This document shows positions 1 through 64,000 of a stretch of 64,000 bases of DNA, one piece after another. A program made the translations under genes and the position numbers. Under the pieces are notes generated by a model. It searched no databases, was not told where the DNA came from, and saw only the letters and a program-made list of their open reading frames with translations. Positions within the stretch are counted from its first letter, which is position 1. Each line of letters starts with the position of its first letter. Source of the stretch: an uncultured Ignatzschineria sp. (GTDB taxonomy: Bacteria > Pseudomonadota > Gammaproteobacteria > Cardiobacteriales > Wohlfahrtiimonadaceae); assembly GCA_945639195.1 (NCBI GenBank), contig CALZEE010000001.1, positions 310,001 through 374,000 on the forward strand, in the 5' to 3' direction.

Positions 1-41
1 GAATGAGTGTAAAAGCATTGATGGAATCATTGGTGAATTAA
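1..41 (+). CDS. Possible 3' end of an unidentified gene (partial)
   Basis: A forward reading frame is open from the window edge to a TAA at 39-41 and is followed at once by a terminator-like hairpin, which is the only reason to think it is the tail of a real gene. Only about a dozen residues are visible, ending in ALMESLVN. The protein cannot be identified from this. Confidence 0.25.
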   Translation, partial: MSVKALMESLVN

Positions 42-62
42 GGTCTCTATCAGAGGCTTTTT
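40..62 (+). terminator. Probable rho-independent terminator
   Basis: A 9-bp stem (AAGGTCTCT with AGAGGCTTT, two G-T wobbles) with a 3-nt loop is followed by a T run at 58-62. It overlaps the TAA of the partial reading frame at the window edge. Confidence 0.45.
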
Positions 63-161
63 CATCGTCGTCATCATTACTGCTATTTATTTTAATGAGT
101 ATGATCCGATGGTGAAAGGCATAGGAATCTTTCAGTAAAGACCTTATGAAGATAGACAATT

Positions 162-192
162 AAAAAGGATGCGCATTCACGCATCCTTTTTT
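162..192. terminator. Bidirectional terminator
   Basis: A 12-bp perfect stem (162-173 with 180-191) and a 6-nt loop are flanked by A and T runs, so it can stop transcription in both directions. It lies just beyond the 3' end of the reverse-strand phzF-like gene. Confidence 0.85.
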
Positions 193-226
193 GTGTTTCT
201 ATGATGGCGCAATAACATTGCGGGCA

Positions 227-1075
227 TTAATCTTGCCACTGAATGTCGCCCTTACCCATAGGGTGGTTTTTCCCGCCAATCCAGATAGCTTGCTCGATGG
301 TTTTAAGATAGATGATGCACTCTTGCTTTAATGCCGTTCCTTGCTGAATACGATAGGCGATATCGCCACTATTTTGTAACAGATGCCAGCCCCCTAAGTT
401 TGCTGCAGCTGATCCGGTCCCACTATCTTCTAAGAGGGCGCCATTATTTAAGTAGAGATATCGAGCATAGATTCCTTCCGGCGATTCAGCCCAGAGATAG
501 ATCATGCTACGGCCCGGATAGAGCGTGGCATATTCTTCAAAAAGGGGCAGGTTAATCTTGATCTGATCAATTTGGGCGGCATCTTTGATTTGAACAAGCA
601 ATTGCTCGCTACCACTATTGACCCAGCGTGGTGGATGGAGAATTTGCTGTGCTTCAATGCCGAGCATCTCGCTAGTGAGAGGTATCGTTAAGCGACTCGG
701 TTTTGAAGTGGGTGTTGCGGGGGCTTTAATCCAGTGAATATTTTCTGAAGTATCAAAATATGCGGAGACTACGCCCGCTGCACAACGAATTTGTTGCACA
801 GGTTTTTGAGGGCGCAGATTATTAAGAACCTCTAAAGCCCCAATAATCGGATGACCCGCAAAAGGAAGCTCCTGCATCGGCGTATATATATGTAGCTCGG
901 GGCAATCACTGTGCGGCGCTTCGATAAAAACGGTTTCGGATTGATTGAACATCTTTGCAATTTGCTGCATTGATGTTTTAGATAGTGGTTCTTCGAGCAT
1001 CACGACAGGAAGCGGATTCCCTTGATCTTGTTGGGTTGTAAAAACATTTATCCAATAGTAAGAGCGCTGCGGCAT
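227..1075 (-). CDS. PhzF family isomerase/epimerase
   Basis: A 282-residue protein of the PhzF (diaminopimelate-epimerase fold) family. Visible marks are the N-terminal pattern around the family's catalytic Glu (QSETVF, E47), FAGHP at residues 72-76, and a C-terminal DSGTGSAA glycine loop. Most family members outside phenazine producers have unknown substrates, and no phenazine genes are nearby, so no pathway is assigned. The start at 1075 is preferred to an upstream in-frame start at 1123 because AAGGA lies about 10 nt before it and the family begins shortly before the RxYWxNVF-type strand. It is a single gene with a terminator downstream. Confidence 0.85.
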   Translation of the reverse strand: MPQRSYYWINVFTTQQDQGNPLPVVMLEEPLSKTSMQQIAKMFNQSETVFIEAPHSDCPELHIYTPMQELPFAGHPIIGALEVLNNLRPQKPVQQIRCAAGVVSAYFDTSENIHWIKAPATPTSKPSRLTIPLTSEMLGIEAQQILHPPRWVNSGSEQLLVQIKDAAQIDQIKINLPLFEEYATLYPGRSMIYLWAESPEGIYARYLYLNNGALLEDSGTGSAAANLGGWHLLQNSGDIAYRIQQGTALKQECIIYLKTIEQAIWIGGKNHPMGKGDIQWQD

Positions 1076-1160
1076 ATATAAGAATTCCTTGAAACAAGAT
1101 CGAAGCGGAAAATATTCTGGCAAAAATGGGGTGAGGTTCTATTTGCTATAGGGTGCGTGA

Positions 1161-1796
1161 TTATTCATCTGTTTTATTAAGATAGTGACACTCATTGTAG
1201 ACAAGGCAAGAGGCACATCTTGGTTTTCGTGCAACGCAGGTATAGCGGCCATGAAGAATGAGCCAATGATGCGCATCTAAAATAAATTCTTTAGGAATGC
1301 GTTTAATGAGATTATCTTCTACTTCTCGGACATTTTTCCCCGGCGCCAATCCTGTTCTATTAGAGAGTCTGAAGATATGGGTATCAACAGCCATCGTGGG
1401 TTTTCTAAAAGCGGTATTGAGTACGACATTCGCTGTTTTTCTTCCAACGCCCGGAAGGGATTCAAGCGCAGCGCGATCATTAGGGACTTCACCATGATAT
1501 TTTGTGGCAAGAATCTCACAGGTCTTATAGAGATTGGCACCTTTTGAATTATAGAGCCCTAAGGTTTTAATATAGGACTTAATGGTCTCTTCCCCGAGCT
1601 CAAACATGGCTTGTGGTGTATTGGCCGCTTTAAAGAGATTAACCGTGGCTTTATTTACCCCGACATCTGTTGATTGCGCAGAGAGTAGAACCGCCACCAG
1701 CAACTCAAACGTTGAGTGATAGACGAGCTCTGTTTTTGGCTCGGGATTTTCATTACGTAAAATCGTGAAGAAAGACGTGATTTCCGCTTTATTCAT
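1161..1796 (-). CDS. nth: Endonuclease III (DNA glycosylase/AP lyase)
   Basis: Base-excision repair enzyme that removes oxidised pyrimidines and nicks abasic sites. With the start at 1796 it is 211 residues, the same length as the E. coli enzyme, and key residues fall at the same numbers: the helix-hairpin-helix LPGVGRKT with Lys120, the catalytic Asp138 in AVDTH, and the 4Fe-4S cysteines C187, C194, C197 and C203. In-frame starts at 1826 and 1865 would add 10 or 23 residues with no family counterpart. No strong Shine-Dalgarno precedes 1796, so the start rests on family length. The usual rnf operon partners are absent. Confidence 0.93.
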   Translation of the reverse strand: MNKAEITSFFTILRNENPEPKTELVYHSTFELLVAVLLSAQSTDVGVNKATVNLFKAANTPQAMFELGEETIKSYIKTLGLYNSKGANLYKTCEILATKYHGEVPNDRAALESLPGVGRKTANVVLNTAFRKPTMAVDTHIFRLSNRTGLAPGKNVREVEDNLIKRIPKEFILDAHHWLILHGRYTCVARKPRCASCLVYNECHYLNKTDE

Positions 1797-2263
1797 TAAA
1801 CGTTGATATTCTTTTTTCTGACTCATAATTTGATTGTAACTTCTTATTAAATTCTGTACGGACAAGCTTGCTTAGATTTAAGCATATTACTTTTTGAAGC
1901 AGGATCTGCAACTGTTTTTTCTGAAAGGGTGTGCAGATTAGGATGCTTTGGGGACGAGGCTGCGAAATAACGGGCTATTGATGATGATTAATAGGAGATT
2001 GTAAAGCAGGAGATAAGACGATAATCATAGGAGATTTAGGAGGGCTTCGCAATGGATACGCCTTTCGATAGTCGTTTTTAGAAAACATCCGCAAATAAAA
2101 GGGGCGAAAGATCTTAGTTTGCGTAAAATAGGGCTCATTAAGAGGGATGTATTTTGAGTGTAGGTGAGAGCTTAGGTCGTTCAAGTACATTATTGGTGTG
2201 TGATAAGCCTCATTCATTGATGTTTAGGCATCTGAAGTAAGATCATTTAAGTAGGAGTAAAAC
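1797..2263. other. Intergenic region, no gene recognised
   Basis: This 467-bp stretch separates divergent nth and the AI-2E family gene. A reverse reading frame at 1975-2217 has no ribosome binding site and no familiar sequence. A perfect AGGAGG at 2038-2043 precedes a 9-codon forward frame (2052-2081), which is more likely chance than a gene. AGTAGGAGTAAAAC just before 2264 is the ribosome binding site of the next gene. Confidence 0.5.
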
Positions 2264-3340
2264 ATGCAATTTGATCGTATCAATCGTTTAATATTTTTCT
2301 GGATTGGCGTGGTGTTATCGATCTATCTGATTCATCGTTTAGCCTCTGTTTTAATTCCTTTTTTAGTCTCTTTTGGACTAGCTTACCTGGGGAATCCTAT
2401 TGTTCAGCGGATTGAATCGAAGAAGATCCCACGGGTTGTGGCGGTTAGTATTGTTTTTGCCGGATTATTAGCGCTGTTAGTCCTATTGTTATTGGTAGTT
2501 GTACCGCAGCTAATTAATCAGATATTAGCCTTCTTAGATAAGATACCAATGTACTATTTCTGGGTGCAAGATAATATCTTCCCGCACTTTAAGCATCTAA
2601 TCTCGTTAGATGGATTACAGGAGAATCAGGCGGTTGCTAAAGATGCGCTGAATAAATCCCTGAATATTTTAGGGGAGTTAACCTCAAAGCTTGCGCCATC
2701 AATCAGTGGCATCATCCTCAGTATTATCGGTTTTTTTGTGAGTCTCTTTTTAATACCGATGATTACTTTTTATGTGATGCGTGATTGGACTTCGATGATG
2801 ACACACTTTGAAACTTTAATTCCGCGTTCAATTGTTCCTCAAACTATTAGTTTCTTACATGAAGCGAACTTTATGCTGAGTAGCTTTTTACGAGGCCAGT
2901 TAACAGTGATGTTCTGCTTAGCTTGTATTTATGGTATTGGGCTGAGTATTATCGGCGTTGAATATAGTTTAGTGATAGGGGTTATTGCTGGATTGATTAG
3001 TTTTATCCCTTATGTCGGTGCAACTTCCGGTGTCATGATGGGCCTACTTGTTGCTTGGTTCCAATTTGGATCTTTAACGCATCTCATTCTTGTCGGGGTG
3101 GTCTTTGCAGTAGGGCAATTGATGGAAAGCTTCGTATTAACCCCTATTTTAATCGGGGATAAATTAGGAATGCATCCTATTGCAGTGGTTTTTGCGTTAA
3201 TGGTTGGGGGGAGCCTTTTTGGATTTGTCGGTATCTTGTTAGCATTGCCGGCATGTGCAGTTTTAATGGTGGCATTACGCAGACTTTATAAGAGCTATCT
3301 TAATAGTAAATTCTATAAAGGAAAGACGGATCTCTTATAA
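2264..3340 (+). CDS. AI-2E family (PerM/YdiK-type) membrane transporter
   Basis: A 358-residue polytopic inner-membrane protein with the layout of the AI-2E transporter family: two hydrophobic segments near the N-terminus, a charged or amphipathic central stretch (about residues 85-145), then five or six hydrophobic segments including GLISFIPYVGA and the conserved ESFVLTPILIGDKLGMHP block near residues 290-310. Members include PerM, YdiK, TqsA and Na+/H+ antiporter-like proteins, and the substrate cannot be deduced. In many gammaproteobacteria a perM copy sits near hda/purM, which is not the case here. The start is supported by GTAGGAG upstream. Confidence 0.85.
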   Translation: MQFDRINRLIFFWIGVVLSIYLIHRLASVLIPFLVSFGLAYLGNPIVQRIESKKIPRVVAVSIVFAGLLALLVLLLLVVVPQLINQILAFLDKIPMYYFWVQDNIFPHFKHLISLDGLQENQAVAKDALNKSLNILGELTSKLAPSISGIILSIIGFFVSLFLIPMITFYVMRDWTSMMTHFETLIPRSIVPQTISFLHEANFMLSSFLRGQLTVMFCLACIYGIGLSIIGVEYSLVIGVIAGLISFIPYVGATSGVMMGLLVAWFQFGSLTHLILVGVVFAVGQLMESFVLTPILIGDKLGMHPIAVVFALMVGGSLFGFVGILLALPACAVLMVALRRLYKSYLNSKFYKGKTDLL

Positions 3341-3409
3341 TTAAGGGGAGAATAACGGAAGGATGCGATACCCGATATCCAAGGTACTTCAGTTATATAA
3401 GTGATTTTA

Positions 3410-3440
3410 AAAGCAGATAGATAAGATTATCTGCTTTTTT
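3410..3440 (+). terminator. Rho-independent terminator
   Basis: The stem AAGCAGATA/TATCTGCTT (3411-3419 with 3428-3436) is followed by TTTT, about 70 bp after the stop of the upstream transporter gene. Confidence 0.85.
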
Positions 3441-3756
3441 TATACCTGACTGCTAGAGCCATTGTCATGATGAATTATATTTATCTCATTGATTTTATCT
3501 TTATTTATCCATGAGGAGAGATTCGTGGTCATAGGAGTGGGGGATAAGAGTTGAATTTATATTTTACTTATGGCTTATATATAGAGTCTGCCCCTTATTA
3601 TGAAGGGGTTAACGGAATTAATAATAAATCATCAGTCACCATAAATAGTAAGAATCTCAGAAATTATTGTATTGTCATGATGCGAAAAACATCAATGATC
3701 TATTCATAATTACGGGGTAATTTGAGCGACTGTGCCACACAATTTTAGGAGGATAT
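3441..3756. other. Intergenic leader of the YkvI-type gene
   Basis: This 316-bp A/T-rich stretch has no reading frame of interest. It holds two copies of the 12-mer ATTGTCATGATG (3461-3472 and 3671-3682) and a small CCCCTT/AAGGGG hairpin at about 3591-3608 without a T run. A strong AGGAGGA ribosome binding site stands before 3757. The promoter could not be placed with confidence. Confidence 0.45.
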
Positions 3757-4809
3757 ATGTTTCATGTTTTACGCATCGCGAGTGCGTTTATCGGGATTAT
3801 CGTGGGAGCGGGATTCGCTTCTGGTCAGGAAATATTACAGTATTTTACGAGTTTTGGTTACATGGGGACTTTGGGGGCTGTTCTAGCAACCGCGCTTTTT
3901 GCGTATTTAGGCATGATGCTGACAAGAATCGGCAGTATCATGAAGATTACCTCCCATAATGAAGCGATCTATAAACTCAGTGGCCGTTATGTCGGAATGG
4001 CTGTCGATGGGATCTTGATCTTAACGCTTTTTGGTGTTGGCGTCGTAATGGTTGCCGGAGCAGGAAGCTTAGGCGCACAGTTCTTAAATCTTTCGCCATT
4101 TGTCGGAAGTTTAGTGATGACGATTCTGATTGTATTAACCGTCTTAATGCCTATTAATCGGGTTATAAACCTTATCGGTAGTATTACTCCTTTCTTAATC
4201 GTGGCATTGGTTGTGATCTGTCTTTACAGTTTATTCACCTATAATCGCTCTTTTGAAGAATTAGCACCGATTGCAACAAGTATTCCAACACCACTTCCAA
4301 ACTGGTTTATCTCTGCTATTAACTATGTCTCCTTTAATATTGCTGTAGGGGCAGGGATGGCATTAGTAATGGGTGGTAGTGAAAAGAATGTGAAGATTGC
4401 AACTTGGGGTGGTTTCTTTGGTGGTTTAGGCGTAGGGGTATTGATCTTAGTGGCGCACCTTGCGATCTTCTTGAAAGTAGATGTTGTCGGAAACTATCCT
4501 TTACCGCTCTTAAAAATTATTCAAGATATCTCGCCAGCATTGGGCGTGTGTATGGCGATTGTGCTCTTTGGGATGATCTATAATACCGGCGTTGCGATGT
4601 ACTATGCATTTGTTGCACGCTTTACGACAATGCAGACCAAAAAGTCTTATATCTTTGCGATATTAACGGGTGCGGTGGGATATGTTGCGAGTTTCGTAGG
4701 ATTTACAGATTTGATTGCATATTTCTATCCATTGATCGGTTATTTAGGTCTCTTCTTGATTGCTATTTTACTCTACGCACCCTTTAAAATTAAACGTGGG
4801 AAGAAGTAG
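3757..4809 (+). CDS. YkvI family membrane protein (APC/LeuT-fold-like transporter)
   Basis: A 350-residue protein with about ten hydrophobic segments. The N-terminus FIGIIVGAGFASGQEILQYF is the hallmark of the YkvI family, whose unwound first helix (GAGFASGQE) resembles that of LeuT/APC-fold transporters. The substrate is unknown. The start is preceded by AGGAGGA with suitable spacing. It is a single gene bounded by terminators on both sides, with a long leader that may carry its regulation. Confidence 0.85.
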   Translation: MFHVLRIASAFIGIIVGAGFASGQEILQYFTSFGYMGTLGAVLATALFAYLGMMLTRIGSIMKITSHNEAIYKLSGRYVGMAVDGILILTLFGVGVVMVAGAGSLGAQFLNLSPFVGSLVMTILIVLTVLMPINRVINLIGSITPFLIVALVVICLYSLFTYNRSFEELAPIATSIPTPLPNWFISAINYVSFNIAVGAGMALVMGGSEKNVKIATWGGFFGGLGVGVLILVAHLAIFLKVDVVGNYPLPLLKIIQDISPALGVCMAIVLFGMIYNTGVAMYYAFVARFTTMQTKKSYIFAILTGAVGYVASFVGFTDLIAYFYPLIGYLGLFLIAILLYAPFKIKRGKK

Positions 4810-4850
4810 GGGTAGAAGATCTATCTGTGAAATTAGATGTTGATATAGAG

Positions 4851-4874
4851 AAAAGCGCTAACAAGCGCTTTTTT
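4851..4874. terminator. Bidirectional terminator between convergent genes
   Basis: The stem AAAGCGCT/AGCGCTTT with a short loop and T run (plus strand 4864-4874). It overlaps the last codons of the reverse-strand pseudopilin gene and serves the YkvI-type gene from the other side. Confidence 0.8.
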
Positions 4875-5433
4875 CTTGCGATAGCCTAAAGTATCCATAG
4901 ACATTGACGATAAATGCAATATGTTCAAGCCCCTTTTGAGGCGTTATTCTACAGAGTTTAATGCGCCCATTGGGGATTGATCGACCCATTCCATAAGCAT
5001 ATTCACGCCGAGGACCAAAATTAATTCCCCCACCGATATTCACTGTTGTTTCAAGAACAACCCCCGCTTTTTGTAGTAGATCAGGCATGACGGAATGAAT
5101 AATTTGAGATTGTACGGGCATAAAGGTTACCTGATCATCATAAAAAATAATCCATCCACGCCACTGTTGAGCTTGGTGGTTGACGCACTCTAAACCATTA
5201 TTAGAGCCACAAAGCGTAATATAACGCTCTTCAATAGAGGCAAGATTTTTTGCAAGTCTTAAATCTTGTTCTAATTCATAGTGGACAATCGCTTCATAAA
5301 TAGATTGTTGATAATGCTGATAGAGGGGATGCGCTAAGAGAAAGAGTAAGGTTATGATCGATAATGTTATAACGAACTCTATTATCGTAAAACCGTGCTC
5401 TTTAAGCATTGAGTTTCGTACTAGATCAGTCAT
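4858..5433 (-). CDS. Type II/IV pseudopilin, FimT/GspH family
   Basis: A 191-residue protein with a prepilin leader: basic KEHG, then FTIIEFVITLSIITLLFLLA. Cleavage by prepilin peptidase would follow the Gly and leave Phe1 with Glu5. The rest fits a GspH/FimT minor pseudopilin, with two cysteines in the middle (CGSNNGLEC) that could form a disulphide. Such proteins initiate or cap type IV pili, and some bind DNA during natural transformation. comEA lies immediately upstream in the same orientation, which favours a role in DNA uptake. An alternative start at 5409 would shorten the leader by 8 residues. The 3' end overlaps the terminator. Confidence 0.8.
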   Translation of the reverse strand: MTDLVRNSMLKEHGFTIIEFVITLSIITLLFLLAHPLYQHYQQSIYEAIVHYELEQDLRLAKNLASIEERYITLCGSNNGLECVNHQAQQWRGWIIFYDDQVTFMPVQSQIIHSVMPDLLQKAGVVLETTVNIGGGINFGPRREYAYGMGRSIPNGRIKLCRITPQKGLEHIAFIVNVYGYFRLSQEKSAC

Positions 5434-5479
5434 CGATTCCTATCACCAGCAACAGATGAAGTAAGGGAGAGACAATAAT

Positions 5480-5520
5480 AAAGATCATAACAAGCGGGTA
5501 TCGCCGTTGTTATGATCTTT
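5480..5520 (-). terminator. Terminator after comEA
   Basis: A 14-bp perfect stem (AAAGATCATAACAA with its complement, 5480-5493 and 5507-5520) encloses a 13-nt loop that can itself pair GCG/CGC. On the reverse strand it is followed by TTTATTATT. It lies between comEA and the pseudopilin gene, so the two may be separate transcripts. Confidence 0.7.
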
Positions 5521-5573
5521 AAGGGTTATTGATGCTAGCACCATTTTATAACCGTCAATTTCAAGATATCTAC

Positions 5574-5894
5574 TTATGGGTTATTCTCTGCAGCAATCGG
5601 TTCATTGACGTTGCTAAAGAGTAGATTATCACGATTTTTCTCTAAAGTTCTTTGCCCAAATCCTTTGACGCCGAGAAGATCTTCCGGATGCTTAAAAGGA
5701 CCATTGAGCTCTCGATATTCGACAATCGCAGTTGCTTTTACCGGGCCAATATCGGTCAGATTATGAATGATTTGTGGGATGCTCGCTTCGTTAATATTGA
5801 TGGGGGCAGCTTGTGAAACAGAGAAGAGTATCCCTGCAATTAGCAGAATAAGGGATGAGCGTAAGCTTAAGAGGGATTTCATTAAAGTCGTCAT
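5574..5894 (-). CDS. comEA: ComEA family periplasmic DNA-binding protein
   Basis: A 106-residue secreted protein. Residues about 1-29 form a signal peptide (basic start, LLILLIAGILFSVSQA), followed by a ComEA-type helix-hairpin-helix: PININEASIPQIIHNL and IGPVKATAIVEYR, then LLGVKGFGQRTLEK. ComEA binds incoming double-stranded DNA in the periplasm and ratchets it in during natural transformation. The size suits the short Gram-negative form with no membrane anchor other than the leader. GGAG lies 12 nt before the start. With the pseudopilin downstream it is the direct evidence in this window for competence. Confidence 0.88.
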   Translation of the reverse strand: MTTLMKSLLSLRSSLILLIAGILFSVSQAAPININEASIPQIIHNLTDIGPVKATAIVEYRELNGPFKHPEDLLGVKGFGQRTLEKNRDNLLFSNVNEPIAAENNP

Positions 5895-5991
5895 ATATTG
5901 ATGTTACTCCTATAGAGAGGGGTGATTCATGGCTTGCGCCAACGAAACATAACTATAGGTATGAATCTATATTCAGGGGAAATCCCATTTT

Positions 5992-6774
5992 TTAAGCGGC
6001 TAGTGTGATAAATATTTCACTATAAGCATCCGTTTGATCGAGAATAACGCGCTGTTGACGAGTGAGTTCAAGCAGAGAAAGAAACGAGATGGTAATTCCA
6101 TAGCGTCCTTCAATTGGATTAAATAATGCCGAGAAAGCCTTGGGTTCTGTGATAGAGAGTTTTTGGGTAATCTCTTCCATTCGCTCGGTAATAGTGATTC
6201 TTTCAGATTCTACTTTATGTTTTTGTTGTAGATCTGCCTGCGCGAGAATTTTTTGAATGGCTTCTACCAGTTGGGATAGCTCTATTGTAGGCGGTGGGGG
6301 CTCAACCTTAATATCGGGTGTTGCAGGAGAGATTGGAAAGGTATCGCGATAGAGCATCTTTTGACGAGATAAGAGCGTTGCCACCTCTTTATATTGCGCG
6401 TAGATCTGTAATCGGCGAATAAGCTCAAGCCTTGGGTCTAGCGTTTCATCATCAGGGTCATCCATTTCTGGCATAGGGAGTAAAATTCGAGACTTTATCT
6501 CAGCAAGCCAAGCCGCCATTACCAGATATTCAGAGGCGAGTTCAAAACGTTCTTCTTCAAGGTGATCGATATATCCCATGTATTGCTCCGTAATCTCTCG
6601 GATCGGAATATCAAGAATATCGAAGTTGTTTTTACGGATAATATGAAGGAGGAGATCAAGAGGACCTTCAAATTCATCGAGCCAAATTTCGAAAGCATCT
6701 GGCGGAATAAAGAGATCAAGTGGCAGATCTAGCTGTTCGCCTCTAAAGGACCCAATATTATCTATATTACTCAT
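5992..6774 (-). CDS. scpA: Segregation and condensation protein A (kleisin)
   Basis: A 260-residue kleisin that bridges SMC heads in the chromosome-condensing SMC-ScpAB complex. Visible marks are the N-terminal helical domain with FEGPLDLLLHIIRKNNFDILDIPI (about residues 35-58), the YLVMAAWLAEIKSRILLP segment, and the C-terminal winged-helix segment with FLSLLELTRQ. It follows trpS, a common gammaproteobacterial order, but the usual scpB partner is not next to it: comEA stands there instead. A linker rich in Pro and Glu lies around residues 150-165. Confidence 0.9.
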   Translation of the reverse strand: MSNIDNIGSFRGEQLDLPLDLFIPPDAFEIWLDEFEGPLDLLLHIIRKNNFDILDIPIREITEQYMGYIDHLEEERFELASEYLVMAAWLAEIKSRILLPMPEMDDPDDETLDPRLELIRRLQIYAQYKEVATLLSRQKMLYRDTFPISPATPDIKVEPPPPTIELSQLVEAIQKILAQADLQQKHKVESERITITERMEEITQKLSITEPKAFSALFNPIEGRYGITISFLSLLELTRQQRVILDQTDAYSEIFITLAA

Positions 6775-6865
6775 TTTGTTTGTGTCTCTAGTGTGAAGTT
6801 TTCAAATTAATGATGATCTTGAAGCGCATGGAGGTTTATAGAATCATTGTCAGACTAAATAGAAG

Positions 6866-6914
6866 AAACATCATGGAAGACCTTTGCGTATGCAGCCGTT
6901 TCCATGATGTTTTT
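6866..6914 (-). terminator. Terminator after trpS
   Basis: A 12-bp perfect stem (AAACATCATGGA and complement, 6866-6877 with 6901-6912) with a 23-nt loop is followed on the reverse strand by TTTCTTCTATTT. It separates trpS from scpA. Confidence 0.65.
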
Positions 6915-6952
6915 CAGCGGGATAATTTCCGCAGTTTAAGGGGGTAAAACGT

Positions 6953-7960
6953 TTAGATAAAGTTTCTTAAACCCACAGCATCTTTCAAGCGAATAAGCAT
7001 TTCTCTTGCGGGGATACGTGCTTTTTCAGCACCTTTTTGCAAGGTCTCTTCAATTTTTGCCGGATTTGCCATGAGCTCATAATAATGCTCACGTGCATCT
7101 TTGATCTCTTCGTTAATAAGGTTGAATAGCGCTTTCTTCGCATCTCCCCAACCGATGCCATCGACAAATGCTTGGCGGAAGTTAAGGGTCTCCTCTTCGG
7201 TTGCAAATGCTTTGTAGATTTCAAAGAGATGTGAGTTATCAGCATCTTTCGGTTCGCCTGGCTCAAGAGAGTTTGTCACAATACGATTGATAGACTTTTG
7301 CAGTTTTTTCTCAGGTAAGAAGAGCGGGATCGTATTATTGTATGATTTACTCATTTTACGACCATCGAGTCCCGGCAAGATAGCAGTCTCATCATCAATC
7401 ACTTCTTGTGGCATCACAAAGAATTCAGATTTATAGATATGGTTAAAGCGTTGCGCGATTTCACGGGCAATCTCAACATGTTGGCGTTGATCACTACCGA
7501 CTGGCACAAGGTGCGCGTTGAAGGTAAGGATATCTGCGGCCATTAATACAGGGTAAGAGAAGAGCCCCATCGTGACACCTTTATCAGGATCACTCTCTGC
7601 AGCGATATTTTCATCAACCGATGCTTTGTAAGCATGTGCGCGGTTCATGGTGCCTTTCGCTGTAACGCAGTTAAGAAGCCATGTGATTTGTGGAATCTCT
7701 TCAATGTCTGATTGACGGTAGAAGACCGCTTTATCAGTATCAAGTCCTAATGCCATCCATGTTGCCGCAATCTCAAGGCGAGATTGATTCACAAGTTCTG
7801 GGTCTTGGCATTTGATGAGTGAGTGCAGGTCTGCTAGGAAGAAGAAAGCGCTATCATGCGTTTTACTAAGTTCAATTGCCGGACGAATTGCGCCCGCATA
7901 GTTACCAAGATGAGGGGTACCTGTGGTACTAATTCCTGTTAAAACCGTCTTCTGTGTCAT
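6953..7960 (-). CDS. trpS: Tryptophan--tRNA ligase
   Basis: Class I aminoacyl-tRNA synthetase that charges tRNA-Trp. It has 335 residues, the usual bacterial length. The ATP-binding HIGH-type motif is TPHLGN (residues 15-20) and the KMSKS loop is at 202-206, with SYPVLMAADIL and PVGSDQRQH in between as in other TrpRS. AAGGA sits about 7 nt before the ATG. The upstream spacer (7961-8120) contains an AAAACAGT/ACTGTTTT hairpin. Confidence 0.97.
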   Translation of the reverse strand: MTQKTVLTGISTTGTPHLGNYAGAIRPAIELSKTHDSAFFFLADLHSLIKCQDPELVNQSRLEIAATWMALGLDTDKAVFYRQSDIEEIPQITWLLNCVTAKGTMNRAHAYKASVDENIAAESDPDKGVTMGLFSYPVLMAADILTFNAHLVPVGSDQRQHVEIAREIAQRFNHIYKSEFFVMPQEVIDDETAILPGLDGRKMSKSYNNTIPLFLPEKKLQKSINRIVTNSLEPGEPKDADNSHLFEIYKAFATEEETLNFRQAFVDGIGWGDAKKALFNLINEEIKDAREHYYELMANPAKIEETLQKGAEKARIPAREMLIRLKDAVGLRNFI

Positions 7961-8008
7961 TGAAATTCCTTTATTACAATAAATATGGCGCGCTCTTTTA
8001 TCTTTGCT

Positions 8009-8034
8009 AAAACAGTGATACTTACTGTTTTTTT
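8009..8034. terminator. Hairpin between truA and trpS, possible terminator
   Basis: The stem AAAACAGT/ACTGTTTT (8009-8016 with 8024-8031) has a 7-nt loop. The T run is clear only in the forward direction. On the reverse strand, where the genes are, the T tract is within the stem, so termination efficiency is doubtful. Confidence 0.4.
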
Positions 8035-8120
8035 ATCGATTTGCAACGATGATGGTTATGCGCCTTTTAGGGAAGAATTTTGCTGCTATAGATCTGTTTG
8101 TATTGAAGCCCGATGGGTAC

Positions 8121-8978
8121 TTAAGACTTAAATCGGGTTTCACTTAATTCGAATTGGGGTCTTACCGCTTCTGGGTATTCTACATTATATAGATATAATC
8201 CTTGAGGGGGAGCAGTAATCCCGCCTTTTGTTCTGTCTAAGCTTTCCAGTACCATTTTAACGTACTCTGGTTTTTTGCGTTGCAGACCAACTTCAAGGAG
8301 AGTACCGACAATATTGCGCACCATATTATGTAAGAAAGCATTGGCTTTGAGCTCAATTTCAATCATTGAACCTTCTTTTTTGAAGCGAATATGATGAACA
8401 TTGCGCGTGGTTGTATGTGCTTGACAATCGCTAGAGCGAAAAGCCGAAAAATCATGTTCACCCAAAAGGTACTGGCTTGCGACTTCCATTGCATCGAGAT
8501 CAAGCGGATGGTAGCACCAATAGCTATAAAAACGATTCAGGGGGCTTTTATAGGGATGATTGAATATTTTGTAACGATATGTGCGGCTCAAGGCGCTAAA
8601 GCGCGCATGAAACTGATCATCAACAGGGGTAATCTCTTTTACGGCACAATCATCAGGAAGGTTGGAGTTAATGCCGAGCATCCAAGAGCGTTTTGAACGA
8701 ATCGCACTTGATTCAAAATGAACGATTTGATTTAACCCATGGACGCCTGCATCTGTTCTGCCTGCGCAGATTATTTTAATCTCTTCATGTGCGATAAAAC
8801 TCACTGCACGCTCTAGTTCTGCCTCAATAGAGCGTACGGGAGGATTCGTCTGTTTCTGCCAACCCTTAAATTTACGCCCATCATATTCTACTAAGAGTGC
8901 ATATTTTTGAAGCGGTTTATCGGTGGTTTGTGGCACTACTGCGTCACTATCGTTCTGAGGGGATTCAAAAGTCATCAT
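8121..8978 (-). CDS. truA: tRNA pseudouridine(38-40) synthase
   Basis: Isomerises uridines at positions 38-40 of the tRNA anticodon arm. The catalytic Asp is D76 in CAGRTDAGVHG. Other family blocks are YDGRKFKGWQKQ near residue 32, the RTYRYKIFN strand, and FLHNMVRNIVGTLLEVG near the C-terminus. It has 285 residues, with about 20 extra polar residues at the N-terminus compared with E. coli TruA. ATG codons at 8978 and 8975 are equally possible starts. It lies downstream of hexR in the same direction. Confidence 0.95.
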   Translation of the reverse strand: MMTFESPQNDSDAVVPQTTDKPLQKYALLVEYDGRKFKGWQKQTNPPVRSIEAELERAVSFIAHEEIKIICAGRTDAGVHGLNQIVHFESSAIRSKRSWMLGINSNLPDDCAVKEITPVDDQFHARFSALSRTYRYKIFNHPYKSPLNRFYSYWCYHPLDLDAMEVASQYLLGEHDFSAFRSSDCQAHTTTRNVHHIRFKKEGSMIEIELKANAFLHNMVRNIVGTLLEVGLQRKKPEYVKMVLESLDRTKGGITAPPQGLYLYNVEYPEAVRPQFELSETRFKS

Positions 8979-9042
8979 GATAAGGGTCTGTTAAATTTGT
9001 TTGCCGGGAATGAGATCCGGACGAGTGAAAGTGATCTGTGGA

Positions 9043-9879
9043 TTACTCTTTTGTACGTTTGGAGTCGATAATTTTTAAGGAATTTTCCATCGCAATTCTA
9101 AACTCAGGGCCTTTTTTTAGCGCAAGTGTCACAAGAAGAATATCGACAATGGCAAGATCTGCAAGACGAGAGATCATGGGCATATATTCAGAAGTATCTT
9201 CTTTTGTACCAGATTCTAAGATCGCGGTGGCATGAAAACTCAGTGGAGAATTTTTGGGTGCAAAGGCAATGACAGAAGCACCATTGGCGCGTGCAAGATC
9301 AGCAGAATCTATGACATCTTGGCTTTTTCCTGTGTGTGATACCGCAATTAATACATCTTTAGGCGTTAATAAACTCGCTGCCAAGCTGTGTACGTGGTGA
9401 TCTGTATAAGCAGAGACAGGAATTCCGACGCGAAGAAGTTTTTGCTGAATATCATTTGCAACAACCCCAGAGACGCCATGTCCAATGCACATGACTTGAT
9501 TTGCGTGTTCTAAAAGACCAATGGCTTGATCAAGATCTTCTTCTTTTAAGTATTGCTTCATATGGAGCAAAGCAGCGCTTGATTGATCGATTAACTTCGT
9601 GATGATGCTTGAGGTTGAATCATGCGGAGAGATGCTTCCATGTACAAAAGGAACACCAGAGCGCAGGCTCTTTGAGAGAAGTTGTTTGAAGGTATGAAAA
9701 CCTTCATAGTTAAGCGCATGACAAAAACGCATAATCGTTGGCTCAGAGACGCCGGCTTTTTCTGCCAGAGCGCTAATAGAGAGGTCTACTGCTTCATTGG
9801 GATGAGCTAAGACCCAATCTGCGACTTTAGCCTCTGATTTTCTAAGACTGTGATAGTTGTTTTGTATATGAGATAACAT
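9043..9879 (-). CDS. hexR: HexR/RpiR family transcriptional regulator
   Basis: A 278-residue regulator with an N-terminal winged helix (about residues 1-75: LRKSEAKVADWVLAHP, then LAEKAGVSEPTIMRFC) and a C-terminal sugar-isomerase (SIS) domain (about 120-260) that senses a sugar phosphate. HexR proteins repress central sugar catabolism genes in many gammaproteobacteria and respond to ketodeoxyphosphogluconate. The gene follows glk by 14 bp, and both lie in the engB-glk-hexR order, so local control of glucose use is likely. AGGAG precedes the start. No clear HexR operator was found. Confidence 0.88.
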   Translation of the reverse strand: MLSHIQNNYHSLRKSEAKVADWVLAHPNEAVDLSISALAEKAGVSEPTIMRFCHALNYEGFHTFKQLLSKSLRSGVPFVHGSISPHDSTSSIITKLIDQSSAALLHMKQYLKEEDLDQAIGLLEHANQVMCIGHGVSGVVANDIQQKLLRVGIPVSAYTDHHVHSLAASLLTPKDVLIAVSHTGKSQDVIDSADLARANGASVIAFAPKNSPLSFHATAILESGTKEDTSEYMPMISRLADLAIVDILLVTLALKKGPEFRIAMENSLKIIDSKRTKE

Positions 9880-9893
9880 AAGCTCCTCTCATG

Positions 9894-10877
9894 TTAAAGG
9901 TATCGGGGAAGGATCTGAAGCAATCCAACCAATGTTGCATAAGGATGTGTGATGAGATAAGTGGGGGTTGACTCTAATATCTCTCTTACTGCGGTTTTAT
10001 TGAGGAAGCACTCTCTAAATTTAGAGGCTTGTAAAAACTCACTAAAGCGAGGGGAGAATCCACCACCAATGTAGATTCCACCTGTTGCACCTGTTGCGAG
10101 CATGATATTACTCGCAACATTACCGAGCATCATGCAGTAACGATCAAGAATACGTATGGCGAAAGGATCTTTCGTTTCTAATGCTGCTGTTAGTAAGCCT
10201 TTAGGACTTTTCTCAAAATGAATATCTACTTGATCAATCGTAGCAATAATTTCAATGAGCCTTTGAATGCCATGCTTACAAGCAAGTAGATCTTCGACAA
10301 TAATCGGGCGACCTAGCATTTCAATCGCTAAGCGGACAATCTCCGTCTCTTCTTTATCTTGTGGAGAGTAGAGCGCATGCCCCCCTTCAGAAGGAATACT
10401 GATAGGTCCTTCCGGCGTCTCTAAACTCATTGCAGTACCAAATCCGGTGCCTGTACCAATCACGACTTTCGCTTGGAATGGGGGTGTGACAACACGATTT
10501 TCTTGATGTTGCCCGATCTCAATGGTCTCAGCTTGTGAAAGATGATCAAGAGAGAGAGAAAGCGCTTCAAAGTCATTTACGAAGGTGACTTTTGTATTGA
10601 GCGCTTGCGCTACTGCCTGTTGACTAAAATCCCAATGATTATTGGTTAAGATCAAACGATCGCCAATAATCGGTGCGGCAACAGCAATAAATAGATGATC
10701 GGGCTCTGACTCATTAATATCCGCTAAATAGGCAGAAACAACCTCTTTAGGCGACTCAAAGTTAGCGGAAGGATAGGTTTTAACATGACGAATCGCTTGG
10801 TATTCATCAATAAATGCGAGGCGTGAAAAAGTCGCCCCCATATCCGCAACAATGATTAAAGGCGTTTTACTCTTCAT
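9894..10877 (-). CDS. glk: Glucokinase
   Basis: Phosphorylates glucose with ATP to glucose-6-phosphate in the cytosol. It has 327 residues, as in the Glk (proteobacterial hexokinase-fold) family. It shows the phosphate-1 loop ADMGATFSRLAF (residues 11-22), the catalytic base Asp102 in FVNDFEAL, the GTGTGFGTA phosphate-2 loop near residue 140 and the SEGGHALYSP substrate segment. Its start overlaps the end of engB by 11 bp, indicating translational coupling. hexR follows closely. Confidence 0.94.
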   Translation of the reverse strand: MKSKTPLIIVADMGATFSRLAFIDEYQAIRHVKTYPSANFESPKEVVSAYLADINESEPDHLFIAVAAPIIGDRLILTNNHWDFSQQAVAQALNTKVTFVNDFEALSLSLDHLSQAETIEIGQHQENRVVTPPFQAKVVIGTGTGFGTAMSLETPEGPISIPSEGGHALYSPQDKEETEIVRLAIEMLGRPIIVEDLLACKHGIQRLIEIIATIDQVDIHFEKSPKGLLTAALETKDPFAIRILDRYCMMLGNVASNIMLATGATGGIYIGGGFSPRFSEFLQASKFRECFLNKTAVREILESTPTYLITHPYATLVGLLQILPRYL

Positions 10878-11487
10878 GATGCTTTACCCACTCACCGAGG
10901 TAGTTAAGTGCGTCATTAAGGCCAATCTCGGGTTTTGTTGAAGAGAATAGTTGAACTGTAATGGGAATCGAGAACTCTTCTGCCAAGGCTTTTCTGACTT
11001 TATGGAGAGAGCTACTTGCTTCATTTTTGCTGAGCTTATCTGCTTTTGTAAGCAGAATATGCGTCGGGAGTTCTTGGGATTCACACCAATGCAGCATCTG
11101 TTTATCTAGATCTGTTAAAGGATGGCGTGAGTCCATGAGCATAATGAGCGCATCAAGCTGTTCTCGTGATTCAAAGTATCCTTGAAGAATCTTTTGCCAA
11201 TGTTCGCGCATAGGCAGTGGAACTTTAGCATATCCATAACCCGGAAGATCGACAAGATGAAGACCATCTTTGATTTCAAAGTAGTTGATAAGCTGAGTTC
11301 TTCCCGGTGTTTTACTGGTTTTTGCTAACTTTTTTTGGCCCGTAATGAGATTGAGTGCACTCGATTTTCCGGCGTTTGATCTTCCTGCGAAAGCAATTTC
11401 AGCTCGGCTCTCTTCTGGGAGTTGGCTTAAGCTATTCGCACTTATTTTAAAAGTGGTTTTTCGCAGTAAATTGCGGATATCTTGCAT
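10867..11487 (-). CDS. engB: Ribosome biogenesis GTPase YihA/YsxC (EngB)
   Basis: A 206-residue essential small GTPase that acts in late large-subunit ribosome assembly. The G1 motif is GRSNAGKSS (residues 35-43), G2 is around TPGRTQ, G3 is DLPGYGYA and G4 is LTKADK. An AGAGGT ribosome binding site is well placed. First gene of engB-glk-hexR. Confidence 0.95.
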   Translation of the reverse strand: MQDIRNLLRKTTFKISANSLSQLPEESRAEIAFAGRSNAGKSSALNLITGQKKLAKTSKTPGRTQLINYFEIKDGLHLVDLPGYGYAKVPLPMREHWQKILQGYFESREQLDALIMLMDSRHPLTDLDKQMLHWCESQELPTHILLTKADKLSKNEASSSLHKVRKALAEEFSIPITVQLFSSTKPEIGLNDALNYLGEWVKHHEE

Positions 11488-11612
11488 CGGTCAACCTCTC
11501 ATTATTCAATAATTATGTAACGGAGTATTTTACCTTTTATTCAGCTAAATTGCACCTGAGCAAGGAAAAGAAAGTTGACTAGAAATCTTTGGGAATTATT
11601 GATTTTATTGGC

Positions 11613-12428
11613 TTAGAAAGAAAAGCTCGTGAGTTCCCATTGCGGTTGGTCGATGCGAACAACGGAGAGTTCCCCCTCCCAAACGCATCCCGAATCAATA
11701 CAGAGGGTATTATTTTCACTATGAATCCCGAGGCTTGCCCAGTGACCATAGATGATCTTTGTAGCGTGATGTTGGGAACGATCAAACTTAAACCAAGGGC
11801 GCATGATCTTATCATCGTAATCATCTCGCTTATTATCAAAATCCATAGAGAGATCGAGATGAAGAAAACGCATGCGACAAAAATAGTTGATGATAGCACG
11901 TGTTTTATCAATGCCTTCAAGGGAGTCAGACCATGCGCTAGGCGTATTGCCAAACATCTCTTTCATCAAGCGTTGGTACTTCTCTTTACTTTCTGTCGTG
12001 AGCTTTTTATGAATTCTCTCACTGAGCTTTAGTGCTTGAGGAATCGTCCAAAAGGGCGGAATACCGGCATGGGCAATTGCAATATCCTCTTTTTCTAAAT
12101 ATCGCATTAATGGCTGTTTTTTTAGATAGTTGCGGATCTTTTTGGCATGCGGGCTCTGGAGCAGTTCATCATAAGTATCGCCTCGTCTAAGTTTAGTTTC
12201 TCCTGCGGCATAAACCAGATAAGAGAGATCATGATTACCTAGAACGGGGAAGATCGAGGACTCATGCGCCATAAGATACTCCATGACTGCAAGCGATTTC
12301 GGCCCTCGATTGATGAGATCTCCGACGAGATAGAGTTGGTCGTGTTGATGATTAAAGGCTATTTTTTCAAGCAGCGCGATAAATTCATCATAACAGCCAT
12401 GAATATCACTCATTACATAAGTCGCCAT
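11613..12428 (-). CDS. apaH: Symmetrical bis(5'-nucleosyl)-tetraphosphatase
   Basis: Hydrolyses diadenosine tetraphosphate to two ADP and also acts as an RNA decapping enzyme. It has 271 residues. Metal-binding phosphoesterase motifs are visible: DIHG (residues 8-11), GDLINRGPKS (about 36-45), LGNHD (near 62) and AHAG (near 114), followed by IIYGHWASLG. It stands alone here rather than beside apaG/ksgA as in enteric bacteria. A forward reading frame at 11589-12032 is its antisense shadow. Confidence 0.94.
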   Translation of the reverse strand: MATYVMSDIHGCYDEFIALLEKIAFNHQHDQLYLVGDLINRGPKSLAVMEYLMAHESSIFPVLGNHDLSYLVYAAGETKLRRGDTYDELLQSPHAKKIRNYLKKQPLMRYLEKEDIAIAHAGIPPFWTIPQALKLSERIHKKLTTESKEKYQRLMKEMFGNTPSAWSDSLEGIDKTRAIINYFCRMRFLHLDLSMDFDNKRDDYDDKIMRPWFKFDRSQHHATKIIYGHWASLGIHSENNTLCIDSGCVWEGELSVVRIDQPQWELTSFSF

Positions 12429-12463
12429 AGGGGATCTCTCAAATTAATATCTGTTGGGTCATT

Positions 12464-12495
12464 AATGCCGGTGAAATTAAGGTTCTTCCGGCATT
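12464..12495. repeat. Inverted pair of the (A/T)TGCCGG motif at a gene end
   Basis: AATGCCGG (12464-12471) and its complement CCGGCATT (12488-12495) form an 8-bp inverted repeat with a 16-nt loop. It spans the stop codon of the TPR gene (12477) and lies upstream of apaH. Pairs of uptake sequences arranged this way are typical at gene ends in Pasteurellaceae and Neisseriaceae. No T run follows, so terminator function is uncertain. Confidence 0.6.
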
Positions 12496-14783
12496 TGAGT
12501 TGTCTGTATATATTCCATGATGGAGACTAAGCTTTTGATCTCGGCTTTTGCTGCCCACGCATAGTTTGGTACTTGTTCTGGGTCGATCTCTTCAAATTTT
12601 GTGGCTAAGAGCTCATCAAGAATATGGGCTTCATCTTCACTCTCAAGGAGTGCTCTAACGACATAGAAATAAGGAACTGCACGTTCTGGCTCATTGGTAT
12701 AGATAAAGAAGTTAATGAGATCAAGCGCTGCCGGAAGAGAGTAGTAATGCGGCATAAAGCGATTTTTTGTAATGCTATAGTTAATATTCCCTAGTGCACT
12801 ATTGTAGTAGTGTAACGCTTCATCAAGATTCATCATTTGCAGATAAGTCCAGCCGAGCATCGATTGGGTACGCCCAAGATTATAGTAATCTGGTGGTGAA
12901 ACTGCTTCGTGTGCTTCAAGCTTAAAGAGCAGGACTTCTTCCGCTTTTTCGAGCTGGTTAAATTTGAGATAGAAAGCCGCATAGTTTTCTAAAGCAAGTA
13001 CCACACGGATATCTTCAGCAGAGAGATGCTGTAGGTCAAGGGCAAGGGCAGCTTTATAGTGGGCATCAGCACGGTCAAAGTCTTCTACAGTTTCATAATA
13101 GATGGCAAGATTACGTAATACTTCACTATATTTGGGGGTATAAGGATGAGCCTCATGAATTTTCTTTGCACGTGTTAATAATTCGTAAATCACGATTCTT
13201 TCAGACGCCATATCGAAGGTCAAAACAAGCTTAACGAGAATATCTGCAATCTCTAAATCAAAATCTTGGTATGACTCATAAATATCAAGCGCATTCGTAT
13301 ATTGGAAACGTGCTAAGTAGGGGTTTTCTTCTAGATCGGCAAGTTTTACTAAAGCTTTTGCATAGAAGGGAGAATTTTTATCATTTGCCCCTCGTTTAAT
13401 TGCCTGAACATAATATTGGCGGGCTTTAATAGGGTCATTTGTGAGTAGGTAGTAATCCCCTGTGGTCAGGAGCTGTTCAATCTGTTTTGAAATTGGTAAT
13501 TCATCGAAATTTAAGAAGGTTGATTCCTCTTCAATAATTTCAATAGGCCCTTGCGCATAGGGATAAGCCTGAGAATCGCTATCGATAGCATCATCTTGGT
13601 AAGGTTCAATGTCGCTGTCGGAATAGAGCTGATAATGCTGATCAAAATACTCTTCAGCAGCATCATCTTCGAGTAATGATGATTCTGAGATACTTAATGA
13701 CGCATTGATTTTCCCTGCCATTTTCATCATAGAAAGATCTTCACTATGGGTTTGATCTTTATACGGGCGTACAATCGGTTCTTCTACAATTTCAGTTTTA
13801 CGGTGCGGGAAGAGGGTAAAGAGCAGATAATTATTAATAAAATCTCCCGCCTCTTTTTCTATTTTTTGTGCAATTTCTGGGCTTAATCCCGCAATCTCTC
13901 TATGAGGATCTTGACCTAAGGGTTCATTGGGGATGGTAAGAGCGCCTTCTAAGCTTGAAACGATATTTGCCGCTTCTTGAGTGAGAAGAATACTCTGAGA
14001 TGCTTGAGTGGCAGAAAGCGTATCGTTAAAGGAGTGAATGCTTTGTCCCATTTCTGTCTGTGAATTGAGTGGGCGATGAGTCTCAAGTGTATTGCTGATA
14101 CTAGGATCGAGTGAGATATCGTTGTCGATTGCTAATGTTGCTTTTTTTACGGTCTCTTCATCCAATTGTTGATTGGTTTCTGAGACAAGTTCGATGATCG
14201 CTTCGGTTTCGATCTCGATCTCTTGTGATCCTTCAGATTGAGCTGTGAGGGTAATATCCGTTGCAATGATTTCTTGCGCGGGATTGATGTCTTCCGTATC
14301 TATTGTTGAATCAATGACGGTATCTGCGATTTTGAGCGCATCATCACCTTTGTCATTAGATTGAGATTCATGCTGGCCAATGAGCAATGTAATATCATCA
14401 TGCAGAGTCTCTGTAATCACTTCTGCAATTTCGGCGTTGGTCTTTTCAGAGATCTGTGTTGAAGCATCGGTTAATGGGACAGATGCTGACTCATCTTCTT
14501 GAAGATAAAGGAGATGTTTTATCGAGCCGAGGATCAGTGGAAGACCTTGAAAGGCTTCTTGTTGTTTTAATCGGGCTGCTTCTTCAGAGGATCGTTGAAT
14601 TTTTTTGTAAGAATCAAATACGCCGGAGAGTATAGGCGAATTTTTGTCTGCTTCCTCATTCGTTTGAATGGCTCTCGCGATAGAGGTCACAATTAATGCG
14701 ATAAGTACAAAGAGTACCACTAAGAGATAGTAGCGAAGAAGAAACGCAGGGCGTAAAAATCTTTGTGACAGATATCTATTCAT
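12477..14783 (-). CDS. Large acidic membrane-anchored TPR protein, function unknown
   Basis: A protein of about 768 residues that I do not recognise. It begins with a basic stretch and one transmembrane helix (LLVVLFVLIALIVTSIA, about residues 19-35). Then come some 400 residues very rich in Glu, Asp, Ser, Thr and Ile with low complexity. About 290 C-terminal residues carry tetratricopeptide-like helical repeats (for example GDYYLLTNDPIKARQYYVQA and YNLGRTQSMLGWTYLQM). A bitopic protein with an extended acidic stalk and a TPR protein-binding head is the most that can be inferred. The start at 14783 (ATG) is chosen over a TTG at 14894, which would put a second hydrophobic segment in front; neither has a strong ribosome binding site. 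Confidence 0.75.
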   Translation of the reverse strand: MNRYLSQRFLRPAFLLRYYLLVVLFVLIALIVTSIARAIQTNEEADKNSPILSGVFDSYKKIQRSSEEAARLKQQEAFQGLPLILGSIKHLLYLQEDESASVPLTDASTQISEKTNAEIAEVITETLHDDITLLIGQHESQSNDKGDDALKIADTVIDSTIDTEDINPAQEIIATDITLTAQSEGSQEIEIETEAIIELVSETNQQLDEETVKKATLAIDNDISLDPSISNTLETHRPLNSQTEMGQSIHSFNDTLSATQASQSILLTQEAANIVSSLEGALTIPNEPLGQDPHREIAGLSPEIAQKIEKEAGDFINNYLLFTLFPHRKTEIVEEPIVRPYKDQTHSEDLSMMKMAGKINASLSISESSLLEDDAAEEYFDQHYQLYSDSDIEPYQDDAIDSDSQAYPYAQGPIEIIEEESTFLNFDELPISKQIEQLLTTGDYYLLTNDPIKARQYYVQAIKRGANDKNSPFYAKALVKLADLEENPYLARFQYTNALDIYESYQDFDLEIADILVKLVLTFDMASERIVIYELLTRAKKIHEAHPYTPKYSEVLRNLAIYYETVEDFDRADAHYKAALALDLQHLSAEDIRVVLALENYAAFYLKFNQLEKAEEVLLFKLEAHEAVSPPDYYNLGRTQSMLGWTYLQMMNLDEALHYYNSALGNINYSITKNRFMPHYYSLPAALDLINFFIYTNEPERAVPYFYVVRALLESEDEAHILDELLATKFEEIDPEQVPNYAWAAKAEIKSLVSIMEYIQTTQMPEEP

Positions 14784-14966
14784 TGAAGTCTCAAGTTGAG
14801 TTTGAAAACCTAGAGGTACCCCAAAAGGATGTTTTGATTGGGTCAGTATACTATAGATTGTCAGTGCAATAAAACAGCAGAATATCCCTAGCAATGACTT
14901 AATGTTAAATTCAATAAGAATAGGTTAAAAATTCATTTATTAATAGATATATCAGGGGATCAGGAA

Positions 14967-16148
14967 TTAGGACAATAGTTTCGGTTTTTCAATGAGTGTT
15001 GCGAGAATTTCTGCGATGGGCTGTGGCTTTGGTAAAGCGAGCGCCGTTTCAAGATTGACTAATTGATAACGCATTTTGTTGTGAGGATCTTGAGTCTCTA
15101 TGAGTGTGTCGATTGCATGGTGAGAAAGATCAATCCTAAAGATAGAGGCATCGAGCGTGTAATGTGTAAATTGATGACGAATAGCGCCGAGCGCTTGGCG
15201 CTCTGAGAAAGCCGCTAAAGATTTGTCTTTTAATAAGGGGCTCGAGATGCTTTTACTATTGCGACCTTTTAATAGCAACTCCGGCAATGAATAGAGATTT
15301 CCCCAGATGCCTTTTTCGGGGCGTTTTTCTAAAAGAATATCGCCAGTTTCTGTGGTAAAGATCATCAGTGCGACTGATTCAGTCGGGTTTGTTTTTTTCG
15401 GTGCTTTGGCGGGGATTTCTGCCACTTTCTCTGCTTGAAAAGCGGTGCAATGAGACTGGAAGAAGCAACGCTCGCATTCTGGCTTGAGCTTACAGAGTGT
15501 TGCACCAAAATCCATAATCGCTTGGGTATAATCAGCAGGATTTTGATGGCATAAAAAGAGATCGCTAAAGGGTTTTAAGCGCTTGTCGAGCTCTTTTCGG
15601 GGCGCTGTCATGCCGGTGATTCTGGATAATACGCGTCTTACATTACCATCTAAAATTGCAAATGGAAGGTTAAATCCTTGTGCAAGAATCGCATTTGCTG
15701 TGGTGTCGCCAATCCCTTTTAAACTCCGGATGGATTCAAAGTCAGGAGGAATTACGCCATTAAATTCCGCGACTAATTGTTTGGCTGCTGTGTGAAGATT
15801 GCGCGCGCGGGAATAGTAACCGAGACCTTGCCAAAGTCTTAATACCGACTCTTCTGATGCTTCTGCGAGCGCTTCTGGCGTTCCGAGTTCTTGCATAAAG
15901 CGTTCAAAGTAGGGCAGTACAGTCACAACTTGTGTCTGTTGCAGCATAATCTCTGAAATCCAGATGCGGTAGAGATTAATCTTTTCACTAAACTGGGCTT
16001 GAGGTTTCCAAGGTAAGTCATGACGACCTTCGCGCTCAAACCACTCCAAAAGATGCGCTTGAAAGAAGCGTACTTGGGGTTCTGAAACAGGCTTTAGAAG
16101 AGTTTCATCTTGTGGTATTACGGTGTTTGAATCAATTTTCGGGGTCAT
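14967..16148 (-). CDS. mutY: Adenine DNA glycosylase
   Basis: Removes adenine mispaired with 8-oxoguanine or guanine. It is about 393 residues from the ATG at 16148; an upstream in-frame ATG at 16187 is possible, and neither start has a clear ribosome binding site. The catalytic Glu lies in SEIMLQQTQV (about residue 66), the helix-hairpin-helix is LKGIGDTTA, the active-site Asp is in ILDGNVRRV, and a C-terminal NUDIX-like domain recognises 8-oxoguanine (GDILLEKRPEKGIWGNLYSLPE). The 4Fe-4S cysteine loop reads C-x5-C-x2-C-x5-C, one residue shorter in its first interval than the usual C-x6-C. The yggX and mltC neighbours seen in enterics are absent. Confidence 0.94.
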   Translation of the reverse strand: MTPKIDSNTVIPQDETLLKPVSEPQVRFFQAHLLEWFEREGRHDLPWKPQAQFSEKINLYRIWISEIMLQQTQVVTVLPYFERFMQELGTPEALAEASEESVLRLWQGLGYYSRARNLHTAAKQLVAEFNGVIPPDFESIRSLKGIGDTTANAILAQGFNLPFAILDGNVRRVLSRITGMTAPRKELDKRLKPFSDLFLCHQNPADYTQAIMDFGATLCKLKPECERCFFQSHCTAFQAEKVAEIPAKAPKKTNPTESVALMIFTTETGDILLEKRPEKGIWGNLYSLPELLLKGRNSKSISSPLLKDKSLAAFSERQALGAIRHQFTHYTLDASIFRIDLSHHAIDTLIETQDPHNKMRYQLVNLETALALPKPQPIAEILATLIEKPKLLS

Positions 16149-16363
16149 GATTTTACTTTGTACAGATAAAAGGAGAGTAAGGAGCATAGCATTTTTATGA
16201 TGCGGATGCTTCTTCTGCGATAGGGATTTCTAGAGAGCATTAACATCAGAAATAGGCTTAAAAGAGGGCTTTTTATCACGCTTAATCTTATGACTGAATA
16301 AGTAGATTAATTCAATGGGTTATGGTGGTTCGTGGAGGTTGGGACTTTGGGTGATGAACGATA

Positions 16364-16391
16364 ATAAAAAAAGCCCTCGATTGAGGGCTTT
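16364..16391 (-). terminator. Terminator after uraA
   Basis: The stem AAGCCCTC/GAGGGCTT with a 4-nt loop is followed on the reverse strand by a run of seven T. It lies about 70 bp beyond the uraA stop codon. Confidence 0.85.
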
Positions 16392-16460
16392 GATTCAAGT
16401 TTATGTGACCAGATTTTGAAGTGCTATTTCATTGTTGATCGATATCTTGCAATCAAATCT

Positions 16461-17699
16461 TTAAAGGTCGGCATTCACTTCTTGCTCATTTTCTGATTTT
16501 GGGTGCGGCAAAATGAGGTTGAGGATAATCGCAAGAACAGAGGCAAGGCCAACGCCTGCAAATGGGAAGCTCCCGATTTCGATAGTATAACCGCCCACGC
16601 CGGTGATTAATGTGGCGCTGATGATCACAAGGTTACGGGGGATCATGATGTCTACTTTGGCATCAATCAATGCTTTAAGCCCAAGGCTTGCGATAGTACC
16701 AAAGAGAAGGATCATAATACCGCCCATTACAGGGAGGGGAATTGAGCCTAAGAATGCGTTGAATTTTCCGAAGAAAGCCATGAAGATCGCAAAGATCGCG
16801 GCATATGTCATGATTTTAGGATTATCATTTTTAGTGAGCATTACTGCGCCGGTTACTTCGCCGTAAGTGGTAACAGGGGGTCCACCGATTAAGCCGGCAA
16901 CACAAACCCCGAGTCCGTCTCCTGCTAAGGTTTTATGAAGCCCTGGCGTTGTTGCGTAATCTTTGCCTGTGACTTTACCAATCGCCATGATGCCACCAAT
17001 ATGTTCAATTGCCGGAGCAATGGCCACCGGAAGCATGAAGAGCGCCGCCATCCAGTTAACTTCTGGTTTTACAAATTCAGGAACTTGGAACCAAGGGGCA
17101 TCCATCACTTCTGAGAAGTTGACTAAGCCCAAGCTTGCAGCGAGTGCGTAACCGATGGTAATTCCCATAAGAATAGGAATGAGTCTTAGGAATCTTTTAC
17201 CAAAGATCGTGACGAGTACGGTAACGGCAAATGTTGTGGCAGAGATGATGATAGAGAGCGTGTAATCATTTACTTGTTCGCCTCCGGCTTTACCCATTGC
17301 CATCTGCGTTGCAACACCAGCAACTGAGAGCCCAATCACGATAATCACAGGGCCGATCACAACCGGGGGAATCAGTTTATGAACGCTATCAAGCCCTTTA
17401 AGTTTAATGGCAAACGCGAAGACAAAATACATAAACCCAGCGGCAAAGAGCCCAAAGAAGGTTGCGCCATATCCCCATGTAGAGATCGAGAAGATAATAG
17501 GGGCGATAAAAGCAAATGAAGAACCTAAAAAAATCGGCACCTTCCATCCAGTAATGAACTGAAATAGAATTGTGCCGATACCTGCGCCTAAAAGGGCCAT
17601 TGAGGGGTTAAGTCCCGTAAGTAAGGGGACTAATACCATCGCTCCGAATGCTACAAATAAAATTTGCAGCCCGGCGACAGCATTATGAAGAACTTTCAT
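16461..17699 (-). CDS. uraA: Uracil permease (NCS2 family)
   Basis: A 412-residue nucleobase:proton symporter of the inner membrane with about 14 hydrophobic segments. It is close to E. coli UraA in style: FVAFGAMVLVPLLTGL near the start, GSSFAFIAPI, the substrate-binding region AIAPAIEHIGGIMAIGKVTGKD, and GGPPVTTYGEVTGAVMLTKNDNP in the second half. The start at 17699 is chosen over an in-frame start at 17741 because AGGAG stands 6 nt before it. There is no upp next door. Divergent from purU. Confidence 0.93.
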   Translation of the reverse strand: MKVLHNAVAGLQILFVAFGAMVLVPLLTGLNPSMALLGAGIGTILFQFITGWKVPIFLGSSFAFIAPIIFSISTWGYGATFFGLFAAGFMYFVFAFAIKLKGLDSVHKLIPPVVIGPVIIVIGLSVAGVATQMAMGKAGGEQVNDYTLSIIISATTFAVTVLVTIFGKRFLRLIPILMGITIGYALAASLGLVNFSEVMDAPWFQVPEFVKPEVNWMAALFMLPVAIAPAIEHIGGIMAIGKVTGKDYATTPGLHKTLAGDGLGVCVAGLIGGPPVTTYGEVTGAVMLTKNDNPKIMTYAAIFAIFMAFFGKFNAFLGSIPLPVMGGIMILLFGTIASLGLKALIDAKVDIMIPRNLVIISATLITGVGGYTIEIGSFPFAGVGLASVLAIILNLILPHPKSENEQEVNADL

Positions 17700-18172
17700 G
17701 ATGCGCTCCTGTTGGATTTGGGGGATGTTTGAGTACGGCAAGGATTATAGCAGTTTATTTAAAAATTGGAGGGGAAGTTGTCGGGATTTTTATAGGGGAA
17801 TGTTGAATGCAGAAATTTCTAAAAAGCGCTTTTTAAAAGCGATGTATCATTTAAAGTTGTCAAAGCTATCTCTTTTTGAGATATTACTACTCTTGCCGGA
17901 TCAATGCGCATGAATTTTAGGGTTACTTTCTACAAAGATTCAGATAGATTAAGTGACTTACAAATAGCATAATGCTGAACGCTGTCAGCCTGCTTACGAT
18001 TGCAAAACGGATAAGATTCGAGGGTGTTATGCCGGGATCTTTGGCATCGATAGGTGAAAATGCATTTAAGAGTAATATTGAAGAACATATTAGATAAAAT
18101 ATTTGAATAGCAATATTTGAGCGTAATTTGCAGAATATTGAGAATCATTAAAAAAAGAGGATGATTGAGTTT
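17700..18172. other. Divergent intergenic region between uraA and purU
   Basis: About 470 bp, A/T-rich near purU. It holds two copies of the TGCCGG motif (17894 and 18030) and small hairpins (TATCTC/GAGATA near 17868, ATGCC/GGCAT near 18029). I see no reading frame with a convincing ribosome binding site and recognise no riboswitch. Confidence 0.45.
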
Positions 18173-19021
18173 ATGAAAACATATCGATTGGTGATGTCGT
18201 GTCCTGATGGGGTAGGAATTGTTTCAGCGGTGAGTGGATTTTTAGCTGAAAATGGCGGCTGGATTATGGAAGCAAATCACCACTCAGATCTGGAAACAGG
18301 TCTCTTCTTTATGCGACATGTGATTAAATCTGAGAGCTTGCCGTTTGGGCTTGAAGAGTTCTGTAATCGCTTTAGACCTATTGCCGAGAAATATCAGCTC
18401 AATTGGCGCATTGTTGATACATCTAAAAAACATAAAGTGATGTTAATGGCGAGCAAGGAAGCGCACTGTTTAGTGGATATCCTCTCGCGCTGGCACGCCG
18501 ATGAGCTCGATTGTGAAATCGTTGGGGTTATCTCAAATCATGACGATCTTCGCAGCATGGTAGAGTGGTACGGCATTCCGTATCATCATGTGCCCGTAAA
18601 TCCGGAAGATAAGGCGCCGAGCTTTGCCAAGGTCAATGCGCTGATTGAAGAATCCGAGGCTGATACGATTGTCTTGGCACGTTATATGCAGATTATTCCG
18701 CCGAATCTCTGTCAAAAGTATAAGCATCGCATTATCAATATTCATCATAGCTTCTTGCCTTCATTTATTGGGGCAAAACCATATCATCAGGCCGCAAAAC
18801 GCGGCGTGAAGTTGATTGGTGCAACGTGCCATTACGTCACAGAAGATTTAGATGCAGGTCCTATTATTGAACAAGATGTAATTCGTATCTCGCATGCAAA
18901 TACCGTGAAGGATCTTGTGCGTTTAGGCAAAGATATCGAAAAGATCGTGCTCTCAAGAGGATTACGTTATCACCTTGAAGATCGCGTGATCGTGCAAGGG
19001 AATAAGACCGTTATTTTCTAA
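18173..19021 (+). CDS. purU: Formyltetrahydrofolate deformylase
   Basis: Hydrolyses 10-formyltetrahydrofolate to formate and tetrahydrofolate, balancing one-carbon pools and supplying formate for PurT. From the ATG at 18173 it is 282 residues, as in the family. It has an N-terminal ACT-like domain (CPDGVGIVSAVSGFLAENGG) and a C-terminal formyltransferase domain with the catalytic Asn-His-Asp set (NIHHSFLPSF, and DLDAGPIIEQD near residue 225). An ATG at 18161 is in frame, but the GAGG at 18157-18160 directly abuts it, so the downstream start fits better. Confidence 0.92.
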   Translation: MKTYRLVMSCPDGVGIVSAVSGFLAENGGWIMEANHHSDLETGLFFMRHVIKSESLPFGLEEFCNRFRPIAEKYQLNWRIVDTSKKHKVMLMASKEAHCLVDILSRWHADELDCEIVGVISNHDDLRSMVEWYGIPYHHVPVNPEDKAPSFAKVNALIEESEADTIVLARYMQIIPPNLCQKYKHRIINIHHSFLPSFIGAKPYHQAAKRGVKLIGATCHYVTEDLDAGPIIEQDVIRISHANTVKDLVRLGKDIEKIVLSRGLRYHLEDRVIVQGNKTVIF

Positions 19022-19080
19022 GATGACTGATTGAGACTGCTTAAATGCGGTTTTAGCGAAGTTTTCGCATCGATCCAATG

Positions 19081-19116
19081 AAAAACCTGCCCTCATAATG
19101 AGGACAGGTTTTTTTA
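19081..19116. terminator. Bidirectional terminator between convergent genes
   Basis: The long stem AAAACCTG-CCTC with GAGG-CAGGTTTT (one mismatch) and a 5-nt loop is flanked by A and T runs. It serves purU and the reverse-strand lipoprotein gene. Confidence 0.9.
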
Positions 19117-19165
19117 TATCAGGAAGATACAGACCCACAGGCAAGTATCGATTCATCTAATGATT

Positions 19166-19936
19166 TTAATTTCTAGGTTTTGGCACAGGAATCGCCGCCG
19201 GTGTTTTACCGTAAGTCCAGTCAGGATTACAAGAGTTGTAGCCCCAGTTATTGACGATACCTTTACTATTAGTCACCAATGTTTGTTGGCATGTACCGTA
19301 AGTATATTCACCAGACCAAACATTCGGGCGCGTTTGCCATGAATTTTTCCAAGTGTAAACTTTGCCGCCGGAGTTAAGTGGCACTGCGCTTAAAGGAGAA
19401 CCCCATTTAATAAGCGCCTGATCGACATTTTTACCGACCCAATCTTCCATCACATCTGCAAGGATACGATCACGCATTGGCATGTAGCCAGGAGAGAATA
19501 CTTCGTTTCTTGGAACCTCAATCGCAGGGCCCTTCATATTGATAGAAGCACATTCATCACTTAAGTGATAATCCAGCAGTTTTGCCGTTTTAGTGGCAGG
19601 TGAGAAGTTTATATGAATGGTGCAGCTATTATCGTAAGGCGTCCATTTTAAGAGATAGTCACTACTATTTTTGACAACAACGGTCGGTTCTCCCCAAATT
19701 TTACTGTAATCACTGACCGTAAAATTATTCCCCATGGCGTGACGCATAAAGGTATTAATTTTATAGCTTCCCACTTGCGCAACTTCTATTTTAGCAACTT
19801 GCTTTGCGATTGCTTCTGGGGAAGTATCTTTTTTTCCGGGGGAGAGAATTGAGCTGAGGGCATCTTCAACGGTGGCACAACCAGAAAGGAGTGACACTGA
19901 AATAATGCCGGTAATGAGGAGTTTTTTATTCAACAT
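19166..19936 (-). CDS. Putative lipoprotein, function unknown
   Basis: A 256-residue protein with a lipoprotein signal peptide: basic start, hydrophobic core and lipobox LLSGC with Cys20. The mature part holds a segment built around WGEPTVVVKNSSDYLLKW and later WGSPLSAVPLNSGGKVYTWKN. The two similar W-G-x-P blocks suggest an internal duplication of a small beta-rich domain. It ends Pro-rich. I do not recognise the family. AGGT precedes the start. It probably sits on a membrane facing the periplasm. Confidence 0.7.
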   Translation of the reverse strand: MLNKKLLITGIISVSLLSGCATVEDALSSILSPGKKDTSPEAIAKQVAKIEVAQVGSYKINTFMRHAMGNNFTVSDYSKIWGEPTVVVKNSSDYLLKWTPYDNSCTIHINFSPATKTAKLLDYHLSDECASINMKGPAIEVPRNEVFSPGYMPMRDRILADVMEDWVGKNVDQALIKWGSPLSAVPLNSGGKVYTWKNSWQTRPNVWSGEYTYGTCQQTLVTNSKGIVNNWGYNSCNPDWTYGKTPAAIPVPKPRN

Positions 19937-20232
19937 ACGAGACCTAGTTGGAAATAGATGCGGTATTTTTCAGGGAATACCGATGAAATAAATCGAACAA
20001 TCATTGTTAGACTTTAGAAAACCTTCATATTTACTAAATTTCAAAATATTCAGTAATGCATGTTTAGTGATGAATATAGGGTTATTTTTAGTAAAGCGTA
20101 AAAGTATTTAAGAAAGTTAAAGTATTGCGTGATTATATCGATAATTCAACATCGATTTTTTATATTCGGTCTCATATTAATTCTTAGAGGAAAATAGAAT
20201 AAGTTATCGCGATTTTTCTAATAATAGTGACA
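19937..20232. other. A/T-rich intergenic region
   Basis: This 296-bp stretch is strongly A/T-rich between two reverse-strand genes and holds no reading frame of note. An ATCGAT...ATCGAT pair followed by TTTTTT on the forward strand (about 20137-20160) resembles a weak terminator, though no forward gene precedes it. The promoter of the lipoprotein gene should lie here. Confidence 0.4.
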
Positions 20233-20853
20233 CTAGTTTTGGATATTTTTCACGGGAAATTCACATTCATCAAACTCAATCATCGCATTAAAGAGGCGAA
20301 TAGCACTATATTCATGAAGCATATCTTGATGGATATCAGCTTCAATAATTAAGCCGTGATGCAGTAATGCTGCACGCTTTGTCCCTTTTAGCAGGGGCGA
20401 TTTAGGGGTGTACCAAATACCTTCTTTGAGGAGCGCAACATTCGCGATGGAAGTATCTGTGATAAGTCCATTTTGAGTAATGAGAATATCGTCGCACTTC
20501 TTCTTTTGTTGAAAGAGCGTGTTAATGACCGGGCGCTTCTCATATTTATAGGCATAATCCACCGCTGCTTCGATCAGCTTAAGACTGGTGACTTCTCGCT
20601 TTTCGTAAGGGATAAATTCTACAGATTCAATCGTGTCAAAGTAGATAACGCGAACGCGATAGAGCCCTTTTGGCGGAATTGAGCCTGCTTTCATCAGCGC
20701 TAAAGGCAGAGAGAGCGGTTCAGGATTTTCGATAAATGCCGCTCTTGTTTCATCCATTCGCGTTTGATGATAGGCAAGGGAGGAGAAGAATCCTCCTTCA
20801 AGCTTGATTGTCTCAACAAATGGGGAGGTAGATTTTTTCAATAAGTTCGTCAT
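20233..20853 (-). CDS. pabC: Class IV aminotransferase-fold protein, probable aminodeoxychorismate lyase
   Basis: A 206-residue PLP enzyme of the branched-chain aminotransferase/ADC lyase fold. The candidate PLP lysine is near residue 106 (KYEKRPVIN), and the family block ITDTSIANVALLKEGIWYTP is at about 131-150, followed by KGTKRAALL. It overlaps the 3' end of pabB by about 40 bp, which strongly suggests it converts aminodeoxychorismate to p-aminobenzoate for folate. It is shorter than canonical PabC (about 270), as many pabB-linked versions are. The start at 20853 has AGAGAG 5 nt upstream; a start at 20868 is also possible. The symbol is by context. Confidence 0.78.
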   Translation of the reverse strand: MTNLLKKSTSPFVETIKLEGGFFSSLAYHQTRMDETRAAFIENPEPLSLPLALMKAGSIPPKGLYRVRVIYFDTIESVEFIPYEKREVTSLKLIEAAVDYAYKYEKRPVINTLFQQKKKCDDILITQNGLITDTSIANVALLKEGIWYTPKSPLLKGTKRAALLHHGLIIEADIHQDMLHEYSAIRLFNAMIEFDECEFPVKNIQN

Positions 20854-21979
20854 ATTCACTCTCTGCATTGCTCATTGCGGTAATGCCACCACCACTTTTA
20901 AAGGTGTAGCGAAATAAAATGTCTTCATCACGCAAGGCGGTGAAAGCCATGGGGGTGAAGGGGATGGAAGTTGTATCAGTATTTGTGTCGGCGATTATAT
21001 CTGCCTCGGCATTTGAATGACTGTTTGAATGAGACTCTTCTGAAGATACTTCTAAGGACTCCTCAGATGAATGACTTTTTTCAAGATAACGAATTAATAC
21101 GGCGCTATCAAGATTCTCTCCATCAAAAATGCCGGCAACGCCAGAATAAAAGCCTCTGTCGTAGGTTTCTATATCGCTTAGTATATCTATTGCTGTTTCT
21201 CTGGGGGAGCCTGTAATAGAGCCTGCAGGTAATAGTGTATAGAGCAGGTTGCCCAGTGATTCATGGAAGTTTTCCGGCAATGAGCCTTCTATCACTGAAC
21301 TTGTTTGTAATATTGCGCCATCCCCTCGCTCAACACGATCAACATAGCGAAAGCGAGAGATATGGGCATCATCAGCCACAAGAGAGATATCGCGTAGCGC
21401 CTCTTTAGCTACGGTTTCATGCTCATCAATCTCTTTGGGATTATCTAGAAGCACTTTTTCGGCATTCTCTATGCCGGCATTAATCGTCCCTTTCATCGGG
21501 TAAGTTGCAATCACGCCTGCTTTGATTGTGACAAATGTCTCGGGTGAAAATGCACAGAAGTGATCTTGTAGAAAGAGACGATATTTAGCTTGTGTGCGTG
21601 CAAAAATCTCCGGCAATGTAAGATTGCAGGCGATTCTTGTGGGGAAAGTGAGATTTGCGAGTTGAATATTGCCAGACTCTAGATGCGCCATTAATTGATT
21701 AAAGGCGACTTTATAGTCTTTAAAACCGATAGGAAAGCGTTGCCACGCCAGCGGAATCATCATCGATTCCTCGGCATTAAATTGATACGCCGTTTTAAAT
21801 GCCGCAAGATTGGAGTGCGACTGATTGAAATCAAAGGCAATCTCAAGTGGGTTGATCTCACTCAGGGGTATTACAATATTTTTAGCAGTATCAAAACTGG
21901 TAATAAAGAGAAAAGGCGTTCTGTTTGCGCCCAGTGTATTCATTATTTCAATGGCGTTTTGTTTATCTAAGAAGTTCAT
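20813..21979 (-). CDS. pabB: Aminodeoxychorismate synthase component I
   Basis: A chorismate-binding enzyme of 388 residues that aminates chorismate to aminodeoxychorismate. PMKGTI (about residue 161) carries the Lys typical of ADC synthase rather than the Ala of anthranilate synthase. HETVAKEALRDI, PAGSITGSPRETAIDILSDIE and YSGVAGIFDG are standard chorismate-site blocks. It lacks the N-terminal glutamine-amidotransferase domain, so a PabA partner must lie elsewhere. Unusually, about 50 polar residues rich in Ser, Glu, His and Asn interrupt the C-terminal region between LIRYLE and ILFRYTFKSGGGIT. The start at 21979 (ATG) is preferred to the TTG one codon before; AAGG lies 8 nt upstream. Confidence 0.9.
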   Translation of the reverse strand: MNFLDKQNAIEIMNTLGANRTPFLFITSFDTAKNIVIPLSEINPLEIAFDFNQSHSNLAAFKTAYQFNAEESMMIPLAWQRFPIGFKDYKVAFNQLMAHLESGNIQLANLTFPTRIACNLTLPEIFARTQAKYRLFLQDHFCAFSPETFVTIKAGVIATYPMKGTINAGIENAEKVLLDNPKEIDEHETVAKEALRDISLVADDAHISRFRYVDRVERGDGAILQTSSVIEGSLPENFHESLGNLLYTLLPAGSITGSPRETAIDILSDIETYDRGFYSGVAGIFDGENLDSAVLIRYLEKSHSSEESLEVSSEESHSNSHSNAEADIIADTNTDTTSIPFTPMAFTALRDEDILFRYTFKSGGGITAMSNAESEYDELIEKIYLPIC

Positions 21980-22053
21980 CAATCATGCCTTGTGAGTGTG
22001 GCGGGAAAGGATTACTAATACGGCTTTATTGCCGGCATTATGCAGCCGTGTTA

Positions 22054-23001
22054 TCAGTTTTTTGGGGTGTTTCTGTTTTTTTTGATCTCAAAATAACTAA
22101 TTGCAAGAAGCGAGCTCACCATAATAATTGCCCCGATCCAGAATTGGTTTGTGACGGCCCAGCCAAAGACTATCCAGCCCAAGAATGTATTGAGCGGGAG
22201 TTTGAGATAATCAAAGGGCTGAATAAAGATCACATCCGCATGCGCATAGGCTTTAGCGACAGCATATTGTGCAATCGCGGTTAATAAACCTAATAGTAGA
22301 AGGCCGAAAAGAAGATCCATGTCCGGAATAAAGAATTGATCAGGCGTATGGCTAAAGTTATCCGTAAGCGCTACAACAAGATTGATCGGCACCATTAAAA
22401 TATAGAGATAGCTCACCATGGTTAAAGGGTGGTCTTTATCAGAAAGATGCTTCATCAACAGCGCATGCATCGCCCAGAAAAAGGCAGCAAGAATAGGGAA
22501 TATAGCTGCAGCATTAAAGTTTTGGCTATTGGGTGCAAGAATAATGATCGCGCCCATAAATCCAAGAATGGTTGCAATGACTCGCGCAGGCGTAAAACGC
22601 TCTTTAAGGAAGAGAAAGGCGCCGAGGCTTGCAAAGAGTGGTGAGGTCATTAAAAGGGCAACGCCTTCTCCGATAGGAAACTGAATAGAGAGTGCTTTTA
22701 CCCAAAATTGTATGCCAATAACCGCCATCAAAATCCGCCAAAAATGGGTCATGAAATGGCGTGTATAGAGGATTTTTTTGATCCCTAACTTCATGAAGAA
22801 AGGGGACATGAAAAGGAGGGCAAAGAAGTATTGATAAAAAGCAATCCAACCAGAACTAATCTCAAATTTTTCACTAATGAGCGGCGTTAAAACGTTAGCG
22901 CCCGCAAAAGTCATGCCGGCAATAATCATCCAGAGCGCACCATGAAGTGAATAGTGGTTGCTCTCGGTGTAACGCTTGAGGAGGTATTGAATTTTATTCA
23001 T
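22054..23001 (-). CDS. EamA/DMT family transporter
   Basis: A roughly 315-residue inner-membrane protein with ten predicted helices arranged as two EamA repeats (first near residues 15-140, second near 155-300). It belongs to the drug/metabolite transporter superfamily (RhaT/YdcZ-like). The substrate is not deducible. The ATG at 23001 and an upstream TTG at 23025 are both without a clear ribosome binding site. It lies between pabB and era on the reverse strand. Confidence 0.85.
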   Translation of the reverse strand: MNKIQYLLKRYTESNHYSLHGALWMIIAGMTFAGANVLTPLISEKFEISSGWIAFYQYFFALLFMSPFFMKLGIKKILYTRHFMTHFWRILMAVIGIQFWVKALSIQFPIGEGVALLMTSPLFASLGAFLFLKERFTPARVIATILGFMGAIIILAPNSQNFNAAAIFPILAAFFWAMHALLMKHLSDKDHPLTMVSYLYILMVPINLVVALTDNFSHTPDQFFIPDMDLLFGLLLLGLLTAIAQYAVAKAYAHADVIFIQPFDYLKLPLNTFLGWIVFGWAVTNQFWIGAIIMVSSLLAISYFEIKKNRNTPKN

Positions 23002-23106
23002 AGGGAATAGATCGCATGATCGCAAAGGGTCTTAAAAAAAGTTTAATCGACTGAAAGTAAAAGATCTTCCCGAGAGAAGATCTTAAGTACTATAAATCGG
23101 GAGAGA

Positions 23107-23997
23107 TTATTGGAGGTCTTTATATCCAAGCGCATTGAGTGCTTTCTCATCATCAGACCAGCCCTCACGCACTTTTACGAATGCACGAAGGAATACCTTA
23201 GACTCAAAGATTCTCTCAAGATCAATACGGGCTTGGGTGCTCACTTCTTTTAAGGTGATCCCGCCTTTACCGATAACAATCCCTTTTTGGCTCTCTCTTT
23301 CAACAGAGATTGCCGCTAAGATGCGATAGAGTTTACCTTCGATTTTAAACTCTTCGATCTCTACAGCGATTGTGTAAGGAAGCTCTTGGTTTAAGCGTCT
23401 TGTAAGTTTTTCTCTTAAGACTTCTGCCGCTAAGAATTTACTTGAAACGGTTGTGATCTCATCTTCACTATAAGGGAAAGGTTGCTCAGTAAGATATTTA
23501 CTGATCACTTCCACTAATAGGTCACCCGATTTCTCTTGTTTTGCGGAAAGAGGCACGATATCTGCGAACTCAAAACGCTCACTCATTTCTGTTAAGAATG
23601 GGAAGAGAAGTGATTTATCGGCAATTTTGTCAATCTTGTTAACCACCAAGATCACAGGCGTCTCAATGCCTTTAAGCTTACTTAAAACTTTCTCATCATC
23701 TTGATTAAATTGTAGTGCTTCAACAATAAAGATAATCACATCACCAGAAGTAATTGAGCTCATAGCAGTTCTATTGAGCTGTTTATTGAGCGCAGATTGC
23801 ATATTTGTGTGAATCCCCGGGGTATCGAGGAAGATGATTTGCGTCTCTTTATCCGTATAAATACCGGTAATAGCATGACGTGTTGTTTGTGGCTTATTGG
23901 AGGTGATACTAATTTTTTGCCCTAGCACTCGGTTCATAAGGGTTGATTTACCGACGTTAGGGCGGCCGATAATGGATGCGAATCCAGCTTTAGTCAT
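23107..23997 (-). CDS. era: GTPase Era
   Basis: An essential GTPase that binds the 3' end of 16S rRNA and couples small-subunit assembly to growth. It has 296 residues: GTPase domain with GRPNVGKS (11-18), DTPG (58-61) and NKID (about 124), and a C-terminal KH domain with VIGKGGITLKEVS. It follows rnc with a single base between stop and start, the conserved rnc-era order. recO, usually next in enterics, is not here and lies at 47197. Confidence 0.97.
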   Translation of the reverse strand: MTKAGFASIIGRPNVGKSTLMNRVLGQKISITSNKPQTTRHAITGIYTDKETQIIFLDTPGIHTNMQSALNKQLNRTAMSSITSGDVIIFIVEALQFNQDDEKVLSKLKGIETPVILVVNKIDKIADKSLLFPFLTEMSERFEFADIVPLSAKQEKSGDLLVEVISKYLTEQPFPYSEDEITTVSSKFLAAEVLREKLTRRLNQELPYTIAVEIEEFKIEGKLYRILAAISVERESQKGIVIGKGGITLKEVSTQARIDLERIFESKVFLRAFVKVREGWSDDEKALNALGYKDLQ

Positions 23998-23998
23998 C

Positions 23999-24667
23999 TT
24001 ATATTTTCTCCAACATTAATTCAGCTGCACGCTGTTCTGCGCGTTTTTTGGTAGTACCTTCTGCAATGGTATGGTGTTTTTCAAAAGTGCAGAGGACTTT
24101 AAATACTTTTTCGTGATCTCGGCCGGTGATATCAATCACTTCATAGCTGGGGATTTCACGGTTAAGGGCTTGTAGTTTCTCTTGTAGGCGGCTTTTAGGG
24201 CTTTTGAATATTTCCCCAAGATCTTTCTTCGCTTTGACGATAATCGATTGGAAGAGTGGCTCATAGAGAGAGAGAATAACGAGTCTTGTCGTCTCAAAGT
24301 CAGAGTCTAAGAAGAGCGCGCCAAAGAGTGCTTCTAAGCAGTCTGATAAGGTGCTCGGCCTGAATTCACCCTCATTGTTTTTTTCGCCAATGCTTAAAAT
24401 GAGGAATTTGTTGAGTTCAAGCTTTAAGGCAATCTCAGCAAGGGTATCTTCTTTCACAAGATGTGCACGAAGCTGGCTGAGTTCTCCCTCATTGGCATCA
24501 GGCAGCTGGTGATAGAGCGATTCTGCGATAATGAAGTTCAAACAGCCATCGCCTAAATACTCAAGGCGTTCGTTGTTATCTTGTGAATAGGACCTATGGA
24601 CAAATGCTTGTTTAAGCAATTTTTTGTCCATAAAGGTGTAATTTAGTTTCTGCTCGAGTCGTTGCAT
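23999..24667 (-). CDS. rnc: Ribonuclease III
   Basis: A double-strand-specific endoribonuclease that processes rRNA precursors and regulatory RNAs. It has 222 residues: catalytic domain with the signature ERLEYLGDGCLNF (33-45; most relatives have LGDSVL) and a C-terminal double-stranded RNA-binding domain (about 150-222, ending in TTKKRAEQRAAELML). The start at 24667 is chosen because the lepB stop ends one base before it, giving a tight lepA-lepB-rnc-era operon. An upstream in-frame codon at 24718 would overlap lepB by 50 bp. Confidence 0.96.
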   Translation of the reverse strand: MQRLEQKLNYTFMDKKLLKQAFVHRSYSQDNNERLEYLGDGCLNFIIAESLYHQLPDANEGELSQLRAHLVKEDTLAEIALKLELNKFLILSIGEKNNEGEFRPSTLSDCLEALFGALFLDSDFETTRLVILSLYEPLFQSIIVKAKKDLGEIFKSPKSRLQEKLQALNREIPSYEVIDITGRDHEKVFKVLCTFEKHHTIAEGTTKKRAEQRAAELMLEKI

Positions 24668-24668
24668 A

Positions 24669-25496
24669 TTATTCAATTGTGGTAAAGATGTGGTCACAAT
24701 CTTCAAAAGAAGTGACACAGTTATAGTTCATCCAGATAAAGCGAGCTTTACCTAGGATCTTTTGATCATCCACAAGTTCCCAGAAACGACCATCATAACT
24801 ATTGTCACGATTATCGCCCATCATAAGGAACTTCCCTTCAGGAATGGTCAGAGGGAAACGGTGATAGAGGCCAACGCCACGGTCCGCCGAAGTAATCATT
24901 TTAGAGGTTTGAATCATGTGTTCTTTATATTCGTCAGATCCAGCGGGGCCAGTAGGGAATCTCTCAATCACAAAGAGATCGTCCTCTTCTGGCGCTTTTG
25001 CTTGGCTGACATACTCGTATTCTAACGCTTCGCCGTTAATCGTAAATTGTTTGTTTTTATAATCAATCACATCGCCGGGAATCGCTACAACACGTTTAAT
25101 ATAGTTAATTTTTTCATCTTTTGGGAACTTGAAGATGGCAACATCACCCCGCTCAATTCCTTCACCTGGTGCTGAGAATAGGCGCTTATTGGTGATTGGC
25201 ATTCTCACGCCATGCGACCATTTGTCGGCAATAATCATATCGCCGGCATAAAGTGTTGGTTGCATAGACCCTGATGGGATTACGTAAGGTTCTACGACAA
25301 AAGAGCGTAGGACACCTACAAAGAGAACAACGGGGAAAAGAAACTTTGCCCAATCTACAAACCAGGGCTCTTTTTTGCCTTCTCGACGCTTATCTTTATA
25401 GAAAAGGGCATCAACAAGCCAAATGATTCCCGTGACCGGAATCGCTAAAATAATAATGATCGCGAGGTAATGGGTAAGGTTTGCAAATATGGACAT
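24669..25496 (-). CDS. lepB: Signal peptidase I
   Basis: Cleaves signal peptides of exported proteins on the periplasmic face. It has 275 residues, with two N-terminal transmembrane segments (about 8-30 and 52-65), catalytic Ser77 in PSGSMQPT, catalytic Lys134 in NYIKRVVAIPGD, and the GDNRDNSYDGRFW block near residue 230. Cys residues near the end (NYNCVTSFEDCDH) could form a disulphide. It starts 5 bp after lepA ends. Confidence 0.97.
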   Translation of the reverse strand: MSIFANLTHYLAIIIILAIPVTGIIWLVDALFYKDKRREGKKEPWFVDWAKFLFPVVLFVGVLRSFVVEPYVIPSGSMQPTLYAGDMIIADKWSHGVRMPITNKRLFSAPGEGIERGDVAIFKFPKDEKINYIKRVVAIPGDVIDYKNKQFTINGEALEYEYVSQAKAPEEDDLFVIERFPTGPAGSDEYKEHMIQTSKMITSADRGVGLYHRFPLTIPEGKFLMMGDNRDNSYDGRFWELVDDQKILGKARFIWMNYNCVTSFEDCDHIFTTIE

Positions 25497-25501
25497 GGTT
25501 T

Positions 25502-27295
25502 TTACTCTTCATTAATTTTGAGAACAGCAAGGAACGCTTCTTGTGGGATTTCAACACTACCCACTTGCTTCATGCGTTTTTTACCCTCTTTTTGTTTCTC
25601 TAGTAATTTACGCTTACGGCTGACATCACCACCATAACATTTGGCAGTAACATCTTTACGAAGCGCTCGAACGTTGGTACGGGCAATAATATTCGCCCCA
25701 ATGGCGGCTTGAATCGCAATCTCAAATTGCTGTCTTGGAATGAGTTCTCGCATCTTATCCACCAGTTTACGGCCTTGATAAGGCGCATTATCTTTATGGG
25801 TAATGAGCGAGAGCGCATCGACACGTTCGCCGTTGATTAAGATATCGACTTTTACAAGATCAGCTGCTTGGAAGCGCACAAACTTATAGTCAAATGAGGC
25901 ATAACCGCGTGAGACAGATTTTAGACGGTCAAAGAAGTCTAATACTACTTCACTCATAGGGATCTCATAGCGAAGTTGTACTTGGTTTCCGGCATAGACC
26001 ATATCCATCTGCACACCGCGTTTTTCGATACAGAGCTTCATGATGCTACCGATGAACTCTTGTGGCGTTAAGATATTCGCTTCAATAATTGGCTCACGAA
26101 TTTCGCCAATTTGCGTTACTTTAGGTAAGCCATCGGGGTTATCGACATAAATCACTTCGCCATCGCTCTTTTCAACTTCATAGATTACGGTCGGCGCTGT
26201 GGTGATGAGGTCTAGGTCGTATTCACGCTCTAAACGCTCTTGGATAATCTCCATGTGTAGCATGCCAAGGAAGCCACAGCGGAAACCAAAGCCAAGGGCT
26301 TGAGATGTTTCTGGTTCAAAGTGAAGAGAGGCATCATTTAAGCGAAGTTTTTTGAGTGCTTCACGAAGATCTTCATACTCTTCAGAATCCACAGGGAAAA
26401 GACCCGCAAATACGCGAGGCTGTACTGTTTGGAATCCTGGAACAGCTTCAGTTGCAGAGTTTCGCTCTGAGGTAATGGTATCCCCAACAGGTGCGCCATC
26501 AATGTCTTTAATGCCGGCAATGATAAAGCCTACTTCTCCTGCGGAGAGTTTGGCTTTGTCTAAACGATTTGGTGTAAATACCCCAACGTGTGACGCTTCA
26601 TGAACATCTTTGGTGCTCATGATTTTGATCTTGTCGCCTTTATGAAGGACACCATCAAAGATACGTACTAAAGAGACAACGCCGACATATTTGTCATACC
26701 AAGAGTCAATGATAAGCGCTTTAAGTGGCGCTTCAGGATCACCGACAGGCGCGGGAATCTTTTTGATCATATCTTCAAGCACATCACGGACGCCAATCCC
26801 AGATTTTGCTGAGCAACGAACCGCATCTGTTGCTTCAATAGCAATGATGTCTTCAATTTCCATCGCAACACGATCAGGCTCTGCTGCGGGAAGATCTATT
26901 TTGTTAAGAACAGGGATGACTTCTAAACCTTGATCGAGCGCGGTGTAGCAGTTTGCAACAGATTGCGCTTCTACGCCTTGCGCAGCATCTACTACGAGGA
27001 GCGCACCTTCGCAAGCGAAGAGTGAACGCGAAACTTCATAAGAGAAGTCAACGTGACCTGGGGTATCAATAAAGTTGAGATGATAGGTTTCACCATTATC
27101 CGCTTTATAGTCGAGAGAAACACAGTGTGCTTTAATCGTAATTCCCCGTTCCTTCTCGAGATCCATCGAGTCAAGGACACGATCCTCCATTTCACGCTCC
27201 GTTAATCCACCACAAATTTGGATGAATTGGTCAGCTAATGAGGATTTGCCATGGTCAATATGGGCAATGATTGAAAAGTTTCTAATATTCTTCAT
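25502..27295 (-). CDS. lepA: Elongation factor 4 (LepA)
   Basis: A ribosome-associated translational GTPase that back-translocates or aids ribosome assembly under stress. It has 597 residues, the family norm. G1 is [10 protein letters not shown]3 is DTPGHVDF and G4 is NKIDLP. The C-terminal domain ends with the conserved basic [26 protein letters not shown] block. First gene of lepA-lepB-rnc-era, divergent from the M16C peptidase gene. Confidence 0.97.
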
Positions 27296-27774
27296 CGATT
27301 CTATCTATATAATAAAAGGTGAATTATCTAACGCTAAAAGAGGTCTATCTTAGCAAATAAAGTGCTTGGGCATATATTTAAATATTAGGGCATTTTACAT
27401 GAATATCCCACAATCGCTACATGAACTCGGACAATGGCAAGTTTTGTATTATTTCCTTTAAGATCAATCTGGGAAGTTTTTCTGCGTTTTGGGGGCTATT
27501 TGTTGATTTTACCTTGAGATTTACAGAGTTGCCCCTATATTTTGAGGATTGATAGTTTTATTAAAGCAGGTCAATGGGCATGAGAGGATGCATATAATTG
27601 GATCAAATAAGTCATCTCTCTCAATAAACAGTAAACCTACTGGCAAAGCTACCGTGTAATCACGAATATTGCTATGATAGAACGGTTTATTAAAGAGAGA
27701 TCATCAGCCCATCGAGACTGGTTGAGCGATTTTACGAAATATCAGCATTTATAGAATGCGAGAAGAGAGGATTA
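27296..27774. other. Divergent intergenic region between lepA and the M16C peptidase gene
   Basis: A 479-bp region with no convincing reading frame. Its notable part is 27630-27680, where CAGTA-AACC-TACTG, a partly pairing GGCAAAGCTACC and CGTG-TAAT-CACG follow each other directly before an extended -10 element. The rest is A/T-rich and should also hold the lepA promoter. Confidence 0.45.
27670..27678 (+). promoter_or_regulatory. Candidate extended -10 promoter of the M16C peptidase gene
   Basis: TGCTATGAT matches the extended -10 pattern TGn-TATnAT. No good -35 hexamer is seen at the usual distance (TACCGT at 27650), as is usual for extended -10 promoters. The start codon is about 100 bp downstream. 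Confidence 0.4.
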
Positions 27775-30663
27775 ATGACTCAGACATTTACCAAGGTTAA
27801 AGAAACATTTATTCCGTCACTGAATATCAACTTACAAGAGTATGAGCACAATGTGACGAAGGCGAAGCATATTCACTTAGCGAATGAAGATACGAATAAT
27901 GTTTTTTTAGTCGGTTTTTTAACGGTACCTGAAGATTCAACAGGGGTTGCGCATATTTTGGAACATACAGCCCTTTGTGGTTCTGAAAACTATCCTGTTC
28001 GCGACCCGTTTTTCATGATGATTCGTCGTTCACTAAATACATTTATGAACGCATTTACCTCATCAGATTGGACTGCATATCCTTTTGCGAGCCAAAACAA
28101 GAAAGACTTCTATAACCTATTAGATGTCTATTTAGACGCCGCTTTCTTCCCACAACTTGAGTATCTTGATTTCCTTCAAGAAGGGCATCGTCTTGAGTTT
28201 ACGGAGATGGAAAATCCTGAAAGCGAACTTGTCTATAAAGGCGTTGTTTTCAATGAGATGAAAGGGGCCATGAGTTCTATCGGCTCAGTGGTTTATCAAG
28301 AGCTCACGAAAGCGCTTTTCCCAACGATTACTTACAATAATAACTCAGGCGGGGATCCTAAAGATATTCCTGATTTAACGCACGAGCAGTTAGTGAACTT
28401 CCACAAAAAGCATTACCATCCATCAAACAGTGTATTGATGACTTACGGTAATATGGATCCACTTGAGCATCAGAAAGTCTTTGAAGAGAAAGCGCTTTCT
28501 AAATTTAGCCATCAAGATTTTGATTTCAGTGTGAAAGATGAAGTGCGTTACAGTGCGCCACAAAGCTTTACTTCAACTTACCCATTGCCGGAAGACGAGC
28601 CGCTTGAAAAGCAGAGTCATGTAATTAATTCATGGCTACTCAGTCCTATTATGGATGCCGATGAGTTGATGCGTGCGCGTATCCTAAGTAGCATTTTAGT
28701 GGATAACTCCAGTTCGCCATTAAGATTGGCGCTTGAATCTACGGATTTAGGTACGGCTCCTTCAATGTTCTGTGGCTTAGAAGAAGGGACGCGAGAATCA
28801 TTCTTCTCATGTGGGCTTGAGGGCGCGAATGGTGAAGATACTGATAAAATTAATCAGTTGATTATCGATACCCTCACAAGCGTGCGTGATAATGGTGTAC
28901 CACAAGAGAGCATTGAAGCGGCGCTTCATCAATTAGAGCTTGCTTCAAGAGAGATCTCTGGTGATCGTTATCCTTATGGGTTACGTCTGATTGTCGATAC
29001 ATTAACACCTGTGCTTCATGGTGGAGAAGCGTATGATACGCTCTCATTTGATGAATCACTTAAGCAGATGCGTGAAGAGATTCAGGATCGTAATTTCATT
29101 CCTAATCTTGTAGATCGTTTATTGCTTAATAACCCTCATCGCGTGATGTTAACGGTCAATCCAAGCCATACTTTGGCTGATGAATTAGTGGCGGCGGAAA
29201 AAGCACAATTAGCGAATATTCAAGCGAACCTTACAGAAGTACAAACAGCGAAAATTATTGCAGATGCGAAAGCGCTTCAAGCAAGACAATCACAGGTTGA
29301 TGATGATTCAATTCTACCGATGGTGACGCGCGAAGATATTCCTGAGAAGCTCACTTTCCCAGAATTAAACTACAGCAATAAAGCGGTTGTATTGGGAACA
29401 CCTACAACTAATGGTATGACGTATCAATCTATCGTCGTTGATTTGCCGAAGCTTACAGAAGAAGAGATGGAAATTCTCCCCTTCTTAGATGCCTTTATTA
29501 CAGAAATGGGTGCAGGCGAGAAGAGTTATCTTGAGCAACAAGCACGAATTTCAGCAATCACCGGTGGCGTGAGTGCGAGAACGATGTATCAACCTTTCAA
29601 TGGTGATATTAAAGGGTTCTGGGTTCTTTCAGGAAAAGCACTTTTAGAAAACCACCAAAACTTGGGCGAATTGTTACAAGACATTCTCTTTAATGCACGT
29701 TTTGATGAAGTGAAGCGTATGCAAGAGATCATGGCGCAGATCAAGCTAGGCCGTGAGCAAGGAATTGTGAGCAATGGTCATAGCTATGCGATGGGGGTTG
29801 CGAGTCAGAATATCTCGCTAATCTCACAAATGGATCAGCGTTTAAGTGGTATGCAGTCGATCAAAGATTTTAGAGTGACGGAAGCGATGTTAAAAGACGA
29901 TGAGAAATGTCGTGAATTTGGCGAAAAGCTCTCTGCACTCTTAGTGAAATTACAAAATAGTTCATATGAATTGATTGTTCTGAATGATTCAGAAGAGATT
30001 GAAGCGGTAGGGCAAACATTTGCCGCAGTGATGAAGCATGATACGGATCTTGCTGATGAGCAGTTTACTGCGCCGATCGCTGAGAAAACAGATGAAATGA
30101 TTAAGCTCGGTTGGGCAATCAATGCACCGGTATTCTATTGTGCGAAGAGTTATAAAACAGTAACACGCGATCATGAAGATTCTGCGACCTTCCAAGTGTT
30201 AACAGGATTCTTGCGTAATGGTTATCTCCATCGTGCAATTCGTGAACAGGGCGGGGCTTATGGTGGTGGTGCTAACTATAACGCAGCATCAGGGGCATTT
30301 AACTTCTTTAGTTACCGTGATCCGCGTTTGCAAGAGACCTTAGCAGACTTCGATGCTTCCATTGACTGGTTGTTGAATACTGAGCATGAAGAACAACAGC
30401 TTGAAGAAGCAATCTTGGGCGTTATCAGTGCGATTGATAGACCTAAAGCGCCGGCAAGTGAGTTTGGAGATCGTTACTTCATGGCGCGTTATGAACGTAC
30501 GCCTGAAGATCTTGAGAGCTACAGAGCATCTGTTCTTCGAGTGACAATTGCCGATCTTCAGCGAGTAGCACGTGAGTACTTTGCAGATAGAGATACACAT
30601 ACAGCGGTCCTTGGTCCTAAGGCGAAGCTCGAAGAAGCAGGATTTGTTGTTAAGCAGCTCTAG
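27775..30663 (+). CDS. M16C family zinc metallopeptidase (presequence-protease-like)
   Basis: A 962-residue peptidase of the PreP/Cym1 type (insulinase superfamily, M16C), which degrades short unfolded peptides inside a closed two-half chamber. The inverted zinc motif HxxEH is H60-I-L-E63-H64, with the distal zinc ligand at about Glu161 (FNEMKGAMSS). Four M16 domains with a helical hinge near residues 480-540 fit the length. There is no signal peptide, so it is probably cytosolic. AGAGAGGA precedes the ATG closely. It is a single gene with a strong terminator. Confidence 0.9.
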   Translation: MTQTFTKVKETFIPSLNINLQEYEHNVTKAKHIHLANEDTNNVFLVGFLTVPEDSTGVAHILEHTALCGSENYPVRDPFFMMIRRSLNTFMNAFTSSDWTAYPFASQNKKDFYNLLDVYLDAAFFPQLEYLDFLQEGHRLEFTEMENPESELVYKGVVFNEMKGAMSSIGSVVYQELTKALFPTITYNNNSGGDPKDIPDLTHEQLVNFHKKHYHPSNSVLMTYGNMDPLEHQKVFEEKALSKFSHQDFDFSVKDEVRYSAPQSFTSTYPLPEDEPLEKQSHVINSWLLSPIMDADELMRARILSSILVDNSSSPLRLALESTDLGTAPSMFCGLEEGTRESFFSCGLEGANGEDTDKINQLIIDTLTSVRDNGVPQESIEAALHQLELASREISGDRYPYGLRLIVDTLTPVLHGGEAYDTLSFDESLKQMREEIQDRNFIPNLVDRLLLNNPHRVMLTVNPSHTLADELVAAEKAQLANIQANLTEVQTAKIIADAKALQARQSQVDDDSILPMVTREDIPEKLTFPELNYSNKAVVLGTPTTNGMTYQSIVVDLPKLTEEEMEILPFLDAFITEMGAGEKSYLEQQARISAITGGVSARTMYQPFNGDIKGFWVLSGKALLENHQNLGELLQDILFNARFDEVKRMQEIMAQIKLGREQGIVSNGHSYAMGVASQNISLISQMDQRLSGMQSIKDFRVTEAMLKDDEKCREFGEKLSALLVKLQNSSYELIVLNDSEEIEAVGQTFAAVMKHDTDLADEQFTAPIAEKTDEMIKLGWAINAPVFYCAKSYKTVTRDHEDSATFQVLTGFLRNGYLHRAIREQGGAYGGGANYNAASGAFNFFSYRDPRLQETLADFDASIDWLLNTEHEEQQLEEAILGVISAIDRPKAPASEFGDRYFMARYERTPEDLESYRASVLRVTIADLQRVAREYFADRDTHTAVLGPKAKLEEAGFVVKQL

Positions 30664-30710
30664 TCTACAGCGGCGCACTTAGGTGCGCTGACCTTAGCTA
30701 GAAGAAATAA

Positions 30711-30745
30711 AGAAGGCTTCCCTTTATAGGGAAGCCTTCTTTTTA
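30711..30745. terminator. Bidirectional terminator
   Basis: A 13-bp perfect stem (30711-30723 with 30728-30740), TTAT loop and T run. A second compact hairpin GCGCAC/GTGCGC lies just upstream at 30673-30688. It lies between convergent peptidase and cysE genes. Confidence 0.92.
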
Positions 30746-30798
30746 TCTCAAATATATAATTTTCGTATAGCCGTATAACGGTACAGGGGATCTTGATC

Positions 30799-31626
30799 TT
30801 ATGCGTTTTTATTGCCGGCATTTTCGGGTAATGAATCCCGCTTTTCATCTTTATGCTCAGTGTCGAGATTCTCATCTTCATGAATATGTAAGCCTTCATC
30901 GTCAAACGAGCAATCTTGTAAGGTTGGCCATTCAACATTGAGTTTAATATCTTGAGATTTCAGCTGCGTTTGCATCTGGCAAAGTGCTTTATCAAGCTTC
31001 TCAATATGATTGAGTAAGAGATTGATCGCATTAGCTTCTGGATCATCAATATCGTGACTCATGCCATAAGCATTAAAGAGTTTGTTAGCAATCTCTTTTT
31101 TGAGGTTTGGTTTATCTGGTTTTGAGTGACGAGCCGGGATTCCTACTGCTGTTGCATTATCTGGTACCGCTTTAATAACCACTGAGTTTGCACCAACGCT
31201 AGAGTTATTGCCGAGCGTAATCGGCCCGAGCACTTTTGCACCTGCACCAATTACGACATGATCACCAAGCGTTGGGTGACGTTTCCCTTTTTCAAGGCTT
31301 GTTCCTCCGAGAGTAACGCCATGATAGAGCGTACAATCATCTCCGATAATAGCAGTTTCTCCAATTACAACGCCCATGCCGTGGTCGATAAAGAGGCGTT
31401 TGCCAATTTGTGCGCCTGGATGAATTTCGATACCTGTTAAGAAACGACTCCAGGTAGAGATCCATCTTGCGAGTGTCTTGAAATTAGTTTTCCAGAGCTT
31501 ATGTGAGATTCGATGAATCCATACAGCCCAAAGACCAGGGTACGCAAGAAGAACCTCAAGGGATGTTCTGGCGGCGGGGTCAAATTTCTTAATGTTTTGA
31601 ATGTCGTCTTTAATGATTTTGAACAT
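30799..31626 (-). CDS. cysE: Serine O-acetyltransferase
   Basis: Makes O-acetylserine from serine and acetyl-CoA, the first step of cysteine synthesis. It has 275 residues: an N-terminal helical domain, then a left-handed beta-helix with hexapeptide repeats ([30 protein letters not shown]; the His of IDHGMG is catalytic). The C-terminus beyond residue 195 is a long, charged Asp/Glu-rich tail unlike the enteric enzyme. It begins 17 bp after trmJ, a typical trmJ-cysE pair, here without iscR. Confidence 0.95.
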
Positions 31627-31643
31627 AAGGCTTATTCCGTATT

Positions 31644-32402
31644 CTATTGTCCGTAGCGTTTTTCTGCTGCTGAGAGCGCGCCGCGGAGGATATTAATCTC
31701 TTCTTGGGTAAGATCCGCTTTTTTATAGAGGAGTCTCATTTTTCGCATGAGATGTTTTGGGTTCTCAGGATCTAGAAAGTGAGTGTCAATCAGCGTCTTT
31801 TCAAGATGCTTGAAGAACCCTTCCATTGAGTCATGTGTTGCTAAGAGATCTCCATGGTATTGTGGCTCACGCGTTTTTTCTAAGCGATCATCCTGTGTTG
31901 TATTACGACGTAATTCATAGGTGATGATCTGAATTGCTTGGGCGATATTAAGCGAGTTGTAATTGTTTTCTGTAGGAATATAGAAAAGTTCTTGGCAGAT
32001 ATCTACCTCTTCATTGGTGAGGCCAGTGCGCTCTGTTCCAAAGAGTATTGCGATTTTTGCATCGGGCTGCTCTTTTAAAATCGCATTGATATTACGAGCC
32101 CCTGTTTCAATTGATAATTCTGGTTTTCCAATATGACGGCTTCGAGCACTCGTACCGAAGATATATTGGCAATCTTTAACGGCTTCAGAGAGCGTTTCTG
32201 TCACGACAGCATTTTCTAACACATCTAGTGCGCCACTCGCGAGAGCAGTTGCTTCACTGCTTGGGAATTTTTTAGGGTTTACAAGTGTGAGGTTATAAAG
32301 ACCCATGACACGCATTGCGCGTGCAGCAGCACCGATATTTCCGGGATGAGAAGTGTTGACCATGACGATTCTAATAGCATCTAAAGGTACGCCTGACTGC
32401 AT
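31644..32402 (-). CDS. trmJ: tRNA (cytidine/uridine-2'-O-)-methyltransferase
   Basis: A SPOUT methyltransferase that 2'-O-methylates position 32 of several tRNAs. It has 252 residues: an N-terminal SPOUT domain with [15 protein letters not shown] near residue 16, the knot segment [14 protein letters not shown], and [18 protein letters not shown], then a C-terminal helical extension used for dimerisation. AGAGAG precedes the ATG. Confidence 0.94.
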
Positions 32403-32561
32403 TATTTAACTCTCTTTGTGGTAAAATTGAAAAGATATTTAATAGACATTAATTTAACCAAATTGAGAGTCATCAGAGGCATTGCTTCTTGAGGCTTTTG
32501 TCATGTGGTTAAATTTTAATTTGAAAAGATTATAGCAATTTTAGTCTTAAGAGAGGACATC

Positions 32562-32849
32562 ATGCCAAAAAACTTTATTCAAGATATTGCCGGAAAGATT
32601 CAAGAAGCGCTACCCGATGGCATGAAAAACGTTCATGGTGAGGCTGAACGTTTTGTAAAAGAGGGCGTTGAGTCAGCATTATCTAATTTTAAATTTGTGC
32701 GTTATGAAGATTTTGAGATTCAACAAAAAATTCTTCTTAAGACACGTGAGAAATTAGAGCTTTTAACAAAGCGAGTTGAAGCATTAGAGCAAAAGCTTCA
32801 GGAGCATGACGTCGCTGTATCACAGACAGAGATAGACGAGCACAAATAA
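32562..32849 (+). CDS. ubiK: Ubiquinone biosynthesis accessory factor UbiK
   Basis: A 95-residue protein of the YqiC/BMFP family. The first half is amphipathic and the C-terminal half (about 50-85) is a coiled coil (LLKTREKLELLTKRVEALEQKL). UbiK assists the lipid-binding UbiJ in aerobic ubiquinone synthesis. AGAGGA stands 6 nt before the ATG. It is a single gene divergent from trmJ. Confidence 0.88.
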   Translation: MPKNFIQDIAGKIQEALPDGMKNVHGEAERFVKEGVESALSNFKFVRYEDFEIQQKILLKTREKLELLTKRVEALEQKLQEHDVAVSQTEIDEHK

Positions 32850-32904
32850 ATCGTGCTGTGATCGGTTGTCACAAACTATTTTTGATCTTTTAATAAAACA
32901 GAAA

Positions 32905-32924
32905 GGGTGGCTTCTAAGCTACCC
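32905..32924 (+). other. Hairpin in the pyrH leader
   Basis: GGGTgGCTT-CT-AAGCtACCC is an imperfect stem with one internal mismatch and no T run. It lies about 75 bp before pyrH and could be an mRNA leader structure; its role is unknown. Confidence 0.35.
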
Positions 32925-32997
32925 AACTGATGAGAAATAGAGTAAGATAACCCCAAATTATCAAGTCTCAAATCTAACAGAAAGGAAGTGTACAGTT

Positions 32998-33729
32998 ATG
33001 AGTCAAGCCCCTAAATATAAACGTATTTTATTGAAACTCAGTGGTGAAGCATTGATGGGAGATGGGGATTACGGAATTGACCCTGACACGATTGGCCGAA
33101 TTGCAGATGAGATCAAAGCATTAAATAGAATTGGCGTAGAAGTCGGTGTTGTAATTGGGGGTGGAAACATCTTCCGTGGAGCGGGCTTGGCAGAAGCAGG
33201 AATGGATCGAGTTGCAGGAGACCACATGGGGATGCTTGCAACCGTTATGAACTCGCTTGCGTTACAAGATGCTTTAGAGTCACGCGATGTTTATGTGCGA
33301 GTGATGAGTGCAATTCGTATTAATGAAGTGTGTGAAGATTATCTTCGTCGTCGTGCGGTACGTCATCTCGAGAAAAAGCGTGTGACGATATTTGCAGCAG
33401 GAACCGGAAATCCCTTCTTCACAACAGACTCTGCAGCAGCACTTCGTGCAATCGAAATTAATGCTGAGATTATGCTCAAAGCAACAAAGGTTGATGGTGT
33501 TTATACAGCGGATCCAATGAAAGATCCAACAGCAACGCGTTATGATCATATTAGTTTTACAGATGCATTAACGCAGAATCTTGGGGTAATGGACGCGACT
33601 GCACTAGTAATGTGCCGTGAAAACAACCTTCCAATTAAGGTCTTTAATATCTTCAATGAGGGTGATCTCATGAAGGTAGTGAAGGGCGATAACGTTGGTA
33701 CACTCGTCTCTGAGACAGTTCCGAAGTAG
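32998..33729 (+). CDS. pyrH: UMP kinase
   Basis: Converts UMP to UDP as a hexamer of the amino-acid kinase fold. It has 243 residues: [11 protein letters not shown] near the N-terminus, [10 protein letters not shown] (about 57-66), [15 protein letters not shown] and the [20 protein letters not shown] block. AAGGAAG precedes the start. First gene of the pyrH-frr-uppS-cdsA-dxr-rseP-bamA run; rpsB-tsf, usually upstream, are not adjacent. Confidence 0.97.
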
Positions 33730-33811
33730 AATGCGTGACGAATAGTCACCTTCTGATGTTACCCATATCATGACCGATCATTGGCCACTATTAAAGTAAT
33801 CGTTTAGTGAA

Positions 33812-33848
33812 AGACGCTCTTATGAGAATTCATTTGAGCGTCTCCTTA
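33812..33848 (+). terminator. Hairpin between pyrH and frr, possible weak terminator
   Basis: An 8-bp stem AGACGCTC/GAGCGTCT (33812-33819 with 33836-33843) is followed by CCTTATTT, a poor T tract. Partial termination or RNA processing is possible. Confidence 0.4.
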
Positions 33849-33873
33849 TTTAAATAAATTGGAGAACAACACA

Positions 33874-34431
33874 ATGACACAAAATATTATTAAAGATGCA
33901 AGACTTCGTATGGATAAATCTGTAGAAGCATTAAGTAATGCGTTAGGGAAAATCCGTACAGGTCGTGCGCACATCTCAATTTTAGATCATATCGAAGTTG
34001 AATATTACGGATCAATGGTTCCTTTAAGCCAAGTGGCGAACCTAACCGTTCAAGATTCACGTACGTTAGGGGTTTCACCATGGGAAAAACCAATGGTAGC
34101 GGCGATTGAAAAAGCAATCATTAATAGTGATTTAGGACTTAATCCTGCAACAACGGGTACTTTAATCCGTATTCCTTTACCACCATTAACAGAAGAGCGC
34201 CGTAAAGATCTCGTTAAAGTTGTAGGCGGTGAAGCTGAGCAAGCGAAAGTGGCGGTACGTAATATTCGTCGTGATGCAAATAACCAAGTATCAGCGATGG
34301 AAAAAGAGGGTGAAATCTCTGAAGATATTCAACGACGTACAGAAGATGAGATTCAAAAGTTAACGGATGCAACTATTAAGAAAATTGAAGAAGTCCTTGC
34401 GAAGAAAGAAGAAGAGTTAATGGAAATCTAA
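33874..34431 (+). CDS. frr: Ribosome recycling factor
   Basis: Splits post-termination ribosomes together with EF-G. From the ATG at 33874 it is 185 residues, identical in length to E. coli RRF, and GGAG stands 9 nt upstream. A TTG at 33859 in the same frame includes that ribosome binding site and is rejected. KIRTGRAH (about 27-34) and the closing helix of the three-helix bundle ([13 protein letters not shown]) are typical. Confidence 0.97.
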
Positions 34432-34450
34432 GTAAGGAACCATTGTAAGG

Positions 34451-35155
34451 ATGAGTAGAGCGAAATGTCAGCATGTTGCCATTATTATGGATGGTAACGG
34501 ACGTTGGGCCGAGAAGAATCGTTTAACCCGAGCTTTAGGACATAGAGCTGGGGTTAAATCCGTTAAGAGAAGTGTTGAGTGTGCGATTAAGCATGATGTC
34601 AAAGTCTTAACGGTATACGCTTTCTCGACTGAAAACTGGAAGAGACCGGAAGAAGAGGTCTCATTTTTAATGGATCTCTTTTATCAGACACTAGAGGGGC
34701 AATTACGGTCACTGCATAAAGCAGGGGTTAGGCTCTCCTTTATTGGCGATCTGTCTCAGCTTTCAGAAAAGCTGAAAGAGAAACTATTTAGTGCGGTTGA
34801 ATTGACTAAAGAGAATGATGTCTTAGATCTTGTTGTCGCGATTAACTATGGCGGGAGACAAGAAATTGTTGAAGCTTGTCAGCAGTTAGCTTCAGAAGTT
34901 CAAGCCGGATCAATATCTGTTGAAGAGATTACTGAGCAACGCTTCGGATCAGCCCTATCGCTAAAAGATCATCCTCCAGTGGATCTATTGATTAGAACCA
35001 GTGGGGAACAGCGGGTTAGTAACTTTTTATTGTGGCAGCTTGCATACGCAGAGCTCTATTTTACAGAGTGTCATTGGCCTGATTTTGGCGTAGCAGAGTT
35101 TGAAGCTGCGTTAGCAGAATTTGATCGGCGAGAACGCCGCTTTGGTGGGAGATAG
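34451..35155 (+). CDS. uppS: Undecaprenyl diphosphate synthase
   Basis: A cis-prenyltransferase that makes the C55 lipid carrier for peptidoglycan and surface polysaccharide. It has 234 residues. The phosphate-binding motif IIMDGNGRWA has the catalytic Asp14, with TVYAFSTENWKRP in the middle and RTSGEQRVSNFLLWQLAYAE near the end. A possible ribosome binding site AAGGA lies 12 nt upstream. Followed by cdsA after 5 bp. Confidence 0.96.
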   Translation: MSRAKCQHVAIIMDGNGRWAEKNRLTRALGHRAGVKSVKRSVECAIKHDVKVLTVYAFSTENWKRPEEEVSFLMDLFYQTLEGQLRSLHKAGVRLSFIGDLSQLSEKLKEKLFSAVELTKENDVLDLVVAINYGGRQEIVEACQQLASEVQAGSISVEEITEQRFGSALSLKDHPPVDLLIRTSGEQRVSNFLLWQLAYAELYFTECHWPDFGVAEFEAALAEFDRRERRFGGR

Positions 35156-35160
35156 CATTT

Positions 35161-36048
35161 ATGAAGCAACGAATTATTACAGGGATCATCTTGGGCGTTG
35201 CCGCTTTATTGGCGATATTATTTCTACCAACGATGGGTTTCTCGTTATTACTCTTTTTAGTAGCGATGATTGGTCTAAATGAGTGGAGCAATTTGTTAAA
35301 GCTCGAGTCGATTGCAAAGATCGTTTATCTTGCTGTTGGTGGGTTTACGCTACTACTGATCACCGTCGTGCTATTGATGGGCGCGAAAAATACAGTCACC
35401 CTAAATGGGGTATCACTCTTTAGCTTTGTTCGAGGTAATGTCCTTCTTTATGGCTTACTCTCTATTACTGCACTATTTTGGCTCATGATGCCTTTTGTCT
35501 TGTCGATTCACGCTAGAAAGCCTTTAGCTTTTTTAGTAAATCGTGAGTTTCTATTTGGCGCAAGTATTTTAACGTTAGCTGCGTTAATTATTACATTAAC
35601 GACTTTCCAACAAGTATTACCATTATTGTTATATCTCATCTTGTTAGTCATCATTGCTGATAGTAGTGCATATTTTGTAGGAAGAAAGCTTGGAAAGCGT
35701 AAGTTAGCACCGAGTATTAGCCCAGGAAAAACAGTTGAGGGGGCGATGGGCGGACTCGTTATTGGGATTCTCTTCTCACTTGGGGCTATTCTTTACTTTA
35801 ATAGCGATAACATACAATTATTTGGAGCAAGAGATGATTCATTGATTCTGTATCTTAACTTCCTCTCTTTAAGCGCATTAGTCGTGATCGTTTCGATTTC
35901 TGGTGATCTATTTGAGAGTGTTGTTAAACGTCATGCGGGGATGAAAGATAGTGGTTCTATTCTTCCTGGTCATGGTGGTGTATTAGATAGAATTGATGCG
36001 CTTACTGCCGCAGCTCCGCTTTTCTTTATAGGTTTAAGCTTCATATGA
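35161..36048 (+). CDS. cdsA: Phosphatidate cytidylyltransferase
   Basis: Makes CDP-diacylglycerol, precursor of all phospholipids, in the inner membrane. It has 295 residues with about eight hydrophobic segments. Conserved blocks are DSSAYFVGRKLGKRKLAPSISPGKTVEG and the CDS signature KRHAGMKDSGSILPGHGGVLDRID near residues 246-269. It overlaps dxr by 4 bp (ATGA). Confidence 0.96.
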   Translation: MKQRIITGIILGVAALLAILFLPTMGFSLLLFLVAMIGLNEWSNLLKLESIAKIVYLAVGGFTLLLITVVLLMGAKNTVTLNGVSLFSFVRGNVLLYGLLSITALFWLMMPFVLSIHARKPLAFLVNREFLFGASILTLAALIITLTTFQQVLPLLLYLILLVIIADSSAYFVGRKLGKRKLAPSISPGKTVEGAMGGLVIGILFSLGAILYFNSDNIQLFGARDDSLILYLNFLSLSALVVIVSISGDLFESVVKRHAGMKDSGSILPGHGGVLDRIDALTAAAPLFFIGLSFI

Positions 36049-37223
36049 AAAAACAGGTCTCTATTTTAGGCGCAACAGGATCAATTGGTGACTCAACGCT
36101 TAAAGTTATTCGACATAATCGAGACAAATATGAGATACATTCATTAGTTGCGAATAAGCAAGATGATAAGCTTTTTGATCTTTGTGTTGAATTTACGCCT
36201 CGTTTTGCCATCTTAGAAGATAAAGATGCGGCATTAAGACTCGAAAAGAGATTGCGGGATGCGAGGCTCGATATCGAGGTGCAGACGGGAGAATCAGCAA
36301 CCATTGCGTTGATGAAAGATCCTGATATCGACCTCGTTGTTGCCGCTATTGTGGGTGCGAAAGGCTTTCTTTCAAGTCTTTCAGCGGCCAGATCTGGTAA
36401 AACGATCTTATTAGCCAATAAGGAGACGCTCGTTGTCGGCGGTGCGCTCTTTATGCATGAAGCAAAAAAATATGGTGCGACGATTTTACCGATTGATAGT
36501 GAACATAATGCACTCTTTCAATCACTTCCTAAAAACAGGGATAGATCTGCGAGTTATGAGGGTGTTAAGCGACTGATATTAACTGCATCAGGCGGCCCAT
36601 TTAGAGGGTTTAGTCGAGAAGCATTGGAAAAAGTGACGCTTGAGCAAGCACTTAAGCATCCCAATTGGTCGATGGGGGCGAAGGTAACGATTGATTCCGC
36701 AAGCTTAATGAATAAAGGTTTAGAGTTCATAGAAGCGCATTTCTTGTTTGAAATGCCGGTATCGAAGATTAGTGTTGTCGTGCACCCTCAGAGTATGATT
36801 CACTCTTTAGTGGAGTACATTGATGGCTCAATGATTTCACAGATGGGCGCTGCAGATATGTCGATTCCCATTGCGCATGCCTTAGCTTATCCTGAGAGAG
36901 TTGTTTCAGGGGCTTCATTATTAGATCTGACCAGCATGAAGCCATTAACCTTTGAGGCGCCTGATTTGGTAGCTTTCCCGGCATTAAGATTAGCGCAAGA
37001 ATCGCTCGTCGCCGGAGCATCCCATCTTGTTGCGCTCAATGCCGCTAATGAGGTCTTTGTAGATAAGTTTTTACAAAAACAGATCCGTTTTATCGATATC
37101 GCAGATAAGGTGGAAGCTGTTTTATCTGGCGTTACAATCTCAAATAGTGCACTACAAGATGAATCTGCGCTTTTAGCGTATGATCAAGAGATCCGTCATA
37201 TTGCAAATAGCATGATTGTTTAA
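36045..37223 (+). CDS. dxr: 1-deoxy-D-xylulose 5-phosphate reductoisomerase
   Basis: An NADPH-dependent enzyme of the MEP isoprenoid pathway, making the precursor that UppS finally uses. It has 392 residues: nucleotide-binding GATGSIGDSTL (8-18), LANKETLVVGG (about 126-136), metal and substrate residues in PIDSEHNALFQ, and the TASGGPFR loop. It overlaps cdsA and is followed by a 185-bp spacer before rseP. Confidence 0.97.
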   Translation: MKKQVSILGATGSIGDSTLKVIRHNRDKYEIHSLVANKQDDKLFDLCVEFTPRFAILEDKDAALRLEKRLRDARLDIEVQTGESATIALMKDPDIDLVVAAIVGAKGFLSSLSAARSGKTILLANKETLVVGGALFMHEAKKYGATILPIDSEHNALFQSLPKNRDRSASYEGVKRLILTASGGPFRGFSREALEKVTLEQALKHPNWSMGAKVTIDSASLMNKGLEFIEAHFLFEMPVSKISVVVHPQSMIHSLVEYIDGSMISQMGAADMSIPIAHALAYPERVVSGASLLDLTSMKPLTFEAPDLVAFPALRLAQESLVAGASHLVALNAANEVFVDKFLQKQIRFIDIADKVEAVLSGVTISNSALQDESALLAYDQEIRHIANSMIV

Positions 37224-37408
37224 ATATTGATGCTAGCCTTGATTCTTTAATGGCGGATTATGATGTAAATAAATAATGTGTCTAAGGGGACTGCATGACG
37301 CAAATTTACCTTTGATTCATTAAGGTGTGTCTGAGAAATAGACGTTATTCCCATTTTAAGCCTCGGCATTGAGGTCGAGGAATACACCGTAGAAATAGGA
37401 ATATATTG

Positions 37409-38785
37409 ATGATATCAACCCTTTTTAACTCCGTGTTTGGCTTTTTAATTCTCATGGGTATTCTCGTGACGATTCATGAGTTTGGGCATTTTTATGCAGC
37501 GAAAAAACTCGGGTTTAAAGTCTTAACATTTAGTATTGGTTTTGGAAAAAAGATTTGGAGTCGCAAGGGAAAGGATGGTGTTGAGTATCGTATTGGTCTC
37601 ATCCCATTAGGGGGTTATGTTGCGATTTTAGATGATCGCGTTCATAAGGTTGATGCGCAAGATCAAGACAAAACATTTAATGCTAAGCCGATTTGGAAGC
37701 GTGCAATTGTGATTGCAGCAGGTCCTTTGGTGAATTTGTTGTTTGCCGTCGTTTTACTCTTTGGGCTGTATCTTTATGGCGTACCGGCATTTAAGGCGAA
37801 GATGGATACTCCTACGCCTGATTCGGTAATGGCTATTGCGGGCTTTGAGCGAGGTGATGAAGTTATTGCAATCGAAGGGCAATCTGTAAAGACCTTTGAA
37901 GAGATGATGATGGGGTTTGTGGAGTATCTCAATGATGGGGTTGCTGATGTTGATGTCTTGCGAAATGGGCATTTGCGAACGATTGAGATTCGAATGGATG
38001 AGCCATTAAGAATTAGTGCCAAGCAGTACGTTGATCGTATGCTTGGCGTTAATCTCTATATGCCGATTATCCCACCGGTTATAGCGACCCTTGTTGAGGG
38101 GGGTGTTGCAGAAAATGCCGGGATATTAATCGGAGATGAGGTAGTTTCGGTTAATGGTGCGCCTGTGATTAGTTGGCAGACGCTCTTGATGCAGATGAGT
38201 TTATTGGATCAAACAGAGGGGAATACGGTTACTTTTCCGTTAGAAGTTCGACGCAATGGGGCGATAAAATCATTAACGTTGACCTCTACGCGAGGAGAGA
38301 ATGGTCGCTTTATGTTGGGGGTTGGCGTGGGTGAATTTACGCCGGAGATGATTGCGGAATTTGAGTCGATGCAAACATTGCAAAAATACCCGCTGACAGA
38401 AGCCTTCTCGTATGCGGTGACAGATGCTTATCGTAATTCACTCATGATCTTTAAGTTTATAGGACGTATGATTACAGGGGAAATCCATCCAAATATGATG
38501 GCAGGACCTGTAACGATTGCGGATGTTGCTGGTAAAAAGTTGGATGCAGGCTGGGTGTACTTTATTCAGTTGATGGCCCTTTTTAGTGTGAACTTAGGGA
38601 TTTTGAATCTTCTACCTATTCCTGTGTTAGATGGGGGAAGATTAGTAGGGCTAGGGATTGAAGCGGTTGTTGGAAGAAAAAGAATTCCCGCAAAGCTCTC
38701 CATGATAGTGATGCAAATAGGCGCACTGTTTCTGTTTTTATTTATGGCTTTTGTCATTTTTTACGATATTACGAAATGGTTCTAA
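37409..38785 (+). CDS. rseP: RseP/site-2 family intramembrane metalloprotease
   Basis: A zinc protease that cuts within the membrane; in relatives it cleaves anti-sigma factor RseA and leftover signal peptides. It has 458 residues from the ATG at 37409, with AGGA 8 nt upstream; a TTG precedes that ATG by one codon. Motif HEFGH is at 23-27 and LDGGR lies near the C-terminus. Two periplasmic PDZ domains lie between (about 110-310). It stands directly before bamA, the usual order. Confidence 0.95.
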   Translation: MISTLFNSVFGFLILMGILVTIHEFGHFYAAKKLGFKVLTFSIGFGKKIWSRKGKDGVEYRIGLIPLGGYVAILDDRVHKVDAQDQDKTFNAKPIWKRAIVIAAGPLVNLLFAVVLLFGLYLYGVPAFKAKMDTPTPDSVMAIAGFERGDEVIAIEGQSVKTFEEMMMGFVEYLNDGVADVDVLRNGHLRTIEIRMDEPLRISAKQYVDRMLGVNLYMPIIPPVIATLVEGGVAENAGILIGDEVVSVNGAPVISWQTLLMQMSLLDQTEGNTVTFPLEVRRNGAIKSLTLTSTRGENGRFMLGVGVGEFTPEMIAEFESMQTLQKYPLTEAFSYAVTDAYRNSLMIFKFIGRMITGEIHPNMMAGPVTIADVAGKKLDAGWVYFIQLMALFSVNLGILNLLPIPVLDGGRLVGLGIEAVVGRKRIPAKLSMIVMQIGALFLFLFMAFVIFYDITKWF

Positions 38786-38796
38786 AGTGATAAACA

Positions 38797-38825
38797 TTGG
38801 ATTTTTTGCAGTTATTCGGTATATT
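38797..38825 (+). promoter_or_regulatory. Candidate promoter of bamA
   Basis: TTGGAT (38797-38802) and TATATT (38820-38825) are separated by 17 bp, about 50 bp before the bamA start. This is a sigma-70-type arrangement with a weak -35. No sigma-E-type GAACTT/TCTGA pair is seen. Confidence 0.45.
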
Positions 38826-38875
38826 AACGCAGTTTATAGATGCATTATTGTGCCCCGAGGATAGAGAATTATAAA

Positions 38876-41413
38876 ATGGCGATTGTCGATATAAAGAAAG
38901 TTGTTCTTGCAACTAGCTTATTGCTAGGATCTGCAGCATTAGCGCAAAAATATGAAGTGAAAGATATTCGAATTGAAGGTCTTGAGCAGATTAATCCTGG
39001 AGCCGTATTTACGACACTAGGATTAGATCCAGATGCCGCAGTGCAAAGAGGGACGGTTCAAGAACTCGTCGAAAAACTCTACTCTACAGGGCTCTTTAAA
39101 GATGTCACTGTTAAGACACAAAATGGTCGCATCTTAGGGCGTACAAGACCGAAGTCTATAACGGTTAAAGTTGCACGACAAAAGCCGGTCTCAGCGGTAA
39201 GACAAGGTGGTGCATTTGGTAATATTCGTACTGAAGCACAAGAGCCTGAGGTTGAGTATGTTTACGAAGAGATACCATGTACTATGGATGATCCGCGTTG
39301 CCAGCCAAGAGAATCTACCGTAAGAACGGATCTTGTGATTGAACTTGCGGAATACCCTGTATTATCAAAAGTAACTTTCACTGGTAATAAAGACCTCAAA
39401 GAGAAGCAACTTACAGAGATTATTCAAGCGGCTAATTTAAAACCAGGTGAAACGTTAAGAGATTCATCGCTCTCTACGGCAACTAATAACTTATTAAAAG
39501 CCTATGAAACGCGTGGTAAATACGCGATTAATGTTGAATCACGAATTGTTGAACTGCCACGTAATAGAGCTGAAGTACAATTTGCTATTTCAGAAGGTCG
39601 TACGGGGCAAATTAAAAAGATTAACTTTACAGGTAATGATGCGATTTCAGATAGAACGCTCTTAAGACAGATGCGTGTTCGCGAATCTGGCTTCAAGACG
39701 ATTTTCTCATCAGGCGATCGATATGACCCTTATACGATTCAAGATGAGCTTGATAAAGTTCAAGAGTATTATCGTAACCATGGTTTCTTGAAGGCAGAAG
39801 TAAACTACTCGAGTGCAACTATTAGCCCAAATCAAGATACGATCTATCTTGATATCGATATCAATGAAGGTCAAAAATATCATTTCGGCCAATTCTCTGT
39901 TGTCGGAAACTACCCAAGTGTCGAGCGTGAAGAGCTCATGTCTCTTGTGAAGATTGAAGATGGGGATCTTTATCGCGCGAAGACTGTCAATGATAGTATT
40001 AAGGCTATTCAGGATCGTTTAGGAAATGAGGGTTATGCGCAGGCGCGTGTTAATGCGATTCCTAAAATGAATGAGGCAGACGGTATCGTAAGCTATACAT
40101 TTGCGATTGACCAAGGGGAGCGTGTATACGTGAACCGTATTAATATCGAAGGGAATGAGCGTACGCGTGATGAAGTATTCCGCCGAGAATTAAGACAGAT
40201 GGAAGGTGGACGATTTGTCGCAAGTGATATCGAGAGATCGCGCGTTAGAATCCAACGTTTAAGTCACGTAGAAGATGTTGATGTATCAACACAACCGGTG
40301 AGTGATGGCGTGGTGGATTTAACCTATAACGTTAAAGAGCGTAGCGCAGGATCGATTACCTTTGGTCTTAGCTACGGTATGGATAGTAAGTTTGGTATTA
40401 ATGCGGGCTTTAACCAACCGAACTTTATGGGAACAGGGCATGAATTAAACGTTCAGGCTGAGACCAATAAGAGCGGAAGTTATTACGGTATTGATTACAT
40501 GAATCCATACTTCACTAAAGATGGTTTAAGTGCAGGGATTTCACTCGGTTACAGCAAGCAAAAGCATGACTACGATGATACCGGTAACTATATTGCCGAT
40601 GGTATTACACTCATGTTTAACTTTGGTTATCCAGTGAGTGAATATACGACTATTCGTGCAGGCGTGGGTTATGAGCGTTTAAATCTTAAGACAACACACT
40701 CTTCACCAAAAGAAGTTGTAGAATTTATTAGTGAACAGAGCTGTGGTGGTGATGCATGGAATTGTGCTGAAGACACACCACTCTACAAGAGCAAGCGTAA
40801 CTTATATCGTGCGAATCTTGGAATCTACAGAGATACACGAAATAGAACAATCTTTGCTTCTGAAGGAACGCTCAATAGTGCAACGATCTCAGGAACGCTC
40901 CCAGGTTCAACAGACCGTTTCTACAAGCTTCACTTGAAACATCAAAGCTACTACCCGTTAACAGATGATGAGGATTATGTATTCTCGCTTCGTGGGGATG
41001 TTTTAGCTGGTTGGGGTTATGGTTCTACTAAAGATTTACCTTTCTATGAAAACTTCTACGCCGGTGGTCTTGGAACGGTTCGAGGTTATCGTGGAAGCTC
41101 TATTGGTCCAAAATATTCAAATGGGGACTCAATGGGGGGCGCATTACGCTACAATGCGAGTGCCGAAGTAATTATGAAAGTTCCTGGTTTTGCAGATAAT
41201 AATGATGTGCGTTGGAGTATTTATCTTGATGCAGGTAACGTAACACCAAGCCCAAGTAAGCGTGACTTTAGTGATACACGATACTCTACGGGTATGAGTT
41301 TCGTATGGTTATCACCCCTTGGACCATTGGCATTCTCTTATGCAAAACCGTTTAAAACAAAGGATGGAGATCGTGAGCAGAAATTCCAGTTCTCGATTGG
41401 TATCCCTTATTAA
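38876..41413 (+). CDS. bamA: Outer membrane protein assembly factor BamA
   Basis: The essential Omp85 insertase that folds beta-barrel proteins into the outer membrane. It has 845 residues from the ATG at 38876 (AGAGAA 7 nt upstream), with a signal peptide (about 1-23, ALAQ cleavage region). Five POTRA domains are recognisable from VKDIRIEGLEQI, SKVTFTGNK, GQIKKINFTGND, HFGQFSVVGN and VYVNRINIEGN. The 16-strand barrel contains FYAGGLGTVRGYRGSSIGP (VRGY/F motif) and ends in a terminal aromatic (IGIPY). POTRA1 carries an unusual insertion of about 60 residues (about 84-148) with two cysteines, Cys135 and Cys142. Mature BamA in E. coli has no such insert. Confidence 0.97.
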   Translation: MAIVDIKKVVLATSLLLGSAALAQKYEVKDIRIEGLEQINPGAVFTTLGLDPDAAVQRGTVQELVEKLYSTGLFKDVTVKTQNGRILGRTRPKSITVKVARQKPVSAVRQGGAFGNIRTEAQEPEVEYVYEEIPCTMDDPRCQPRESTVRTDLVIELAEYPVLSKVTFTGNKDLKEKQLTEIIQAANLKPGETLRDSSLSTATNNLLKAYETRGKYAINVESRIVELPRNRAEVQFAISEGRTGQIKKINFTGNDAISDRTLLRQMRVRESGFKTIFSSGDRYDPYTIQDELDKVQEYYRNHGFLKAEVNYSSATISPNQDTIYLDIDINEGQKYHFGQFSVVGNYPSVEREELMSLVKIEDGDLYRAKTVNDSIKAIQDRLGNEGYAQARVNAIPKMNEADGIVSYTFAIDQGERVYVNRINIEGNERTRDEVFRRELRQMEGGRFVASDIERSRVRIQRLSHVEDVDVSTQPVSDGVVDLTYNVKERSAGSITFGLSYGMDSKFGINAGFNQPNFMGTGHELNVQAETNKSGSYYGIDYMNPYFTKDGLSAGISLGYSKQKHDYDDTGNYIADGITLMFNFGYPVSEYTTIRAGVGYERLNLKTTHSSPKEVVEFISEQSCGGDAWNCAEDTPLYKSKRNLYRANLGIYRDTRNRTIFASEGTLNSATISGTLPGSTDRFYKLHLKHQSYYPLTDDEDYVFSLRGDVLAGWGYGSTKDLPFYENFYAGGLGTVRGYRGSSIGPKYSNGDSMGGALRYNASAEVIMKVPGFADNNDVRWSIYLDAGNVTPSPSKRDFSDTRYSTGMSFVWLSPLGPLAFSYAKPFKTKDGDREQKFQFSIGIPY

Positions 41414-41430
41414 GGCTTAATACAAAAATT

Positions 41431-41952
41431 ATGATTAATCATATTTTTAGAAAAGGAGCAGCAGTTTTATTGACTGCTGCTCTCCTTGTTTTTAGTTCTA
41501 GTGCTTTCTCACAAGATTTAAAGATTGGTGTGGTCGATATTAATGTGCTCTTAGAGAAATATATCGAAGAGAAAGATATCTATACGCTCCTCAATGAAGA
41601 GTTTTTTGCACGTGACCAATATCTACTTAAAAAACGCGATCAGATTGAAAGCTTGCGTCGAGAGTTGATTAACACAACGAGTGAACCTGCCGTAATTAGA
41701 GAGTTAGAGCGAAATATTGTGAATCTTGAGCGTGAGTTTGTCCGAATTAGCAACGATACACGACAAGAGTTTAATCTCCGTAAGAATGAGGAGCTCTATA
41801 AGCTTCAGCGCGAGATCAATAATGCGATCTTGCAGTATGCGAAAGATCATGATTATGATTTGATCTTAGAGTCAGGATTACTCTTCGCAAAAGAGACACT
41901 TTATCTGACCGAACCTATTTTCCAAACGATCGTAAAAGATAACAAGGAGTAA
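41431..41952 (+). CDS. skp: Periplasmic chaperone Skp/OmpH
   Basis: A trimeric jellyfish-shaped chaperone that carries unfolded outer-membrane proteins to BamA. It has 173 residues: a signal peptide of about 27 residues, a core strand LKIGVVDINVLLEKY, long coiled-coil arms (about 60-130, rich in Arg, Glu and Leu) and the closing strand YDLILESGLLFAKETLYLTEPIF. It lies between bamA and lpxD, as in most gammaproteobacteria. The ribosome binding site is weak. Confidence 0.92.
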   Translation: MINHIFRKGAAVLLTAALLVFSSSAFSQDLKIGVVDINVLLEKYIEEKDIYTLLNEEFFARDQYLLKKRDQIESLRRELINTTSEPAVIRELERNIVNLEREFVRISNDTRQEFNLRKNEELYKLQREINNAILQYAKDHDYDLILESGLLFAKETLYLTEPIFQTIVKDNKE

Positions 41953-41955
41953 TTG

Positions 41956-42990
41956 ATGACCTTACAAGAGATTTTTAACTACCTAGAAGCAAAAGGCGAA
42001 ATTGTCACGCTTCATGGTGATGGTGCAATTGTGATTGAAGGGTTATCAACGATTCAGCATGGTCAAGCGCAAACACTCTCCTTTTTTCATAATCCGCGTT
42101 ACCGTCAATATCTTGAAACGACGAATGCATCTGCAATTTTAGTCGATGAACGTAATTTTGAACACGTTACTCAGCCGGCGATTGTTTGTGGAAACACGCA
42201 TGCCGCATGGGCTTATGTGACGCAATTATTCCAAAAGCCTTATCAAAACTTTTCCGGCATTCATGAAACAGCAGTGATTGCCAAAAGTGCAGTGATTGGT
42301 GAGAACGTCACGATTGGTGCTTTTAGCGTTATTGGTGAAAGAGCCGTTATTGGGAATGGCAGTTATATTGATGCGAACTGCATGGTTGAGCAAGATGTGG
42401 TGATGGGGCAAGAGTGTTACCTGTTTTCAGGCGCAACGGTGCGTTATGAGTGCCAACTCGGTGATCGTGTTGTCTTGCATCCTAATGCTGTGATTGGCGC
42501 AGAAGGATTTGGCTTTGCGCGTACAAAGCAAGGTTATATTAAAGTTGCGCAGCTCGGACGCGTTGTATTAGCAGATGATGTCGATATCGGTGCGGGAAGT
42601 TGTATTGACCGTGGCGCCATTGAAGATACCGTGATCGGACGTGGTACTAAGATTGATAACCATGTACAGTTAGGGCATAACTGTGTCGTTGGTGAGAATA
42701 CTGTGATTGCCGGTTATACAGGCATTGCAGGATCAACTGATATTGGTAATAATGTTGTGATCGGCGGTGGTGTTGGAATGAATGGACACATGAAGATTGA
42801 AGACAACGTTATTGTAACGGGCGGAACACAGGTGAGTCAGCCCTTGAAAGCGGGTAAGGTCTATTCGTCTATTCCGCCAGTATTAGAAAACAAAGAGTGG
42901 CGCTACAATAGTGCGAGAATTAAACGTTTAGGGGATCTTTTTGATCGAGTGAAAATGCTAGAAAAGCAGATGAAGCAAGATCAGGAATAA
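41956..42990 (+). CDS. lpxD: UDP-3-O-(3-hydroxyacyl)glucosamine N-acyltransferase
   Basis: Third step of lipid A synthesis. It has 344 residues: an N-terminal uridine-binding domain (about 1-100), a left-handed beta-helix of hexapeptide repeats (about 105-290) with the catalytic His in LGHNC, and a C-terminal helix. AAGGAG stands 6 nt before the ATG at 41956. It is 3 bp after skp. Confidence 0.96.
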   Translation: MTLQEIFNYLEAKGEIVTLHGDGAIVIEGLSTIQHGQAQTLSFFHNPRYRQYLETTNASAILVDERNFEHVTQPAIVCGNTHAAWAYVTQLFQKPYQNFSGIHETAVIAKSAVIGENVTIGAFSVIGERAVIGNGSYIDANCMVEQDVVMGQECYLFSGATVRYECQLGDRVVLHPNAVIGAEGFGFARTKQGYIKVAQLGRVVLADDVDIGAGSCIDRGAIEDTVIGRGTKIDNHVQLGHNCVVGENTVIAGYTGIAGSTDIGNNVVIGGGVGMNGHMKIEDNVIVTGGTQVSQPLKAGKVYSSIPPVLENKEWRYNSARIKRLGDLFDRVKMLEKQMKQDQE

Positions 42991-43222
42991 GGATTGCAGA
43001 TGGATCATTGCATTCTATATTACTGATGTATCACCTCAACATATATGAATAATAATATTGAAAAGATCGCTTTCATTTTTAGATGTTTTAATATAAGAGA
43101 ATATAAAATATTTTAAATATTAAAGATGGAAAGTTATAAAATAGTAGTTAATAGTTAGACTAAAACTAAATATAAAAGTTAAATATCAAACGATAAAAAA
43201 CAGAGAATAGAGAATAATAATT
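42991..43222. other. Very A/T-rich spacer inside the lpx cluster
   Basis: A 232-bp region that by eye exceeds 75% A+T, clearly richer than its surroundings, and interrupts the usually tight lpxD-fabZ junction. It holds A/T palindromes such as the AATATTTTAAATATT region near 43105-43123 and no reading frame. A promoter for fabZ-lpxA is expected here but no single best site stands out. Confidence 0.55.
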
Positions 43223-43684
43223 ATGAGTGATAATAAAGTAATCGATATTAATGAAATCATGAAGTATCTGCCTCATAGGTACCCTTTTTTAATGATTGAC
43301 CGTGTACTTGATTACACCCCTAATGAAACTTTGCATGCGCGTAAAAACGTCACTTACAATGAACCTTATTTCTTAGGACATTTCCCTGTTAAACCTATTA
43401 TGCCAGGCGTGATGATTCTTGAAGCATTAGCGCAAGCAACAGGGATTTTAAGTTTTAAATCTGTAGAAGATTATGATTCAACAAGTCAATCGATTTACTA
43501 TTTCGTAGGGATTGATAAAGCACGTTTCCGTCGACCTGTAGAACCTGGTGATACGCTTGATCTTAAAGTTGAGTTCCTTCGTGCTAAACGTGGTATTTGG
43601 GCATTCGAAGGTAAAGCTTATGTTGATGGGAAGCTTGTTTGTCAGGCTGAATTAATGTGTACACGTCGCGAGGCATTTGAGTAA
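43223..43684 (+). CDS. fabZ: 3-hydroxyacyl-ACP dehydratase FabZ
   Basis: Dehydrates beta-hydroxyacyl-ACP in fatty acid elongation and competes with LpxA for hydroxymyristoyl-ACP. It has 153 residues with a single hot-dog domain. Catalytic His53 is in [12 protein letters not shown] and Glu67 in ILEALAQ. Its stop overlaps the lpxA start by one base (TAATG). Confidence 0.97.
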
Positions 43685-44472
43685 TGGAAAATCCCTTAAT
43701 ACACCCTAGTGCAGTGATTGATTCGACAGCTGAGCTTCATGAGAGTGTTAAAGTCGGGCCATTTTGTGTCATTGGACCGAATGTGAAGATTGGTAAGGGC
43801 ACTGTATTAACATCACATGTTGTTATCCAAGGGCCGACAACAATCGGTGAAGATAATACGTTTTATCAATTCTGTTCGATTGGTGAAGTACCGCAAGATA
43901 AGAAGTTTAAAGCGACAGATGAAGTCTTCTTAGAGATCGGGGATCGCAACACGATTCGTGAATATGTGAGTATTAGTCGTGGTACGATTCAAGATAATGC
44001 GATTACGAAGATTGGTGATGACAACTGGATTATGGCGACTTGTCATATTGCACATGACTGTATTGTTGGTAGTCGCACGATTTTTGCCAATGGTGCCTCA
44101 CTTGCGGGTCATGCCATCATCGAGGATGATGTGATTTTAGGCGGATATTCGATGATCTATCAGCGATGCCGTGTGGGAGAAGGCGCTATTACTGGCTTCT
44201 CTTCAGGAATTCATCGTCATGTACCGCCGTTTATAACAGCGGCTGGCTATCGTGCAGTACCTTCAGGGATTAACTCAGAAGGTTTACGTCGCCGTAACTA
44301 TACGCCTGAAGCAATCAAAGCGACAAAAGATGCTTATCGTGCACTTTATCGTAAAGATCTTTCGCTTCAAGATGCGATTACAGAGATTCAAGAAATTGCA
44401 AAAACAGCACCTCATCTTGAAAAGATGGTGAAGTTTTTAGAAGAGACACAAGATCGCGGTATTATTCGCTAG
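43684..44472 (+). CDS. lpxA: UDP-N-acetylglucosamine acyltransferase
   Basis: First step of lipid A synthesis: transfer of a 3-hydroxyacyl chain from ACP to UDP-GlcNAc. It has 262 residues, the E. coli length, with hexapeptide-repeat beta-helix (about 1-190), the catalytic His region in CHIAHDCIVG, and a C-terminal helical part. Translationally coupled to fabZ and followed by a terminator. Confidence 0.97.
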   Translation: MENPLIHPSAVIDSTAELHESVKVGPFCVIGPNVKIGKGTVLTSHVVIQGPTTIGEDNTFYQFCSIGEVPQDKKFKATDEVFLEIGDRNTIREYVSISRGTIQDNAITKIGDDNWIMATCHIAHDCIVGSRTIFANGASLAGHAIIEDDVILGGYSMIYQRCRVGEGAITGFSSGIHRHVPPFITAAGYRAVPSGINSEGLRRRNYTPEAIKATKDAYRALYRKDLSLQDAITEIQEIAKTAPHLEKMVKFLEETQDRGIIR

Positions 44473-44484
44473 TTTTGTGTGATC

Positions 44485-44520
44485 AAACCTAGGCTGATTT
44501 TGTGTTAGCCTAGGTTTTTC
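44485..44520 (+). terminator. Terminator after lpxA
   Basis: An 11-bp perfect stem (AAACCTAGGCT and complement, 44485-44495 with 44507-44517) with T run. It separates lpxA from lpxB, which therefore probably has its own promoter. Confidence 0.88.
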
Positions 44521-44673
44521 TATGGGGCATTTTAGGGATGCTATGTTAGCTGTGATATGGCACATATAGTTATCATTGCCCTAACAGCTTAGGATTTCTC
44601 TCATATATCGACGTTAATCAATGCGATTACGCCCTTTTTTTATTTTAAATAACGTATTAATAGGAGAACCTCT

Positions 44674-45873
44674 ATGGCTCAAGTAGAAGAGATAATGGCT
44701 AACTTGAAGAGTGGGGAATCTCCTATTTTTATGTTAGTTGCCGGGGAGTTGTCTGGGGATCTTTTGGGGGGTGGATTGATTCGCGCCTTAAAAGAGCAGT
44801 ACCCGAGCGCTTCCTTTTTTGGTATTGGCGGCCCAGAGATGATGGCAGCAGGACTTGAGTCTATCGAGCCTATTGAAACGCTCTCGATTATGGGATTGGT
44901 GGAGATTTTAAAAGATCTACCTAGACTTTTTAAAGTGAAGCGAGCCCTTGTAGATGCTGCTAAAGATCGCAGACCTGTCTGCTTTATAGGAATTGATGCG
45001 CCTGATTTTAATCTTCGATTAGCGAAAGATCTTAAAAAACTCCATATCACAACTTATCAATATGTTTCCCCTTCGGTTTGGGTGTGGCGAGAAGGCCGCG
45101 TGAAAACGATCCGTAAAAATATTGATCGAGTTTTGTGTCTTTTTCCTTTTGAGGTGGAGTTTTATGAAAAGCATGGGGTGGATAGTATCTGTGTGGGGCA
45201 TCGTTTAGGGGATGAGATCGCATTAGAGGTTGACCCTATTGAAGCAAAAAAACACTTAAATATCCCTCTAGAGCAGCATTATGTAGCGCTATTGCCGGGA
45301 AGTAGACGGGGAGAAATTACACGCTTATTGCCGCTCTTTTTAGCGTCATTACCCCTTATTGAAAAGGCACATCCGACTCTCCATTATTTAATCCCTGCTG
45401 CAACGCCGGCGATTTACCGTGTGATTGAAGCTGAGCTTGCGACTTTACCTAAAACATTGCAAGAGAAGGTGATACTTTTCCAAGGAGAGTCTCGGGCAGT
45501 GATGAGTGCTTCGGATGCAGTATTATTAGCATCAGGAACCGCAGCACTGGAAGCGATGCTCTTGAAAAAAACGATGGTGGTGTGTTATCGATTTAGTGGG
45601 TTTACTGCTTGGCTAGCACCGAAAATTGTGAATATTACGCATTTCTCTCTTCCCAATATTCTTTCGAAAGCACCTTTAGTGACGGAGTTATTCCAGAAAG
45701 AAGTGACGCCTGAAAATATTGCTAAAGAGTTAACCTTAGCGCTAGAAGATAGCCCAGAAAATGCAATGAAGCGACAGGCATTTAGAGTGATTCATGAGTC
45801 TTTACGACTCAATTCAGACATTGCTGCGCGTGATGCTGTCGTTTCGCTATTAGTAGAGAGAGGAGTTCTCTAA
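44674..45873 (+). CDS. lpxB: Lipid-A-disaccharide synthase
   Basis: A GT19 glycosyltransferase that joins UDP-diacylglucosamine with lipid X to form the lipid A disaccharide at the inner membrane. It has 399 residues: [15 protein letters not shown] near the N-terminus, [32 protein letters not shown] and the [12 protein letters not shown] block. AGGAGA stands 7 nt before the ATG. Its stop overlaps the rnhB start (TAATG). Confidence 0.96.
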
Positions 45874-46478
45874 TGAAGCAAGAAGATTTACTATTTGAGC
45901 TCGGCAATGATGCCATGATTATTGCCGGGGTTGATGAGGCGGGGCGCGGTCCTCTTTGTGGGGATGTTTATGCTGCCGCGGTTATTTTAGATCCGGAGAA
46001 TCCTATTGAGGGACTTGATGATTCTAAAAAACTGACCGAGAAAAAACGAACATTATTGGCACTTGAGATTAAAGAAAAAGCAAAGGCATGGGCAATTGCG
46101 AGTAGTTCGGTTGCAGAGATTGATGAAATTAATATTTTACAAGCGACCTTGTTAGCGATGCGTCGAGCGGTTTCTGAGTTAGCGATACAGCCTGATTTAA
46201 TACGCGTTGATGGGAACCAAGATCCGAGAAGTGACGTGCCTGCGGTAACGATTGTGAAGGGCGATGCGCTTTTTGCGGAAATTAGTGCGGCCTCTATTTT
46301 GGCAAAAGATGCGCGAGATCAGTCGATGATTGCCGCTGATAAGTTGTATCCCGAATATGGTTTTGCGAAACATAAAGGTTATGGTACAAAGGCGCATATG
46401 CAAGCCTTAGAAGAGAATGGCGTAACAGCATTGCATCGCAGTAGCTTTGCGCCCATCAGACGGCTCATCGAAGCGTAG
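45873..46478 (+). CDS. rnhB: Ribonuclease HII
   Basis: Removes single ribonucleotides and RNA primers from DNA. It has 201 residues, with catalytic carboxylates in [10 protein letters not shown] (about 19-28) and in the RVDGNQDP and [12 protein letters not shown] regions. Coupled to lpxB by a one-base overlap, a common gammaproteobacterial order (dnaE usually follows, but not here). Confidence 0.95.
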
Positions 46479-46621
46479 AAGCGTTATATCCGTTTTATAG
46501 CTGAGATAAAGACAGCACTTTAGGAAATTACACCGGCGATCTTAAATCACTGCTGATGCAGGGAAAGACAATGCCGGACAAACGTAGTAGAATATTGAAA
46601 AATATCTAGAAAAGGTCAAAA

Positions 46622-47155
46622 ATGAAGAATTCAAAATGGCTCGATTTTGTAGTGGGATTATTTGTCTTAAGCGGCGTGGTCGCTTTTGGTTGGCTCGCTT
46701 TTAATGCAAGTAATGCAACCTCAGGGCTGGGGGGCGGTAAGCCGATTAATGTAACGACTTCATTTACGAATATTGGTTCATTGAAAGTCAAAGCGCCGGT
46801 CATGATTGCCGGGGTCCGTGTAGGACAAGTGAACGGCATTACGCTTGATCATAATAATTACAAGGCAGTTGTATCACTTTCGTTAGATAGCTCAGTACCG
46901 ATTCCACGTGAGGGAACGATGGCAATGATTAATACCTCAGGGTTAGTCGGTGAGCAATATGTTGCGCTTGAGCCGGGGTATTCAGATGAGTTGTTAGCAA
47001 ATGGCGATGTCATTCGTAGAACGCAAGATGCTTTTGTAATGGAGCGTTTAATTGGCCAATTAATGGCATCATTTAGTAGCGGTAGTAAAGATGATAAATC
47101 TGATTCTGATGATCACTCAGAGCCGGCCTTTAAACCGGGATCTCTGCTAGATTAG
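46622..47155 (+). CDS. mlaD: Phospholipid-transport MCE protein MlaD
   Basis: A 177-residue inner-membrane-anchored MCE protein; in relatives a hexamer of it sits on the MlaFEB ABC transporter to move phospholipids between membranes. One N-terminal transmembrane helix (about 8-28) is followed by the MCE domain (about 40-115, with FTNIGSLKVKAPVMIAGVRVGQV) and a hydrophobic C-terminal helix (MERLIGQLMASF), then a charged tail. mlaF, mlaE, mlaC and mlaB are not adjacent, so it is an orphan here. AAAGG precedes the start. Confidence 0.9.
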   Translation: MKNSKWLDFVVGLFVLSGVVAFGWLAFNASNATSGLGGGKPINVTTSFTNIGSLKVKAPVMIAGVRVGQVNGITLDHNNYKAVVSLSLDSSVPIPREGTMAMINTSGLVGEQYVALEPGYSDELLANGDVIRRTQDAFVMERLIGQLMASFSSGSKDDKSDSDDHSEPAFKPGSLLD

Positions 47156-47196
47156 TGACTTTTCGATAATAAACATAAAGTGAGAAATCACCATTG

Positions 47197-47913
47197 ATGC
47201 AACATGAATCAATACTTGACCGGACCGAAGGGGTTGTCTTAAATAAGAAGCCCTTTAAAGAGTCCGGTTTTTTAGTGGATCTTTTAACCCGAGAATACGG
47301 TCGTATTACGGTATTTGCGAGAGGGCGAGCGAATCCTAAAAAGCCGCTCAATTATTTAGAGCTATTTACCTATAGTGCTTGGTACTTAAAAGAGGGGAAG
47401 ACGTTTCACTTTATTAAAGAGGTCGATAATCTCTTTGCGTTTCGTCTTGCCGGTAAAGAGATCTGGACCGCGTATTATCTCAATGAGCTGTTGATTCGTA
47501 CTTTCCCAAAGTATCAGCCTTCTGAAGAGATTTTTGAGATCTATTATCGGGTCTTAGAAGCTTTAAAAGCAGAAAAAGAGATAGAGCCTTATTTACGCCA
47601 ATTTGAGAGTACATTGCTAGCTTACTTAGGAATCCTTCCGGATCTCACATATGACGCAGCAGGAGATGCTGTTGAGCCAATGAAGCGATATTATCTCTCC
47701 TATGAAGAGGGGCTGTTGCCGATAGAATATCCGGGGACATTTCAGGTACAGGGCAGTGTGTTACTGCAGATTAGTGAAGGTGAGGGACTGTCGCGGGAAG
47801 ATGCTTTAACGTACCGCAATATGATGCGCTATCTTTTATCGCCGCTGCTTGGGGGTAAGCCATTGCAATCTCGTATCTGGATGCAAAAACTCTATAGTAA
47901 AGGGCGCGTTTAA
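47197..47913 (+). CDS. recO: DNA repair protein RecO
   Basis: Helps RecR load RecA on SSB-coated single-stranded DNA. It has about 238 residues: N-terminal OB fold (DRTEGVVLNKKPFKESGFLVDLLTREYG), then a helical domain including LNELLIRTFPKYQPSEEIFEIY. No zinc cysteines, as in E. coli RecO. A TTG precedes the chosen ATG by one codon. It is separated from era, with which it forms an operon in enterics. Confidence 0.92.
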   Translation: MQHESILDRTEGVVLNKKPFKESGFLVDLLTREYGRITVFARGRANPKKPLNYLELFTYSAWYLKEGKTFHFIKEVDNLFAFRLAGKEIWTAYYLNELLIRTFPKYQPSEEIFEIYYRVLEALKAEKEIEPYLRQFESTLLAYLGILPDLTYDAAGDAVEPMKRYYLSYEEGLLPIEYPGTFQVQGSVLLQISEGEGLSREDALTYRNMMRYLLSPLLGGKPLQSRIWMQKLYSKGRV

Positions 47914-47991
47914 TTGTGAGATTATTCCTTTAATCGAAATATCAGTTTAATAGATTTTAAAAATGGATCATATCAATAGATGAACCGTAAA

Positions 47992-48028
47992 AAAGAGCGC
48001 CCGATCATGAATTTGATGGGCGCTCTTT
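47992..48028. terminator. Bidirectional terminator between recO and potI
   Basis: An 11-bp stem AAAGAGCGCCC/GGGCGCTCTTT (47992-48002 with 48018-48028) with extra ATCA/TGAT pairing inside. The reverse strand has a run of six T, the forward strand three. Confidence 0.88.
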
Positions 48029-48063
48029 GGGTTTAATCTCGATAAAACGGATCTGTTGTATTC

Positions 48064-48891
48064 TTATTCAAAAGCTTCTTTAGCGGCATTTTTCTCATCT
48101 TCTTCTCGGCGTTTTGCTAGGTAGAGATTCAGCAGCGTCACTAAGAAGACGATCGATGCAACAATGCCAATCATAATAGTCGAAAGCGCATTAATATTGG
48201 GACTCACGCCGAGTCGTGCTTTGGAATAGATCCAGATAGGCAACGTGGTACCGCCCGGACCGGTTGTGAAGGTTGCAATAACTAAGTCATCAAGCGATAA
48301 CGTGAAGGAGAGCAACCAACCGGAGATAATTGCCGGCAATATCATGGGAAGCGTGATATAGAAGAATGTTCGTATTCCATCAGCACCAAGATCCATGGCC
48401 GCTTCCTCAATATGGCGATCAAATCCTGTTAAGCGAGATTGAATCACGACCACCACATAACACATGGTGAAGGTGATGTGCGCGATCATCATGGTGAAGA
48501 AGCCTGTACTAAACTTGAGCGCTACAAAAGTGAGCCCAAGCGAGCTTCCCATAATGATTTCTGGCATAACCATGGGCGCGTAGGTGATCCCTGAAAAGAG
48601 GGTTTTTCCTTTAAAGCGCTTAAACTTCACAAGTGAGAAAGCTGCCATTGTGCCTAGAATCACGGCAAAGGTAGAGGTTCCTACCGCGAGCAGTAAACTG
48701 GTTTTTGTTGCGGCCCAGATTCCTTCTTGTTGGAATAGATCCGAATACCACTTGGTAGAGAAGCCACTCCAAACGGTGACGAGTTTAGATTCGTTAAAGC
48801 TATAAACGATCACTAATACAATCGGGATATAGAGAAAGAATAACCCTAAAATCAGTGCTACCCAGTTGAGGGCTGTCATTTTCTTTTTCAT
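48064..48891 (-). CDS. potI: Putrescine ABC transporter permease PotI
   Basis: A 275-residue inner-membrane permease with six transmembrane helices and the EAA loop EEAAMDLGADGIRTFFYITLP. SFNESKLVTVWSGFSTKWYSDL and LSFTLSLDDLVIATFTTGPGGTTLP match PotI (putrescine) better than PotC. The ribosome binding site GGAGGCGCT is almost the same as that of potG. Last gene of potG-potH-potI. Confidence 0.93.
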   Translation of the reverse strand: MKKKMTALNWVALILGLFFLYIPIVLVIVYSFNESKLVTVWSGFSTKWYSDLFQQEGIWAATKTSLLLAVGTSTFAVILGTMAAFSLVKFKRFKGKTLFSGITYAPMVMPEIIMGSSLGLTFVALKFSTGFFTMMIAHITFTMCYVVVVIQSRLTGFDRHIEEAAMDLGADGIRTFFYITLPMILPAIISGWLLSFTLSLDDLVIATFTTGPGGTTLPIWIYSKARLGVSPNINALSTIMIGIVASIVFLVTLLNLYLAKRREEDEKNAAKEAFE

Positions 48892-48899
48892 AGCGCCTC

Positions 48900-49919
48900 C
48901 TAGTTGAACTGCTTCGCTTGAACGCGATTAAAGATGTAGATCGGAATAATCACGATTAAGAGTAAAATCACTGAGATCGCGGATACGAGCGGTAAGTTCA
49001 TCCCTTGTAGATAGGTGTCGTAAAGGACTTTACCAATCATGGTGACGTTTGATCCACCGAGTAAGTCAGGAATCACAAACTCGCCTATTGCCGGGATAAA
49101 GACTAAGAAGCACCCCGCTAAAACGCCGGGAAGCGAGAGTCTAAAGGTGATGGTCCAGAAGGTTTTAATCGGTGGAGATCCAAGGTCCAGCGCCGCTTCT
49201 GAGAGCGTATCATCGATCTTTATGAGTGTTGCAAAAAGCGGCAAGATCATGAAAGGGAGATAGCCATACACAATGCCGATATAGACAGCAAAGTCAGTAT
49301 GAAGCAGATGCAACGTCACAGGCGATGCCGGATCAATTAGGCCAATCCCCATGCCAACCCAGTTAATGAAGTTATTTAAAACCCCGGTCGGAGAAAGAAT
49401 TGTAATCCATGCATAGATCCGGATTAAAAACGAGGTCCAAAAAGGCAAAATCACGAGCATGACTAAGAAGAGTTGCCATCTTTTTGAGGCTCTCGACATG
49501 GCAAGTGCAATTGGATAGCCAATAATAAGCGTCAAAAAGGTTGCAATAAAGGCAATTTTTGCACTATTAAGATAGGCATGAATATAGATGCCATCTTCCC
49601 AGATCTCCATATAGTTCTGGAAGTTGACGGTAATTTGTAGTAATCCATCATCTACCCATTCTAAAAGATCAGAAAAAGGCGGTGAGGCAATTACCGCTTC
49701 TGTAAAACTAATCCGAAGAATGATGAGGAATGGGATTAAGAAAAAGAGAATGAGCCAAAGATAAGGCACACCAATCAAGAAGCGATGGCTTTGACCAAGG
49801 CCTACAAGAAAGCGATAGGGAGCGAAACGGAGTAATTTACGATGTGTGAAATTAAGGCGGGAAACGATCTCCGCCATAATGCCGGTAAATGTTCCGATCT
49901 CTTGTTGACGATTTGGCAT
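48900..49919 (-). CDS. potH: Putrescine ABC transporter permease PotH
   Basis: A 339-residue permease partner of PotI. It has an N-terminal cytosolic stretch, six helices, VYGYLPFMILPLFATLIKID, the EAA loop SEAALDLGSPPIKTFWTITF and FIPAIGEFVIPDLLGG, all as in PotH. The start at 49919 (ATG) has GGAGG 7 nt upstream; a TTG two codons earlier is rejected. Nine bases separate it from potI. Confidence 0.93.
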   Translation of the reverse strand: MPNRQQEIGTFTGIMAEIVSRLNFTHRKLLRFAPYRFLVGLGQSHRFLIGVPYLWLILFFLIPFLIILRISFTEAVIASPPFSDLLEWVDDGLLQITVNFQNYMEIWEDGIYIHAYLNSAKIAFIATFLTLIIGYPIALAMSRASKRWQLFLVMLVILPFWTSFLIRIYAWITILSPTGVLNNFINWVGMGIGLIDPASPVTLHLLHTDFAVYIGIVYGYLPFMILPLFATLIKIDDTLSEAALDLGSPPIKTFWTITFRLSLPGVLAGCFLVFIPAIGEFVIPDLLGGSNVTMIGKVLYDTYLQGMNLPLVSAISVILLLIVIIPIYIFNRVQAKQFN

Positions 49920-49942
49920 TGTCAAACCTCCATGTTAAAGGG

Positions 49943-51082
49943 TTAAGAGATGAGCACAATTCCTGAGTCTTCAGTAAAACTCACATAAACACGATCTTCG
50001 TGGGTAATGCGTTGTTCGATAATTCGCGTATCATTCATCTGAGATACGGTAATCATTTTATCATTATCGAGTTTGACGTGATAAATAGAGACGTTCCCCA
50101 TATACCCTATATCCCACACTTCTCCTTCAACACAGTTGAAGGTTGCATTTTCAGGCGGCGTGAGAGAGATATCGAGTTTTTCAGGGCGAACGGCAACCCA
50201 TGCTTGAGAGCCGATGGTTGCACCGACGCCTTGCGCACAGATCAGTGGTGTTGGCGCTTCATAGCTCTCAATCGTGGTTTGATTAGATGAGATATTTGAG
50301 ATAACGCCCTCAAAGATATTTACATCTCCCACAAACTCGGCAACATAACGAGAGTTCGGGAATTCATAGATTTCAGCAGGCGTCGCCACTTGTGCAAGAG
50401 AACCTGTATCCATCACCGCAATCCGGCTTGAAACCGTCATTGCTTCTTCCTGATCATGTGTCACGATGATAAAAGTAATGCCAAGCTCTTCTTGAATATT
50501 CATAAGTTCAAATTGCGTCTGCTCACGAAGACGTTTATCCAATGCGCCTAATGGCTCATCGAGTAAGAGTAGCTTGGGTTTTTTGACGATACTTCTCGCG
50601 AGCGCTACGCGTTGACGCTGACCGCCTGAAAGCTGGTGTGGTTTGCGTTTTGCAAAGCGCTCCATCTGTACGAGCTCTAGCATCTGTGTGACGCGGCGAC
50701 GAATTTCTGGCTTTTTGACTTTATCCTGTTTGAGACCAAAGGCGATATTATCTTCCACGGTCATATGCGGGAAGAGCGCATAGCTTTGGAACATCATGTT
50801 GACCGGACGTTCATAGGGCGGAATTTTAGACATATCTTCGCCTTCAAGGAGGATTTTTCCTGAAGTCGGTGTTTCAAATCCGGCAAGCATTCTAAGAAGG
50901 GTAGTTTTACCACATCCTGAAGGGCCAAGAAGTGAGAAGAATTCCCCTTTATAAATATCGAGCGAAACATGATCCACCGCTAGATGGTCATCATAGCGTT
51001 TAACGAGATCAGTAATTTCAACATGGGGAACAGAGTCAGCATAACGCCAAGGTTCATTTTTGTGTAAACGGCTTTGTTGCAT
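49943..51082 (-). CDS. potG: Putrescine ABC transporter ATPase PotG
   Basis: A 379-residue ATP-binding subunit. Walker A is GPSGCGKTT (53-61), the signature LSGGQRQRVALARS, Walker B LLLLDEPLGALD, and the switch His in ITFIIVTHDQ. A C-terminal TOBE/regulatory domain follows (about 240-379). GGAGG stands 6 nt before the ATG. The periplasmic binding protein PotF is not encoded nearby and must be elsewhere. A structured leader lies upstream. Confidence 0.95.
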   Translation of the reverse strand: MQQSRLHKNEPWRYADSVPHVEITDLVKRYDDHLAVDHVSLDIYKGEFFSLLGPSGCGKTTLLRMLAGFETPTSGKILLEGEDMSKIPPYERPVNMMFQSYALFPHMTVEDNIAFGLKQDKVKKPEIRRRVTQMLELVQMERFAKRKPHQLSGGQRQRVALARSIVKKPKLLLLDEPLGALDKRLREQTQFELMNIQEELGITFIIVTHDQEEAMTVSSRIAVMDTGSLAQVATPAEIYEFPNSRYVAEFVGDVNIFEGVISNISSNQTTIESYEAPTPLICAQGVGATIGSQAWVAVRPEKLDISLTPPENATFNCVEGEVWDIGYMGNVSIYHVKLDNDKMITVSQMNDTRIIEQRITHEDRVYVSFTEDSGIVLIS

Positions 51083-51145
51083 AAGCGCCTCCGCATTTGA
51101 TTAAAGAAAGCATGTTCTTTAAAAATGGTGAATAGGAAGGGTCAA

Positions 51146-51216
51146 AAAAGGCTTCTTATCTCGCAGGTTGCGAGGGCTGAATTTTAGAGTGTTTTCACGA
51201 ATGGGGCAAGCCTTTT
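51146..51216 (-). promoter_or_regulatory. Structured leader or terminator-like element upstream of potG
   Basis: Read on the reverse strand, AAAAGGCTT (51216-51208) can pair with AAGCCTTTT (51154-51146), closing a 53-nt loop that contains the tight hairpin CTCGCA-ACC-TGCGAG (51174-51160). A run of T follows the outer stem, so it resembles an intrinsic terminator within the potGHI leader, a place suitable for attenuation. Confidence 0.45.
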
Positions 51217-51302
51217 CAATGAAATCACTTATTCAGAGAAGTATGTGATGAAGAGAGGAGGGGTAAGAGGTCGTGATTAGAAGCTTTGTCGCGCTTTATC
51301 AG

Positions 51303-51328
51303 GTTATAATCATTAGCAGGCAATTGCC
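51303..51328 (-). promoter_or_regulatory. Candidate promoter with palindromic operator for potGHI
   Basis: On the reverse strand TATAAC (51308-51303) could act as a -10, and the perfect palindrome GGCAATTGCC (51319-51328) lies within the spacer towards a weak -35. A forward TATAAT overlaps the same place. Both the promoter and the operator are weakly supported. Confidence 0.3.
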
Positions 51329-51701
51329 TAATAAATTGATATTAAAAAAAGAAATTAAAAAATATCGGGGAAAAATGTTAGCGATAACGTTGAGCAGCGT
51401 TTTATAAGCATTCAACATTGTCGGTTTTAATATGATAATCGCGGGATGATGAATTAAGAAATCCCCCTTATCACGCGGCATTGTAGATTAACGATTTATT
51501 ACCAAAAGGGTTGCGATCGTAAAATAGCCATCGAAAACAAGAGATAGGTCTTTTGATCAATATTGAAAGAAAGCTTTAGTTACTATCTTTCAAGGCTTTC
51601 AATACGCTCAAGACGTAAAGGCTCCAAGCACTCAATAGGTTTAGATATTGAATATTATTGTGAAAGGAGATTTGCTTTGATGGCTAATTTTATTCATTCT
51701 T

Positions 51702-52349
51702 TTAGAAAATGGTCAACAGAGATGCCTCTGGAAGGCGTGATTTTGGCAGCTTAGCATTAAAATCTTCTTCGCTATGGTAACCGAGTGATGCAATCACAAC
51801 ACTTCTAAATCCTTTCTCTTTTAAGCCAAGAATTTCATCCAGTTTTTGGGGATCAAATCCTTCGATCGGCGTTGAATCAATCTCAAGAGCGGTGGCTGCA
51901 AACAAGAGGTTTCCAAGCGCAATGTAGAGTTGTCTATTTTGCCACTCATGAAGTTTTTCTTCAGAATCACTGTTTAAATCAACAAAATAACGACGACCTT
52001 GATCATTCGCTGCTTTCATTCCCTCTTCAGGGAAGCGGCCATCAGCTTCTTCTTGGTCAACAATATTCGCTAAATGTTCAGATGATAGTGTATTGCGAGA
52101 GAGAAAGATGACAACATGCGAGGCATTTTTAACACGCGGCTGATTGAATTCAAATATTGCCGGTAAAATACGTTCTTTTGCAGCCTCTGATTGTGCAATC
52201 ATGAAGTGCCATGGTTGAGAGTTGACAGAAGAAGGGCTGTTCATGAGCACTGTATAGAGCTCTTTCATTTTCTCTTCAGGGATTTTTTTAAGAGGGTCGT
52301 AAGCTTTACAGGTTGTACGACGATTTGCGATATCTGATACGGATTTCAT
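51702..52349 (-). CDS. nfsB: NfsB-like NAD(P)H nitroreductase
   Basis: A 215-residue FMN-dependent oxidoreductase of the NfsB/FRase I group, reducing nitroaromatics and quinones. It shows RRTTCKAYD (FMN phosphate contacts) near residue 9, NSPSSVNSQPWHF at about 37-49, the LYIALGNLLFAATALEIDSTPIEGFDP segment and GFRSVVIASLGYHSEED. AGGAG stands 7 nt before the ATG. It is a single gene; the symbol is by similarity of style. Confidence 0.88.
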   Translation of the reverse strand: MKSVSDIANRRTTCKAYDPLKKIPEEKMKELYTVLMNSPSSVNSQPWHFMIAQSEAAKERILPAIFEFNQPRVKNASHVVIFLSRNTLSSEHLANIVDQEEADGRFPEEGMKAANDQGRRYFVDLNSDSEEKLHEWQNRQLYIALGNLLFAATALEIDSTPIEGFDPQKLDEILGLKEKGFRSVVIASLGYHSEEDFNAKLPKSRLPEASLLTIF

Positions 52350-52785
52350 AGAAAGCTCCTCATGAGGGTGCGTGAAAGCAAAGATAGTTTGTAAAAGAGG
52401 TCACTGATCGATTTATCACGATGAGCGAATGATCTGCTTGAGAGCGTTAGGAGGATTGGTTGATTTACACATTACAAAACGGCCGATCCCTATCTGCAAA
52501 GAAAATCGTCATAATCGATGGGATAGACGTTTAGAGTCTTGATGGCTTTCGCTGTAAATAAAGATTTTAATGGCGACATCAATGAGTGCTTTTATGAGAT
52601 ATTGATGGTGTGTTTGATAATCTATCGTCTCATTGTATGGGAGGTAAAACTCACTAACCCCTAAATACTCGATAGATACTTTATCATTTTCTATAAGATT
52701 AGAGAAATCCTATCAAAGGAAGGCGGGGGGATGATGGTGACTTTTTTCATCATGTGTGATGAGGCGCGGTAGAAAGCATCTTAAG

Positions 52786-52794
52786 TGATATAAT
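52786..52794 (+). promoter_or_regulatory. Extended -10 promoter
   Basis: TGATATAAT matches TGn-TATAAT perfectly. No good -35 is seen. Transcription would begin near 52801 and meet a terminator after some 35 nt. Confidence 0.5.
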
Positions 52795-52812
52795 ATTAGA
52801 AGAATGGTTTGT

Positions 52813-52836
52813 AAAGGGGCTTAAAGTCCCTTTTTT
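52813..52836 (+). terminator. Terminator just after a promoter
   Basis: The stem AAAGGG/CCCTTT with a 9-nt loop is followed by TTTTTT. No forward gene ends upstream, so it may act on a leader or a very short RNA. Confidence 0.6.
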
Positions 52837-52956
52837 ATTCATTTAATTATCGATATCATCAATGATCTGATCATCAGGTGATTAAGGGCTGGGTAGTTCG
52901 CTCGTTGAATGAAAATCTCTTTCGATTATATCTCTAATAAGTAGGTGGTTTAAAGT

Positions 52957-54528
52957 ATGGTAGTGACAATCGGACAAACGCTAAAGATTATTTTAATAAC
53001 GGGAATCGTGATTCTTTTGGCGCTAGGGATATTAGCTGCATGTGCAGTGAAACCATTGCCTAAGTTAGAGCAGGTAGAGAGTTATGCATTGCCTCCTAGT
53101 GATCATACGAAGCTCGCTAAGGCGCTTGCAGATGAGTATCCTAAAGATACAACTTTGACAGGTGTTTTAGAATTAGGGGATCCGTTAGATGCTTTTGTGG
53201 CGCGTTCTGCTCTATTGAATACGGCTGAAGAGTCGATCGATCTCCAATATTATATTTGGCACCCAGATACTTCTGGCACGATGCTTTTTAGGGAGGTTTA
53301 CGCGGCTGCTGAGAGAGGTGTTCGTGTTCGATTATTGTTAGATGATAATAATACGCGAGGGATGGATGATTTATTGGCGATTATGAATGACCATCCTAAT
53401 ATTGAAATAAGACTCTTTAATCCATTTACGAATCGAAAAGTACGATTTTTAGGATATATTATTGATCTGAAGAGATTAAATCATCGTATGCATAACAAGT
53501 CATTCATTGTTGATGGGAAGGTGGCTATTATTGGCGGGAGAAATATTGGGGATGAATATTTCGCAGCGGGTGATGGTATGGTGTTTGCCGATCTTGATGT
53601 AATCGCAATCGGCGATATTGTTCCGAAGCTTTCTCGAGACTTTGATAGCTATTGGAATAGTGTTTTAGCCTATCCTGCGGAGCAGATTATTACTAAAGAG
53701 TATGGGGAAGATTATCATGCGGCAATTGATAAGCTCCGTCGCGTGAAGTATCGAGCTGATGTTGAGACTTATCAAAAGGCATTGATGGGATCAAAGCTTT
53801 TAGAAAAGATTGTGACACATGATATTGAGTGGCAGTGGTCAGAGGCATTTTTGGTCTCAGATCCTCCGAGTAAAGCACTAGGTGTTTGGAGTGAAAATGA
53901 TTTCTATAAACCCCTCGTTGAAGCACTGGGAAGTCCTGATAAGGAGCTCTTTGTTGTTTCCCCCTATTTTGTGCCAACTAAGGCTGGAACAACATTTTTA
54001 AAAGAGTTGGTGGAATCGGGAATAACTGTCTCTGTCTTAACCAATGCCTATGAAGCTACAGATGTGGCACTAGTACATGCGGGATACGCTAATTATCGTC
54101 AAGAATTGATTGAGGCCGGTGTAAATATCTATGAGTTGAAAGGACGTTTTGCTGATGATGTTCCTGATGTGCGAGATAAGGGATTAGTGGGAAGTTCGGC
54201 TTCAAGCTTACATGCGAAAACCTTTGTGGTAGATAGTGAAAGACTCTTTATTGGTTCCTTAAATTTAGATCCACGCTCAGCAAAGATTAATACCGAGATG
54301 GGAATGGTGATTCTAAATAAGGCGTTAGCTGAGAAGATTGAAGAGGGGATTAAAGCCCCATTACTCGAACGCTCCTATAAAGTCATTTCAGACAATGGCA
54401 AGCTCCGATGGCAGGTTTATGAGGATGGGGAGCTCGTGACGACTTATGATGTGGAGCCTAGTACCAATATTTTCGAGCGAGGGATTATTAGCTTTCTAGG
54501 CGCACTGCCTATTGAGTGGTTGTTGTAA
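52957..54528 (+). CDS. Phospholipase D family protein (ClsC-like cardiolipin synthase)
   Basis: A 523-residue protein with two HKD motifs: H179-x-K181-x4-D186 (HNKSFIVDG, followed by IIGGRNIGDEYF) and H419-x-K421-x4-D426 (LHAKTFVVDSERLFIGSLNLDPRS). The overall layout resembles E. coli ClsC (YmdC), which makes cardiolipin from phosphatidylglycerol and phosphatidylethanolamine. The N-terminal helix ends in LAAC (Cys29), a lipobox, so it is probably a periplasm-facing lipoprotein. AGGTGG lies 8 nt before the ATG. A ymdB partner is not adjacent. Confidence 0.88.
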   Translation: MVVTIGQTLKIILITGIVILLALGILAACAVKPLPKLEQVESYALPPSDHTKLAKALADEYPKDTTLTGVLELGDPLDAFVARSALLNTAEESIDLQYYIWHPDTSGTMLFREVYAAAERGVRVRLLLDDNNTRGMDDLLAIMNDHPNIEIRLFNPFTNRKVRFLGYIIDLKRLNHRMHNKSFIVDGKVAIIGGRNIGDEYFAAGDGMVFADLDVIAIGDIVPKLSRDFDSYWNSVLAYPAEQIITKEYGEDYHAAIDKLRRVKYRADVETYQKALMGSKLLEKIVTHDIEWQWSEAFLVSDPPSKALGVWSENDFYKPLVEALGSPDKELFVVSPYFVPTKAGTTFLKELVESGITVSVLTNAYEATDVALVHAGYANYRQELIEAGVNIYELKGRFADDVPDVRDKGLVGSSASSLHAKTFVVDSERLFIGSLNLDPRSAKINTEMGMVILNKALAEKIEEGIKAPLLERSYKVISDNGKLRWQVYEDGELVTTYDVEPSTNIFERGIISFLGALPIEWLL

Positions 54529-54567
54529 ATATATAGCGATCTTGTTTCGCGATATAGAGGATGTCAC

Positions 54568-54606
54568 AAAAAAGGAGCTATTCGTGATGAATAGATCCTT
54601 TTTTAT
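54568..54606 (+). terminator. Terminator after the phospholipase D gene
   Basis: The stem AAAAAAGGA...CTATTC with GAATAG...TCCTTTTTT has a single mismatch, a 5-nt loop and a T run. Flanking A and T runs also allow use from the reverse strand, where dnaQ ends at 54643. Confidence 0.88.
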
Positions 54607-54642
54607 TTGAATATATAACGGCGATATAATGCCGGAGAAAGA

Positions 54643-55365
54643 CTATTTAGAAAGACCTTCTAATCGTGCATTGTGCGCAGCAAGTTCTGCACTATTTGCA
54701 TAGCGAACTTTTCTTGAGTGATTCGCCGGCGACGTGATGATGCTTGGCGCTGTAATAATGACGGTTTCGCTGGGAGCGATCTCTTGCGCAGGAGTTTGAG
54801 ATGCTGCCTGTTCTTGCTCTTCTTCCATGAGGTCAAAGAAGGACTTTTGCCCTCCCGTCATGTTCAGATAAACCTGTGCGAGGAGCTCTGAGTCAAGCAG
54901 TGCGCCATGAAGCTCTCGGCGGGAGTTATCTACGCCAAGTCGGCGGCAGAGAGCATCAAGCGTATTACGCTGAGAAGGGTATTTTTCCCTTGCCATTCTT
55001 AAGGTATCAATCACCTCAGAGCGATCCGTAACATTGGGTAACCCCATTCTCTGAAGTTCAAAATTCAGGAAGGGGATATCGAATCCGGCATTATGAATGA
55101 TGAGTTCTGCACCATCAATATAATCTAAAAAACTTTGTCCGATCGCTGCAAATAGGGGTTGATCCTTAAGAAACTCATCCCCTAAGCCATGAACATTAAA
55201 GGCTTCAATGGGCATTGATCGTTCAGGATTAATATAGACGTGGAAGTAATTATCTGTAATTTCTCGGTTGATCAGTTCGATACAACCAATTTCCACCATT
55301 CGATCTCCTTTTTTGAAGTCGAATCCAGTAGTTTCGGTATCGAGTACGATTTGGCGATGTATCAT
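54643..55365 (-). CDS. dnaQ: DNA polymerase III epsilon subunit (proofreading exonuclease)
   Basis: A 240-residue DEDDh 3'-5' exonuclease. Exo I is LDTETTGFD with Asp9 and Glu11, Exo II is HNAGFDIPFL and Exo III is HGALLDSELLAQVY. The C-terminal third (after about 185) is the flexible tail that binds the polymerase alpha subunit. AAGGA stands 9 nt before the ATG. rnhA is upstream in the same direction, rather than divergent as in E. coli. Confidence 0.95.
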   Translation of the reverse strand: MIHRQIVLDTETTGFDFKKGDRMVEIGCIELINREITDNYFHVYINPERSMPIEAFNVHGLGDEFLKDQPLFAAIGQSFLDYIDGAELIIHNAGFDIPFLNFELQRMGLPNVTDRSEVIDTLRMAREKYPSQRNTLDALCRRLGVDNSRRELHGALLDSELLAQVYLNMTGGQKSFFDLMEEEQEQAASQTPAQEIAPSETVIITAPSIITSPANHSRKVRYANSAELAAHNARLEGLSK

Positions 55366-55485
55366 GGTTTTAATCCTTCGTAGATCTATATGCTATTGAT
55401 CAAGATATTGTGTCAGAGACTGCGTGTCCTTGCGAGACCTAAGGCAAAGATTATAATGCTAGCGCGTATTTTTATACGTTTAAGT

Positions 55486-55947
55486 CTATTTCTCTAAATG
55501 TGTTTTGATTGCGTTAGTGGCAAGATCATCAACGATCTCATTTTCTCTATGTCCAGCATGGCCCTTCACCCAGCACCAGTCAATAGAGAGGTGACGATCT
55601 CTTTCGGCGAGCAATAGTCGCCAAAGATCTTGGTTTTGAACGGGCTTATTATTCGCAGTTTTCCAATCTTTGCGAATCCAGCCTTCAATCCAGCTGAGGA
55701 TGCCTTGTTGAACATAGCGAGAATCTGTCGTGAGCACAATATGACAGGGGCGTTTTAAGGCTTGTAATGCTTTGATTGCTGCCGTTAATTCCATTCGATT
55801 ATTCGTGGTGTCGGGTTCAAAACCTGAGAGTTCTTTTTCTCGACCTTTATAGCAAAGAAGTGCTCCCCAGCCACCAGGACCAGGGTTTCCACTGCAAGCA
55901 CCATCAGTATAAGCGTAGACAATATCGCTTTTTTCAATATCGCTCAT
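55486..55947 (-). CDS. rnhA: Ribonuclease HI
   Basis: Degrades RNA in RNA-DNA hybrids. It has 153 residues with catalytic carboxylates in [23 protein letters not shown] (Glu), TTDSRYV (Asp) and ENEIVDDLA (Asp), and the handle region rich in Lys and Trp. The ATG overlaps the thyA stop by one base (TAATG). Confidence 0.97.
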
Positions 55948-56741
55948 TAAACGGCTACCATCGCTTTGATTGAAGGATGAGATTCATATCCTTGGATTTC
56001 AAAATCTTCAAACTTAAAGTCGAAGATGCTTTGAGGGTCATTATGAATGACTAGTTTAGGTAATGGCATTGGTGTACGACTTAGTTGTAAATCTGTCTGC
56101 TCAAGGTGATTCGCATAGAGGTGGCAATCACCGCCTGTCCAGATAAAATCACCAACTTCAAGGTTACAAACATGTGCAATCATATGGGTTAAGAGCGCAT
56201 AGCTGGCAATGTTGAAAGGAACGCCGAGGAAGATATCTGCCGAGCGCTGATAGAGCTGACAAGAGAGCTTGCCATCACACACATAGAACTGGAAGAGTAA
56301 ATGGCATGGTGGCAGCGCCATGTTATCAATTTCGCCAACATTCCATGCACTTACAATTAATCTACGAGAATCGGGATTAGTTTTAATATCATGAATAAGG
56401 TTACTAATTTGGTCGACAACAGTTCCATCTGCTTTAGGCCATGAGCGCCATTGTGCACCATACACGGGGCCAAGATCTCCATTTTCATCTGCCCATTCAT
56501 TCCAAATACGCACGCCATTTTCTTGTAAATAGGCGACATTCGTATTGCCTTGAAGGAACCAAAGTAGTTCATAAATAATAGAACGAAGATGCAGTTTTTT
56601 GGTAGTGACAAGGGGAAAACCTTCTTGAAGGTTAAAGCGCATCTGATGCCCAAAGCGAGAGTAGGTGCCTGTGCCGGTGCGGTCTTCTTTGAAGTTGCCT
56701 TCTTCACGAACTTGTTGCATTAAGTCGAGATACTGTTTCAT
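55947..56741 (-). CDS. thyA: Thymidylate synthase
   Basis: Methylates dUMP to dTMP using methylenetetrahydrofolate. It has 264 residues as in E. coli, with the nucleophile at Cys146 ([12 protein letters not shown]), [11 protein letters not shown] near residue 21, and [23 protein letters not shown]. It overlaps lgt by 4 bp and rnhA by 1 bp, forming a coupled lgt-thyA-rnhA unit. Confidence 0.98.
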
Positions 56742-57556
56742 GATGCTTTCCTACGGTATGCAGTTATAAGAATAATAAGCCCTATCACAATCATGGGAAT
56801 ACAGAGCAGCATTCCTTGAGTGAGCCATCCTCCAGCGATATAGCCAAGATGCGCATCGGGTTCTCTGAAGAACTCAATGAAGAATCTAAAGCCGCCGTAA
56901 CCTAAGAGGAATATGCCGGATGCCGCTGCTCTTGGTCGTGGTTTTGCGGTATAAATCCAAAGGACTATAAAGAGCAAGAGACCTTCTGTGAAGGCTTCAT
57001 AGAGCTGAGATGGATGGCGGTAGATATAGTCGACAGTTGTGGGTGCATGCTCAAATAAGAAGCCCCATGACTGATCTGTGAATCTCCCCCAGAGCTCACC
57101 GTTGATAAAGTTACCTATTCGTCCAAAGAAGAGACCTAATGGAATAAGAGGCGCAATAAAGTCTGTAAACTCCCAGAAACTCTTTTTATAGCGTTTAGCA
57201 ACCAATAAACTGGCAACTAGTACGCCGATTAATCCTCCATGAAAACTCATGCCAGCCCATTCAATACTTTCTCCCGTCCAGCCGATAATTGATGCGGGAT
57301 TACTGATGAAGTGGTTGAAGTCATAAAAGAGTGTGTAACCTATTCTCCCACCAAGAACAGCTCCTAAAAAGAGGTAAAACGCCATATCGCTCACTTGTGC
57401 TGGCGTCCATCCTGAGTTTGGTTTTTTGGCACGGTAGCTACCAAGTAATACTGCTAGCCCTAGTGCTAAGATATACATTAGGGCATACCATCTTAAAGCA
57501 ACGGGCCCAATAGAGAAGATGATCGGATCGATCTGGGCTGAGAAGTAGAGTGGCAT
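56738..57556 (-). CDS. lgt: Prolipoprotein diacylglyceryl transferase
   Basis: Attaches diacylglycerol to the lipobox cysteine of prolipoproteins, the first lipidation step. It has 272 residues with seven transmembrane helices. His106 lies in FHGGLIGVL and the signature [14 protein letters not shown] starts at residue 145 (Arg146, Asn149). AGGA precedes the ATG. The lgt-thyA order is conserved in many gammaproteobacteria. Confidence 0.97.
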
Positions 57557-57581
57557 GACAGAATCCTCTTGTGAACAGAAT

Positions 57582-57607
57582 AAAAAAGGGCTACATCGAG
57601 CCCTTTA
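57582..57607 (-). terminator. Terminator between dsbA and lgt
   Basis: The stem AAAGGGCT/AGCCCTTT (57585-57592 with 57599-57606) is followed on the reverse strand by a T run. It ends the dsbA transcript about 100 bp after its stop. Confidence 0.82.
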
Positions 57608-57710
57608 AATAACAATTGATAAGGTAGGATAATTTTACTTATCTTACCGGGTTTGTCCATCCCTATTGCATTGCTGATTGTTATGTAATCAGGATAGAAA
57701 TCTCACCACA

Positions 57711-58367
57711 CTATTTTTGTACGCGTTCACTTCTAACTTTTTCAATCACTTCATTCATTGAATCGATGAGTTTGTCGTAAGGACTCCCCGGGCCTGGTCT
57801 ATTTGCCGCATCTTGTGCGCTTAAAAGATATTGGCCATCAATCACAATTGCAGGCGTGAATGGAACACGGTATTGATGTTGAATAAGATTTTCAGCACGA
57901 TTAAATGAGCTTTTTGCAGAGAAGCCATTCCAAGCCTTCAAGAAGCGATCTTCATCAATTCCTTGTGTCGCCATGAATTTCGCAATCTGTTTCTCGTTGG
58001 TGAAACGTTTACGATCTTTGTGGATTGCATCGAAGAATGCTTGGTGACCTTTTTCAAGTTCATTCATTGCTTCAAGAGTGTAAAATACTTGAGCATAGAG
58101 CGTCCAGACACCTTGGCCTGGAGCAGCAAGAGAGATGACATCTACGTCAGCGACATCTTTTTGTGTATCAGCCCAAGCTGCAAAGAAAGGTTCGAAGGTA
58201 TTACACGCAGGACAGGCATAAGAGAAAATTTCAACGACTTCAATTTTATTCGGATCAAAAATAGGATCAACTTGTGGAGTGATTGTTTGGTAGTAATTTT
58301 GTGCCGTTGCAGCGCCCATTAGTGAGCAGAGAATCAGTGCCGTTGTTGAGATGAATTTCTTAAACAT
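57711..58367 (-). CDS. dsbA: Thiol:disulfide interchange protein DsbA-like
   Basis: A 218-residue periplasmic oxidoreductase that introduces disulphides into secreted proteins. Signal peptide about 1-22 (ending AATA), then a thioredoxin fold with the active site C52-P-A-C55 in FSYACPACNTF, a helical insert, and the cis-proline loop VPFTPAIVIDG. The classical DsbA dipeptide is Pro-His, here Pro-Ala, so the redox potential may differ. The start at 58367 has AGGAG 8 nt upstream; an in-frame start at 58403 is rejected. It lies after cytochrome c4. Confidence 0.9.
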   Translation of the reverse strand: MFKKFISTTALILCSLMGAATAQNYYQTITPQVDPIFDPNKIEVVEIFSYACPACNTFEPFFAAWADTQKDVADVDVISLAAPGQGVWTLYAQVFYTLEAMNELEKGHQAFFDAIHKDRKRFTNEKQIAKFMATQGIDEDRFLKAWNGFSAKSSFNRAENLIQHQYRVPFTPAIVIDGQYLLSAQDAANRPGPGSPYDKLIDSMNEVIEKVRSERVQK

Positions 58368-58418
58368 AAGTGTAACTCCTCTATAAAAGGTTTTAGATGA
58401 CAAATCTTCCTAAATGAA

Positions 58419-58446
58419 AAAAGTGAGCTTGAAGCTCACTTTTATT
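58419..58446 (-). terminator. Terminator between cytochrome c4 and dsbA
   Basis: The stem AAAGTGAGC/GCTCACTTT with a short loop and A/T runs on both sides, about 20 bp after the cytochrome stop. Confidence 0.82.
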
Positions 58447-58465
58447 GACTATGGTTTACAAATGA

Positions 58466-59107
58466 TTAAGGCTGTAAGCCTTGAATATAAGAAGCGACTT
58501 CTTTAACTTCTGCATCAGTCATACGTTGTGCAATATCTCGCATGATACGTGCTGGGTCATTTTTACGCTCTTCAGTTTTGAAGCGGTTTAATTGCTTCTC
58601 CGTGTAGTAAGCATGCTGTCCGGCAATAGCAGGATAGTTTGCAGCTTCGTTACCTTTGCCGGTTGGGCTATGGCATGCAGAACAAGCAGGGATACCACGA
58701 GCGATGTCGCCACCACGGTAGATCTGCTCACCACGAATAGCAAGACCTTGGTCTGCTGTTCCGTAGCTAGTTTTTTGTTTTGATAGATAGAGCGCAACGT
58801 CCGCGATATCTTGTTCAGAAAGCTTATCAGCTTCTACACTCATTTCTGAGTCAAAACGAAGACCGTTCGTAGGATCACTATAAGAACGTTTGAGTTCATA
58901 AAGTTGTGTGCGGATATATTTTTGATGCTGACCTGCAAGTTTTGGATATAAGTCATTTGTACTTATTCCATCTTTACCATGACAAGATACACAGGTCTCT
59001 GCAATTGCCTTACCTGCCTCGTAATTTGGCGTGATTTCATTTGCATTAATGTTCGTGAACATTAAGGTAACACCAATTCCAATTAGAGCTTTATAGTTAA
59101 AACGCAC
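58466..59107 (-). CDS. Dihaem cytochrome c4
   Basis: A 213-residue periplasmic electron carrier. After a signal peptide (about 1-22) it has two homologous haem domains: CVSCH (C39, C42, H43) and CSACH (C142, C145, H146). Likely axial methionines are near Met89 and in IAQRMTDAE. Repeated YPKLAGQHQKYI and YPAIAGQHAYYT blocks show the c4 duplication. It starts at GTG with AGGAGAG upstream. dsbA follows, a pairing also seen in other gammaproteobacteria. Confidence 0.92.
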   Translation of the reverse strand: MRFNYKALIGIGVTLMFTNINANEITPNYEAGKAIAETCVSCHGKDGISTNDLYPKLAGQHQKYIRTQLYELKRSYSDPTNGLRFDSEMSVEADKLSEQDIADVALYLSKQKTSYGTADQGLAIRGEQIYRGGDIARGIPACSACHSPTGKGNEAANYPAIAGQHAYYTEKQLNRFKTEERKNDPARIMRDIAQRMTDAEVKEVASYIQGLQP

Positions 59108-59423
59108 AGCAGTTTACTCTCCTAAATCTGGGTTGTTCTATTGTCAGCTGATACGACGAAAACGTCGATATGTTCTGCTCGTTGTAAGATAAATAACAAC
59201 ACTATCAACTAACTCTTCAAATAATCTTTATTAAATATTTCACTATTCTATTCTATTTTCAAAAAAATATGTAGTGGAAGAGTGAAAGAAGTTTGTCTAG
59301 GTCAATATTTCTTCTAACTTGCTTCCCCCTTTTGAGGGAATATTTTATGATGACTCAATGAAAGATGGTCTATAATGTCTTGTTTAGAAAGTTATACGTT
59401 GTTTTTAAGGAGAATAAAAGTCA
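59108..59423. other. Divergent intergenic region between cytochrome c4 and thrS
   Basis: A 316-bp A/T-rich region. It holds the thrS promoter candidate near 59371 and a CCCCCTTTTGAGGG pair near 59325. No reading frame or tRNA-like operator comparable to that of E. coli thrS was recognised. Confidence 0.45.
59371..59376 (+). promoter_or_regulatory. Candidate thrS -10 element
   Basis: A perfect TATAAT, 48 bp before the start codon. The -35 is poor: ATGACT at 59350-59355 has a short spacer. Likely start of the thrS-infC-rpmI-rplT transcript. Confidence 0.5.
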
Positions 59424-61343
59424 ATGCCCGTTATTACTTTGCCAGATGGCAGTAAAAGAGAGTATCAAGGCGCTGTTACTGGATTTGATATTGTCAATGA
59501 TATTGGTCCTGGTCTTGCTAAGGCCGCAGTTGGAATTGTCGTGAATGGGGAAGACAAGGATCTTACCTATACGATCAGCGAAGATATCGACTTCAAAGTG
59601 CTCACGGTAAAGGATGAAGCAGGGCTTGATGTTGCGAGACATACCTTGGCTGCGCAAGTATTAGCGCGTGCGGTAAAAGATCTCTATCCAGATGCTATGC
59701 TCGCAATTGGACCAACTGTTGAGAATGGTTTTTACTATGACGTTGATTTTGTGACCCCTATTGTGCCTGAGGCACTTGAGAAAATTGATGCAAGAATGCG
59801 CGAGATTCTCAAAGAAAACTTGGAAGTTACGCGTGAAATGTGGCCTAGAAAGGATGCAATTCAATACTTCCTCGATAAACGTGAGCTCTATAAAGCAGAT
59901 ATTATTGATCGTGCGCCAGCGGATCAAACAGAGATTTCACTCTATCGTCAAGGTAACAATGGCGAAGATATCTTTATGGATCTTTGTCGAGGACCTCATA
60001 CGCCGACGACGAATAAAGGTAAATTAGCGTTTGCCTTAACAAATATTGCCGGCGCTTATTGGCGTGGGGATTCTGATAATAAAATGTTAACGCGTATTTA
60101 TGCGGTAGCATTTGCATCAGAGAAAGAATTAAAAGAGCATCTTGAGCGTGTGAAAGAAGCAGAGAAACGCGATCACCGCCGTATTGGTAAAGCACAAAAT
60201 CTCTTCCACCTTCAAGAAGAAGCGCCAGGAATGGTGTTTTGGCATCCGAAGGGTTGGACGATTTGGCAGACGGTTGAGCAATATATGCGTAAACGTCAAA
60301 AAGAAGAGGGATACCTCGAGATCCGTACACCGCTTGTCATGGATCGTACCCTTTGGGAGCGTTCAGGTCACTGGGAAAACTATAAAGAGAATATGTTTAC
60401 GACCTCATCAGAGAATCGTGACTATGCTGTAAAACCGATGAACTGTCCTTGTCATATTGAAGTCTTTAATCATGGGCTTCATTCTTATCGTGACTTGCCG
60501 ATGCGTCTCGCGGAATTTGGTTCATGCCATCGAAATGAGCCATCAGGTGCGCTTCACGGTTTAATGCGTGTGCGTGGATTCGTCCAAGATGATGCACACA
60601 TCTTCTGTCGTGATGATCAGGTTATTTCTGAAGTTGAGCGATTCCATAAATTTGCGATGAGCGTTTATGATCATTTCGGCTTTAAAGATATCAGTGTGAA
60701 GTTATCACTTCGTCCTGAGCAACGAGCGGGTGAAGACCATATTTGGGATATGGCGGAATCAGGCTTAAGAACAGCACTTGGAGCTGCGGGTATCTCATGG
60801 GAAGAGCTTCCTGGAGAAGGGGCATTCTATGGTCCTAAAGTTGAGTATCATATTAAAGATGCTATCGGCCGTTCATGGCAGGTAGGAACAATCCAATTAG
60901 ACTTCGTACTTCCTGAGCGATTAGATGCAGAATTTGTTGATGAAGATAATACTCGCAAGCGCCCAGTAATGCTTCATAGAGCGATCTTAGGCTCGTTTGA
61001 GAGATTTATCGGAATCTTGATTGAGCACCATGCAGGCTCGATGCCTTTATGGCTTGCGCCAGAGCAAGTGTCGATTTTAACGATTACCGGCAATCAGACT
61101 GAGTATGCGGAAAAAGTTGCAAAAGAGCTCAAAAAACTTAATATAAGAACTAAAGTTGATGCTCGAAATGAGAAGATAGGTTATAAAATTCGTGAGGCAA
61201 CAATCTCACGTATTCCTTACATCATTGTTTTGGGTAAACGAGAAATGGAGATGGGGCTTGTTGCTGTGAGAACTCGTGAAGGGCAAGATCTCAGTGCGAT
61301 GACACTCGATGAATTCGTCGCATTGCTCCAAAAAGATTTGTAA
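59424..61343 (+). CDS. thrS: Threonine--tRNA ligase
   Basis: A class II synthetase of 639 residues (E. coli 642). It has an N-terminal TGS domain (about 1-60) and an editing domain (about 65-225, with [12 protein letters not shown]). The catalytic core has zinc ligands in [15 protein letters not shown] and in the later His residues, [35 protein letters not shown] (motif 2), and the C-terminal anticodon-binding domain. AAGGAGA precedes the ATG. First gene of the translation cluster. Confidence 0.98.
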
Positions 61344-61389
61344 TATATATAGCTGCATTTGTCGGTGCGATATAGAATTACACCGGGAT

Positions 61390-61415
61390 ACAAGTAGTAC
61401 ATTCGTACTACTTGT
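61390..61415 (+). other. Strong hairpin between thrS and infC
   Basis: An 11-bp perfect stem (61390-61400 with 61405-61415) closed by a 4-nt ATTC loop, without a T run. It may be an RNA processing or stability element, or a regulator of infC expression. Confidence 0.6.
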
Positions 61416-61535
61416 TGATAAACAATCATAAAATTGTCGCGCATATTGTTATAAAAACTTATAATGAGCACGACAAAAACAGTACAAAACACAAAAATAT
61501 TACAATTAAATATATTAGAAATAGGAGATATAACT

Positions 61536-62066
61536 ATTAGTAATCAATATGAACATCGAATTAACGAGAAGATTTCGGTGAAAGAAGTGCGTTTGATTTT
61601 AGCAGATGGAGAGCAAAAAGGTGTTGTGCCTCTTGATGAAGCGCTAGAATTAGCATACAATGATGAGCTTGATTTAGTGGAGGTTTCTCCAACTGCGAAG
61701 CCGCCTGTATGTCGTATCATGAATTACGGTAAATACCGTTATGAATTACGCAAAAAAGCGGACGAAGCTAAGAAGAAACAGAAGCAAGTTCAAGTAAAAG
61801 AGATCAAGTTTCGTCCGGCAACGGATGATGGGGATTATCAGGTAAAACTACGCAACCTGATACGTTTCCTTAAAGACGGTGATAAAGGCAAGGTCACGCT
61901 TCGTTTTAGAGGTCGTGAAATGGCTCACCAAGATCTAGGTATGGATCTACTTCTTCGTGTAGAGAAGGATTTAAAAGAGTACGCTGTTGTTGAACAACGA
62001 CCAAAAGTTGAAGGTCGCCAAATGACAATGGTACTTGCTCCGATAAAAACTGTAGCAAAAGAGTAG
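61536..62066 (+). CDS. infC: Translation initiation factor IF-3, probable ATT start
   Basis: Binds the 30S subunit, checks start codons and keeps subunits apart. From the ATT at 61536 the protein is 176 residues and begins (M)[12 protein letters not shown], matching the E. coli start region (180 residues). AGGAG stands 8 nt before this ATT. An in-frame ATG at 61464 would add 24 residues that have no counterpart and lacks a ribosome binding site. IF-3 discriminates against such codons, giving the known autoregulation in E. coli. Domains: N (EVRLI...[15 protein letters not shown]), lysine-rich linker, C ([19 protein letters not shown]...RGREMAHQ). Confidence 0.9.
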
Positions 62067-62119
62067 ATGTAACTTATTTATTAATTAAAATTAATTTTAG
62101 AAATGCGAGTGGAATTAAA

Positions 62120-62317
62120 ATGCCAAAATTAAAATCACATAGCGGCGCTAAAAAGCGTTTCCGCAAAAGTGCAAGTGGTAGCTTCAAGCGCCAATGTGCT
62201 TTCCGTAGCCATATTCTTACTAAAAAAACAACTAAGCGTAAAAGACATTTGCGTGGTGAAGCGGTGATTTCGAAAGCAGATCACAAGCAAATCGCACAAT
62301 TGTTACCAAACGCATAG
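62120..62317 (+). CDS. rpmI: Large ribosomal subunit protein bL35
   Basis: A 65-residue basic protein with the typical start [19 protein letters not shown] and [16 protein letters not shown]. It lies between infC and rplT; in E. coli, L20 represses this part of the operon by binding the leader of rpmI. Confidence 0.97.
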
Positions 62318-62339
62318 TATTCATTAGGAGAATAAAAAA

Positions 62340-62696
62340 ATGGCAAGAGTTAAACGTGGGACGACCACTAATGCGCGTCACAAAAAAATCTTAAAAAAAG
62401 CTAAAGGTTACTACGGCGCGCGTTCACGCACTATCCGTACAGCAACCCAGGCAGTTTATAAAGCAGGTCAATACGCATACCGTGACCGTCGTCAACGTAA
62501 AAGAGACTTCCGTGCTCTTTGGATTGTACGTATTAATGCTGCTTCACGTGAGTTTGGTCTTTCTTACAGCCGCTTTATCAACGGTTTGAAAAAAGCTGAG
62601 ATCCAAATTGACCGTAAAGTGCTCGCAGATATGGCAGTTCATGACATTAATGCATTCGGAGCATTAGCAGAACGTGCTAAATCAGCATTAGCATAA
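62340..62696 (+). CDS. rplT: Large ribosomal subunit protein bL20
   Basis: A 118-residue 23S rRNA-binding protein needed for early large-subunit assembly. It shows the highly basic N-terminal extension ([30 protein letters not shown]) and the globular C-terminal domain ([27 protein letters not shown]). AGGAG precedes the ATG. A terminator follows. Confidence 0.98.
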
Positions 62697-62723
62697 TATC
62701 TCTTAATTAAAAGAGTTTAGAAC

Positions 62724-62763
62724 AAAAAGGAAAAGCGGCTATGGATGCTCTTTTCCTTTTTTT
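62724..62763 (+). terminator. Terminator or attenuator between rplT and pheS
   Basis: A 12-bp perfect stem (62724-62735 with 62750-62761), 14-nt loop and T run 62757-62763. AAAAGAG at 62709-62715 can instead pair with CTCTTTT (62748-62754), so an alternative structure that disrupts the terminator exists. Confidence 0.78.
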
Positions 62764-62782
62764 ATTTATAACAGATATGTAG
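62741..62782 (+). CDS. Possible Phe-containing leader peptide of pheST
   Basis: A 13-codon frame, M-D-A-L-F-L-F-L-F-I-T-D-M then TAG, with three Phe codons in five and AGGA (62728-62731) 9 nt upstream. It lies within the terminator between rplT and pheS and ends 12 bp before pheS. In E. coli the pheM leader peptide controls pheST by attenuation. The T-rich terminator arm by itself would favour Phe and Leu codons, so chance is a real alternative. Confidence 0.4.
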   Translation: MDALFLFLFITDM

Positions 62783-62794
62783 GTAGATGAACTA

Positions 62795-63808
62795 ATGAGT
62801 CTAGAGACAATTCTTCACTCTGCTTTAGAAGCCATCTCTAAAGCGGATAATTTGCAGGCGGTTGATGAAGTACGTGTAACCTATTTTGGTAAAAAAGGTC
62901 AGATCAGTGGCTTAATGGCAGAGTTGGGCAAGCTTGAACCTGATGCACGTAAAGCGCGCGGCGCCGAAATTAATAAAGTTCGATCTGAAGTAATGGGTGC
63001 GCTTGAAGCGAAAAAGAATGCACTTGAAGAGGCCGAATTAAATAGACAATTGATGACTGAGACAGTCGATGTTACGCAGGCTGGACGCAATAGCGATACA
63101 GGTGCGCTTCATCCGATTACCAGAACAATGATGCGTATCCATGAGTTTTTTGCATCTGTTGGCTTTGATATTGTTGAAGGTCCAGAAATTGAGAGTGACT
63201 TCTATAACTTTGAAGCCCTCAATATTCCAGAGCATCATCCTGCAAGAGCCATGTTCGATACCTTCTATTTTGATGAGCATATGCTCCTTAGAACCCATAC
63301 CTCTAATACGCAAATTCACGTGATGCAAGAAGAGAAGCCACCTATTCAAATGATTGGGTATGGCCGTGTATATCGCAGTGACTCAGATGTGACACATAGT
63401 CCGATGTTCCACCAAGTGGAAGGCTTAGTGATTAACAAAGATGTGACTTTTGCGAATCTTAAAGGGATCTTGACAGAGTTTATGCAGAAATTCTTTGAAA
63501 AAGATCTTAAGCTACGTTTCCGCCCTTCATTCTTCCCCTTTACAGAGCCTTCAGCTGAAGTTGATATTGAATGTGTGATCTGTAGCGGTGATGGTTGCCG
63601 AGTATGTAAGAATACAGGATGGTTAGAAGTTTTAGGGTGCGGAATGGTTCATCCTAATGTCCTTAAAGCGGTAAATATTGACCCAGAAGAGTTCCAAGGA
63701 TATGCATTTGGAATGGGTGTGGAGCGTTTAGCGATGTTGCGTTATAGCGTTAATGACCTTCGCCTCTTCTATGAAAATGATATGAACTTCTTAACGCAAT
63801 TTAGATAA
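62795..63808 (+). CDS. pheS: Phenylalanine--tRNA ligase alpha subunit
   Basis: The catalytic subunit of the heterotetrameric PheRS. It has 337 residues: an N-terminal coiled coil that binds tRNA (about 1-85), then [28 protein letters not shown], motif 2 ([23 protein letters not shown]), and the motif 3 region [22 protein letters not shown]-type sequence [13 protein letters not shown] cysteine cluster [13 protein letters not shown] near residue 262 is the usual PheS CxxC-type loop. Followed by pheT after 24 bp. Confidence 0.97.
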
Positions 63809-63832
63809 ATCATTACTGGGTAAGCAAATATT

Positions 63833-64000
63833 ATGAAAATTTCAGTTTCTTGGTTAAAAGAGTGGATTGAGACAATTCCTGAAGATCTTTCTGATCGTTT
63901 GACGATGGCAGGATTAGAAGTGGAAGGAGTTGCATTGGCAGCGCCGGCATTTAATGGCGTTGTGGTAGGGAAGGTTGTTGAGCTTGTACAGCATCCTGAT
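63833..64000 (+). CDS. pheT: Phenylalanine--tRNA ligase beta subunit (5' part)
   Basis: The first 56 codons before the window ends. MKISVSWLKEWIE and LTMAGLEVEGV are the standard PheT N-terminus, followed by the start of the tRNA-binding domain (VVVGKVVELVQHPD). A GGGTAAG lies upstream as a weak ribosome binding site. Confidence 0.95.
   Translation, partial: MKISVSWLKEWIETIPEDLSDRLTMAGLEVEGVALAAPAFNGVVVGKVVELVQHPD

Follow-up and report, generated by a model that had tools for sequence, protein, structure and literature searches.

A genus-specific insert in POTRA1 of Ignatzschineria BamA adjoins the strand equivalent to the SurA-docking edge of E. coli BamA

Introduction

BamA is an essential outer-membrane assembly protein. 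Long loops are known in the POTRA domains of cyanobacterial Omp85 and Toc75, where they are functionally meaningful; they occupy another domain and another position than the insert described in this study. The SurA protein of E. coli contains two PPIase domains.

The handover of client proteins from SurA to the BAM complex has recently been resolved in E. coli (PMC11970506, PMC11366764). According to these two reports, the N-terminal strand of SurA (Q23-V28) pairs with residues V75-R79 of BamA. The former also describes a salt bridge between BamA R64 and SurA D41 (PMC11970506), and in the latter proline changes in the docking strand, or deletion of SurA residues 23-28, are described as harming the E. 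coli outer membrane (PMC11366764). In a survey of Omp85 proteins published in 2014, POTRA domains of more than 125 aa were filtered out (PMC4104836).

In the present study we analysed a window of 64,000 nucleotides from an Ignatzschineria genome of 2.45 Mb (G000), whose bamA gene encodes a first POTRA domain (POTRA1) with a large insert. When compared with the E. coli BAM-SurA holo complex (PDB 9hg5, 8pz1, 8pz2), the BamA of this genus displays a like domain order and a like beta2 edge strand, and a SurA with an N-terminal strand is also encoded. The differences concern (i) 67 extra residues directly past the docking strand, (ii) glutamate (E66) at the position of R64, and (iii) the SurA of the family, which has one PPIase domain. 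Judged by titles, no report of the insert was found in the literature on Ignatzschineria outer-membrane proteins, BamA/POTRA insertions, Omp85 diversity, species-specific POTRA1/SurA, or single-PPIase SurA.

Results

The bamA gene (positions 38876..41413 of the window, + strand) encodes a protein of 845 aa, and its reading frame is intact; it extends over 38840-41413 if counted from the first ATG, and the translation used here was taken from the MAIV start at 38876. Pfam analysis of the translation revealed five POTRA domains (five PF07244 stretches) followed by a C-terminal Omp85 barrel (PF01103, E 1.8e-74, residues 516-843), and the helices and strands of all five POTRA domains were present in an AlphaFold2 model. 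By eye, the open reading frame before bamA resembles rseP, and those after it resemble, in this order, skp, lpxD, fabZ, lpxA and lpxB. The five closest BamA loci among the named genomes all belong to Ignatzschineria (78-85% identity over the full length).

The presence of extra residues in POTRA1, as proposed in the original prediction, was borne out by an alignment of 30 BamAs (9 from the genus, 20 from a search for relatives and one from a named betaproteobacterial MAG; L031-L035, among the named loci, correspond to genomes that the 9 include and were counted once). The stretch from D76 to the end of beta3 comprises 83 residues in the window BamA and 82-85 residues in the 9 genus members, versus exactly 16 residues in each of the 21 BamAs from outside the genus; the net insert is thus +67 in the window BamA and +66 to +69 across the genus, and the canonical short POTRA1 beta2-beta3 hairpin is not found in the window protein. 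The alignments place the insert at residues I86-D152 (39131..39331, + strand), slightly downstream of the 39110-39320 initially given for it, and in E. coli numbering between D82/T83 and L84, as indicated by the alignment with the PDB sequence. It is preceded by the beta1-alpha-alpha-beta2 part of POTRA1 with the start of the hairpin turn (Q24-G84; 38945..39127, + strand), which was aligned with insert-less BamAs and with E. coli BamA, and followed by beta3 (L153-P161; 39332..39358, + strand), which aligns to E. coli L84 onward and was predicted as a strand in both models described below. The segment FKDVTVK corresponds to F74-K80 of the window BamA. The beta2 strand V77-T81 (39104..39118, + strand) is, by the PDB alignment, the equivalent of E. 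coli V75-R79, i.e. of the edge reported to dock SurA (PMC11970506, PMC11366764); in the genus this strand is retained, being both aligned and predicted as a strand in both models, and the insert starts (I86) four residues after it.

The two cysteines originally noticed in the insert were correctly placed at residues 135 and 142. They delimit a loop, C135-x6-C142 (CTMDDPRC; 39278..39301, + strand), and both are present in 9/9 genus members and in 0/21 other BamAs; the spacing is C-x6-C in seven of the genus members and C-x8-C in two. The composition had been described as rich in Gln, Arg and Glu, and this holds for Arg and Glu (9 and 7 of 67 residues) but not for Gln, whose 4 residues are outnumbered by Val (7), Thr (6) and Pro (6). 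Charge is unevenly spread over the insert in all 9 genus members: the half before E120 is basic, with 6-9 Lys/Arg and 0-2 acidic residues, and the half from E120 on is acidic, with 9-10 acidic and 2-3 basic residues.

Analysis of the distribution of the insert supported the view that it is lineage-specific. It was detected in 9/9 Ignatzschineria genomes searched and in 0/21 aligned BamAs from outside the genus. In sister genera of the same family (L010-L017), whose BamAs are 50-57% identical over residues 152-845, the hairpin is canonical and without insert in the 7 of 8 sequences that cover it; the same-family genomes G013 (a BamA fragment without POTRA1) and G015 (starting past the insertion point) fell outside this judgement. 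An insert-less POTRA1-2 profile (A2) was also run on 370 same-class genomes, 362 of which matched. Besides the genome of the window, 361 genomes matched, and the insert was found in none of the 326 that were readable across the insertion point, a hand count made from the spans of the profile matches (length within 3 residues of the profile) rather than from each alignment. The insert is therefore not common across gammaproteobacteria, an alternative raised at the outset. Four genomes (G072, G244, G376, G397), in which the insertion point lies at a contig end or a frame break, and a further 31 that matched are not among the 326. When the insert columns were removed before maximum-likelihood tree building, the 9 carriers grouped with full support, beside an insert-less sister genus. 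This tree gives a single gain of the insert, on the stem of the genus.

Some of the bamA genes from other genomes were interrupted. In G072 (G072:C15:57685-58202) a frame break is located within the same POTRA1 hairpin region, and two other genomes with the same genus label (g54) gave high-scoring profile matches. In G019, a member of the same order, bamA is broken into a pair of adjoining open frames of 468 and 345 aa (G019:C1:278754-281005), which probably reflects a sequencing error or a frameshift in an essential gene.

BamA and POTRA domains are well known, and the insert is without a relative in its own genome, in same-class genomes, in the PDB and in Pfam. Up to E 10, the insert had no second match in its own genome and 0 matches in the PDB, and Pfam likewise returned 0 matches for the inserts of the 9 genus members. 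When a profile of the insert was compared with 377 same-class genomes (G000 included), the one strong match was the window itself; 36 other genomes gave only weak matches with bit scores of 19 or less, the best of them (E 0.003) in a frame with stops. A paralogous or mobile origin was rejected on the basis of these searches. Duplication of beta3 was also considered as the source of the insert, as SITVKVARQKPV resembled a second beta3, yet it scored no better than shuffled inserts (p 0.105 to 0.78 with the beta3 profile; 5 of 9 genus sequences, four profile widths), and no DNA repeat was detected across SITVKVARQKPV; this origin was rejected.

The insert is under purifying selection and evolves like a functional domain. 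Among the 9 genus members (Nei-Gojobori proportions, residues 85-151) its pN/pS was 0.23 at pS 0.70, and the values elsewhere were 0.16 for the POTRA1 core, 0.20 for POTRA2, 0.22 for POTRA4 and 0.11-0.12 for POTRA3 and POTRA5, in a comparison with nearly saturated synonymous sites (pS about 0.7). In the alignment of the insert, 37 of 69 columns are invariant in the 9 sequences, and the invariant blocks include RILGR, FGNIRTE, PE-x-EY-x-YEE and DPRC; two small length changes occur inside the insert. This number of invariant columns, together with the low pN/pS, excludes an origin by frameshift or chance.

The fold was predicted in two AlphaFold2 runs (POTRA1-5 and POTRA1-2), both of which rest on 7 sequences, since a search for more in viral_contigs returned none. 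Both models contain two strands in the insert: predicted strand A (S94-Q102; 39155..39181, + strand) in the basic half, with block mean pLDDT of 61 and 75, and predicted strand B (V126-P134; 39251..39277, + strand) in the acidic half, with 62 and 74 for the block covering its first part. A short helical turn at residues 140-142 in the Cys loop was also predicted in both models (block mean pLDDT 59 and 77). Confidence was low to moderate (pTM 0.48 and 0.46), with parts of POTRA1 below pLDDT 50 and residues 108-121 mostly below this value in both models, and a fold comparison of the model matches BamA over its whole length, which is uninformative on the insert itself. The suspicion that the insert has no predicted fold is countered by the two strands predicted twice, only weakly given this modest confidence. 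A disulphide between Cys135 and Cys142 that closes the loop is plausible, since neither cysteine varies within the genus and 9/9 of its genomes encode DsbB. A second, weaker DsbB-like match was observed in 2 of these 9 (G000:C2:348499-348741 and G004:C1:1062253-1062495).

SurA is present in 18/18 genomes of the family (L101-L118). In the 9 genus SurAs, 9 of the first 10 aligned positions (ARxGTVDGIA) are invariant versus 156/297 of the rest (Fisher p 0.02). The test was post hoc, and the segment was also taken 8 and 12 positions wide (p 0.07 for the genus at width 8). The 6 SurAs of sister genus g2 displayed the opposite trend (3/10 N-terminal positions invariant versus 207/288, p 0.009); the test thus covers two clades, the segment adjoins the signal peptide, and close kinship among the genus members inflates conservation. 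At least 10 invariant columns were counted in 8 of 285 twelve-column windows of the genus SurA, the N-terminal one among them. The conservation of the SurA N-terminus that matches the docking idea is therefore suggestive, and because the insert was gained only once there are no independent repeats for a co-evolution test. Had the arm replaced SurA, the genus should have lost the docking strand of SurA, but this strand is conserved.

The position of E. coli R64 is occupied by glutamate (Glu66) in 9/9 genus members, so that the classic contact with SurA D41 must differ. This position also varies in several insert-less relatives in the BamA alignment, and for this reason E66 is not specific evidence.

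Discussion

The original prediction was that the insert may be a docking element, POTRA1 being in contact with the Sec/chaperone side of the pathway. Our analysis gave no support for the Sec side; the known partner of POTRA1 is SurA. The idea of a docking element is made more plausible, short of proof, since the insert lies next to the very strand on which SurA docks in E. coli.

The reading we favour, while giving it somewhat less than an even chance, is that the insert forms a genus-specific beta-arm that would extend or regulate the SurA docking edge. In a BamA that is ordinary in other respects, such an arm would grow from the beta2-beta3 hairpin of POTRA1, with its tip probably closed by the Cys135-Cys142 disulphide in the oxidising periplasm; it would widen or regulate the site at which the SurA N-terminal strand docks, and might touch SurA, or the client of SurA, at handover to BAM. 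A role at the docking site appears the likeliest because the arm leaves the domain four residues past the SurA-receiving edge strand. From sequences and models we infer the arm fold, the disulphide and the SurA contact, and this reading suggests that the handover of outer-membrane proteins to the assembly machine is altered in the genus. In its most elaborate form, namely a disulphide-stapled arm that has rebuilt the SurA edge, elsewhere almost invariant, within the handover interface, has co-evolved with the SurA N-terminal strand and possibly acts as a redox-sensitive or cis-competing gate, the proposal is doubtful.

The conservation of the insert could also reflect docking of another partner (a Bam lipoprotein, a periplasmic protease or chaperone, or peptidoglycan), with the proximity of the SurA strand being incidental. 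The charged halves would suit binding, hairpin tips are accessible, and the presence of BamB in the genus makes a changed BAM neighbourhood possible; the SurA N-terminus, however, shows the expected matching constraint, and we regard such a partner as somewhat unlikely. Conservation of the SurA docking strand likewise speaks against an arrangement in which strand A lies on the free beta2 edge and competes in cis with the SurA strand, so that BAM itself gates SurA. It is true that a short turn separates strand A (S94-Q102) from beta2 (F74-T81) and that the two strands are similarly long in both models, yet we consider this cap improbable.

A loop that has no particular function, became fixed a single time in the genus ancestor and persists only under the constraint of not disturbing folding, would agree with the single gain on the tree, with the low-confidence middle (most of residues 108-121 below pLDDT 50 in both models) and with the two small internal length changes. 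It fits poorly with 37/69 invariant columns, FGNIRTE, PE-x-EY-x-YEE and DPRC included, and with pN/pS of 0.23, measured where synonymous sites are almost saturated; faster drift than this is usual in spacer loops. We therefore judge a merely tolerated loop unlikely, and retain the beta-arm at the docking edge as the preferred reading.

The near-constant-length hairpin of an essential protein has thus been shown able to take a large insert. A natural BamA with a conserved arm at the docking strand provides a ready-made variant with which to probe how fixed the interface with SurA is, and if widening or gating of it is possible. The POTRA1 of the window is about 137 aa long, and a filter like that described for the 2014 survey (PMC4104836) would discard such a domain.

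The open frames of the family SurAs are about 330-350 aa long, and a single PPIase domain was detected by Pfam in 4/4 SurAs scanned, one from each of four genera. By eye, the domain that is kept resembles P2. The P1 domain, which moves in the BAM-SurA structures of E. coli, may thus be missing family-wide. In the barrel part of BamA a second cysteine pair was observed (SCGGDAWNC; window positions 40742-40765, residues about 623-630), which is absent at this place in 14 of the aligned BamAs and is kept, with slight shifts in spacing, in the other 16, all from the family.
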